Shown: piece after piece, positions 1 through 64,000 of the stretch
Numbering within the stretch: the stretch's first letter is position 1
Layout of the letters: every line of letters begins with the position of its first letter
Source of the DNA: Mya arenaria
Taxonomy: Eukaryota > Mollusca > Bivalvia > Myida > Myidae
DNA length: 64,000 nt
Direction: 5' to 3'
Assembly: GCF_026914265.1 (NCBI RefSeq)
Contig: NC_069124.1
Coordinates: 52,998,388 to 53,062,387 of the forward strand
The notes under the pieces: model-generated
The model's input: the letters and a program-made list of their open reading frames with translations, nothing else
What the model was told of the DNA's origin: nothing
The model's database searches: none
Program-made: the position numbers and the translations under genes

Positions 1-2009
1 ATATATATATATATATATACCAGCAGAATAAATTAATTGTTCATGCTAATTATTTTGTTAAAATGATCAGAGATGTGTGGTGATAACATGTTGTTCACAT
101 ATTCACTCTTATACAGATTATAAATCCTCATAACTAATAGCATATTTAAGACATTTTTTTATCTTTCAATTTTCAATTATTGAGTCATTTTTCATGCCAG
201 ATATATATTCTGAGAGTATATATTCTGTTTACATATTACACTGAATAGTAAAAAAGAAATGAGTGTGTATTTACTACTAAATAAGAAAAAAGTGTTAATG
301 TACATATGAGTGAAAAATGATTTTAAAATAATTTCTCATAAAATTGACATCTTTTGTATGCATTTTTCCACTATTTTTCATACAATCAATAGTTTTCCAG
401 TATCATAATGTTTGTCATGTTGATTAGAAATATACTTCAGCCGTTTTGGTCAATGAAACACTGCCAATTAAATTTGAAAAGTAAAATTGTATGTTAAAGC
501 AAGAAAAAATGATTTACTTAATCTTTGAAAATAAAACTAACCTTCAATTTAAATTTTGACTGTGAATGAAGCACATTATATACAAACTTTTGTGCAATGG
601 CGGTCTTGAACTAATACTATTGCTCACAGGTTTATGGTAAATATCTTTCAGTTCATAAATCATAAATGATACCTAATTGTTTTTCTTTGGTATATTTTAC
701 AATTGATGAACAGTAGATTGTTTAAATTTAGTGAGTGTTTAATTTCCACACTTTTTTGTGAAATATTATCATTGTAATGAATACAAAACCTACAAAATCA
801 TTAAACTGACCATTGCCTTTGGATGATTAAGAATGTTGCTAATATTTAACAAGGCAAAAACAAAAAAGGACATAGCACAATTTAAGCATCCTACAGGATG
901 AAATTGTTTGTTGTATTTCTGTTTACATTTTATAGAAGATTTTGATATTTTGTTTTCATTTTGCATCATGGTATTTTCATTTGCTTGATGTTTTCATTAT
1001 TTTCATGTTTTTATTTGCTATTCAGATTGAAAACAATTACTTTGAATGGGTTAGTATGTTTTTAGGCTTGAAAGTCTGTTCTGTTTTTCCGGATGCTAGC
1101 ATTAGTTTTGTAGATTGTAGATGTTTAAATGTTACACATTGCACTAACAGTTTTGTATGAATGTAGTGATGTCACAATGTAGTATTATTGCACAAAACAT
1201 TGGTATATGGTTAAGGATAGAAAACTAACTGTACTTCATTGCACATGAGTCACACTTAAACACACTGTCAGCCAAAGTTTGTCACAATTTACAATGAGTC
1301 ATTATTTAAGTTACAAATTGAAATGATATGAAGCGACATGGTTTTTGATTTTAGTCATCGTTAAACCAAGGATAAGAAGAAATAGCAGTTTTACAAACAT
1401 ATACACATACACTTGGATGCCATAGATTCTATTGTCTGTACTGAGGGCAGACATAATCTGTTTAAGGCTATCTCAATTAATGTTAAGGAAGGGACATACT
1501 GCACAAAACTCTTGTTTGTCAATGATTATGAAATATTTGATTTTCTGGTCATTATACAGCATAATTGTAAACTGTTCATAGAAAATGCATTTGGAATCTT
1601 TCTTTTAACAAAATATGATATTGAATGAAATGGTACTGTATTGTTACCATGATTATATAAAGTATTGTAGTACAGTATAATCGCAGTTATGTCCCTTCCT
1701 TTGGATTACAGATGAAGCACCATTCTCTAATCATATCATTTTATAAGACAACAGTTGCTATATTATAAAGCATGTCTATTGAATGCATTTGTCTACAGCA
1801 TAGTATAATCAGATGAATACACCAACAAACAAACACAAGCTTACAAAATACCCGAACTATAGAAACACTATTTGTTTACGCCAAATGCATTCATTAAGAC
1901 ACGCATGGCAGTAACACAATGTTCCTGTTCACAATTGTACAAGATCCATATGTTGGTGAATAATCCTGCTAATTCTTGGTGTAGGTCAGTTAGATGTTGT
2001 ATTTTGTAG
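1..2009. other. Probable FHIP1 intron, no gene seen
   Basis: AT-rich sequence with no exon that I can support. It opens with the end of a (TA)n tract at 1-19. Because coding sequence of an FHIP1 gene starts to the right without a start codon, this stretch is inferred to be intron. No conserved N-terminal FHIP exon is visible, so those exons should lie left of the window. Confidence 0.5.
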
Positions 2010-2111
2010 TGTGTGTGACATGCCTACTAACATGCCCAAACCACCTAGCAAGCCCGGTAGAAAACTGTTCCGGTCAAAACGGGACAAGACACTAACACAA
2101 AACCATGTCAG
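2010..2111 (+). CDS. FHIP1: Candidate FHIP1 linker exon
   Basis: A 102-nt open segment lies between an acceptor (TTTTGTAG, ending 2009) and a donor (CAG|GTAACA, 2112). It encodes a basic, proline-rich stretch including MPKPPSKPGRKLFRSKRDK. It ends two bases into a codon, and the next certain exon at 3101 needs exactly two bases, giving a serine at the join. This phase fit is the main support. FHIP proteins have a variable linker just before the region coded at 3101, so low conservation is expected. It could be an alternative exon or chance. Confidence 0.42.
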
Positions 2112-2194
2112 GTAACAACTACAGTATTATACTAACACAATCTCTCAACAAATACTTATATGTTTTTAGATTTTTCTTTCTTTTCGGGTAATAA

Positions 2195-2380
2195 GTCGGC
2201 GGGTTGGTTTCAATAAGATATCTTTGTCATAAACGTTCTGCTGCTAAAGAGTGCTCAGGGCCTCCCGTAAAGTTATATGCAGAATCTATATGATAAATTT
2301 TCTATTGAATGGCAGGTCACGTCTGATAATTTACGATCTCAAGCCTTATGCTTTGTTTTGAAAAGGAGCCCAGATATTTT
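2195..2380 (+). repeat. Dispersed repeat, copy 1
   Basis: This intronic stretch shares blocks in the same order with 7105-7350. They include TTTCAATAA, AAGAGTGCTCAGG, a GTAA-GTTAT block and a TTGAAAAGGAG-like block. The two copies are diverged. No terminal repeats could be defined, so the family and borders are uncertain. Confidence 0.45.
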
Positions 2381-3100
2381 CATAGCCTTGATGTCATCAT
2401 GTTGGTGTCATTGTCGTCATCATGGAAAAGGCAGAGATATATTAGACAAAGAAGATATTATTGTCATGAAACTTGGTATACAAAAACTATACATGTTTAC
2501 TATGACAATATGCGCATGTGTTGTTCCACATTCCATAACACTATTGTTTGTTCAGTTATACCTGTGTACAATGGACGAGTGTTGGCATATGAATGTAATG
2601 CTCTGTTTGGTCTTGTTTTTTGTATTTGTGTAAAAGCTAGATTCTTTTATGTTAAAATAATTTCTGTATGTAAATGGAGTCAGTGCTAAGAATCTTATAA
2701 CTTGAAATGAATTTTGACATCCTGTTTATTCAAAATCATTCTTTTGATAGAACATCTAAAGCACATGCTAGTCCTAAAAGATAGACTGTGTTTTCTGGGA
2801 CTGGTTGGTTTGCCATATCAAAGATTGCCCAATATTCTTACAAGATTCAGTTTGTTTGACTAGAGCACATGCATGCTGTAGCTTTCAATATATAATTTTA
2901 CACCTGCTCAGCCAATGTTGTAAATTTGAGTGGCAAATTTCATTTTAATGTAATGCATTTATAAAATATTTTGCTATGCCACATACAATTGCTTTATGTT
3001 TAGATTTATACGCATTTTGAATTTGTGTTTTTGTTGTCTACTTTCCTAAATTTCTTTTACCACCATGTTTACTTCAATACAATTGGTCTACTTTTTCCAG

Positions 3101-4278
3101 TGACCCTTCTCAGGACAAAGTCAACACTGCCTTTCCACCCGGTACATTTGGAAGCAAGCTAGAGGATTTTGAGACCAGTTATCTGGAATACTTGGCCGAT
3201 GCCCACCTTCGTGTTCTGAAGTGTTCCCAGGCTTGCCACTCATGGCAATATCCGTATGATGGTGACGACCCACCATTCACCAGTTTTGATGTTGACCCCA
3301 GTAACCAGTCTATAGAACTGTCTAAAGATTTCACTGATTCTGTTTCTAACAAGACAGATGAGAGCAAGTTCGCATCAACTGATGCAGAAAATGTCAGTAG
3401 TTTAGAAAGAACCGATGGTGTAGAAAATAACTCAAATGTTGTTCCCAGAAGCTGTGATAATAGTGATTTTAGCATAGTGGATAGTGCAATAGTTAAAACT
3501 GATATTGGAGATGATGATATTAGCTTAACATATGAAAGGGCCAGTAAGAGAGGACGATTCACTTCTGATGAAGACTTCATTACAATGCTTGAAGAAAGTG
3601 CTATCCCTCAAGACAAGTCGGCAAATGTTGAAGATAGCTTGAAAAACTTAGAGTCAGTTTTAACTACTGTTTCACAAACAATGTCTATCTCTTGTACATC
3701 AACACCAAGAAAGGATCGCAGTTTAGATGGAGAATCGATGGTGCTAGGTGCTGAAGGTGAGATGAGCTCTGTGTATTTCGATTGTGAGACCTCCCATGCA
3801 GACGACAGCGCGGCGTTCAAATCCATTGACGACACTTCATTTGATGTCATTGATGATCCCACTAGACAAAAAACTACAAACGCTACAGAATTTGAAATTG
3901 TTGATACTCAGATTACCCAAAGTTCAAATAAAACAAAAGCAGAACAAAGTAGTAAGCCCAGTGATATCACTTCATTTATTGACATATCTTCTGCTGCCCA
4001 GAATTCTGACACAGAAAAGTTGAATTCAGACACAGACTCTATGGAAGTCAGCGTACACCATTTTGGAACAGAAATACCAAAATCTTTGCAACCAGTTAGT
4101 GGCATATTGGTTACCAAGGCGACAGAAGAAGAAAAAGTTGATGGTCAGACAGGAACTAAGGGAGACAAGTCTGTAAGATTTTCAGAGACAACTCAGGTGC
4201 AGACAATAGGCTCTGCAAAGTTGTCATTCAGCATCGGCCTAAATCCATCAGTGAGAGGTGTAGGAACACCAAACATTG
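3101..4278 (+). CDS. FHIP1: FHIP1 exon, Ser/Asp-rich region
   Basis: A long exon with acceptor CTTTTTCCAG and donor ATTG|GTAAGC. It starts with the last base of a split codon and ends with one spare base. It codes the conserved YLEYLADAHL...PYDGDD block, then about 340 low-complexity acidic and Ser/Thr residues likely to be disordered. The TTG at 3192 is an internal Leu codon, not a start. Confidence 0.88.
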
Positions 4279-6131
4279 GTAAGCTTTAAAGATTAATTCA
4301 GTCATTTAAACTTAAAATTTTATGACAAGGATATTTCCTTTTTTTTGTCATAGAGCATCATTACTAAATTTTCCTAAATCATCCTGAAGAATGCATGATT
4401 ATGCAGTATTGACATGTTAAACTTAGTTTTCATTTGTCTGAAAATGTTGTAAATCTAGTGTCAATTTTTGCTTTATCAGTATGAATAATTGAAGACAGAG
4501 GTCACTTCATTCTAAAATTGAGGTGTAGGTTAATCTCAGTAGCAGATTCAATTCAATGCTCTTTATAAAATTGTATGCAATTGATATTATACAGTAGTTA
4601 CGGTAATGCAAGTCCAAATCCATAACATTGAAAGTTTTTGTAAAGCATTGCTACATGATCTTGTCTGTGGTACATCAAAGAAGATAATGATACCCTTCAA
4701 TAAGCCTTGTATGTATTAACAGGGCCATTCCTGACAGCTGTGCTTCTCAAGTTGGAGAGTATGATGCAGAACACCCTGCCGGTGAACCTGATGTTGACGG
4801 GTCTCATCTCTCGTTTGGCTGTGTACAGTCAGCCACTGCTACGATCCTTTCTCCTTAACCACAATCTTGTGTTCCAGCCTACCGTCAAGTCACTTGTACA
4901 GGTAAAGGATGTTTATGAGCGAGATTTTTATTTCATATACTTTAATGTATAATTTGATAATTAACAGTTGATGGGATGACTTTAGAACTGTAGCTACTAT
5001 ATTAATTTATGGATGGACAATTTTGAAAGCAACCTCTTTAGTGATAGTTACTTTTCTCCCTTACATAAACTTCATCAAACTGATTATGTTTAATGGTAAT
5101 TAATTAAATGACAATACTTAAATATACACGTAGGACGTAGGAAGCTCGTGTACATTCAGTACAATACTAACCATTGATAGAAATCTACATAAAACATAAA
5201 ATGTCTTCCAAAGCTTCTATTATAATGTTAAATCTGTGATAATGTAAAATAAGACTCCTACTCACTGAGGGAGAAACTGCCAATATGCTTGATTGCAAAT
5301 CTTAAACATTTTGAGTGTATACAAAATATGTTATTTTCTTCCAATAGGTGTTGACATCAATACGCCAGAGAGTTGACCACTACTCCTATACCATACAGAA
5401 CTTTGAGGCTCTGTTGTTGCGAGCCCGAAGGACGCTTGCCCATCGAGAGGGGAACCTCCCAGAGAGAGCCCACTCTCAAACCCCAAGCCCAGAACTCAAC
5501 ACGAAATTACGGGCTTCTACTGCCGCTGAAATGCCATCAAAAGGTTATATTTTGATTTTATAGTTTTATGTATAAAGTAGATATGAAGTTGTAGTTTTAT
5601 TCTAGAGGTATGTTAGCCATTTCCTTTTGATACACATTCAGTGTTTTTTTAAAAGTTCTAAACAAGAAACAGACTTAAGGTGTTAAAACAAACAACAAGA
5701 TTCATAGACTGGTATATAAAGCTGGTTTAATTGCTTTTACAAAGCAGTTTAATTTCTTTGGAAAGTTGAAACATATGATATTTACGACTGCTGTATGTGG
5801 ATCATTTCCTGTCATGTCTAAATCCGAAATGTTTCCTTTGACAGAAAAAAGACACCGCACTCTGACTGAGCTCCTGTTCCGTCGTAATACACGGGACAAG
5901 AAGTCGTTACCCAGCCCAAATGGAAATGGGAACAAACTGGAGTTATTAACAGGCAACCGAGGCATGCGTTACATCCACAGACGACCAGACGAAAATCCCG
6001 CCAGCTACGGGGAGTCATTGAAGACGAGGAACGCAGTTTATTGCGCCATCGTGCTTGAAGAGTTTGTGAAAGAGCTGGCTTCTCTAACCCAGGAACACTC
6101 AATACTGTTACATGAGGATGAGGAGTTGTGA
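3101..6131 (+). CDS. FHIP1: FHIP1 (FAM160A) Hook-interacting protein, 3' part
   Basis: This is the C-terminal 612 residues of an FTS-and-Hook-interacting protein, coded by exons 3101-4278, 4723-4901, 5348-5543 and 5845-6131. All splice phases agree. In animals FHIP1 joins FTS (AKTIP) and Hook proteins in the FHF complex, which tethers dynein to early endosomes. Recognisable parts are a conserved block with YLADAHL and HSWQYPYDG near the start, a long Ser/Thr/Asp-rich disordered stretch, the signature helices around TGLISRLAVYSQPLLRSFLL and LNHNLVFQPTVKSL, and a C-terminal block with NAVYCAIVLEEFVKELASL. The protein ends in LLHEDEEL. The N-terminal half is outside the window. The gene probably predates the vertebrate FHIP1A/1B split, so it is not assigned to either. 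Confidence 0.9.
4723..4901 (+). CDS. FHIP1: FHIP1 exon, conserved helical core
   Basis: Acceptor TATTAACAG, donor ACAG|GTAAAG. It codes GPFLTAVLLKLESM, then NTLPVNLMLTGLISRLAVYS and QPLLRSFLLNHNLVFQPTV. This is the most conserved C-terminal FHIP segment and the main basis for naming the gene. Confidence 0.92.
5348..5543 (+). CDS. FHIP1: FHIP1 exon
   Basis: Acceptor CTTCCAATAG, donor AAAAG|GTTATA (weak after the GT). It codes VLTSIRQRVDHYSYTIQNFE, then an Arg-rich stretch and a Pro/Ser/Thr linker. It follows phase 0 and ends with one spare base, which the next exon completes to Glu. Confidence 0.88.
5845..6131 (+). CDS. FHIP1: FHIP1 terminal exon
   Basis: Acceptor TTTGACAG. It codes RTLTELLFRRNTR and, further on, NAVYCAIVLEEFVKELASL, ending at TGA 6129-6131. 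The C-terminal block matches the end of FHIP family proteins. Confidence 0.92.
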
Positions 6132-6372
6132 CATGCTGGGCTAGGAAGGCAGAAAAATGTATCATTTATCAATATTTGCTAAATTCAAAGAACACTTTGT
6201 ACTTTATATTAGATTGCTATAAGGGCCTGCCTGTTTTGGGTTATTTATTCATGGTTTTAAAGAGAATGGATTGGAGTAGCAATTCACTTGATACTTCTTA
6301 CATATTACCAACTTTTAATGGCATAAGCGATTGTTAAGTAACGACTGATTAATTTCTAAATAATATTATATG

Positions 6373-6378
6373 AATAAA
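6373..6378 (+). other. Candidate polyadenylation signal for FHIP1
   Basis: AATAAA lies about 240 bases after the FHIP1 stop codon in AT-rich sequence. A second AATAAA is at 6590-6595. Either could be used. Confidence 0.4.
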
Positions 6379-8050
6379 ACTTCATTGCTCCTTTTTTAAA
6401 AATTATTAATTTCATTTATTTAAAATAATTAAGTTTTAAAAAAAATCTGGAAAATTGGCAATATTTTTTAGTATTTGCTTTTTTAGGTTATTTTTAGTTA
6501 GTTTATAGCTTCGTGAAGAGTTCCTCACATGTACCTAAATATGGCTATTTCAAGAGACAAGGTTATATTTTATGTTGTTATTGTATTTTAATAAATTACC
6601 TCATGCTTATTTATAAGAGCACTGCTTTACACTTCCGTTCATATGTTTTACTGCAATTGAAAGTTTATATATTTTAATGCTATCTACAGTTTGTATCTTC
6701 ATTTTGACATTCATTTTAGGCTTTTAGCCAAGGATGAAATTAAGCTGAAATTGGGCTTTGCTTTAAGTAACTTTAAGTACCTGTCTATGTTTTATCTTTC
6801 TAAAATCTTACTTTAAAAACATGATAAATTCTAGTTATTTTGTCATACTTTATAATTATGAAAATTTATAGGTTTATTTAAAGCCCCTTGTTAAGCAGAA
6901 AATGGAAATATTGACATCCTGTTCTTATTTGGAAGTACTCTATGTTTCATTTATTTGCAATAAGAAATGTACGAGTAACATTTTTTTGATTTTACATTTT
7001 ATTCATTTAAGTTAGCAGTAAGTATTCAGATGACATGGACTTATATAATGGTAAGCAGCCTAGCTCTTCAAACAAAACATGGATTTGTATCTCGAGTTGC
7101 TTAAGTTCTGGACCAAGTTTCAATAAAACATCTTAGGCTTCTTAGCTGTAAATCTTGCGCTGCGTAAGAGTGCTCAGGTATGCCTGTAATGTTATGGGCC
7201 GAATCAATGCCATAAATAACATTCAAGAAATCGGACTACACGCTATAAATGTCCTTAAGATATTTTTTATTGAAAGGCAGTTTACGTAAAAAACGTTGTT
7301 ACGCATGTAGATTTACGTACTTAAGTTTTACAATCTTTATTGAAATGAGGGGCTGTGAAATTTTGGGCATTTTATGTTTTAACCATACCATAAAACTTGT
7401 GAGTGCTTTGTTTCAACAAAGATTAAAAAATATTTTATTTTCCAATTTTAAGTCTGTTGAATAAACATCAAAGGGTTCTTTATAATTCTGTTTGAACTGA
7501 TAATATGTACTTGTTGCCCTGCCTTTAGTAATTGCATACTGTGGCCAATAGTCATTAAATGTACAGTGTGTATTTTATGTCGTTCATTTAGTTCTGATAG
7601 TTTTTAGACATTTATGAGCAAAATGCCTTACTTATATATATTCAATAACTATTTTAAATGCTTTATACGTTATCTTAGGTTATTTTGTTTCGCTTGACAT
7701 TACTGTTTACATTTCAGCTTATGATTTTAAATTGATATTCATATTATGGGCACATGTTTTTAGCAATGAAATGAGTTGAAATTTGATTCTTCAAATATTT
7801 GTCACAATGATGTGGTGTAAGAAAGAAACGAGGGCTCTTCTTCATATAACACAATGATTTACCCTCTTTCATAAAAGTATTGTTTTTCTTATGAATGTTT
7901 AAATAATTTGGCTGCTCAGTATACCAATATCTCTAAAATCCATTACAGGGAAATTAACATATAATTTTATGAATTATTTGACATTTATTATGGTAGGTTT
8001 TAACAGGTTTTTTGGTACTAACATTTTATACCCCCTTAAAGATTATCTGT
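6379..8050. other. 3' flank of FHIP1, dispersed repeat copy 2
   Basis: AT-rich and without any gene that I can support. Positions about 7105-7350 hold a second copy of the dispersed repeat seen at 2195-2380. Confidence 0.5.
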
Positions 8051-8278
8051 GACATTATTCATAATACAACTTAAGTACTTTTTTTTTTATCTTAAAACAA
8101 ATTCCTATGTTTTTCATACTCAATTTTTAAAAGAATTGCAAGCGTGTTTTTTTTCGTTGTTTATTTCATAAAACTAATGAGAATTAAGTATTTTAGATAT
8201 TAACAAGTTTTTATACCATATGACCAGCGATATTCTTAACTTAAGAAAAAATGACTTAAGATGTTTTATGAATACCTG
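8051..8278. mobile_element. Degenerate MITE copy (ATTCATAAAGCATCT family)
   Basis: The right end, CTTAAGATGTTTTATGAATAC, closely matches the right end of the better copy at 10281-10513. The left end (ATTCATAATACAACTTAAGT) is a diverged inverted counterpart. It has about the same length as the other copy and no coding capacity. Confidence 0.5.
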
Positions 8279-8319
8279 TCTTGGGGGGCTATATAGGAAT
8301 TGTGTTTGTCCCATTGTAA

Positions 8320-9075
8320 CCCTGGAAACCTCATAGGAATGTTGGTCAGCAAGGGTTGTTGTGTTCCTGCAATTTGTTTGACATGTCAATCTGTTGAACA
8401 ATAGTTATGGACATTGAAAGATGGTAAACATGGTCTGCAAATTATTGTGTTGCATTTAACTCCAAAAATATTGCACCTACAGTCATGAAACTTCATAGAA
8501 ATGTTGGCCAGCACGGGCAGTTGTGAACATGCATTTTGTTTGACATTTCTCTTTTCTCTTGAAGAAGTAAAAATGGTCCGAAAATATTGTGCCGCATAAA
8601 GCCCAAAAAGTATTACAAACCTACTTTCATGAAACTTCATAGAAATGTTGGCCAGCACGGGCAGTTGTGAACATGCATTTTGTTTGACATTTCACTTTTC
8701 TCTTGAAGAAGTAAAAATGGTCAGAAAATATTGTGCCGCATAAAGCCCAAAAAGTATTACAAACCTACTTTCATGAAACTTCATAGGAATGTTGGTCAGG
8801 ATAGGCAGTTGTGAACATGCATTTTGTTTGACATTTCACTTTTCTCTTGAAGAAGTAAAAATGGTCAGAAAATATTGTGCCGCATAAAGCCCAAAAAGTA
8901 TTACAAACCTACTTTCATGAAACTTCATAGGAATGTTGGCCAGGATAGGCAGTTGTGAACATGCATTTTGTTTGACATTTCACTTGGCCATTGAAGTTGG
9001 TCTGCAAAATATTTTATCACATAAATTGTATTTGACCAATGCTCTTGAAACTTCAAAGGAATGTTGGTCAGTTTT
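8320..9075. repeat. ~144-bp tandem repeat, about six units
   Basis: The block GAAACTTCATAG-AATGTTGG recurs at about 8325, 8487, 8631, 8775, 8919 and 9047. The four central starts are spaced exactly 144 bp apart, and the outer units are diverged. Each central unit holds TGAACATGCATTTTGTTTGA and GTGCCGCATAAAGCCC. Short open frames here are by-products of the repeat. Confidence 0.9.
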
Positions 9076-10280
9076 ATAATGCACATGCCCGTGCTATTAA
9101 TTCCAAAATATGACAACCATCCCTGTGTCCAGGTGGTGTCTGGGAAGAATGTGTCTTGGGTATTCATCGCTTCAGGGACAGCTTTAGTTTTCATTTTTTT
9201 GTTATACAGCCTATGTTTATTTGATTTCTTGCCAGTAATGCATTGTTGCCTTAAGCTCAGGTTTAAATCTTAAAACTATGGTTCTGCTTGAAACAGTTTG
9301 CCCTATCTATCTTTTATGTTCTCAAGACATTAGGCCGATTGTTCAGAACGTTGTGCAAGTTAACGTTGTTAATGTCTTCGTTGTTAACTTTCAAACATGT
9401 GGTGTTCTGAAAGATTAATGGATATACTTGTAATGTGCAGTATGTGAGACAACTCTTTAAGCTGTACTTCTTTTATTTAGATCTATTAGCACATTATCAA
9501 GTATTTCAAATTTAAAATTGTGAACTGTAACAATGTTCTGAACTATCGCCAGATTGTCCTTATTGCAATTGGTAGAAAAATTTAATGTTGCTTTGAAAGT
9601 AAATTAACAAGTTTTGATGTGCACAATGAAGTATTGTGAAAGTCCCTATGAATAAATGAAATAACCATACATATCACTTGCACTGATTTATGCACATAAC
9701 TGGCAGCAAATGTCGCAGCCCTGCACTGAATGTATTCAATGTATAACTTATATTACTATATGTCATTACTCATTAAGCTTGTAAGAAACCCCATTTTGAA
9801 CTAGGAAAAAAGTAAAAAAACATTTTGACACTTTTTATGTTGTCTTTTTTAATCATGTTCTATTGAAAATGTAGGCAAGTCGTGCAATTTGTATAAATTT
9901 ATTTGGAGTATTTTAGGTTGTTTTTCAGGGTTTCAGGCACACATTTTTCCATTTATGGACTTGAATGTTACTGCCATGTTTGTCTTTAATCAGCTTTTAT
10001 TAAGGCTGTTTCACATTTCTTCCCCCAATTTGTTTTACATTCTTTGTTTTATTTTAATTAATTACACGTTCAAACATCATCATGATGACTAAAATCAACA
10101 TTACTAAAAATCTTTCCAAATGTTACATATTTCAAAGTTTAATCATATCTTTTAAAGGTTGTGTGGTACCTGTTTGTGCTTCCAAACTCTTAAGATAGTG
10201 CAACCCCTTTACGCCAGCGATGGACTTAATTGGGTTGCGCTACCTTCAACTCATTGCTTAATAAATGAAGTTCGGGGGCA
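9076..10280. other. Intergenic, nothing recognised
   Basis: AT-rich sequence with frequent stops in all frames. I see no gene, RNA or clear repeat. Confidence 0.5.
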
Positions 10281-10513
10281 GTATTCATAAAGCATCTCAA
10301 GTTATTTCCTTACTTAAGTCACTTTCTTATTTGGGTATCTATTTAGTCATATGAAATAAAAACTTAAAAATTTCAAAATACATTCTTTTCATTGACCTTA
10401 TTCAAACAAAATACTTAAATGTAAAAATACATTTCTTTTCTTTTAATTTGACTATGAAAATATTAATAAGTCGAAATTAAGTTGGAAAATTACTTAAGAT
10501 GCTTTATGAATAC
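10281..10513. mobile_element. MITE with ~21-bp terminal inverted repeats
   Basis: The left end GTATTCATAAAGCATCTCAAG and the right end CTTAAGATGCTTTATGAATAC are inverted copies differing at one base. The interior is 190 bp of non-coding AT-rich sequence. The size and lack of coding fit a non-autonomous DNA transposon. The superfamily is not determined. Confidence 0.8.
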
Positions 10514-10870
10514 ATCCCCGGATCTATTCATGGATCTATTCACGGATCTATTCACGATACATGCATGTTTTTGGCGTCATGTATTTTGTCCCACGTTCCG
10601 GCTTAACGAGCTTTGTTTTATGTAGACTTGTTACATATCATCTTTACTAGTTATTGTATATGCGTTTGTATCCCTAGTCAAACACTATAAGCCGCAATAA
10701 ACTTTCCACTAACTCGTTTTTGTGTTTTAAATTGAACCATTGACCACGGTTATCTCACTGATAATATCGAAATTGATGGTTTCTTATACTGTACAGTTAC
10801 TTTCTACTTCTTCAAATAGTTTTAAGATTGCTTATTCAGTTACTGGTAATGTTTTTTAAGAGTACAGCAA

Positions 10871-10975
10871 GTACAGTCGAACCCCGTTATCGTTCCAACT
10901 CACAGGGACCACCGAAAAAAACGACATCGTACATCGGAAATTCGAGCCAAGCGGGAATGTTTGCAATCAATAGAA
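10871..10975 (+). mobile_element. pogo/Tigger-like transposon end
   Basis: TA followed by CAGTCGAACCCCGTTATC, with a nearby ATTCGAGCCAAGCG motif, resembles terminal repeats of pogo-like (Tc1/mariner superfamily) elements. No transposase and no opposite end are visible. A similar end occurs at 23176. It directly abuts the 23-bp satellite. Confidence 0.5.
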
Positions 10976-10993
10976 TACAGTTGGTGTTAACAT

Positions 10994-11418
10994 TCGAGCC
11001 AACGAGAAAAGCGACCTCGAGCCAACGAGAAAAGCGACCTCGAGCCAACGAGAAAAGCGACCTCGAGCCAACGAGAAAAGCGACCTCGAGCCAACGAGAA
11101 AAGCGACCTCGAGCCAACGAGAAAAGCGACCTCGAGCCAACGAGAAAAGCGACCTCGAGCCAACGAGAAAAGCGACCTCGAGCCAACGAGAAAAGCGACC
11201 TCGAGCCAACGAGAAAAGCGACCTCGAGCCAACGAGAAAAGCGACCTCGAGCCAACGAGAAAAGCAACCTCGAGCCAACGAGAAAAGCAACCTCGAGCCA
11301 ACGAGAAAAGCAAGCTCGAGCCAACGAGAAAAGCAACCTCGAGCCAACGAGAAAAGCAAGCTCGAGCCAACGAGAAAAGCAACCTCGAGCCAACGAGAAA
11401 AGCAAGCTCGAGCCAACA
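10994..11418. repeat. 23-bp satellite, ~18 copies
   Basis: The unit is TCGAGCCAACGAGAAAAGC plus ACCx/GACC-type variants, repeated head to tail. Early copies carry GCGACC. Late copies carry GCAACC and GCAAGC, alternating at the right end as a 46-bp dimer. Because 23 is not a multiple of 3 and the unit has no stops, long open frames appear on both strands (about 130 to 205 codons). These are not treated as genes. Confidence 0.95.
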
Positions 11419-11659
11419 GGGCTCGAGTGGTTATTCATCAATTGAGTACATAAACTGGTTTATTAAATCAGTTCAGGCTTCAGCATAACCTTAAAGTTTA
11501 CAACTTTTTCTCCATCAGCGATCTTAGAGCAGCCAAAATAACGCTTAAGTCAACAGTCGGAAGGTTTTAGTACTATGGCTTATCATTAGAAAAAAAGTAA
11601 ATGGTATGGTTAGAATTCGTCTTTTCGGTATTTACTAATTTGTTTTAGCTCGATTGTGA

Positions 11660-11800
11660 TGAAAGCTGATAGCTTATGGAATCACTCACTAGTCTGTTTC
11701 CTGGGCAGAAACCAGAACTGGTGTCCATTATGAGAGGCCATGAGAAAGTACCCCTGGTGCGGATCGAACCCACGACCTCTTGTGTGAAAATGGTATGTGG
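11660..11800 (-). mobile_element. tRNA-derived SINE, 5'-damaged
   Basis: Read on the minus strand it has a B-box-like GTGGGTTCGATCC, then GGGTACTTTCTCATGGCCTC and a core with GGTTTCTGCCCAGGAAAC. The A-box half is not recognisable. The same GGTACTTTC...GACCTCTCA body follows the tRNA-like head at 24925, so both belong to one SINE family. Confidence 0.65.
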
Positions 11801-13399
11801 ATGGAGTTATTATGGAACGATTCGAAAATAGATTAAATCTCAGGTTGATAGGATTTTGTTTTAGGAAGTTAACTATAAACACAATTTTTAATATTACTTT
11901 GAATTTACAGTTTTAGACAAACACACATGTTTACTTGGAAATACCGAGGGTGACACGAAAAGCTTATATATTCTTCTTTTTCTAACGTCACATACAGCCT
12001 TTGCGCATTCAGCTCTAAATACGGAACCCACATAACCACAAACCTCTAAGCAATCTGTTTTCGCCCTATCAACGTCATTCTCGTGCCACAGAAAATCATC
12101 CTATCAGCTCTTAGAAGAAAAACTTTATTACTTCTATTTAGTCCTGTGACAATTATTGCTATTTAATGCTTTTGTTTTTCATTAATAGTCACTTAATTTT
12201 CATTAAATCTTAATGAAGGGGAGATATTTCTCAGGGAATACGGCCCTTGTCCCGGCTGATAAGGACTTTTAGACATAAGATAGGTAATTGGGTGGCGGGA
12301 TTCATCTTGAGACGCCAATCATGGAAGTGCCCAAGGAACTATGGTTCTGAAATCTATGTGAATTTAGTAAAAGGTGTTGGCGTCAGTGGTCATAGTTTCG
12401 TCCGGTTGTTCTAAACTTGTAACCGTCTCATATTTTTTTTCATTTTCGGTCTTTTGACAATTGTACCACAGACTGATGATTTGCAGTGTAATAAAGTAAC
12501 ACTCTAATTCAAAATTAATACATGCATGTATAACAAACATAAAGTGAGTGAGTGAGTTTGAGTGATAAACTTTTAACTACTTCCTAAATAATGCATTTAT
12601 GGAAAATATTAATTACTAATTACGCAAAAATATTAAACGATTGATGAGTGCTAAAAGATTTACTGCGATCTACCATCGTCTAATAAGGTAGAAATACCGT
12701 GTTTTCTGCACATTCTTTCAAATTAAACTCAGTGTCCTTCATAAAAGCCATTGATTTTGACATTTATTTATCCTTTATGTTATATTAAAATAATCCTATT
12801 AATTGTGGAAACTCGTATGTTGGAGTAAGAGTGCATCTTTAAAATTTCTTCTAGCGGGAAAATCTCTAATGATTTAATATGCCATGTTGTTTTTGAACAG
12901 AGTGGTACAAAAAGACAGGGGCGCGTAACAGAAATAATAAGTACAAACAGAAACGGAATTTCCGGAAATGTGTATTGTTGGTTAAATGAATGCAGTGAGT
13001 ATTACCATGTAAAAATCGTTAATTTCCATTACACAATATATGTAAAAAGTTTTCGTTTGGGCTTAGTTCAGCACCTATTTTCACGTTTTGCAATTGAATG
13101 TCTCACAAAGCATTTTTTATTATGAAGAATTACAATTTCTACAAAACGACACTTTTGGAAAAGGAAATAGAAGAAGAAAACATGTTGTTGGTCTTTACCC
13201 GAAAAGTTAAAGAAATTTCGCAGTATAAATTTTCATCCCTTTAAATTGGGCCTCAACAAATACCTAATAGTTCTCAAAAAGTAAAAAAAAAAACATTTCC
13301 TAGTGTTTATGCATTTATGCTTGTTTGATACATGGAAATATGTTTTATTTCACCTTACCATATATTTTTTTTCTAAAACCAAGAACCAGTTGCATTATA
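11801..13399. other. Intergenic, nothing recognised
   Basis: No gene or RNA could be supported. Only short AT-rich tracts are visible. Confidence 0.5.
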
Positions 13400-13641
13400 C
13401 ACCTTTCAGATGACCCCGCAGTGCCGAGCGGATGCGGTGGTTTTCTTTTCACTCCGAAAATAGCAGGGAATTGGCCTTACCTAGGTTTCCCGGGGAGCGT
13501 GGGCATTTGACGGGGATTTTACAAGCAGTTCGTCTCCGCAGGGCGGGGATTTTACTCGGCATTGCCTGGACCGAAAGCCAACGTCTCCGCTATTCCCCGG
13601 ACCTGGGGGGGAGGGGGCGTGGTTACAATTGACTGTGCATT
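13400..13641. mobile_element. GC-rich MITE, left-truncated copy
   Basis: From ACCTTTC-GATGACCCCGCAG to GTGGTTACAATTGACTG-TGCAT it matches 47200-47420 in order and content. The left terminal repeat is missing. Its high GC content stands out against the flanks. Confidence 0.75.
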
Positions 13642-16324
13642 ATTCAATGAATATCCCTCGTATAGAACCAGAGGACGTGATTTCTTATCCTGTTCTTGAC
13701 CGGATTTTATCCCCCCCCCCCCCCATCGTTATCTGTACATGTTATTTCCCTACCCTCATACCTAGATATGTTTTTACTTATTTTTTTTGTATTTGTTTAT
13801 GACTACTTTCAACTCTAGCTTACGGACCTTGTTTTGAAGATAACTCCCCTTGTAATTTGATTACAGGAATTGAATGAACCGTCAGAACTTGATAGATGAC
13901 AAAGTTGAAGTGTGCACTGCGCACTCTTTAATTCACTCAAGCAAAGTTATCTCGCATTGTACCTCGTTGTAATTACTTGTTCAAAGAAATTAAGCAACAT
14001 TTGGCACTGTTATCTCCCCTTGCTCGTAGCTTCAAAGACAAAATTTTCAGTCTTAATACGTTTTATAATTACGACATAATACATATAATTACGTGATTCT
14101 ATCATTATATATAAGTTCATGTTTGAAATAAAAATACAAATGTAGAACAACTAATTAACTATGTAATAATCAGTATCAAAATTAAATTGGTAAACTATAA
14201 TATTCTAAGATGTTTTCAGAAATAAAACCACATTAAAATAATAATTGAGCACAGGAGAAAGTGCACGTTTTCTTCTGCGATGTGTTTATTTTAAAGCAAA
14301 TTAGACAACTCCTGCCTCAGCTAAATTTTTGTTTATGTGATTCCAAGATCCGATTTTTTTTTTCAAAGCATTAAACCTAACATGAAACAGATTGGCACAC
14401 GTCTACAATCAAAGCATAGTAAAACAGATACGTTGTAATAAAATTTCTCAGACAGTGATATACAAGAAGCAAGAACCAGGCATAAACAAGAAAATGATAG
14501 GCACTGTGTCTGGACATTTGTAACACATTTTTCAGCAAGTCTTATAAATTCCGGTAAACTGTTAGTAATTGAGGGAGTCCAGCGCTTCTTGCGACAGGAT
14601 ATATGTCTAAACCGGCCAGAATCTCGGCTTAATTACTCTCCACAACGCGATTTATTGAGGTAAACACGGTAGCGTAGGACTCTCCAATTTAACTGACTAC
14701 TCAATGTCAATAAGAATCTGCGGAGATCTCTGTGTTAAACTCCTTCATTCGTGATGCTTTCTGCCACAATGAGATAGCTGTACTAAGTATTATGCGTGAC
14801 AGCTTTGTACTTTAATTTGTACCGATTTCTTGTTAAGGAAATTCTGTCACATCAAAACACAACGTCAAAGGTTGGGGTTGAAAACTGTAACAATGTGACG
14901 TCTGGCTTGCGTCATCTTTATTTGACGCAGTTTATACCAAAATCGCATGTTCAAAATGTGTTACAACATCAACTATGTTTATGCAGTTCATCGTTTTAAT
15001 AAGTGATTGCGTGATACTGTTTCATATCCAACTGGGATATTTTCCGTCCATCACCCGTAACACGTCAAAGTACCCTTCGAATGGCGACCATACGAGATTA
15101 GATCCTCGATAAACGTGAACTATGCCTAAAGCGCTTAAAGGGAACTCATGTGTATGCTGACAAAACAATAGTTATTATATTTAATATAACCGCAATCATA
15201 AGAACATATTTTTTTAAAAAGCTGTAGTCGCTGACGTAAGCTGTTTTGTTTTGTATCCCTGTCGCAGCGCATACACTGCAAACAGGACACCACATTGCAA
15301 ACGTTAGCCCCACATTCGGAGCTCCTCGCCCATTTTTTACAGAAAACAACCGCGGATGTATATGGACGGTTTACAATGTCAAAAATCGGTACTCTTTAAC
15401 TACGCTGCAAGTAGATCGCGTAGTTATTTCAATTTAGCAGTTAAACTTAATGACTTTACTCTAGGGACTCTTAACTTTTGTTTGCAACAGTACACGCTTC
15501 ACTGGCAATCAAATTAAACTAAGATCTTCAAATACAAGCTTAAACACTACTTTTAATTAATAATATAATTCAAAACTTTACGAACTATTTCACTGATGTA
15601 CCGGCATACATCCGAGGTTGTTTTCGATAAAAATGGCCCAAAGAGTTCCAAATGGTTAGCCCCCAACCGTAACCGAACTCGGGACAGCCCTGCGGTCAAC
15701 AGTCGCTCACCTTAGCCAACAGTTCTGTTTCATATCCCTGTAGCATCGCAGCACATACACGGCAAGCCGGGAATCAAATCATAAACGTTAGCCGCTAACT
15801 CTTTAGTTGCAAGGTTAATCGAGTTATTTTTCTTTACAATGCATTATAGCTGCGCACATTTTCTATTTTACATATACATGGACAAATCAGCTTCTTTTTA
15901 AATAGGATTGAATGACATGATTGCGCTTGCTTCTGTGATCTGATGGAAATTAAAGGCTCTTCAGACAACAAATCGCCAATGAAACGTCCGTTCAAGTGGA
16001 AAATCTTTCGAATTCGGTTTGTCAGTGATATTATAACGGGCGAATGCACCTTTACAAAATACTTCCACCAGGTAAACGTATGACCTGCTCAGCGTAATAT
16101 GCAATTTTACTGTAGTTAATTTACGCAGTCATCTCTGAGTTAAGAACCTCTTAAAATTAAAATTACCTGTGTTGCAAAATATTCTTGCTGATGCAGATAA
16201 ATTGTTTTTAGATTTTGTTTTGTATGTGGATCAAAAATTATAATTCTATTTACGAAATTTATTAGATGAACAGTTTAAAAATCACTGCACATTTAAATAC
16301 CGTTGTTTGACGATTATTGCTCAT
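13642..16324. other. Intergenic, nothing recognised
   Basis: A run of 14 C lies at 13711-13724. No gene or RNA was supported in the rest. The block around 15660-15740 has a weak, unconvincing tRNA-like look. Confidence 0.45.
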
Positions 16325-16961
16325 ACACGCCTACTGAACGCCAGCTCCACCACTGATTGGTGGTGCAAAGAAAATGAACTGACAGCACTTCCGTGGTGCA
16401 CCTGTGCCTTTTGTTTATTTATACAGTCCATCTATTTATAAAATCCATATGATATTTTTTATCTTAAGGACATATTTCGAAAACTGAACAATGTTGAAAC
16501 GTGTACAAACACTTTTTCGGAAACCACTACACCACAGCTCTATCACTAGAGCAACAACAACACTACTGATATAAAATATGTGTAAATTTAAATTTTCTTT
16601 TTACAAATTTCAAGAGTTTGTAAGTTTTGATGTGTACGGACTATACATAACAGTTTTACTTTCATTCGCCAGAATGTTCTTTAAGGTGTGCCTATGCAGT
16701 TGAAATGCTAGCAGATATCAAAATATGCACAAGTCCGAAACGGGAGAAAAGCTTCATGCATCACAATTCGTACTATTTTGCGTGTTCTTACACGGTATCA
16801 CATTCTCCGATTTTCGAAATATCTCAATGTAATAAAAATATCAGATGAAATATAAACCATTCTAACGTATGTACAAAACAACAGCTGTAACACGGATGTG
16901 TCGACAGCTCATTTTTCTTGGCACCAGATAAGTGATGGAGTTGGCGTTTAGTAGGCGTGTC
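16325..16961. mobile_element. ~0.64-kb element with long inverted ends
   Basis: The left end ACACGCCTACTGAACGCCAG, continuing through CTCCACCACTGATTGGTGGTGC, is mirrored by the right end GCACCAGATAAGTGATGGAG, continuing through TTGGCGTTTAGTAGGCGTGT. The ~40-bp arms are about four-fifths identical. The interior has no transposase frame, so this looks like a non-autonomous DNA transposon of unknown superfamily. Confidence 0.7.
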
Positions 16962-18473
16962 ATAGTGTTTCTGTTTTTATAGGCGAACGTTATGTATCAC
17001 AATGACTTCATTTAAAAAAATAAATAAACCAAGCCCACCTAACTTAGAAATAAAGACAAAAAGTGTACGTACAATTGATTGTCCCCAATTTGATTCCGGA
17101 ATAGATTCCTAAATTTGAATCATTGTCTTCATCCTATTTTACCAAATTAATTATAAAATTAAAAACAGAAATTAAGCTAACATCACATTTCCTAATTTTA
17201 ATTAAAACAGTAGATATTGAAACAGTGCCTTTATACATGTAGCACAATTTTCAAAGTAGCATATATATATACCAGCGCCTTTGTAGACATCAAGTATTTG
17301 GCAAAAAAGGGGAAATTTCCGAGTAAATTTTGTCATGTTCCAAAACTAAGTTACCTCGAGCAAAACGTGACTTGCAAGTGCGATGGATGGCATTGTAACA
17401 CAATATACAGATTTACAGCCAGTAGAATACGGCCGTGATTTTGCTTGAACGGATTATTATGTTTCAGTGATTTGTTTCTCTGTGTTATTAAGACATCATT
17501 GTTTATTTTATTATAGTTGTTTTCAACTGCGTGCCAGGAGTTGTGAATCCATTTTTATAAACATCATTGATCATTAAGTCAGCGTGCGCAAGTCAGTTGT
17601 GTTTTGAGACAATTTTCACGAACTTTTTGAATGTAGTTTGATAAAGGTGTCTGGGCTAACCGAGTGCCCCAAACTATACTTCGGTATATCATGTTTCCCG
17701 TCTATTGGCCACGGCGGCTTGCACTGCAAAAGGAATGCCAATTCATCATTAACAATCTGAACTTCAGAGCGATGCATCAAGTGCATAGATTTTATGGGTG
17801 ACTACAAACTGCGTCCCGGCACGTAGAAGTTCGCTATAGTTGAGCTGACGTCGCGGTATTGGACGCCCGTCCGAATATACGGATACATACACTATCGCTC
17901 AGCAGCGCACTATAGAAACGGGGGCAACGTTTACGGTGATTATAGTGAAGTTGGACATTCTCTAACGATCTGTTTGAAGTTTTACCTTGAATACACCTAC
18001 TTGCGATAGATTGCTTCAGACGTTTCGTTTAGTTGCGGAACTTATGAATTTATTCCAGGACGTTCAGTACTGTTTGCCAGAGAAAAATAGGCCAATTATA
18101 TGACATTGCATAGATAAAGATTTGATGAAATTGTGAACTGTGAAAGATCCTATACGTGCTTTACCTGATAAAGAAGATAAAATGACGTTTGCTGTCAGCT
18201 TCGTGCGGAACATATCAGAACGCCACCTGGTTTACTGAATAAAAACATACTCGATTTATTTGGGTTCTGGTGTTTTAAGGGGTATTATACAAGACATATA
18301 CAAACATTGTATAACATAGCAATAACCAACATAATTAATCATTTAAACGGTTCATCTTGCTTTACTGAACAAAAAGGGTTAAATAAGAGTTTTGTAATGT
18401 TGAAAATAAAAAAGTAAAAACAAAACTTCTTTCAAAATTGGATTAATGATGGAGATGGTATCTTCTGAATTGT
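16962..18473. other. Upstream flank of DUR3, no gene seen
   Basis: No coding exon could be supported. The part from about 17575 to 18250 is less AT-rich than its surroundings, with several CG dinucleotides. It may include the DUR3 promoter or an untranslated exon. That is inference only. Confidence 0.4.
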
Positions 18474-18485
18474 GAAAGTGAAAGT
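18474..18485 (+). promoter_or_regulatory. IRF-element match upstream of DUR3 exon 1
   Basis: GAAAGTGAAAGT is a perfect match to the IRF element GAAA(G/C)(T/C)GAAA(G/C)(T/C), 32 bases before the inferred DUR3 ATG. A single short motif is weak evidence of function. Confidence 0.35.
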
Positions 18486-18516
18486 AGTGATATATTAGGG
18501 CCAACTCGGACGAGCG

Positions 18517-18575
18517 ATGGACAACCAGACATCAGGATGTCCACTCATTCTGTCCGAGCCCAGTGGTCATTCAGG
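18517..18575 (+). CDS. DUR3: DUR3 candidate exon 1 (start codon)
   Basis: ATG followed by 19 codons ([19 protein letters not shown]) and a strong donor, CAGG|GTAAGT. Two spare bases join the first base of exon 2 to make Gly in the correct frame, and the total CDS is then a multiple of 3. Exon 2 itself has no in-frame ATG at its start, so an upstream exon is required. The exon lies 10 kb from exon 2, and the choice rests on phase, donor quality and position. Confidence 0.55.
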
Positions 18576-19092
18576 GTAAGTTCATGGTCCAACACAACCA
18601 ATTTATATTTTACCCGGTTACAATATAGCGTTTTAAGGAGTATTCCCTTCAATTATATACATTTGGGTACTACTGGCTGTGTATTAACTTCCACGGTTAT
18701 ATTTCCGCAGTAAACCATTTCATTTTAATTTGAATGCCAAAACATATTTTGAATGGCATTTACGTATTAACGGTTTGATTCGTGTTTCTGTATATCAATA
18801 CTAAACTCTTGATTACTTTCGAAGAATTGTTCAACACTTTCCATCATCTTCTCATCTCTTCAGATTATAAACGGGTTCAACAATTAATATTGTTGGACCC
18901 GGAAATGAGATTTATTTGTATTTCCCGTTGTCATTCCGTCCCATTAACTGCATATTACACACACTTGTGTATAATTGGTAACATAAATATTTTTCCAAGC
19001 AAGACATATGAATTCATTTTGTTTTGTGCTGTGACACTTAATGCCTAAATGAGAAGTTCATAGTACGTGCAATTATTTAAGTGTGTATGTTG

Positions 19093-19124
<32 letters not shown>

Positions 19125-22100
19125 GTAGGTGGTAGGTTGGGTGATGATGATAAAAATAATAACACTACCCAACCAAACCAACAACAACAGTAGACAAGAA
19201 CAACAACAACAACAACAACAACAGCAGACAAGTGTTGTGACTATCCTCGTGTATTTTTATTGAAGTTTGCATAAAATTCTTTTTCATCGTCTAATGCTGA
19301 AACAAAATAGACGAACGCACTGTTTGCAGAATTTGCTAAAATATATGGAACAAACATCGAATCAGATCATGATATGTATTTGAGATTTAGGAATCTTCAC
19401 AAAGTCGCGATAAAATTGATGCATTTTGACACAATACCAACAATATAGATTCTTTGCTGTTTTTTGCGTACCGTTGATTGTCATTTTGACAAACTATTTC
19501 TTTGCCAATTGCTTCATAACTTTATGACACGAATTTACAGAACTTTCAGGTTGCTCCACATATCATTGATAGGGGAATATCGTACTAGCAAGATATACAT
19601 TCCCCTTGTGCCTCTACCCGAATATTATAGGTGTTTTTGAGGAATATAAATATTTAAACTATTAATCTCATAACGATTAAAAGGTTTACTAGAAGAAGAT
19701 TTAAAATAAATATAAAGACTGAGATTAACAATTCGGTTAAATGGCTTAAACGTTATTTACTTCTTTTTTGCTTAAACGAGTATTCCGAAAACTGCCAACC
19801 CAACCGTCAAGTTCGAACGAAAAAGATTGATACTGGCATTGCACATATACGCAGATAGAATAATATTGCTCCCATCGCACAGAATCCCGTTATATTTTTT
19901 GGAGACTTGCTTATCAGGTATGTTTCTAATTAAGGTTTAGGCCAAGCAAAATGTTTGCTTTCGATTTCACAGCCAAATATTTAGGGAATGTAGGTCGGAT
20001 TCTTTGTTTTATTTCTTGTTTAGTAAGGTTGTGTCGATGATGTTCACACTGACGAAAGTTGTCATTTGTTTCTGTGTATAATCATGAGTCTTTCCCGTGC
20101 AAGAAACAACTTATAATGTACCCCAAAAGGAAAATACATCAATTACGATCAAATATATAGATGACATTTGTTTTGCTTCACTGTAAGATCGTACTATATT
20201 TCACCGAGTGTGAACCAAAAGATATATTTCAAACAATGAAATATCAATTTTATTTTACTGATAAATCTCTACAATCCACCGGAAAGCATTACATACATAT
20301 TTTATGTAATGGCAACAAAACAAATAGGGTCGGGTACAAACAGGTTAGGGTAGGTCGGGAAACCGGAATTAGTTAGGATTGACAATTAGTCACGATAACG
20401 GGCACTTAAAAAAAATGTTTGTTTGTGTTAGTTCCCCAAGTATATAACACGACAACAAGACTCTCTGTTAGCCATGTATATGACTTAGATTTAAGATAAG
20501 CAAATTTTAGTCGCATTGCATGTTGACACCAGAGTCTACTAAACACCAAATCCATCTACGTCACACATGAGCAGACGGATGCGTTTGCCCCTCCATGTAG
20601 GACGGATTTAAGCCGTCGTTGACCTCCGCGCGGCAACCACTCAATCTCTGCCAGGCGGGACGGTTTCAGCCATTATGTATCGTCACAGTAGATACTTCAA
20701 CACACACCGGATTCCCAATTATGCAAATGATTCTGTAATTAGTTTGTTTGCCTTCCTTGTCAATCCATACGGTAGTGTCCTCAATGAGTTAAAGTTAATA
20801 CCGTATGTTTAAAGCTGCACTCTCACAGAACGTTTTGACAACATTTTTATTTTTTGTCTTGGAACGAGCCATTTTTGGCAAAAGTCCATGGATACCAATT
20901 ATATAAGACTGCTGACAAAAAATAGATCGCATATTTTTATATTTAAGTTAAATAAAATGATGTTTAAGGCATTTTTCTTAAACCGTAAGTAACGGTTTAA
21001 ACCATAAAACATTAATTTTCGAACGGAAATATGAAAATCTGCGATCCGATCTTTTGCCAGCAGTCTTATATAATTGATTTGATGATATTTACGCAAAAAT
21101 TGGTTCATTCCAAGACAAAAAAATATGAAAAGTTGTCAAAACGGCCAATCTGTGAGAGTGCAGCTTTAATGCGCTTGACGGGAACCAGCTTGGCTAAAGG
21201 TGTGCATTGGAAAAATATTTATGCCATTTCATTGATGGCATTATACTTAACGGACATTTGAACTAACATATTTAGTGTTTAATTATCTTTTTTTAAATCC
21301 TTTAGCTAACAAATCGTCTATATTTAAATTTTATAGATGCAGAGTAACTATTAAGAGTACACGGAAAACTCTTTGAACTTCTTAAGGAGATTTTATGAAG
21401 TCTACTATCTAACTATAGATAACACTTAATCTCATAGTTTATTGTAAAGTACTGAGTAATCTTTCCTTTTACAAAAAGTCGTCCACATGGCCTGTCCTCA
21501 GTCAACTCTGAACAGTCACTGATCATAATTAATGACAAGACAATACATTTTTTAACTAAGCCTGATTGATAGACGCTTCCCAACTATCAGCGATACGGAG
21601 TAGGCGAGAAAATAGGGACATATGTTACGAGTTATCGGACTTTCTCACGCGATATCCATTGGAGCTCGATCTGATAGCAATCATTAAATTCACATTTTAT
21701 AGATGCCGTCCTCTTATAATTCTTACTCAAAGGCGGTGAGAAAATTAAATTATTGCAAATAGGCTGAGTAGTTTGTCAATACTCGTTCTAAGTCACAATA
21801 GCCGGTTTTATATTCATTTGCCGGGGTGAATTCCTCGGTACACATTCTCAGGGCTTAGAAAGGATGTCAACCAAATGACTTATTGATGAATGTCATCAAT
21901 GAAAAAAAAACGATCAAACAAACATTCAAAAGGTTATATTAACAATCTTAAATTTCAAGCTAGATAAAAATGTACATAGATAGTATAAGTAAGTCGAAAA
22001 GGTCTGCTGGCCTTGTGACGGTTGATTCGCTGTGCACTTCAAAGAATCATTGGTGCAGCTAAGTTCATAGTTCGCCCCCTTTCAATCAAGTATTTTAGTC

Positions 22101-25100
22101 ATAACTTCAAACAACTTAAAGGTACTCGCTCATGCTTATGCGCCAACAACAATGTTCCCGGTAATGCATCTGAAAACACAAAACAAATATAATTATTGTA
22201 CTCTTTGATCCGAAATTGCAGGAAAAAAAAAACAATTAAATTATGCCCAAACTAGTTGCAGTGGGGAGCGAACCCATGCCGGTACAGGCAAGGGTGCATA
22301 TCGATACTTTATCCACTCGTCCACAGGGACTCATATAATAAAATAAACATTTATTCAGCATTAAATAAGGGTTTAAATATCCATCAGCTTAGTTGAAAAC
22401 ATTGGTAGCACTACGTGATGATTGCAATCAACCAGCTATAGCCTTTATTGAATGGCGTCAGTAACGCATTTCAAACTTGTTGACTTCAACGAAAATATGT
22501 GAGCATATATCAATTTTTGTTTAAGACTTCCAGCTGTCAGTATCTTAGTTTTATGCTCCTTTGACACTCTTTATTTCGTAATAAAAATGTGCATTTTACA
22601 AACCATGAACGACTCCCTTTTAATCTGTTGGAACATTACAGTTGGAAACAAGTTAATGTTTTTCGTTTGTTGAACTTTTTTGGCAACTAAAATACTGGCT
22701 TCTGTCAAATTCAGTTTTTAAATATAGATATCTTAATCACGAATATATCACCCTGAGATAATTTCACTCCATGAGTGAGATATTGTTTGAAATGGGCCCA
22801 CTATTTGCATTATTTCCACGCAACTTGAGCGATCTCGCCAATCATTCCGATACTTTCGTAAATCACTTTGATTTCTATGCATTGCATTTGCATAAACAAT
22901 AACGCATATTATTTCCATGTAACTATTTATTTACCCATTTGCTTTCTTTTGTCAAAAACGTAATCAGAAGATTATAGTTGACTGATCCAGATCGTACCTA
23001 TGAAATCTGCAATAATGTTGCATTTCTTTTTCATAACAACAGCCAACCATTTAAAAAATAACACAAGGTGAATGTTCTCATATGAAGAGCGTTGATGAAA
23101 GAACCATGAAAGCAGCTGTTTCGCTGATTTAAAGTTGACTCGATAAATTTAATTGTTACGAAATTTTGCGTATCAATACAGTTGAACCCCGTTGGCTCGA
23201 ACTCGCTTGGCTCGATTTTTCGCCGGTATACCGTTTTTAAAATCACCGTTATCACGTGGGATTTTGGCCAAGCAGCAATGCTATATCTTTTCACAACGTT
23301 TAGTCTCACGTACTAGTATTACAAAACTATTGTCAATTGGGCACTTCATATATAGAGCCTTATAGAGCCCCTTTATTGTTTGTTTGGCACCAAATGTTTA
23401 TTGGACACACAGTGGACTTGAGAACAATCTGTCTGTGGTGACTGTGATAGGTTGATGGTAGCCATAATGAGGATGAATGAGCCCTGGCTTGACTTTTTAG
23501 AGCCCGTCTGTGGGCCTGTTTGAGCCCGTCTGAGGCTTGTTTGATCATGAGTCGGCTTGTCTGTAACCACAATAAGGATGCAGAGGGCATATTTGCATTT
23601 TCACAAATTTTGAAATGCGTAGTATTTTATGTCCGTATAAAGTACATCATGAAACAATTATATCATCTATTCTCTACGATTTGTTGCGTTTTTATGCCAC
23701 GTATGAAAATTTGCATCAGTGGTATGTTTTGAATGCGTTTATATGGTTATTGATTAACATTGACTTTTTTAATAAAATGCCATTAGCTTGTGTTGAAAAG
23801 AACATTAGACATAATGATGAAGCTAATTTCAACCATGTAAGATATCAATATCATTATTTATTACAACTCTTATTCCCTAAGCAATATTATGTTGCAGTAA
23901 TTCAAGAGAAATAAAAAATGATATCCTGTCAAAAAACATTTAAACTGCACGTATTTACGATTTTTGTTCCTTCTTAAAATCATGAATAAGAATGAGGAAT
24001 GTGCATGTTAACTTCCAAAGTATCAGCTGAAATAAGAGTGTGATAGTTTTTAATGATAATTTAATGTATTTGAAATTTTAGCAATCCATGTTGATAGCAT
24101 ATGAGTCTCAAAGAAAGTACAAATAATTAAATAAACTTAAAAAGAAGAAATGAATATCGAAAAAAATGGGGTATTTTTTATACTCTGGCCTTGAAATGAT
24201 CATTCCATGTATCTTGAAGTGTTCAATGTTGTATGTAAATTTTATGTGTCTTATAATAAAGAAATGCAATAAAATTATTTTTTCTATATTTATAGTATAC
24301 TAAATCGGTTCGGAAATGTTCTGAACGACGAAAACAAGTGAAAATACGATGTACAGCTCGGTTCTCAGAAACATGTGTTAGAAATTGAATACCAGCTGGG
24401 CAGTCAGTATTTATAACTATGTGGCTTGCTTTAGATCATTATCACAGAGGTGTTAATAAACACTGACCCTGGGTAAACTTTATCGAAATGTTAAGTTTTG
24501 AGGGCAAAAACTCTGGACTGCATAGTCCTTGGAAATTCTGCTGGCGTCGTGAAAACACTAGAACTAAGGGCGCTAAATACTTCAACAATTGTGTGAAGGA
24601 TCTTAAACAATCTGTTGGGGACAAACCCATTGATTTTTGCTTATTTTTACTTCTGTTTGTCAAGAACCTTATCGCATATTTATTATGTCTACCCTTTTTA
24701 ATGAAACAACTTTAAATAAAAATACATTTACCAATTGCTAATTGAAATATGCTTTTTGCCAGTTGGTTATTACCAATAGGATGTTACAGCCTATTTTGTT
24801 ATAAAACATGAATGATAAATGTGACGATCTTGGGCAGCTTCATTTATAGAACAAGAAACGCAAACGCCCTCATATAGAGTATTGTATAAAGTGTTTGTTT
24901 TTTTTTTGGGGGGGGGGGGGGTGAGAGTGGTCTACTGGTAGAGGTGATCGTCACTCACCCAAGAGTCGGAGGGTTCGATCCTCACCATAGGGTACTTTCG
25001 TATGACCTCTCAAAATGACTGAATACTGGTTGGCTACCCATGGCCGGACACTAGGATGATTCATATAGCTCGCAGCCGTCTCAAAATCGAGCTTAATTAA

Positions 25101-28100
25101 TTATTAAAAACGATAGTATATATTTTAAAGAAAAAAAGTAGATTAATCAGCAACTGACAAAATAGCATCATGTAAACGGATTGACGCAACTGTCTTTCCA
25201 TATAAAACTAGTCTTAATCCTATGCAGATTAAAATGCTTATAAAAATATCAGAAAGCACTTATATTTATGAAACAAACGCTTTTCTTGAAAATTTGATAC
25301 GAAAGGTAAACTAATCTTACTTTGATGTTTTGTTATTATCGTTGACATAAAATACCAGACGTGGATTATTTTGCAAATTAAAAGCTGTTATTTTAAATAT
25401 CTGATATCTATTTTAGATTGAAATTGTTATAAATTGTACGATTTTAGTGCACGTTTACTGCCAACACGATCACCTTCAGGAAATAAAACAGGGTCTATAT
25501 CTTGCAAGCAGGTGGAAATAATATTTGATAATTGATTAAAGCATAGAACCATTTTTGTTTTTAAATCCCTGATTTTTGTCTAAGAGTGGGTTATTATCGT
25601 GGTATCAAGAGAAACATGTACATTTCTCCCTAATTTAAGGTATCAGATGTATACTAATGTGAACATTTGGTGTCTGTGTTGGTATTTAATATGCATTTTA
25701 AAGCTGCACTCTCACAGATTTAGCGTTTTTCCAACTTTTTTTATTTTTTGTCTTGGAATTAGAATTTTTTTGCGTAAATATCTGCAAACCAGTGATGAAA
25801 GACTATTAACAAAAGATCAGATCACATATTTTCATATTTCCATTCCAATTTTAATGTTTTATTGCTTAAACCGTTACTAACGGCATAAAATGCATAAAAC
25901 ATCAATTTTTGAGCGGAAATATGAAAATCTGCTATCTGATCTTTTGTCATCAGTCTTTTATCACTGGTTTCAGATATTTCGCAAAAATTTGCTCGTTCCA
26001 AAGCGAATTTTTTTTTAAAAAAAATGTCAAACGTTCAATCTGTGAGAGTGCAGCTTTAAGTCAATCTTATGGTCATACATCATTGACTCCATTCACTGTA
26101 TAGCTCCGTTATTTATATCACGCAATCCGATTAGCTACACCATTTTTAGCCCCAATTAAGATTAATAGTGAATACATACCCAGATGACCTCGTATTGTTT
26201 TGGTTTCATATGAAAAGGTTTAATGTGTAAAAGAAAATAGGTAATTTCTCGTCCGATATCAACTAAAATGAAGAATACAAAAACGTTCTATAATTCAATT
26301 CGTCATGTATTTCAGTTACTTATTTGAAATATTAGTAATCAGTAAATGATACCCTTTCAAATTCACCAAACATCAAATTTTAGCATAACTGCCATTGGAA
26401 TGATCTTATTTATATCTCGGATACCTTAAAGCCATTTAGGCTACAGGACTATGATCGAGCATACTTACCCTCCCGTTGGTCTCTTATCAATTACATCCCA
26501 ATACTTTCACTTTCTAGAACTGTTTATAACTTTCTCCGGAACGGAATTGCTGATCTTCGAAGGTAACGTTCCCCCAATTTCGCCTTCATAGAACGCCAAC
26601 ACTCTCTCAAGTTGTGGAAACTTAAGATATTATGGCTAACCGACATGTGTTTGTGTCTAATAAGCATGTTATCATTTCTAACCGACATGTGATTATGTCT
26701 AAATAGCATGTTATCATGTCTAACCGATATGTTATTATGTCTAACAGGCATGTTATTATGTCTAAATGAAATGATGTGATGTCTAAGTAGCATATATCTA
26801 ACTGACATGTTATTATGCATAAAATGATTTATTGTGTCTAAATGAGATGTTATTATGTCTAATTAACTTGCTATCATGTCTAACTGACATGCATGTATGT
26901 CTGACTGACATGTTATTATGTCTAAGTAACATGCTATTATGTCAAACAGACGTATTGTCCATTTCCGTCTTATCATTTTAAAAAGACGTTGTTGAAAAAA
27001 TACCAAGTGACTTGTGACTAGTGCTATTTGAGATCAGTTGAATAGCAGTCAGAGCCAAAGAAAAACAACTAGAAAATGGTTGGATGTACCTTTAAAGACA
27101 GAATAATACGGTTACCTACAATTGTGTAAGGACTCCTATTAGGGTCATCGCGATCTCGCACACCACCGTTTGAAAATGCCCCCCCCCCCCACCACCACAC
27201 ACACACACGCGCGATTTTTGTTTGCTAAAATGTCGCTGTTTCAATTTGTGCAGTACTTATATAATAACTCTAAGAACTTGATGAAAACAGATGTACATAA
27301 TGCAACAATAAATATCACGTATATTCCTGTACAAAGTTCTACAAATTTGAAAGAAAAAAATGTGAAAATGAAACACACAACTGTCGCGGTCTCTTTTCCT
27401 TGGCAATTGATAAGACGAGGTGTTGGATCGCAATGATCCTTATAGGATTCCGTAATTTTGAGTTATAGAATTTCATGATTAACAAGACAAGAAGAGTTCT
27501 TCGAGTCGATGTAGATTATATTTAGGTATACATGTATATTTCATCTTTTATAAAGCCTATTCAAATGAGCGTGTTTATTGTACAAAGTTCATGCGTTCTT
27601 GTCCAAAATATAAATTATCCTGTCAAATGAACGTGTTGTTAGATGGACAAGTTACCACGACATCTTGACAAACAACACGTTTATTTGACAAGATCACATA
27701 CTATTATGACAAGATAGCTCGCTCTGTGTATAAGACGTCAATTGACATAATAGCATGATAATTGAACATAATAAAATGTCCATTGGTCATAATAGCATGT
27801 CAGTTAGACAAGTTCACGTATCAGTCAGACTAGTAAACATTGTGATCTGACATGATATAATGTCGATTGGACATAATTGGTATTTTTAACATGATGAAAC
27901 AGAAATGGACAATACGTCGGTCTGTATTAATAACATGTCAGTAAGAGATGATAAAATGTCAAGTTGACACAACCAGATGTCGGTTAGACATAATAACATG
28001 CTAGTAAGACGTTATAACACTAACGTAGTGTCAGTCTGACATGCTAACATGCTAGTTAGATATGATAACATGCTATTTTGCCAGCATAACATGCTAGTTT

Positions 28101-31100
28101 GATGTTATTACACTTCATTTAGAAATAAAAACATGTCTGTTAGACAAAACAGCATGTCAGTTAGACACTATAGAATAAGACGTCATAACATAAGACAGTT
28201 ATGGAGTTCCATACGCCATAGTTACAATCAATTAGTTGTAAGGTACTATGATCATTGACTTTTCTTCTGCATGGTGGACTCCGGGTTGTTGATAGACATG
28301 TGCGTCTTAACATGCCGGCTCCTCTTGTTATTTGAGTTTAACTTTATTTAGTTTACAACGAGTGTGAAGAAAGTTATATTAACTTATACCAAGTCACTCT
28401 TGCTGGCACGATGTTGCACGAAAGAGTGTGGTCTTATGTTGTGGGGGGAACCGGAGAACCCGGAGAAAACCCACATGTACGGCCTGGTGACCACCAACCA
28501 AACTCACATGCGCCAAGGCCGGGAATCGAACCTGGGCCGCCTTGATGCGAAGCGAATGCGCTAACCACTGCGCTCACCGGACAACCTCCTCTTGTTATAA
28601 ATTGTGATCAGCCAAATTTGATCAAAATACTTCTCCTTAAGGGTGGAGCCGGTGCTAGAGAGGTACGAGTCCGCCTTGTTGATGATCCTAGGGTTTGGCG
28701 GCTTCTCAATAATTCTGGCGCTCATCCACAACGCCGTCCGTAAGCACATCTTCCACGACGAGCACAACCTCGACACGACGTTCGACGCCGGCGGAAATGT
28801 CTCCCTCAGTCTAACGGCCGTAACCGTCGCGTCACAGCTCATATGGCCAGGCGACATCCTGCACAGCGCTACACTTACCGCAAAGGTTAGTTTGTTTGCA
28901 TTCGCTTCAACATTAATTATAACACTAGCATTACAGTAGCATGACACATTTAACTACTGTCGCAATGATGAACACGTAAAAGAATAGCAACGAGTATTTC
29001 AAAATAAAGATTTAAAATCAGCATTTCAATGTAAATGTATAAAACTATTTATAAATGTATATGTACAACTGTTTACTTTTCCTACATGTTAACCTTATCA
29101 TCAACAAAGCTCCGATCGGGCACCGAACTTGACCTATTATGAACTGGGTCTAATACTTGGCCATCGCCACCGAAATATCTTCTTGGCATTCAAACACAAA
29201 GAACGGTTTGCAGATTCTCATTTTCCTATTCAGTGTGTATAAACAAGGACTGCAATGTCACCACACATGCGAATGTGTCCTGCTTGGTTTCATGGTCCTA
29301 TTTGGGTAAAAAATTACCTGATTGCTTTTAACAAGCCGTTTATTTAGAAGACTGTTTCGTAGTTGTTGTAAACAATCCGACACAAATGTTTGTGAAAGCG
29401 ACAACAGTATACGCATATTTGCTACGCCTTTACAATGAATATGTTTTGTATGGAACGCCGAAGCTGTTTGATACATTCAGTTTTCATTATATGCACATAT
29501 ACTTCATTGTATACAGGTATAACTTCTATAAATGTAGTTAAAATGTTATTATAAAAGCAAAAACATCATAACAGAAAGATAACACGTCATTAAATAAAGT
29601 TAAAACGAATAATGAACATATTGACTTTACCATGTTTACCTTACGATGTGTTCCCTTTAAACAATGGTGTTTTAGCTTTTCATAATTATGTTTTGACTTG
29701 ACATAATGATTTTTAGCCTTTTGTGTTATAATGACGTTTTAGCTTTATTTATTAAGTTATGGTGGTAATATGCATAAGTAATGAGCTAAAGTAGTAATTT
29801 GTTTTTGCTGTACGGTCGTACTGGATCTGATTATTTTTCTAATCTAAGATTTCCACAGGTCGGCGATGAAGTACAGCTGATAATTTCATATAAAGTTCCA
29901 ATGTTATTTAGGATATCATTGACTTTGGTATTCAAGATTTTATTATTTTTTTCTGTCGGACGTTCATTGTCTTTAGTTATGAAATGTAAACCTGGTTGTA
30001 AATCAGAAGATAAGTCACCAAACTTACTTAAAATCCCTAAATTATGGGATACGCATAGAGAAACATAATTTTTGAATAATATTGATACTACAGTTGTTGA
30101 AGGAATTCAAAACAGAATGGACATAGATTCTTATAATTCATTTTCTCAGACAAATATTGATGATAAATTGCTTGAACCATATTGTTTTGTCTTTAGTTCC
30201 AGCTGCTCAAATTATTTTGGTGCAGTGCATAGAAAGCGAAACTATCATGTTAATATCAACTAACCACGCAAATTCCCCTGGTGTAATGGTGAATGCCACA
30301 GAGTAAGAAACATTTATAACAAAATACGAATTTTAACTTTTATTAAGTATAAAAGTATGTACTTTTAAGAGGGCTTAAAATTATAAGCAAGCAATATAAT
30401 ACTACGATGCATGTAGGTAAAAATAAGTTAATCTCAAATACAATTAATCAATTAAGAGCTTTAAAAACTTCTAACGCAAGAACATTTTGGAGAATCATCA
30501 ACTCTGATTTTAAAAGATATAACCCAATTTGCATCCTTAGACGACTTTTTAAAAATAAGGTTAATGGGAATCCAAATATAAACGATGATGATTAACAATG
30601 TGAAAAAATCATAAAAGCGAAGATAGGTATTGAAACTATGAATAAAGAAATGCATGTGTCATTTAATGAACAGAAAATAAATAAAGCGGTTAAATCATTA
30701 GCAATAAAAATGCATCTGGTGATGATAGTAACCTTTATGAACACATCAACTCCACTATACACAGTATGCTTGCTGTCTATGTGAAACTTTTTCATGTCAT
30801 TCTAAAGAGTGGTTACTTTCGAAACAGTGGACAGAAGGCAGCATTAAACCAATTTATAAAAATAAAGGTGATCATAAAACCCTGAAAACTATAGACCCAT
30901 ATCGCTTTCAAGTTACTTCGACCAACTTTTCACTTTGCGTTTTAAATTTTAAAGACTTAACACATATGCAGAGAAATCAAACCTGATAATCGAGAACCGA
31001 GCAGGTTTTCGTAAAAAATCTTAACAGTAGATAAGATGTTCATACTGAAGAGCTTGATTGATGAAGAAAAAAAACAAACTTTTTTTGGATTTCAAGTAGG

Positions 31101-32547
31101 CATTTGACTCTGCTTGAAGAGTAGGTTTATGGCAGAAATTAATCATTGGTAATATAAATGGACCTTGTTGATATGTAAAATAACATTAAATACAAAATTC
31201 AGATGGTGTTTCTCAAACCTTAGCATGTTTTTCAGGGGTTAGGCAAGGAGAAAACTCATCTCCTTTTCTTTTTCTATGTTTTTCAAAAATATTGAATCAC
31301 ATCTAGATAATACTAATGCTCTAGATGTGAATAAAGAGTACAATTGATGGCTTAAGGCTTTATTATTAATAATAATTATTGCATGTTGAAAATAATACAG
31401 GGAAAACGAAGCAAGTGTTACTTATTGGTAGAGGGAGACAATGTACAAGAACATGTCGATAACTAAAAATATCTTGGATTATACTTGAGAGGATCAAATG
31501 ATTAGACAAACCAATTCCTTGCTTATTAGACCACAGAGGCAATGTTTGCGTTCCTAAAGAAAAAAGAGAAAATTTCATGATATTCAAATTGATTTACTTG
31601 ATAAAACAGTTTTACCAATCTTACTTTACGGCGTGAAATATGGGGTAGCAGTTATATTGACATTTTAGAGCGAGTTCTATTAAAAATTTATAAATATATA
31701 TTCGGAATGAAAAAATCAATACCATCATACGTGACATTTGGTGAACTTAATGTTCCCTTGCATGTGTATACTAAATCCAGAATTATTTCATACTGGATAA
31801 GGATTTACAAAAATATTAATGAAAATGAAACTACTAGTTGGTTTAACTCTAAAATTTATTTACTTCTCAATGAATTGGTATAAAAACGTTTGGCTGAATC
31901 TATCTAGATTGAATATAATAAGTCTACTTTATGTGAACTTTGTTTTTCTGGCACTTTCTGGTATAGTCAAAGCTTTCTAAATTTAACTGGTTTATTAAGG
32001 CTTCACATCAAAACTAAAATATGCATATAATCAACAATGGTATTTATAAATATATAAGAGTAGATTTTCCTCCATCAGACTATATTCAGTCTTTCCCGTC
32101 CAAATTGACAAACTATTTGATATTTTTCATATCACGAAATTGAATTGCCAATTGAACTAATATGGTCGGTGGCAGAATTTGCCAATTTTATGAAAGAAAA
32201 TGTCTAGTTTGATCAGATACATGTGATGATTTTCACTTTCTTTTTGCATGTCCTTTATTAAGTAATGTAATAAATATATACTTAAATAGTAACTGCAAAA
32301 TATGCCCAAATATGATTTAGCTCGAATAACCTTTTTGTACCAACATAATAAGTCTACACTTCAAAATCTAAGTCTTTTTTTGCATAACAATTAATATGAA
32401 ACATTTTACTTGACATTTTTCGATATTATACACATGTTGTACATGTACATGTTGCTAATGGTACAATTCTAACCCTTATATTTTTCTCTCTCGCCATTAT
32501 ATATCATGATTTGTTTTACATCTTGTTCTATTCCTGTCTTGTAATTT

Positions 32548-32641
<94 letters not shown>

Positions 32642-35600
32642 TGTACCGTTGCAATTTTACTGTAATTTTGAAGTGTTTGAAAATTTTCTTCAGGTAACAA
32701 TGAATTTAAAATAACACTGCTTTTATCAATGCATTCACCATGTTAAGATTACCATATCACTTACAATAATGATACTGAATTGTTTTATACTGAACTATGG
32801 TGGATATCTTCCGAGACTTTTGAAATATAATTATGAAACATTTTTATTTTCTACTCAAGTTATACATGTACATGTTGCTAATTGTGCAATTCTAAACATT
32901 TTCTATGTGCTGTTCTATGCCTTTTTCGTTTTGTGATTACTGTTAATAAGTTCATTAAATGTAAATAAATATATAGTATAACAAATTGCACAAGGCTGAA
33001 GTATTTGAAGATTTTTTTCTTTATTTTTTAAAATAATTCATTCCCAAATACGACCACATTTGTCTTAAAATGTTAAGATAACCGGATCAATAATGCTACT
33101 CAATTGTTTTAAACTAAATCATGGTTCAAATTTACACACTATTTAGCATTAAGTAACTTCTACACTGTTGTAATAATTGTTCGCCGTTTTTCAATGTTCA
33201 TTTCATCTGCTTATGTTTCTTGTACTGCGTGTATGACTTTGCATATTGTTTTTAATAAAAAAGGTACAGTAATATGAATTCAGGTTTTATACAGGTAATG
33301 TTTCATGCTGTGCTTTTATTGCTACCAATTAAGTTGTCAGACTAGTATTCTTCACAAACTCATGATAATGAAGTGCGTGCAAATATGCGTTTACCGTAGC
33401 CATTCGAAAATAATCGCAGTGTTTGCAAAAACTGCATAAAAAATATTGAAAACGCACTAGTAGATCCAGGCATGACGCGGGAGGGGGCGCACCCTGCGCC
33501 AGTCCAAGTCTTTTTATTTTAATACAGAAGAAAAAGGTAAAAAAATACGCCCAAAACGCAACATTTCGGACAAAGGAATGTTAAATTTTGTTTATGAGGG
33601 ACGCCCCTCCCCTGCCAACACCTGCAACCAAATAAATTCCGGTTGTGAGAGAGGGGCGCAAGTAAAAAGATTACGCCCCTCAGTAACACCCTCTCTAACG
33701 TCAAATCCAGGATCCGCACCTGAAACGCACACACCGAAGGAAGCAGAACTCGACAGGCTGTATCGCATTTCAAAATTAAAAGTATATTAAAAGTAATTGC
33801 TGATTACTTTCTGTAATAACACATTTATTTACTTGACGCCAAGCAGGATATTTTTTATAAAATTGCAATTCCTGTTTTTCCACAATGAACTAGATGTAAT
33901 GCTATTTGACGGCGAGGATTTAGTGTCTTATATACAATTTTGTACTGAAATCTGTATTGCACCGTTCATCATTGATGCACGAACATCATACAATTTAACT
34001 AAAAGTGTCAATAGAAATTACTAAATTGTGTATGCTCATATATTTCAGAACGGCATAGCTGGACCATTTTGGTACGCGGTCGGGATCATATTCAACATCT
34101 TCATATTTCCCGTGTTTTCCGTCCAGTTTAAAACGCGGGCTCCCGGGGCCAAAACATACCTTCAAGTAAGCTTATAATCAGTTCCTGTTGTAACAAAATA
34201 TACATTAAATCATTATGTTTGTCAATTCAGTTATGGAATACATGAGCACTCTAAGGTGCACTCGTTTCTCCGGTTTGTCCATCTTTGGAGGCACAACTCC
34301 TCCTTGCTCCATGTCATAGCAAACCATATTCTTGCTCACAGAGCTGTAGCTGGCTGCTCGTGGTTTATCCCCAGTTGGTGAAACAAAACAGACTGGTCAT
34401 ATGCAGAGATTTGATCACTGTCATATCCTTTCTGTAGTATCACTTGAGTCAATCTCTTCTTGTTTGACTTCCTTCCTTCCTTCCTTCCTTCCTTCCTTCC
34501 TTCCTTCCTTCCTTCCTTCCTTCCTTCCTTCCTTCCTTCCTTCCTTCCTTCCTTCCTTCCTTCCTTCCTCCCTCCCTCCCTCCCTCCCTCCCTCCCTCCC
34601 TCCCTCCCTCCCTTCCTTCCGCCCTTCCTTCCTTCCTTCCTTCCTTCCTTCCTTCCTTCCTTCCTTCCTTCCTTCCTTCCTTCCTTCCTTCCTTCCTTCC
34701 TTCCTTCCTTCCTTCCTTCCTTCCTTCCTTCCTTCCTTCCTTCCTTCCGTCCTTCCTTCCTTCCTTCCTTCCTTCCTTCCTTCCTTCCTTCCTTCCTTCC
34801 TTCCTTCCTTCCTTCCTTCCTTCCTTCCTTCCTTCCTTCCTTCCTTCCTTCCTTCCTTCCTTCCTTCCTTCCTTCCTTCCTTCCGCCCTTCCTTCCTCCC
34901 TTCCTTCCGTCCTTCCTTCCGCCCTTCCTTCCTTCCGCCCTTCCTTCCTTCCGCCCTTCCTTCCTTCCTTCCGCCCTTCCTTCCTTCCTTCCTTCCTTCC
35001 TTCCTTCCTTCCTTCCTTCCTTCCTTCCTTCCTTCCTTCCTTCCTTCCTTCCTTCCTTCCTTCCTTCCTTCCTTCCTTCCTTCCTTCCTTCCTTCCTTCC
35101 TTCCTTCCTTCCTTCCTTCCTTCCTTCCTTCATTCCTTCCGCCCTTCCTTCCTTCCTTCATTCCTTCCGCCCTTCCTTCCGCCCTTCCTCCGTCCGTCCG
35201 TCCGTCCGTCCGTCCGTCCGTCCTCCTCCCTCCCTCCCTCCCTCCCTCCCTCCCTCCCTCCCTCCTCCTCCTCCTCCTCTTTTTCTTCTTCTTCTTCTTC
35301 TTCTTCTTCTTCTTCTTCTTCTTCTTCTTCTTCTTCTTCTTCTTCTTCTTCTTCTTCTTCTTCTTCTTTCGGTCTTTCCTGACCTTCCTCAGGACCCTTC
35401 TGATCACGGTTGATTCTTTCAGCAGCAAGCTGCCGATCTACAGCAAAGCGAATTGGTATCTTCGATTTGGAAAGATAGTTATTACATAGGTCTTATTGCA
35501 GTCTAATCATACTTTCTTAGGAGTTTTTCAATGAGGTACTGATCATCTCATGTTGAAGGCAAGACCGCTTTAGGTGTTTGGCTTGGAAAAAAAATGTTTG

Positions 35601-38600
35601 TTTCCATGATATGCAATTTGTTTTAGTATGATAGTGGACATCGGTTGGCAATGCGTTTTCGGCCAGCATGTCATTCAAATCTGAAAATAATTTATTCTTC
35701 AAAGCCGATAATGAATATGTACCCCAAAGTTACATATTAAAATTGCAATAACAAACAATTGAAAATGTTTTGTTTCTCGTGTGGCCAGTGAACGTTTTGG
35801 TTGCTACGAAGTTTTAGCGCTTGTTGGTAATTCTATTACCACGACGTCATTGACGTCGTCAATGTCATTGGTTCTTCAAAGGCATTTACACTTGATTTTT
35901 GTTTTCATCCAAAACGAGTGAAACTAAATAAGTCGATAAAAGAACATAAATGTTAACATTATTTATTCATTTAAAAAAAACTTGTTGTTGTTTTTTCAAT
36001 GAGTGAAAGTACCCTATTGTGTAGGTGATCCATGCAAGGTTCGGTCGGAACGCTCACATCGTGTTCTGCTGTTTCGCCCTCGTGACCAACCTCGTGATCA
36101 CAATCGGGATCCTCCTGGCGGGGCGTGCTACAATCCAGTCACTCACGCGGGACGCCTCGGATGAATTCACTCTCCTCACCATGGCGGTGCTCTTCGGATC
36201 CTACTCGCTGATTGGTGGACTCGGAACTACTTTTTACGTGTCGTATTTCAACGCGTGTCTCGTGTTTGTCCTGTTAATCGTGTTCGTTGTCAAGATTTGG
36301 CACAATACAGATGAGGAGTACTCGGCAATTGGAAACGTTGAGCGGATGTACACGGCCATATCGTGCATTAAGGGACCGGAAGAGAACTACGACAACAGCT
36401 ACCTCACCTTCCGGTCTGGCGTTGCCTTCCTCTTCGGCGTCATAGAGGTACTTAACTGGCAATAGCTCGAATTGATAGATACTTGAAAATAGAGGGATAT
36501 GCTTAGGCTATTGTAAATAATCGTTAAGTTGTGACCAACTTCATGCATGAAAAATAGCAGAACCTTACATGACAGCTGCATGTACTTTTAACATACCAAA
36601 AATATAAAACTTTAGCTACATAATTTATGCAACTCCTGGAACGACCTAAAACCTCATCATTAAATGAAGAGAAAAATCAAATGTATAAAATCCATCGATC
36701 AAAATTTATCTCAGTGCCCTATATGACAGGTGTTCGTGTCGTCAGCGGTGACGTACTGTGACCAGGCATCCTGGCAGTCTCGGATCGCCGCCAAACCGAT
36801 CCAGGGCGTATACGGCTTCTTGTTGGGTGGCCTCATGTGGTTCGCCATCCCCTCCACCATGGCCACAACCACTGGTCTCGCGTACCTCGCCCTTAGTGCG
36901 GAGAACAAGACCAACCTTCTCACGCGTGGACAGATTGACGAAGGTATATTGTTATAAAACAAAATTGAGCTTCTCATTATTTTCAATTTCGTTTTTCTTT
37001 GTTTATTTAAAGGAGGTGGAATTGGCGTAATCATGCATGCCTTTAATTCTAAACACCTTGCCGTGACCACTTCTAAATTAACATAGACCGTCGGGAAAGA
37101 TAAGTAACGTGGAATACAAACATAGACATTGTACATTTTGGATTCGTATGAAAACGGCTGGCTACTGTAAGAGTATTAGGCATTTTGAAAGTTATACACA
37201 TTATATCCCTCTTGCAGGCCTGGTGACGCCGCTGATCGCTGAGACCGTGCTGGGGTCGGCGGGAGGCATCCTGGTGTTGACAATGGGCGCCATGGCCCTC
37301 ATGTCAACCGGAAGTGGAGAAGTGATGGCCATGTCATCCATCATTGTCTATGACATCTACCAAACGTACATCCGGCCCTTTAGGTGGGTAACAACCTCAC
37401 GGTTACGGCTTATCGGTAACTGACATTACTTTTATTACATGTCAAAGTGTTCATGTCTTCTTGTTCATGGTGAAAACACCATTGCGTACCTTACTAAAGA
37501 CAGGTCGCATTGCTTAACTACAATACGTTTGTTTCTTCTGATCTTTTTTTGAGAGAAAAAACCAATCTGCCTGAAAATTAAAGTGTGAAGTGTAGCGTGT
37601 TATCGATCGGAGGGGTGAAATATTTATATTAATATACATGTATAAACGAACAGAAATATTATCTTGCATTTCGTTTTGTAAGTTGTTCCGAACACAGCAT
37701 GTAAATGCCAGCAGATGCACGATATCTCGTGCGGGGTGTTAACTGACAAGTCCTGGAAGCTTCAACTATGAAGATAATGAGGCCTTCTCACACGAATATC
37801 GCTTGTTTGTCAGTCGTCAGCACTTCTCTTGTACATTAACATTCCAAAAAATCATGGCTTTATTTCAAATAAGCATTTTTTTCTTCGTAATGGGCCAAGA
37901 AATAGGTTAGGTGTTTTTTCATGTTATTTCGTCGTTATAAACACAACGTAGTCTTGTGAATAATGTTTGAGGAATAAAAAATTAAACATTGTTTGCGATT
38001 TTGTTGTACTTAACACGATGTAATAGTTTTATTGCGTCGCAGCACATGCAATCTGAAACCATGTAAGCCATACAATTATCATCTGAAATAATGTTATCTG
38101 AACCTGTTGCAAACCGCTTACCAGAACTTGTACATATATCTTACTAGAATAGTAACTAAAATTTTGAACTAGGGACCCATTTCAGTAAGGTTTTTAGTTG
38201 TAACATCACAAACGGCAACACATTGATTATTTTTATTTCCTCAACTTTGTGGTCATCTTTAATACTTGCTGAAGTTCGATTCACTGAAATAGGTAACAAA
38301 CGCATGCATTTATGACACTAAAATATTCTCAATTTACGACTAAAATCGACTGAGATCTTTATTAAAACGTCCATGGCGTGGAAGGAAACAAACACTTCAT
38401 AGAAATGTTCTTATTTAGTTCTAAGTAATGTTATTAAAGATGCATTCTCACAGATTGAACGTTTTGACAACATTTGTTTTGTCTTGGAACGAGCCATTTT
38501 TTGCGAAAATCCATGGATACCAGTTAAATAAGACTGCTGACAAAAAGTTAGATCGCATATCTTCTGATGTTTTGAAAGCAATCTTAATCATAATTTTTCG

Positions 38601-41600
38601 AACGGAAATAGGAAAATCTACGATCTGATTTGTTTGTCAGCAATGTTTTATTATTGAATAGAAAATAAACTACATGTGCAATTAAATGCAAGATTTCTTT
38701 GAACAATTCTTTTTTGTTTTGAGACGCAAAGTAGCAGTATGTCACCAGACTCGAATTTCATTTTGTAATTTGTTCAATTATTTACAAACACAAGAAATCT
38801 TATCCTAAGCGCGCATCAATGGCAAGGTTACTATGCTGTCGGGAATTTAATTGGCAATGTGCTTATCACCAAGAAATTCCATTATCTAAGCAAATAATAC
38901 AATCATAAAACTGTAGTCAAATGTGCTTGGTCATCAAATATTTATGGTCAAAGTGCCCATAGTATTTCTTTGAACTCGCCCCTAACACAAACGTTTTATT
39001 TGGTGTTTATTGTCCTCGTAGACGGTATTGGTGACACGGTGTGAGACAGCGAGTCTGTGAGCAAAACTGCTATAAAAGATTACTATAAGAGGGTTGTCTA
39101 CGTCGAGTGATTTATTCGAAAAAAGGGTTGGTGCTAATCTTAAAACAAATTAATTTTAAAATACATGGTCTCATTGGTTCAATAAATCTCACTTTTACAC
39201 CGTTTTACGACTTGCTTATCTGAGAGCAAATCTGTGTTGAAATGGCTACTAGCTCTTTCTTTGTACAATATATAGAGCATTATTGGGAGAACAACTCTCG
39301 TTACCCGCAATCAAAGTGGCATAACTCTACCTCCATATCCCGAACACACCAAGTAGTTATCGAGCCAATACTGTAATCGCACTGTCCGTCCGTCCGTCCG
39401 TCAGCCAGATGATGTCGTTTATCAGCTGTTTCTTACTCAAGTTTTATTATTTATCAAAATTCACGGAATTGTACAGCAGCATGGGCAGGTGTGTCACGCA
39501 TAGCATTCGTGATATAATCTTAAAGATCAAGGTCACACTTAAATGGCTTTGAACCATATATTCCATAGGAATTCAATGGTAACACCTTGTGTCACTCTGT
39601 TTAGATGAATTTTGACCACAGTTCACAGATTTGTAGAGTTGCACTGGATGGTATGTCGCTCATAACATTTGTACTTGCATCGCAAATACTTAGTGGTCAG
39701 TAGAGACTAATGGGTATTTTATGGTAATAAATCATGTCTCAGCTGTAACCTTATCACATCCTGTGCGTTGGGATTCATTTTGACAAATGAAAAAGTCGTC
39801 CAACTTCAGGTCAATAATTTTTATGTCAGTTACAACCATCTGATCAGTTTATCTTCGTATTATACAAATACTAGGCCACGTGTCTGGCCTACTGCACGTG
39901 TCATTAAGCCTTAGTTTCAATAAATGATTAAAACAGGAAAAAACTTCTTTACAGAAATAAAATACATACATACTAAAATAACACGTTTTACTTAGGGCTA
40001 CACCAGACAAGTAAATTAGATCTATGGAGATATTGTCCTGAAAATCTGAGAGAGTTTGGGGTTGAACATGTGTCGCCATTAAAGGACCATCTTTTACTCT
40101 AGTTGCATTGACTGAAAACACCCCCAATCAGCCTTAAAGAATGATGTATACTTCAATGGTAGGTGATTCTTTGTTATATATTATTTGCACTTTTCCAGGC
40201 GGGGTTTGACTGAGCTTGACTGTGTTCTATGCGGAAAGAAGAAGAAAGACATTATACGCAAGAAGCAGACGAACCAGTCACGAAACAGGTGTGAGTGCCC
40301 GGATGTCTCGTGCTGTCAGCCGTGCATAGACGACATGAAAGCGAGACACGGCAAGGGACATAACGGCACCAAACCTCCATATACGTAAGAATGTTATTAT
40401 GTTTACTCTGCAATGGATCAAATACTTCTTGAAATATAAATATTCAAAAAATAAATAAAAACCAAACTTGTATTGTTTTGAGATACTGTTTTTTAGAAGT
40501 ATATTGCTGTCTTCCTCTTTGCTCTTGATTCATGAAGATAGATGGTCCTTTATAAACTTTGTGTTATACTGGTGATTTAACTTTTCTTGCACTCCAATGT
40601 GCATGGCCATTTTGTTTTGTCTTACCTATTCCCCCAGCTGCAAGACCCACGGTCAATACCGAGAATACCAGGACAGTCTGATCGGGTTTAAGGACTGGTG
40701 TATCGTCATGGTAACCATCTCCATTATACCCCTGGGTCTCGTGGTCTTCGAGACCGGGATCGACCTAAACTGGATCTTCTACAGCGGCGCCATCGTCACC
40801 ATCCCCTGTTTCCCACCAGTCATCCTCTCCATCATCTGGGTCAAAGCCACAGGGAAGGGGCTTATGTCAGGTAGGGCCGGGCATATTGATATACTAAATC
40901 ACACAAAATAGGATCAAGGCCACTGGAAAGAGGTTTATATCAGGTATGGCCGGGCTATACTAGATAGTACAAATCTGGGTCAAAGTCACCGGGAAGAGGT
41001 TTATATCAGATAAGAATCGGCGTATTGATATACTAAATAGCAAAATATATGTATCAAGGCCACTTGGGAGCTTATTTCAAGTAAGCCGTGCGTATTTATA
41101 TACTAGCTAGCACATATCTGATGTAAGTCTCTTCATGGCCGGGCGCATTAATTTACAAAAAAACTGGGTCAAGACCATCGAGGTGAGGACCGACGTATTG
41201 ATATACTACATATCAAACGTCTGGACCAAAGACACTGAGAATGGGTTTATGTCAGGTAAGGTCGGGCGCATTGATATACTGATAGCTTAAATATGGTCAA
41301 GGCTAACGAAAAGGGGCTTACATCATGTAAGGCCCGACGTAAAGCAAACATTTGAGTAAGGGTCACTGAGAAGGAGCTTATGTCAGTTAAGGCCGGGCTT
41401 ATTGATATACCAAATTGCCAAAATCTGGTTCAAAGCTTCTAGGAATGAGCTTATATCAGGTAAGGCCGGGCGTTTTGATATTTTAGAGAGCCAAAATCGG
41501 TGTCAAGGCCAGCGAGATGGGACTTTAGTCAGGTAAGCAACGGCATATTGCTCAATGGCAGCGGGAAGGGGCGTTTGTCAGGTAAGTGTCGGCAGTTTGA

Positions 41601-43552
41601 TATACTAGATTATACAAATCTGGGTCAAGGCCACAGGAATCGAACCTATATCAGGCTAGTGCGGTATTGAAATTGTATTGTTGATAGCTCTGTCACAATT
41701 AAGCAAGTAACGATTTTACTGTGACTCGATTATGGGAAAGGGGCTTTTTTTCAACTTTATCAAATACAATACCAACGAGGAAATGGGCTTATCAGTGGCG
41801 GCATTTAACTTACTTTCAGTGATCAAATTTCAAGATGAATTCCGGATTAAGGTCACGGGAAATAGTCAAATCCTATCATGCCAGGAGCGTATATTTCAAT
41901 TCAAACCTAGCTCATACCTGAGGAAATGCCAAGTGCTGTGAAAGGGTGGTGGGTAATGCTAATTTTAGTATTGACCGTAAGCTTATTACAGTACAAGCAC
42001 CGGCCCATTGAATTTACGTAAATGAACGTGACTTTTATGGCATTTCTAGAACTGGGAGTGGCAATAATGGAAACAAAACTATACACAGTTAATGCATCAT
42101 GATTCATGAGTTGTCAATGTATGAAACGAACCCATATGGCATTTTTCTAGAAATCAAAAAAGGATGATGTTGATGTCATATATTATTTGTTTATACCAGT
42201 TCGCATCGATCATTCGAAACACTTCTATGATCCTTAAGATGTAGTGTATGCCAGTTTGCTTGATTCAATTCAGTTGTCTTTTATTTAGAGAAAAATAGTG
42301 GTCTAAATCCGGTTAGTGACATTAAAAACCCTTGATAAATGTTTACAAGCATCGCGTTTCCTCAAGAAATGAAGAAATCATTACGCACAGACTTAAATGA
42401 CGACGGCGACCGCTTATTCATTAGATTTGTGGACAATTAATGCGTTTTATATATGATTTATCATAGGAAAATGATACCCAACATCTGTATTCAGCCAGTA
42501 TATTGAGTTAAACTTCTTTTGTAGTTTGTTATGCGGACGACGTTACTCCTTCTTTAGAAATAATTGATCTCTTTGCACAAATAGTTATTGGATGTTATTT
42601 GAGATACTGTTCGGATGTTTTAATGTCGATCTGTTATACACTGAGTCAAAGAAAACTATATTGACATGAACACGTGAACAGTTAGTGAACAACAAAACAG
42701 GGACCCACGGAGACTTATTTTAAGAATGTGCGTTCATGCAAAAAGTCGCATTGGTAGTAGACGAACCCTAGATAAACTACGCAATAACATTATATCCTTT
42801 AATAGCTTATCAGTGATAAGCTATATTATCGAATGTCATTAAGTTGTTGTTGTTGTTTCTAAAATTTAAACCCCACCCTTTATCTCCATCTATTATTTGT
42901 AGGTGGGGCCGCGGGCCTTGTGTGCGGGGTGACGGCTACCCTGGTCACCGCCTCCTTCTACGAAGGCGGACTCAGCAACTTCCTGTTGAACACGGTCCAG
43001 AACTACGCCATTTTGGCCGGCACGTGCTCCAGTTTCGGAGCTAGTCTTCTCTGTTGCATAGTTGTTTCGCTTTTTACGCATGACATCAAAACGGTCGACG
43101 ACGAGAATTTCGAGTGGCAAAAAATGTATGACATAGAAAACCCTCTGAATCCATGGGAGTTAAATTATCGCGAGGAGTTAAAGGGTTTGGAATACGAAGG
43201 AAAGCCTACATTCGAACAGATGGCGGAAACATTTAGGAAAGCTAAACTAACCGCTTACATCGGTGGCGCTATATGCATAGTGGCGTTCGCGGTGGTTATC
43301 CCCGGCATCATGGCGATGTTCCCTAAGATGGATCTTACCCAGTTTTCTTTCTGGATTTGGGGTACCCAGATTTTCGCCGTCATCATGGCGGTGATCGTGA
43401 TCGTAGCGCCGATGGCCGAGGAGATTCACAAGATCATGAAGGAGTACCGGAAGTCGGCGCATAAAATGAACGTAGGGTATGGACAGATGAATGTCATCAA
43501 TGCTGAGCACGCTGACCAAGAGGATGGTAAAACACCCGTTACGAATGTTTAA
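18517..43552 (+). CDS. DUR3: DUR3-like urea/proton symporter (nine exons)
   Basis: Exons 18517-18575, 28642-28885, 34049-34165, 36025-36447, 36730-36943, 37218-37383, 40199-40384, 40638-40870 and 42903-43552 join in phase to 2292 nt, giving 763 residues. The family is the sodium:solute symporter fold (SLC5-like). Yeast and plant DUR3 carry urea, and in yeast also polyamines, across the plasma membrane with protons. Diagnostic stretches are [75 protein letters not shown] and [19 protein letters not shown]. About 13 or more hydrophobic helices are visible. Residues 416-474 form a Cys/His-rich hydrophilic loop. The C-terminal tail is short and hydrophilic. Exon 1 is the least certain part; the rest is firm. 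Substrate is inferred from the family. Confidence 0.92.
19089..19226. repeat. (TTG)n/(GTG)n ... (CAA)n fold-back microsatellite
   Basis: A TTG-repeat and GTG-repeat tract is followed within 60 bp by ACCCAACC and CAACAACAAC tracts. The two sides are complementary, so the strand could fold into a hairpin. Confidence 0.8.
20809..21169. mobile_element. Fold-back MITE (AAAGCTGCACTCTCACAGA family), copy A
   Basis: The ends TTAAAGCTGCACTCTCACAG and CTGTGAGAGTGCAGCTTTAA are inverted, and inversion continues inward through CGTTTTGACAAC, TTTGTCTTGGAA and CAGACTGC-type blocks to the centre at about 20990. The whole ~360 bp is a near-palindrome. TTAA at the ends suggests a TTAA target. No coding. Confidence 0.88.
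22250..22332 (-). mobile_element. tRNA-like SINE head
   Basis: Read on the minus strand, GTGGACGAGTGGATAAAG resembles an A box and CATGGGTTCGCTCCCC a B box, at tRNA-like spacing. It lacks an intact acceptor stem and is taken as a SINE head rather than a working tRNA gene. Confidence 0.5.
23176..23290 (+). mobile_element. pogo/Tigger-like transposon end
   Basis: TA followed by CAGTTGAACCCCGTTGGCTC and GAACTCGCTTGGCTCGA matches the type of terminus at 10871. No matching right end or transposase was found nearby. Confidence 0.5.
24925..25110 (+). mobile_element. tRNA-derived SINE
   Basis: The tRNA-like head has GTGGTCTACTGGTAGAGG and the B box GAGGGTTCGATCC. It is followed by GGTACTTTCGTATGACCTC and a body shared with 11660-11800. 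It is preceded by a T10 and G14 homopolymer pair. Confidence 0.7.
25698..26059. mobile_element. Fold-back MITE (AAAGCTGCACTCTCACAGA family), copy B
   Basis: Same family and length as 20809-21169, with both inverted ends intact (TTAAAGCTGCACTCTCACAG ... CTGTGAGAGTGCAGCTTTAA). Apparent short open frames inside are by-products of the palindrome. Confidence 0.88.
26640..28190. repeat. Paired inverted arrays of an ATGTCTAACTGACATGTTATT-like motif
   Basis: From 26640 to 26960 short units built on ATGTCTAAC-GACATG and TTATTATGTCTAA are repeated. From about 27620 to 28190 the same motif recurs in reverse complement (TTAGACATAATAACATG). A 36-bp non-repeat block at 26948-26983 is also mirrored near 27887-27924 (GAAATGGACAATACGTC), showing that the two arms are one inverted repeat. 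Confidence 0.8.
28319..28598 (-). mobile_element. Young tRNA-derived SINE with 13-bp target duplication
   Basis: On the minus strand it has A box GTGGTTAGCGCATTCG, B box CCAGGTTCGATTCCC, a body with TGGTGGTCACCAGGCC and GGGTTTTCTCCGGGTTCTCC, and a tail with AATAAAGTTAAAC. It is bounded by perfect direct repeats CTCCTCTTGTTAT at 28319-28331 and 28586-28598. The intact duplication suggests a recent insertion. It sits in DUR3 intron 1. Confidence 0.9.
28642..28885 (+). CDS. DUR3: DUR3 exon 2
   Basis: Acceptor CTCCTTAAG, donor AAAG|GTTAGT. It codes residues 21-101, with the first membrane helix ([20 protein letters not shown]), [15 protein letters not shown] and [25 protein letters not shown] target duplication ends only 43 bp before the acceptor junction. 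Confidence 0.93.
28886..29979 (+). other. DUR3 intron 2, left part
   Basis: Non-coding AT-rich sequence with nothing recognised. Confidence 0.5.
29980..32400 (+). mobile_element. Decayed LINE (non-LTR retrotransposon)
   Basis: Fragments read as LINE endonuclease-linker and reverse transcriptase: a linker with [15 protein letters not shown], then [35 protein letters not shown] and [13 protein letters not shown]. Stops and frame changes are scattered throughout, so it is not active. Motif order matches CR1/Jockey-like LINEs. It lies in sense orientation in intron 2. The 5' end is unclear. Confidence 0.75.
32551..32638. repeat. (TA)n microsatellite
   Basis: About 88 bp of uninterrupted TA repeats in DUR3 intron 2. 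Tyr-Ile open frames here are meaningless. Confidence 0.97.
33463..33722. mobile_element. hAT-like MITE, family with CAGG-GCGGATCC end
   Basis: The right end (minus strand) CAGGTGCGGATCCTGGATTT and the left end (plus) GTAGATCCAGGCATGACGC are loosely inverted. Both lead into GAGGGGGCG blocks. Related pieces occur at 46540-46762 and 52384-52576. The CAGGGGCGGATC-type tip is typical of hAT MITEs. Confidence 0.6.
34049..34165 (+). CDS. DUR3: DUR3 exon 3
   Basis: Acceptor TATTTCAG, donor TCAA|GTAAGC. It codes 39 residues from [12 protein letters not shown] to [11 protein letters not shown], a highly conserved DUR3 block. Phase 0 on both sides. Confidence 0.95.
34166..36024 (+). other. DUR3 intron 3
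   Basis: About half of this intron is the polypyrimidine tract at 34470-35378. The rest is AT-rich with nothing recognised. Confidence 0.7.
34470..35378. repeat. ~0.9-kb polypyrimidine compound microsatellite
   Basis: Mostly (TTCC)n, interrupted by (TCCC)n near 34570 and GCCC/GTCC variants, then (TCCG)n near 35190-35222, (TCCC)n, (TCC)n and finally (TTC)n to 35368. The plus strand, which is the DUR3 sense strand, is almost pure pyrimidine. All frames are open by composition only. Confidence 0.97.
36025..36447 (+). CDS. DUR3: DUR3 exon 4
   Basis: Acceptor TTGTGTAG, donor AGAG|GTACTT. 141 codons, residues 141-281, with several helices and [20 protein letters not shown]. An acidic/polar loop ([14 protein letters not shown]) precedes the next helix. 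Phase 0 on both sides. Confidence 0.95.
36730..36943 (+). CDS. DUR3: DUR3 exon 5
   Basis: Acceptor ATATGACAG, donor GAAG|GTATAT. It codes [20 protein letters not shown] and [20 protein letters not shown], conserved in DUR3 proteins. It ends with one spare base. Confidence 0.95.
37218..37383 (+). CDS. DUR3: DUR3 exon 6
   Basis: Acceptor CTCTTGCAG. The donor TTTAG|GTGGGT is fixed by the phase of the next exon, which restores Arg at the join. It codes [12 protein letters not shown] through [11 protein letters not shown]. Confidence 0.93.
38434..38655. mobile_element. Fold-back MITE, truncated copy C
   Basis: It starts TTAAAGATGCATTCTCACAG and carries the left arm and centre of the 20809/25698 family. 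It breaks off after GATTTGTTTGTCAGCA without the right end. Confidence 0.75.
39380..39650 (+). repeat. Dispersed repeat headed by (TCCG)n
   Basis: (TCCG)n at 39382-39402 leads into TCAAAATTCACGGAATTGTA and GCAGCATGGGCAGGTGTG. This TCCGTCCG head also starts the element at 62261, suggesting a related, diverged family. Confidence 0.5.
40199..40384 (+). CDS. DUR3: DUR3 exon 7, Cys-rich loop
   Basis: Acceptor TTTTCCAG, donor ATAC|GTAAGA. It codes residues 409-469, a hydrophilic insert with [16 protein letters not shown] and two His (458, 462). It has no hydrophobic helix, so it should lie outside the membrane between two helices. Confidence 0.9.
40638..40870 (+). CDS. DUR3: DUR3 exon 8
   Basis: Acceptor CCCCCAG, donor TCAG|GTAGGG. 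It completes the Cys/His loop (TCKTH), then codes two helices ending [17 protein letters not shown]. Its last ~35 bp and the donor are the founder unit of the array at 40836-41665. Confidence 0.93.
40836..41665 (+). repeat. Tandem array of DUR3 exon-8 end plus splice donor, ~13 units
   Basis: Unit 1 contains the last ~35 coding bases of DUR3 exon 8 (ATCTGGGTCAAAGCCACAGG...), the donor, and an intron part (GGCCGGGCATATTGATATAC). About twelve diverged copies of ~45-76 bp follow. Copies with a CAGGTAAG-type donor are at 41256, 41460, 41533 and 41582. Coding potential is lost after unit 1: an in-frame stop lies at 40909-40911. Confidence 0.92.
41666..42902 (+). other. Rest of DUR3 intron 8
   Basis: A degenerate echo of the array may remain at about 41729-41750 (ATTATGGGAAAGGGGCTT). 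Otherwise nothing recognised. Confidence 0.5.
42903..43552 (+). CDS. DUR3: DUR3 terminal exon
   Basis: Acceptor ATTTGTAG. 215 codons plus stop, starting [20 protein letters not shown] across the join. It carries the last helices, a polar stretch with [11 protein letters not shown]-like character, and a tail ending KTPVTNV. It is normal in length for the family. Confidence 0.94.
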
Positions 43553-43737
43553 TAGTATATACACTTTGTCAACTAGGGTGCAATGGCAACCCCGTTTTCA
43601 CGTGACATATATAATCAATAATGAAGTGATAACACTAGCGGGTCCGCGCCCTCTCTCATATCCTGTGCCCGCCCCTGGATAAGACTATTTAAGAAACGCA
43701 ATGCCATATGCCGTTTTATGAAGTGTTATTTCAGATC

Positions 43738-43796
<59 letters not shown>
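43738..43796 (+). repeat. (AAT)n ending in an AATAAA signal
   Basis: About 18 AAT repeats run directly into AATAAA at 43791-43796, some 240 bp after the DUR3 stop. AATAAA is a candidate polyadenylation signal; use is inferred. Confidence 0.75.
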
Positions 43797-43797
<1 letters not shown>

Positions 43798-45137
43798 GCA
43801 GACATTTAATTATTAACTATCATCACAGCAAAGCGGTGTATGTATGACAAAAACTATTAATAATCATTTCTCATTCAATTTTTATTACACTACAAACTCA
43901 TATACATTGTTTATGTACAAGCAATATCTAACACCCAGAATGATGACGTATTTTGGTACATTATTTAGTCATTTTAATTAGTTGTTTGTATAAACGTTTT
44001 ATATAATATTGTCATTGTACTTTACACAAAAGTGGCCATGTTGTAACATAATACGTTTGTAGTGTACGTGTAGGTCTACCTCAGACGTCAACTGTGACTT
44101 CATTGTTAATTATTTGTTAATTATTTAGTGTACAGATATACTGCTTGTGTTTACGTTGTAAATAATGTTGTTTAATTAATACGAGTTGTAGTAGTAAAAG
44201 TTGAGAGCCCGTAGAAGGTCCCACGTTACTTTTAATCAATCAAGTCGCACAAAATGCCAAATTCGACCCCAAAAGGGGATTTATTGGAATACACTTGTCC
44301 TTGTACGACCGAGGTTTGGTTCAATCAAACGATTCAACTCAGAAATTTAAAACCTGTCGCATGTGGCTTATAGGCGACTTTAAAGTAATTGCCCGAGTTC
44401 CATCCCCGCCCGCCACCTCTTTTCCGCCGCCTCTTAAATTTATTGCCTCGCATAAAAAAATGAACTAGGATCTGTATTTGCGAATCTATCTGGTACTGTT
44501 CTGGAACGGTGTTCATTCATACCTACGGTGTCTATGCAAAAAAGGAGAATTGTAATAATGGTGTTCATGGTTCGTCTAGAAATATAAGTATATGGTCCCA
44601 AATGCATTAAGATTTAAGAAAGAGCATAACTCATACTCAACGGTGAAACAGTCATTTACATCTAAGAAAAATAAAATTCAAAAATAAAATTGGATGAAAA
44701 TCTAGCAATTAATTTATATTGGCCTTACGGTATAATTAAGAATGACGTTCGACATGTATTATGATTTTTTTTTTCATTTTAGAAACAGACCCAATTGCCT
44801 TTTGTAAGCAAGATGGGTAACACTACTAATAAAATCTGAGCGCCGATAAATGTTTGCCAAAAAAACTTTGAAATTTCATACACAAACCAGCTGTTTTTAT
44901 ATACATGTGTTATATATATAAGTATATAGCTTATAGGTTAAACCATTAAACAGTCATGTTGGGTACAATGTACTAGTATGTGCAGCTGAATGTGGGTGTC
45001 ATCTCAGTTCGCGAAGTGCACTTTAAACTCGGAGTTCTATTTGGTGTAGTCGGTATTACATCATGCTGCATTATGTAAAACATTTCAGTCAATGCATACA
45101 TATTTGTAGCATCTATTTTGTATTTAATGAAAAGTCG
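43797..45137. other. Between DUR3 and TDO, nothing recognised
   Basis: AT-rich spacer between two convergent genes. No exon or RNA was supported. Confidence 0.5.
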
Positions 45138-45440
45138 TTATGCACCAGTCAGTTGTAACCACGGCCACCAGGTCCGGGGACTTTGACTTTCGGTTCAGCA
45201 AAGCCCGGCTAAAATCCCCACCCTGCGGGGACTGGTGGTAATATCCCCTGCAAATGCGATCGCACCCCAGAGACCCTAGGTAAAGCTCATTCCCCGCTAT
45301 TTTTGGCGCGAAGACAAAACCATCGCATTCAACCCGGCTTTGCGGGGCCACCAGGTAGGTAAAAAGACGGCACATTTCCCCGGCTATCCCCTGTATACCC
45401 CTAGACCTGGGGGCCGTGGTTACAATTGACTGCTGCATAA
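45138..45440. mobile_element. GC-rich MITE, complete copy
   Basis: The ends TTATGCACCAGTCAGTTGTA and TACAATTGACTGCTGCATAA are inverted. Inversion extends through ACCACGGCC and the CCCAGGTC-type block (~40 bp). It is GC-rich inside with no coding. Same family as 47121-47422 and 13400-13641. Confidence 0.88.
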
Positions 45441-45878
45441 GATCACGACTCGATCAGTGCTTGCAATGGTGTTTTAAAATGAAGTCAATATATTGTACTA
45501 AATATGTTGTATAGCTAATACATTTTATAAAGAATGTACACATATATTGTTCTTTTTTATTAGATGCCAACCAATGATATTCAATGTGAACCGTAAATAA
45601 TGCAAACTGTATGTATGCAAATATAAAATGATACAGTGCAATTCAGAATGACCAAACCCCAGGTGAATCAACGTATTATACAACATGGAGATTATAAGAC
45701 AAGTCCAGTTTTTACAATAATGTTTACTGAATATCACAGGGGCAGTGTGCGTTGTTTTGACATTTGACCACGCCCCCCGTTATTATATTTTGATAATACA
45801 ATACAGATTCACAAAAATATTATTTTTGTAAGTTATCGTTAGTAACACTTCCCCAATCATTATATATCAGCCTGGGAT

Positions 45879-45884
45879 TTTATT
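45879..45884 (-). other. Candidate polyadenylation signal for TDO
   Basis: AATAAA on the minus strand, about 195 bases after the TDO stop codon. Confidence 0.35.
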
Positions 45885-46077
45885 TAAACAAAATAATGGG
45901 GGAGGGGGCGCATTCAAATGGTTGTGTCAAAACGCCCCTACGCTGAATATGGCTTGATTCAGTAAAATTACACTAAAATAGGATACAACTTAAACGTGTA
46001 TTCACTGCGTATATAACGTAATTTCCTTACAATTCAAGAAATAAGTCATATTGAAAGCAACACATTGTAGACCTGCT

Positions 46078-51820
<5,743 letters not shown>

Positions 51821-51872
51821 TGTTGTGGTGTTTTCAACAATTTTCCACTCCTTATTTATCAGTCACAAACAC

Positions 51873-51880
51873 ATATATAA
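51873..51880 (-). promoter_or_regulatory. TATA-like box upstream of TDO
   Basis: TTATATAT on the minus strand, about 53 bases before the TDO ATG. This would give a short leader. No initiator could be defined. Confidence 0.4.
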
Positions 51881-51882
51881 CT

Positions 51883-53379
51883 GTTCCCTTCGTCTGTGCG
51901 CAGTTGGACACATTCGCAATTGACCTCGCTGGAGGTCAATTTGAAGCCATTCCAAATTTTAGATCTGATTACGAGTTATTAACAAACAAAACAAAAACAA
52001 TGATTTATCTGTAGATAATCTGCCGACGCATCCAAACAAACCACTCAACACTACTGTTTTAATTATGAAAACCTATACAATGTTGATTGTTAAACTGTTT
52101 TGAAGCTGTTCAGTCTCGAAATATGTCAGTTTGCAGACTCGGTCCAAATGTATACCAATAGCGACCTACTTTTAGGAGAACCATTATCAAACTATTGTCA
52201 CGGAATCTGTTTTTGCCTTGTATGACATTTTGGTTCAAATAGCATACGTCAGTGGTGTAAAGATTCCCATATCACAGAGGGATTTTCTTATTCATTGAAA
52301 TCTTTAATGTTTTACTTTAATGAAAATACACAGAACTTCCTCAATTTTTGTTACTCTAGCGGATACTTAAATCTTCGAAATTAACTTTTTATTTCATTTT
52401 CGGAGAAAATACAACCAAATGCACCATTTAGGACTAGAAATTGATAGATGACTACACCCACCCCCGCCAACGCTTTAAACTAAATACATTGCGGGTCTGA
52501 GGGAGGGGCGCAAGTCAAAAGCTAACGCCACTAAATGACGCCCCCGTCTAATGTAAAATCCTGGATCCGCCCGTGTGTTTTGTTGAAATTGGAATGGAAA
52601 ACAAAGGCAGCATAGCAATGAATCTTCATAAACTTGAAAAGTACGTCTGTGGAATAGTAAGAGTGGTAATATTAAGAGCTTTGCTATGATTGCTTGGTTC
52701 AATTTCTCGAAAATCTTCAGTTGTGTCTTAGACCGACCTATTGTAGCCGGAGCACGGTGGCCATTCAAATATTGGGAATGGCAAGGTGTAGTATAGGAAA
52801 TGTTTATGCGAAACATTTGGTTTTGATAAATAGGTTTTTTTCGTACATGAAAATATGTACATGTTCAAACTCCTTTGAGCACTATTACGCCGACGAACTT
52901 TCGCGAAACTCATCCTCATCACTATCATCATCCACGCTACCAAAATACGACAGAGTATTTACACATGTTAATAGTGGGCATGAGTGCAAGATCGGAAAGG
53001 CGTGCGCTTCGTCATTTAAACAGGACAGTCTGTTCTGCCGCAAAACATACTTATTGTGGGCATGTTTTTGTAGGAATGCGTTTGAACGTGGTCTGTAGTT
53101 TTAAATCTCAAGGAACAGGACATGCACTTGTTATACTAGTGCAACACCCTTATCATTAAGCTGTCCATAATATCACTTTCACCTTTGCACGTACGTAGTC
53201 ATGTACGCTTCAAACGACGTCCTCGTGTGATTTCGACCTTACTGGATGTTGCAAGCTACAATCGATGCTCAAGAGTATTTGGACTGGGCCGTGTCATCAA
53301 AAGGCACGGGTCAATAATACTGTTCAAAAATATCTCCTTTAAATCGTTCCTAGGAGTCTTGATGAGGCGGTTCATGCTA
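51883..53379. other. TDO upstream region
   Basis: Non-coding by eye. 52384-52576 holds a fragment of the hAT-like MITE family, ending in GGATCCGCCCGTG. Nothing else recognised. Confidence 0.5.
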
Positions 53380-54385
53380 AAGATGACTTCAAAACGTGAC
53401 ATTGGATCATTCACGCTATGGACGACTTCAAAATGTTACCTTGGAGCTTTAACGCTATAGACGACTTCAAAATGTGACCTTTAGTCATTCACGCTATAAA
53501 CGACTTCAAAACGTGACATGGGATCATTCACACTATGAACGACTTCAAAATGTGACCTTAGATCATAAACGTTATATACGACTTCAAAATATGACCTTAG
53601 ATCATTAACGCTATGGGCGACTTCAAAATGTGACCTTAGATCATTCACGCTATGGACGACTTCAAAATGTGACCTTTAGTCATTCACGCTATGGACGACT
53701 TCAAAATGTGACCTTTAGTCATTCACGCTATAGACGACTTCAAAATGTGACCTTGGATCATTCACGCTATGAACGACTTCAAAATGTGACCTTAGATCAT
53801 TCACGCTATGGACGACCTAAAATGTGACCTTGGATCATTTACGCTATGGGCGACTTCAAAATGTAACCTTGGATCATTTACGCTATGGACGAGTCGACTT
53901 CAAAATGTGACCTTGGATCATTTACGCTATAGACGACTTCAAAACGTGACCTTGGATCATTCACGCTATGAACGACTTCAAAATGTGACATTGGATAATT
54001 CACAATGTGAACGACTTCAAAATGTGACCTTAAGTCATTAAAGCTATAGACGACTTCAAAACGTGACCTTGGATCATTCTTGCTATTAACGACTTCAAAA
54101 TTGTGACCTTCAGTCATTCACGCTATAGACGACTTCAAAATGTGACCTTGGATCATTCACGCTATAGACAACTTCAAAATGTGGCCTTAGATCATTCACA
54201 GTATGGACGACTCCAAAATGTGACCTTGAATCTTTCATGCTATAGACAACTTCACAGTGCGACCTTGGATCTTTCACATAGACAACTTAGAAGTGTGACC
54301 TTAGATCTTGCACGCTTAAGACGACTTCAAAGTGTGACCTTGAATCGTTCACGTTTTAGACGACTACTTGTGTGACCCTGGATCC
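53380..54385. repeat. 39-bp satellite, ~26 units, rich in TGACCTT
   Basis: The unit is ACGACTTCAAAATGTGACCT plus TGGATCATTCACGCTATGG, mostly at exact 39-bp spacing. Short units near 53812 and a long one near 53890 shift the frame. About 18 units keep TGACCTT. The 39-bp length preserves an open frame (13-residue repeat), but this breaks at the irregular units and no gene is called. Confidence 0.95.
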
Positions 54386-55085
54386 TGCATGCTTTACAAC
54401 AATTTATGTGATGGAGAATTGTGTAAAAATATTCACGAAGTGGGACATATCTGCCAACAGCATATGGATGTATGTAGGATACAACGTTTCACCGTCAGTG
54501 CAATACTTAACATTGACCATTGGACATTATAGCCTCTGCATGTCAAAGAGTTTTTTTGCTAAGGTTTACAGTCAAGTAACTTATTACACCAAGGGTATGC
54601 GGGATTTTTGTTATAGACTTAGAATTTTCATGAAAAACAAGTAAGTGACTATCGTATTCATATATTGACCTTTTATTGTAATGTTTATATTGTACTAAAT
54701 GAAAACACTTTTTTGAATGGTATAACCACATGTGTGACTATAAGAAAACCAGGAGGATTTGTACATGACAAGTCATAGAACTTGTGCCATATAAGGGACT
54801 GAAGGTGTAACTATACATGTTGTTTATCATGAATAAATGCATCAAGTATTCATAATTTGCTAAGCCTCATGTTGTTTCTCTGGAAACATTTGGCACCTCC
54901 ACATTTAGTGCTGCACAAACTTACTACATCATGTTTCCAAGTATGATACATACACAACTGAAACTGTCCATAACAATCTTCTGCATTAACAAATTACAAA
55001 AACATCTGACTATGATTGACAAAGCCAGTTGCTCAAAATATGTGTAAAGAATATACCAACAAAATCCACTAAAAGTTCTTTCCAA
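54386..55085. other. 3' flank of Tim8, nothing recognised
   Basis: A minus-strand AATAAA at 54672-54677 is the nearest candidate polyadenylation signal for Tim8, about 410 bases after its stop. Confidence 0.4.
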
Positions 55086-55355
55086 CTAACTAAAACCATC
55101 TGAATGTGCTGAAGCCTTTTTGCTCAATCTATTGCTGATAAGCTGTGAGGCATCGAAATATCTCTCAACACAATATCGCATACATGTCTCGTTGCGACCA
55201 TCTAATTTGTCTCTTGGTGTCACATCACAAATATCCCAACATAAGCGGGTGATTTTGTTCATTCCTTCATTTATTTCCGCCAGCATTGCCATACCCTGGA
55301 CCATCTTAACATGCTTAGGGTCCATTTTTTGTTGGTCATCTCCTCCAAAACTCAT
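55086..55355 (-). CDS. TIMM8: Tim8 small mitochondrial import chaperone
   Basis: An 89-residue protein with the twin Cx3C motif, Cys39/43 (CWDIC) and Cys58/62 (CMRYC), separated by 14 residues as in human TIMM8A. DKLDGR between the motifs and CVERYFDASQLISNRL after them are typical of Tim8 rather than Tim9, 10 or 13. Tim8 pairs with Tim13 in the intermembrane space to escort inner-membrane proteins to TIM22/TIM23. There is no signal peptide, as expected for import by Mia40-driven oxidation. The coding region is one exon. A possible acceptor (TTTCCAG) ends ~35 bases before the ATG, so a 5' untranslated exon may exist. Confidence 0.95.
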   Translation of the reverse strand: MSFGGDDQQKMDPKHVKMVQGMAMLAEINEGMNKITRLCWDICDVTPRDKLDGRNETCMRYCVERYFDASQLISNRLSKKASAHSDGFS

Positions 55356-56299
55356 TGTGGCGTCCTTTGTTTTGGTCAGTTATTTCTGGAAATAACAATA
55401 CAATCATGAATAAAAACTGCAAATAATTCTTGAAAACATATTAGCTAAACATCTTAATTTTCAGCCTTCAAGACACAAATTTAGATTGTGCACATGACAT
55501 GAAAATTTGCAACTAAAATGAGCAGTTATACTATGTACCACTCACTGACTGCCATTTTGGACCGAATTTGAAAAAACAACAACTACAATGTATTTTTGGA
55601 CTGATTTTTTAAGCCATTTTCTGTAACTGCAATTGGTCCGGTCAAGTCAAAATCGGTCCAGACCGGCAAATTGTCGTTTTTAGAAGCCCTGGTACCAGGC
55701 ATAATGTCAGAGTCATTCCATTTTAAACATTTTTTTTTTTGAAAAATAAGTTTGTAGCAAAGGTAAACTGCGCTCCCAATAGGTTCTCCCAAACAGCCCT
55801 CCATCTACGCAGCTTGCACCTATTATACATGCAGGGCTTACATTTTATAATTATACATAATAACAAATACTAAAACTTGTTCAATATGACAAAATTGGCC
55901 AGCCAGAACAATCACTGGCCACAAGGAGTTGATTATTATCCTTTTTAAATAATGTACATGTATATACATGTAGTTCAACACCAGTCCGTCCTGCTGCATA
56001 TGTACAACTGCATGGCAAAAGGGAATGAACTTTTTGAATGTTGCAACATGTATGTACATTTGAACGTCATGGTTTTTCTTCCACTAAAATATAATATGTT
56101 ATGTTTCATTGAATCTAAACAAATATCAAGGAAAATCTCTCAAGTAATCACAATATTTCTTCAGAATAATGTATAAACATAAAGTCAAACATAAATAAAC
56201 AAAAGCTAACTGTCACTGACTATGGCCGTCCTAATTTTAGAGAGTTTGGTTATAAGAGGTTGTATGTCTGTTGTCACGCCAAATTAAGAGAGCGGACAC
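55356..56299. other. Upstream of Tim8, nothing recognised
   Basis: No gene or clear repeat was supported. Confidence 0.5.
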
Positions 56300-56790
56300 T
56301 GTAAGGACAGTGTTAGCCAGTTCAAGAGTCATTTCTCTGGAGTGACTGAGACGACATAGCTGGTTATCAAACCTGGCTAAGATATTCTGCCCATACATAT
56401 TCTGCCCAAATTTGGAATCGATTTGACAAAGGCGTTATAAGTAATTGAAAGGACATGACTGATTTAGGGTAATTTCTATAATCAAAGGGCCACAACTCCT
56501 GAGTGACTCAAGCGATATTGCTGGTTAACAAACCTGTCCAAAACATTATTCCCATTCACATTCTGACAAAATTTGGTGATCGGACAAAGGCTTTAAAAGT
56601 TATTGATCAGATATGAACAATTTGAGGTAATTTATATAATAAAAGGGCGGTTACTCTAGAGTGACTCGAGCAATATACCTGGTTATCAAAAACTGCTAGG
56701 ATGTTATGCCCATACATATTCTGACCAAATTTTGTGATAAATGGACAAAAGCTTTTAAAGTTATTGATCAGACAACATACTTGATGCCGC
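56300..56790. repeat. ~158-bp tandem repeat, three units
   Basis: Units share GAGTGACT-GAG, CTGGTTATCAAA, GCCCATACATATTCTG and AAAGTTATTGATCAGA-like blocks in the same order, at about 56322, 56484 and 56642. The copies are diverged. Confidence 0.85.
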
Positions 56791-57099
56791 CCACCTGCCT
56801 ATTCCCCTCAAGTGAAACTATAAAATGTCACGTTCTATGAATAGGTGAATAAAAACAGGTGTCAATATTAATTTTGTGGCCACTTTTTCAAAAGTCTTAG
56901 TAAAACCAATATAATTTTTGTGAAAATGAATACTTATCAGCAAGCAGAAAGGTTTGGTTTTTTGCATGTTCATATGATGACAACTGATAAGTTAGTAAGG
57001 GATTTTTTATTGTTGTATGTAAATATACACCAAATTAAGGTTATGGGTCTCTGATGTTAGATAGCAGTTTTGGCCATCAGCATTTTATATCAGTTAAAT

Positions 57100-57680
57100 A
57101 CACAAATCTCTCTTGAAGTTGAGAACCAATTTCAAAATTAGAGGGGGTGTATGTCGTGGTATGAATCAGTCAATAATTGTTGGTATGTGGTGCATTGTTG
57201 GAATCAATGTCTGGCTGCACAGATGTTTTTTTTTTAAATCAGACAAGGAAAAGAAATCACTAGGGTCTGTGGTTTTGAATAGGTACAGTACAGCCCCAAA
57301 TGCCATCCCTATGTCTCTGTCAACTCTTCCTATATACCAAGTTTGTTCACAATATGTCAACCCAAACTAAAGTTGTTCAGTATCTACTGTTTTTTAATGT
57401 TTAGAAACACTGACCTTCACTCTAGGGCCCAAAATGCAATCCAATGAAAGGTCTTCATAAACTCTTCCTATATACCAAATTTGGTCGCAATATGTCAACC
57501 CTAACAAAAGTTGTTCAGAACCAAAGTTCTGTTGTTGTTTTAGTAATGTGTTCAGTGACCTTAACCCTAAGAGCCCTAAATACAATCCCATATTCTATTT
57601 CTGTATACCAGGTTAAGTAACTAAATGTTAAACCTAACTTAAATAAGTTTGACGCCGCCCAAAATCCTGGTGGCATCTAC
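57100..57680. repeat. ~165-bp diverged tandem repeat
   Basis: Blocks TCTTCCTATATACCAA, CAATATGTCAACCC and AAAGTTGTTCAG recur at about 57325 and 57470, with decayed copies either side, ending in TTTGACGCCGCCC. The 56.3-kb repeat also ends in GCCGCCC, suggesting that the two may be parts of one larger element. Confidence 0.75.
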
Positions 57681-58029
57681 TACGAAGAGTTAACACTTTA
57701 TGAGACCACTGTATAGTTAAACACCAGTGATATAAGATCCAAATGTGGACAGAGATTTTAATACTAGTAGGATGGATAGCTTGACCAGTGGCAAATGCCT
57801 ACGACAAAGCGCATACATTTGCGACCATTCACAGATGGTCATGCAGCTGATCACAACAGTCTGAAATGGGTCTCACATCATTGCATGCCCATTTTCGAGC
57901 AATTGCTCGATCAGTCACGGTTCATTGCAACCAATGGACTATCCTACAATTGTTGGTGCCAATTCCACAACAAGTCCATACCAGGGCTTATACTTGTAAG
58001 CTGTCTTAGCTCAAATGTGGCCTGTATGT

Positions 58030-58432
58030 ATTTCTTTAGATATTGCGGACAATGTTAACCTGTGAAAGTGCAAGCACTTATTTCCAATGCTGTCCTTTGT
58101 TTTTGCTGAAGGGACAGCACGCCGAAGATACAGTGGTGGGATTCAAGGAAGTCCAGGTGCAACACCCTAGTTCTTTTTCGAAGAGAACCCTTGGTTCTTT
58201 TACATGCTATGTGTAAAGCACTGATATACAGGGGTACAACTTTCTTGGGTTGAACCAGTACAGAGTACACCACTTTTCCAAGCACTACCCTTAAATGCCG
58301 AGCGCCAGGCAAGGGCGCCACTTGTACCAACTTTTAATGTCTTTTGGTATGACGTGGCCAGGGATCGAACCCACAACCTCCTGCTCCGTAGGCGGACGCT
58401 TGACCCCTACTAGGCCACGAAGACGGCCTTTA
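58030..58432 (-). mobile_element. tRNA-derived SINE with long body
   Basis: On the minus strand the head reads GTGGCCTAGTAGGGGTCAAG, then GGAGGTTGTGGGTTCGATCC, with A and B boxes at tRNA spacing. It is followed by GTGCTTGGAAAAGTGGTG and a further body to about 58030. The borders of the body are uncertain. Confidence 0.65.
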
Positions 58433-59052
58433 AAATGGAGTCCAGTTATTTACACAAAGGAATAACATAAAACTTTAAAAGGACCACCGACAAAAACGAT
58501 TTTCAATTAATTCAGTTGGACCTATAATACGTTAACTATATGCAGTGAAGCAATACAATACACACTTGAACAGTCTGATAAATCATTACATCATCTCAGA
58601 CTAGCCACAATATGAACATTCAAGAACTTATTAATCGTTTTGACAATTGTTATTTATGTTATGTCTCGAGTCTGTAAAGAACAAAAATCTTTTAAAGACT
58701 CGATGACGTCCATTTAGGTGGACTTACCCGACTATACATTACACCAGTGTTATCACTAACATTTAGTGATTACAAAACATGTCGCGAAATATTGTGACAT
58801 TACCAAATATCAACGCTTTATATGTCTATCTTCAGATTACTCTGTGATTTTTGATATACAAAAAATGTGAAGTACGTTCTCTTTATTTTTGACATTTACT
58901 TACATCGTATACCAAAACCTATCTGCAGAATTTCGATTGACCGCTGTCAAATTTAGCGTGCTTAACCTTTAGACGGATGTATTATTACGCGCATGCGTCA
59001 GCTAAAAATAGTACAATTGAGGTCAAAAGGTTATATCGTCTAGGCAACTTTC
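58433..59052. other. Upstream flank of the unknown gene
   Basis: No exon was supported. It may contain the promoter of the gene at 59136. Confidence 0.45.
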
Positions 59053-59069
59053 AGTTTCACTTTCACTTT
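59053..59069 (-). promoter_or_regulatory. ISRE / IRF-element match
   Basis: AGTTTCACTTTCACTTT on the plus strand reads AAAGTGAAAGTGAAACT on the minus. It contains GAAAGTGAAACT, a perfect IRF-element match, 67 bases before the ATG at 59136. Confidence 0.45.
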
Positions 59070-59135
59070 GCGCTACTGAAAGTATGTAAAAAAAACAAAA
59101 ACGAGTCACGTGTGCTTTAAAAAAAATCTACCAAC

Positions 59136-59375
59136 ATGCCACTGACAAAAGAGGGCTTGGAAAAGGCTAAGAAGAGGCGTAATGAGAGACTCTCTGGGTG
59201 GATAAGAGATGTGAGACAAGAGAACGAGTTTGGTATACCACGCCTGCAAAACCAATTTAGACACATTTTCCAAAAAATCGAATGGGTGCCGAAAACAAAG
59301 GACAAAATAAAGACCAAAGAGGACATTGGCAATGGTAAATCGATTGAAGAGCAAAGTATTATGGTAGATATGAAG
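59136..59375 (+). CDS. Unknown gene, exon 1
   Basis: ATG in the context CCAACATGC, 80 codons, then donor GAAG|GTAACT. The Lys/Arg-rich composition is unlike nearby random frames, which are Phe/Ile/Leu-rich. Confidence 0.6.
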
Positions 59376-61174
59376 GTAACTCTCACTTTATGTAAATAAC
59401 TAAAGCCTCCTTTAGTCCCTGATTTCAATGCAAATAACATACATGTACATTTATTCAAATGGGAACCATTTACGTACACATTTTTTTTTTATTATAAAAT
59501 TCAAATGGTAACCATTTACGTACACAATTTTTTTGATTATAAAATATAATATTAAAATAATGATTTCTCAGGTATATAAGATGCTTATTCAATGTCAACG
59601 ATAAAACAAAAACAGTCACCATTCAGTGCCGTAGCTACACTGGGGCACACCGAGGCACCTGCCCCGGACCCCCATAAACCGTTCTGCCTCGGTGTATTTT
59701 TAAGTGTGGCTACGGCACTGCCATTTATAAACAGAATGTTGTATAGTTTTATATGTAAATGTATCTTTCTTGTTTTAATATTGACAGGTGACAGGTGACT
59801 TATTTTCAAGAATAATGCTTTTTCTTTTGTGTCTATACTTTGAAGGCCATATTGAAAGTTATGTTCTCATATGTCTAAATGTGTAACCTTCGGTAAATAA
59901 AGCGTAATAAAAGGCAGCAATTATTAATTAGATCCCTACCAAAACCACTAAATTATGATGGGGAGAGGAGTTGGAAGGCATTCAGTCTAAAGTTCTCTCG
60001 TACTGCTGAGTGTTCTGCATGGGTGGACAGATGTTTGTATGCTCTCTGCTGGTGCTTTTCAGCCAAAGCAGCAGATTATAACGTCGTAATATAAGTAAGC
60101 CAATTCCATATTCAAATTTATTCCATAAGGTGGAGGGACGTTTTGGTATTACCGAGCTAGCAAAAACTGCACAGACATGCTTTCACGAGACTAAGTGTGT
60201 TTCTGGAACATTGAAAAGACAAAGTTATGACCCTTGGAAACCGGGCTTTTAAAGACGATACATATAAGGGTTGTCCAGAATTGGCCAATTCCCACATGTT
60301 TGAAGCATATTTAGCGTTTCATGGGTCTGGTCATAGAGGTTTACTATAGACTTTTTTATGTTCGCAGTAACACTCATTGATATGCAAAATTTTACTGGCA
60401 AGGGCAAATTTGTGTGGGCTGTAAAGCAAGATATTACTTTTGTACAACTAAAGAATTCCGAAAGCAGAACCCATGTACTTGCGTTGCCAAATCACATAGA
60501 CTTAAGTCTCGATTAGAGAGTGCAAGGGTTATATGATGATTTTTAGCGGAGTTGCCTGGTGTGATGATTGCACAAAGGTTCTGATAAGCTTGAGGGGTCT
60601 GTGGTTAGCGTGCATCGCCGATGTTATGCTGTAGTGCCTGAAGTTGACCGATCTGCAATTGACCAACGGACTAAATTATCAAATTAACCAATGACTAAAA
60701 ATCCCACAAACGTGGAAAAATGCATTTCGAACAACCACTTCCCTTTCATCAACAAATATCACAAAAGTTGTGCTTATGTAATACTTATGATACACCTTTG
60801 TGCAGAACCTTTTCTTGATGCACGGTGGTAAACATCTATATTTATTGCATTTTTGTTTTTATTTTTAAGTTTTTAAACCACGTTTAGACTACATTAATTC
60901 GTTAATTAAACATATGTTAATAAATTGTATAATTGTAAGAGATGACTTCTCACATTTATGACAGGCACATTTATATAGATAGTGACCGCGGTCCTTAAGA
61001 TTGGAGCATTTTATTTGCCTGTCTTTCCATTCGATACTCTACAGAGCACGGGCCCTGGCACGGTCAGCAGGGAGCTGTTCACGTGCCCGCTGGAGGATTA
61101 CCCTATCCACGACTCCAACAGCAGTAACCTCAGCTCGAGTATCGGACACAGCCGCGAGGAGATCAGAGTATCGG
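59136..61174 (+). CDS. Unrecognised gene, first two exons
   Basis: Exon 1 (59136-59375) and exon 2 (61045-61174) join in phase 0 and leave one spare base for an exon that is probably beyond the window or not recognised. Exon 1 codes 80 very basic residues starting MPLTKEGLEKAKKRRNERLS and containing FRHIFQKIEWVPKTKDK. Exon 2 codes 43 residues with VSRELFTCPLEDYPIHDSNS and SSIGHSREEIRV, Ser-rich and acidic. No signal peptide, membrane segment or known domain is visible. An IRF-element match lies just upstream. I do not recognise the family; linking the two exons is inference from phase and splice quality. Confidence 0.55.
59634..59720. mobile_element. 87-bp hairpin MITE with 5-bp target duplication
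   Basis: The ends CAGTGCCGTAGC and GCTACGGCACTG are perfect inverted repeats, and inversion extends inward to GAGGCA/TGCCTC. CCATT flanks both sides. It lies in the first intron of the unknown gene. Confidence 0.85.
61045..61174 (+). CDS. Unknown gene, exon 2
   Basis: Acceptor GATACTCTACAG after a pyrimidine-rich tract, donor TCGG|GTAATT. It is GC-richer than the flanks, as the known exons here are, and open in the frame set by exon 1. Confidence 0.55.
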
Positions 61175-61279
61175 GTAATTTTGCGAGCTAAGGTGTCACA
61201 TGGCAGATCCTGAAAGGTCCTAAATCTAATCCGTCTTCCTTTTAGGATAAAAGGGACTCTCACTCACTCACAGTATTTG

Positions 61280-61745
61280 TATACCACGTGATGAATTACG
61301 TCATATATGCTACGTCGGAAGGCAAAATTTTGCTTGAAATGAAGACTAAATCAAAGATAACATTTTTTAACAACACCATTTTAAATGAAACAAATGGCAG
61401 TCTATGCCGCTTAAAGAGCCCCGCATTTGTTTTATTTCCGAAATTTGATAAAGTTATTAGTTTCATCAAACACTTCGACAAACCTGTTTCCAAAATAATG
61501 TTTTGACAGTGCTCCGTCAGACGGCCGTATTGTCAAAAGGTTTGTCGAAGTGTTTAAAGAAACTAAACTCTCAATCAACCTCTGGCAAACGACTGAAGCC
61601 AGGGCTCCGTAAGCGGCATAGACTAGGCTATGTTTCATTTAAAATGGTGAAGAAATAGTAAAGTTATCTTTGTTTAAAGTCTCTTTTCAAATCAAAATAT
61701 TGCCTTCCGACGTAGCAATTATGGCGCAATTTATCACGTGGTATA
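61280..61745. mobile_element. ~466-bp fold-back MITE
   Basis: The ends TATACCACGTGATGAATTAC and the mirrored TTTATCACGTGGTATA are inverted, and both continue with CTACGTCGGAAGGCAA. Inner blocks such as AACACTTCGACAAACCT and AGGTTTGTCGAAGTGTT are also paired, so nearly the whole element is palindromic. No coding. Confidence 0.88.
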
Positions 61746-62260
61746 GACACTGGATTCTGTGTTGACAACGATTTATATACACCCATTTTCCACGTTTTAA
61801 ATTATTTTCAATAGCGTTCTAAAGCTTTTTGGCTATTATTTTACTATAATGAAATATCAGCAGCTTAATATTTCAATTTTAAAGGAATTTTTGCGGCGTA
61901 AATTTCCCAAAAAAATCCATGTTGAAGACTTTTTAAAATTCTTCTATCAATGGGAAGAGCTGCAATGCATCATCAACTTACTGAATATATTTAAAGTGGC
62001 AGAGTTAGGCAAAGTGATATAAATAATATGTGCGTGTTCCTTGCCGCAGAAAATGTGTTAAAAATATAATTAAAATAATATGTAAGACTAGCCCCACAAC
62101 CTTAGTCAATCCCACACACGTAGGGACAACTGCATTCCGTATCATTCGCAACCAATTAAACTGTTTTAGCGGTTGGGAGGCAGGGGGTTAATGGCGTTTA
62201 TGGTGGTTATATGGCTCTCATTAAACTATTTAAGGAATGAAAACAGATACTTACTGTTGT
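61746..62260. other. Nothing recognised
   Basis: AT-rich non-coding stretch. Confidence 0.45.
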
Positions 62261-63750
62261 TATCCCCCGCCGAATCGAAGATTTCGGGAGGGGGATATTG
62301 TGTTGGCGTTGTCCGTCCGTCCGTCCTTCCGTCCGTCCGGTATCATTTCTTGGTAGGCATTGATCAGAAAATGTTCAAACTTGGTCAGAATGTTCCCCTT
62401 GATCATATCTCGATCACTTTTAAAATTGGGTCACATGGGGTTAAAAACTAGGTCACTATGTCAAATCTTAGAAAAATCTTTGGAACATACTAGAGGCATT
62501 ATACATGGTCAAATATTCATGAAACTTTATCAGAATGTTTTCCTTGATGAACTCTTGGTCGTAGATAAAACTGGATCACATATGATAAAAAATTAGGTCA
62601 CTAGGTCAAATCTTAGAAAAATCTTGTCCGGAACCATATCATGGAAATGATTGGTCAAGTTATGTTCAAATTGGTCATGATGTAAACCTTGATGAAATAT
62701 GGATCACTTAAAAAAGTGGGTCACATGGGGTCAAAAACTTGGTCAGTAGGTAAAATCTTAGAAAGATCTTTGGAACATACTAGAGACATTATACATGGTC
62801 AAATATTCATAAACCGTAAACATAATGTTTTCCTTGATGAAATTTTGGACTTATTTAAAACTGGGTCACATATGATCAATTAGGTCACAAGGTCAAATCT
62901 TAGATTTTTTTGTCCGGAATGGAAATAATTGGTCGGATTATGTTCAAACTTGGTCATGATGTACTCCTTAATGAAATATGGACCGCTTGTAAAAGTGGGG
63001 CATATGGGGTCAAAAATTAGGTCACTAGGTCAAATTTTAGAAAAATCTTTGAAACACATTAGAGGCAATATGAATGGTCTTATATTCATGGAACTAGATC
63101 AGAATGTTTTCCTTGGTGAACTCTTGGACATGTTTTAAACTGGGTCACACGTGATAAGAAATTAGGTCACTAGGTCAAAACTTTCAAAAATATTGTCCGA
63201 AACTATTTTATGGTGGTGATTGGTCTGATTAAGTTCAAACATGGTCAGAATATTCTCTTAGGTTAAATTTCGACTGCATTTTAAAAGTGGGTCATATGGG
63301 TCAAAAACTAGGCCACTGGATCATATTTTACAGAAATCTTGGGAGCACTCTAGAGGCAATACATCTGCTCTAATTTCCATGAAACTTAATCAGAATGCCT
63401 CGATGAAATCTTGGAATAGTTTTAAACTTGTAGGTCATGTGGGGTCAAAAATGAGGTCACTGAGTCAAATATTAAAAAAAACTTTGTGGGCACTCGAGAG
63501 TCTATATTTTTTGCATATATTTGGCCCAATCTTCATGAAACTTAATTAGAATGTTTGCCTTGAGGAAATCTTAGATTAGTTTGGAACTGGTTAACATGGA
63601 ATTATAAACTAGGTTTCTTGGTCAATTCTAAATGTTACATTATATACAATATTTTTTATATTTAAACAGTTGCAATCAAACTCAAACTCATATATATATC
63701 ATCAACAATTGATTTCCATTCCTTGACTTAGCCCAATCAGGAGGGGGATA
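62261..63750 (+). repeat. ~1.5-kb element with AGGTCA-rich internal repeats
   Basis: The ends TATCCCCCGCC and GGAGGGGGATA are inverted. A TCCGTCCG tract lies at 62316-62339. The interior repeats with a ~287-bp period of two ~145-bp halves, marked by GGTCACATGGGGTCAAAAAC and TAGGTCACTAGGTCAAATCT. No long coding frame. It is probably a non-autonomous transposon that carries a satellite. Confidence 0.85.
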
Positions 63751-63858
63751 TCAATTCAACGAATTTGCTTGTTATCATATATATCGAGCGAGGTTATATG
63801 AGCAACATGTCTTATTTATAATAACGAGCCCGTACATGACTTTCGGGTAATTTTCATA

Positions 63859-63985
63859 TTAAATAATTTGATTTGATTGGTTAATAGATATTATTAGATA
63901 AGTATTGACCAATCAATCAACATTAAATGATTTGATTTGATTCGCTAATAGATATTATTAGATAAGAATTGACAAATCAATCAAC
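63859..63985. repeat. 64-bp tandem duplication with internal dyad
   Basis: Two copies of a segment with AATTTGATTTGATTGGTTAA and TAGATATTATTAGATAAG lie head to tail. Each copy is itself loosely palindromic (TTGATTGGT ... ACCAATCAA). It ends near the window edge, so more copies may follow. Confidence 0.85.
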
Positions 63986-64000
63986 TTTTCCGCTGACGCT

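Follow-up and report, generated by a model that had tools for sequence, protein, structure and literature searches.

A tandem array of exon-end and splice-donor copies, probably an old minisatellite, in an intron of a DUR3-type urea transporter gene

Tandem duplication of sequence that spans an exon border has been described before and can give rise to an intron, as in the potato RdRp gene (PMC4974935); the same paper recounts cases from ATP2A1 and from fission yeast. The intron analysed here likewise holds duplicated border sequence, in the form of an exon end and its donor repeated many times downstream of the original. A search of the open-licence literature found no report of an array of exon end and donor copies in the following intron.

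Host gene and extent of the array

The window, by which we mean the whole 64-kb stretch of DNA that was analysed, carries on its + strand a DUR3-type urea transporter gene with eight coding exons placed between positions 28643 and 43552. The spliced translation is open over 743 residues, with AG at 7/7 internal acceptors and GT at 7/7 donors. The Pfam family SSF was recognised in it (E 6.2e-10), and it aligned with three distinct PDB sequences of the urea-proton symporter DUR3 (E 1e-67 to 8e-63), of which the best bears out the gene identity proposed in an earlier note on this DNA. Judged by its sequence, the gene is a member of the DUR3 urea transporter family (sodium:solute symporter superfamily), with urea transport as its putative function. 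The first placed exon has no AG at its 5' border, and a start exon upstream of it is probable; such an exon would fit the earlier note's count, in which the exon at 40638-40870 was exon 8. Searched alone against Pfam, this exon matched no family. It is flanked by introns of 253 nt upstream and 2 kb downstream.

40638..40870, + strand: DUR3 exon giving the array founder (number eight, should there be a start exon upstream); AG/GT borders in the gene model, ends in phase 1
40834..40906, + strand: founder unit of 73 nt, made up of 37 nt of exon, the donor CAG|GTAGGG at 40870|40871 and 36 nt of intron
40871..42902, + strand: host intron of 2,032 nt, phase 1; gene model, same site and phase in the paralogs described below
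40907..41682, + strand: 11 clear copies and a probable fragment; repeat search, copy profile and self-comparison
41135-41156, + strand: the probable array fragment; profile E 0.79
42903..43552, + strand: last DUR3 exon; gene model and PDB DUR3 alignment

Elsewhere in the gene, a cysteine-rich and lysine-rich exon with a CxxC-like pattern (40199-40384) lies outside the alignment to the PDB DUR3 chains and matches no Pfam family above cut-off; it may be a metal-binding insert. A (CTTC)n tract of roughly 200 repeats, with (TCT)n behind it, occupies 34468-35368 within the intron at 34166-36024.

Comparison of 40836-41665 with itself gave off-diagonal matches down to E 5e-27, and the identity at a shift of 73 was 0.398, whereas shifts 10-319 averaged 0.259 (sd 0.024). 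The periodic array that the earlier note had described as starting from the end of exon 8 is thereby confirmed, as is its founder unit of exon end, donor and intron start; the span given, 40836..41665, located the array correctly and fell short at its end, which lies at about 41682. "About twelve copies" was a fair description of the founder, the 11 clear copies, the probable fragment and faint traces at 41735-41792 (profile E 2.5-3.5). The equivalents of the last exonic base lie in the 11 copies at 40943, 41009, 41080, 41182, 41255, 41326, 41386, 41459, 41532, 41581 and 41654, and the spacings of the 12 units are 49-73 nt, one gap excepted.

A repeat search identified a 47-nt core in 10 copies, in a register that matches the exon end. 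The profile derived from the copies, which was built from the same 12 units and thus gives extent and not independent significance, recovered 12 units including the founder at E <= 2.3e-9; the next match (E 0.1) was on the opposite strand within the array, and the best one outside it in the window had E 1.1. Searching with the array sequence by blastn revealed no match elsewhere in the 64-kb window at E 0.01. Tandem Repeats Finder, for which the divergence among the copies is too great, detected just a 1.9-copy piece with period 73 (41370-41506). In the PDB search the translated exon end aligned with plant-type DUR3 chains, which makes the exon the original and the array its derivative. An assembly artefact (stutter or collapse) is unlikely, given that the copies differ strongly from each other and that the array recurs at a second locus.

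Minisatellites consist of tandem units of about 10-100 nt, and the head-to-tail 73-nt units of the array fit this description. The window also contains minisatellites at 10994-11417 (23-nt unit, 98% match, 18 copies) and 53371-54365 (39-nt unit, 82% match, 25 copies), and, on the + strand at 3021-4289, a 422-residue open frame that is probably a large exon of another gene.

Strength, conservation and decay of the copied donors

Donor scores were computed from donor frequencies. On this scale the real donor at 40870 scores 8.86, the best of the six DUR3 donors scored, and 5/11 copies outscore it. The donors quoted in the earlier note (the real one and the copies at 41256, 41460, 41533 and 41582) were exact on checking, and its claim that stronger donors lie downstream of the real one holds.

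41253..41261, + strand: copy donor CAG|GTAAGG, GT at 41256, score 11.41
41457..41465, + strand: copy donor CAG|GTAAGG, GT at 41460, score 11.41
41530..41538, + strand: copy donor CAG|GTAAGC, GT at 41533, score 11.08
41579..41587, + strand: copy donor CAG|GTAAGT, best in the array, GT at 41582, score 12.64
40909..40911, + strand: TAG, in-frame stop met by read-through beyond 40870

Within 795 nt, 6 sites score at least as high as the real donor, compared with 16 per strand over the full 64 kb. The predicted pairing energy with U1 is nearly equal, at -11.2 for the real donor and -11.5 for CAG|GTAAGG. The GT is intact in eight copies (last exonic base equivalents 40943, 41080, 41182, 41255, 41326, 41459, 41532 and 41581) and has become AT, TT or GC in the other three.

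Use of a copy donor is computed to add 73-784 nt to the transcript. As the earlier note had predicted, read-through to any copy meets the TAG at 40909-40911, which is the first in-frame stop in 11/11 computed cases and lies within 41 nt of the exon end, so that the last DUR3 exon would go untranslated. The distance from this stop to the junction is at least 98 nt in 10/11 copy cases and 32 nt for the donor at 40943. Splicing at the five stronger copy donors requires exons of 545-944 nt.

For the donor block (-3..+5), a test chosen after the sequence had been seen and with the fragment and the faint traces left out, an alignment not anchored on the donor showed 8/87 mismatches compared with 158/650 elsewhere (rank test P 0.002; eight random columns P 0.0007). 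The block was the best-kept 8-column window of the unit in this alignment, in which a second block, TTGATATAC, was almost as well kept. An anchored alignment gave 8/87 against 202/696 mismatches (Fisher 3e-5). The GT itself was retained in 8/11 copies where about 6 are expected under neutral decay (P 0.19), and it ranks 21st among 72 dinucleotides for intactness. Neutral decay from CAG|GTAAGG predicts that 2.1 copies reach the score of the real donor at 26% divergence (P 0.04 for the five observed), 1.5 at 30% (P 0.009), 2.8 at 22% (P 0.11) and 3.7 at 18% (P 0.30); with the donor of the founder as the starting point, fewer are expected (1.1 at 26%, P 0.003). The conservation of the donor block is thus suggestive as a trace of selection and is not proof of it. 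The exon halves of the copies change most at third codon positions (35/115 versus 20/125 and 29/115, P 0.03), an excess that may be due to chance.

Outside the donor, the copies diverge from their consensus by 24-29%, depending on the alignment. For 9/11 copies no other unit is closer than the founder (closest alone in 5, tied in 4), and the mean K2P distance is 0.37 between founder and copies and 0.53 among copies. This star-like pattern looks like an early single burst followed by independent decay, with no later homogenisation. Within its coding half, the founder departs from the 12-unit consensus at two third positions, both silent; with a leave-one-out consensus, a Met/Ile site joins them. 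Along the array, distance showed no significant trend with donor strength (rho 0.31, P 0.35) or with identity to the founder, and we accordingly dropped both selection against nearby donors and outward growth from the exon as explanations.

We also considered a donor hairpin of TATRTCA and TGATATA. Its arms pair in 88.5% of cells compared with 6.5-45% when slid, but the stem is derived from the same sequences, compensatory changes are absent and there was no gain over shuffled partners; the hairpin was rejected. On folding the 12 units, two beat nearly all shuffles (40943, z -2.4; 41326, z -3.1), ten were ordinary, and no structure shared among them was found.

A second array locus and array-less paralogs

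The assembly (1.216 Gb, 18 contigs) was searched for further arrays and for DUR3 relatives; the array search scored the best candidates, so its counts are lower bounds. The array is present in at least two places on the same contig, 2.2 Mb apart, namely in the window (C3:53.04 Mb) and at C3:55.21 Mb. The second array belongs to a duplicated segment that covers at least 25.0-54.4 kb of the window, with 97-98% identity in the two longest alignments (window 25016-54350; counterpart within C3:55190000-55219999, L015-L017). It has the same number of copies and differs by one mismatch and one gap across 829 positions. We do not take this low divergence as constraint on the array, since the rest of the intron differs at 4/1237 positions and the intron at 37384-40198 at 3/2815, compared with 1/829 in the array. 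The duplicate DUR3 gene lacks one base in its last exon, which shifts the frame; its protein before the frameshift is unchanged over the six exons compared despite nine substitutions. Either a recent duplication whose gene is decaying or a haplotype placed wrongly in the assembly could account for the 55.21-Mb copy.

A protein search with the exon at 40638-40870 revealed 12 places: the exon itself, its duplicate and ten others. Seven of these (L005-L011) reach the exon end, while L012-L014 stop earlier and are uninformative on the intron; L012 and L007 may be parts of one gene. In 7/7 of the diverged paralog exon ends (38-43% protein identity) the boundary lies at the same site and in the same phase. 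Five have the donor TCAG|GTAAAT, one has ACAG|GTACAA and one (L010) has AT instead of GT. None of the seven carries clear copies of its own exon end within the following 1.46 kb. Their best local scores were 18-26 against maxima of 24-29 in 100 shuffles, and L010, alone above its shuffles (26 versus 24), was regarded as noise. In comparisons of the window unit with whole paralog loci, L009 scored 30 against 23 in 30 shuffles, which we put down to its homologous exon end. Since all seven exon ends have the intron and lack such copies, the intron predates the array; of the loci found, only the window paralog and its close duplicate carry the array. Five of the DUR3-like exon matches (L006, L008-L011) are clustered in about 54 kb at C3:47.08-47.13 Mb; this is a family expansion in which one member (L010) has perhaps decayed.

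The paralogs also bear on the history of the real donor. At position +4 the founder has G, and A is found in 10/11 copies and in 5/6 paralog donors having GT. The G is therefore probably derived, and the real donor is probably somewhat weaker now than when the array arose.

Interpretation and comparison with described systems

In our judgement the locus is probably an old minisatellite of an exon-intron boundary, mostly neutral, that bears strong latent donors. A 73-nt boundary stretch of the window DUR3 paralog was multiplied head to tail into the intron, with slippage or unequal exchange as the probable mechanism. Each copy then decayed on its own, whereas the exon remained constrained by its coding role, and the copies have good donors because these were inherited from the founder. 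The donor at 40870 would still be used, being nearest the acceptor across the exon, and any leakage to the copy donors would yield transcripts with a stop shortly behind the exon end. We infer the neutrality of the array and the continued use of 40870 from sequence; the copies would be silent, or nearly so, inside the older intron. The earlier note had offered tuning of DUR3 output and neutral debris side by side. The evidence leans to debris, given that GT shows no clear excess of retention, that 7/7 paralog exon ends lack copies in the 1.46 kb behind them and that 40870 is nearest the acceptor across the exon; the conservation of the donor block keeps tuning alive. The note's description of the real donor as essential finds no support in the analysis.

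Tuning would mean that the array is a selected stack of U1 sites. U1 at the strong copy donors would compete with the real donor or assist it, a fraction of the transcripts, spliced at a copy and containing the stop, would be degraded or truncated ahead of the last exon, and DUR3 output would be lowered and set through the premature stop, the real donor having been weakened after the array arose. The density of strong sites, the five copies that outscore the best of the six DUR3 donors scored, the well-kept donor block, the probably derived +4 G and the stop met in every computed case, in 10/11 of them 98 nt or more upstream of the junction, all agree with such a role. We nevertheless regard it as unlikely. 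The retention of GT is not clearly above the neutral expectation, the seven paralog exon ends lack copies in the stretch compared, U1 is predicted to pair almost as strongly with the real donor as with CAG|GTAAGG, and the better donors need the long exons given above. A database study found that donors closest across the exon are preferred when the flanking introns are large (PMC9225289), which favours 40870, although the case is not clear-cut with introns of 2 kb and 253 nt. In another reading, U1 at the copies would act without splicing, strengthening exon definition or guarding the intron from early polyadenylation. As in PAH exon 11 (PMC5933811), U1 bound just downstream of a donor can support it, and a conserved donor block would suit this role, as would the lack of a clear excess of retained GT, which cleavage requires more than pairing does. 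The real donor, however, is already the best of the six, the closest copies are at least 73 nt away from it, the single AATAAA/ATTAAA match of the intron (42321) lies outside the array and the paralogs manage without any array; we consider such a helper function quite improbable.

Two further explanations fare worse. If each CAG|GTAAG served as both acceptor and donor, the intron could be removed stepwise by recursive splicing; the motif is juxtaposed in the copies as this would require, and even full use would leave no trace in the mRNA. By sequence, however, the acceptor quality before the AG of the copies is too poor, and we rejected this explanation as very improbable: the 16 nt before the CAG are purine-rich, with a pyrimidine fraction of 0.25-0.56 in the 12 units against 0.50-0.81 in 7 real acceptors (P 3e-4), and Drosophila ratchet points lie mainly in long introns (PMC8605326), whereas the intron here has 2 kb. 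Birth of the intron itself by tandem duplication of an exonic AG|GT sequence, with the array as remnant, is scarcely credible. The start of the intron, GTAGGGCCG, does resemble the start of the next exon, GTGGGGCCG, with an anchored score reached by 39/1000 shuffles and by 2/182 other AG|GT sites. Yet the similarity is weak: it stops after 9 nt and is weaker for the consensus of the copies (73/1000 shuffles), and the array-less paralogs, which already bear the boundary at the same site and phase in all seven cases, contradict an origin of this kind.

The array is a natural experiment on 5' splice-site choice, in which one acceptor faces a ladder of near-identical and partly stronger donors at known spacings, and the arrayed duplicate and the array-less paralogs provide a comparison set in the same animal. 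If 40870 alone is used, this would be a clear case of proximity across the exon overriding donor strength; if the copies are used, a minisatellite would have turned into a regulatory device.

Among described systems, the intron gain in potato RdRp (PMC4974935) shares with the array the tandem duplication of a border-crossing segment that carries splice signals. There the 3' end of an intron was duplicated once and a new intron resulted, whereas in DUR3 the donor side was copied about twelve times inside a pre-existing intron. The tandem 24-bp exonic AGGT copies of fission-yeast genes (Zhu & Niu 2013, as told in PMC4974935) are similarly short AG|GT units; they are exonic and an intron forms across them, in contrast to the DUR3 unit, which is half exon and half intron and for whose copies splicing is not known. 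The intronic minisatellites of earthworm metallothionein (PMC12783039) are likewise invertebrate intronic arrays with a function that is unknown or absent, but the passages on them describe no unit with an exon end and a donor. Ratchet points of recursive splicing (PMC8605326) share the intronic CAG|GTAAG motif with the DUR3 copies, which differ in that they have no usable acceptor tract, lie in a 2 kb intron and owe the motif to duplication of an exon end. PAH exon 11 (PMC5933811) resembles the array in having U1-like sites downstream of a real donor; there it is a single close site whose effect was tested, and in DUR3 it is a dozen predicted sites at distances of 73-784 nt.
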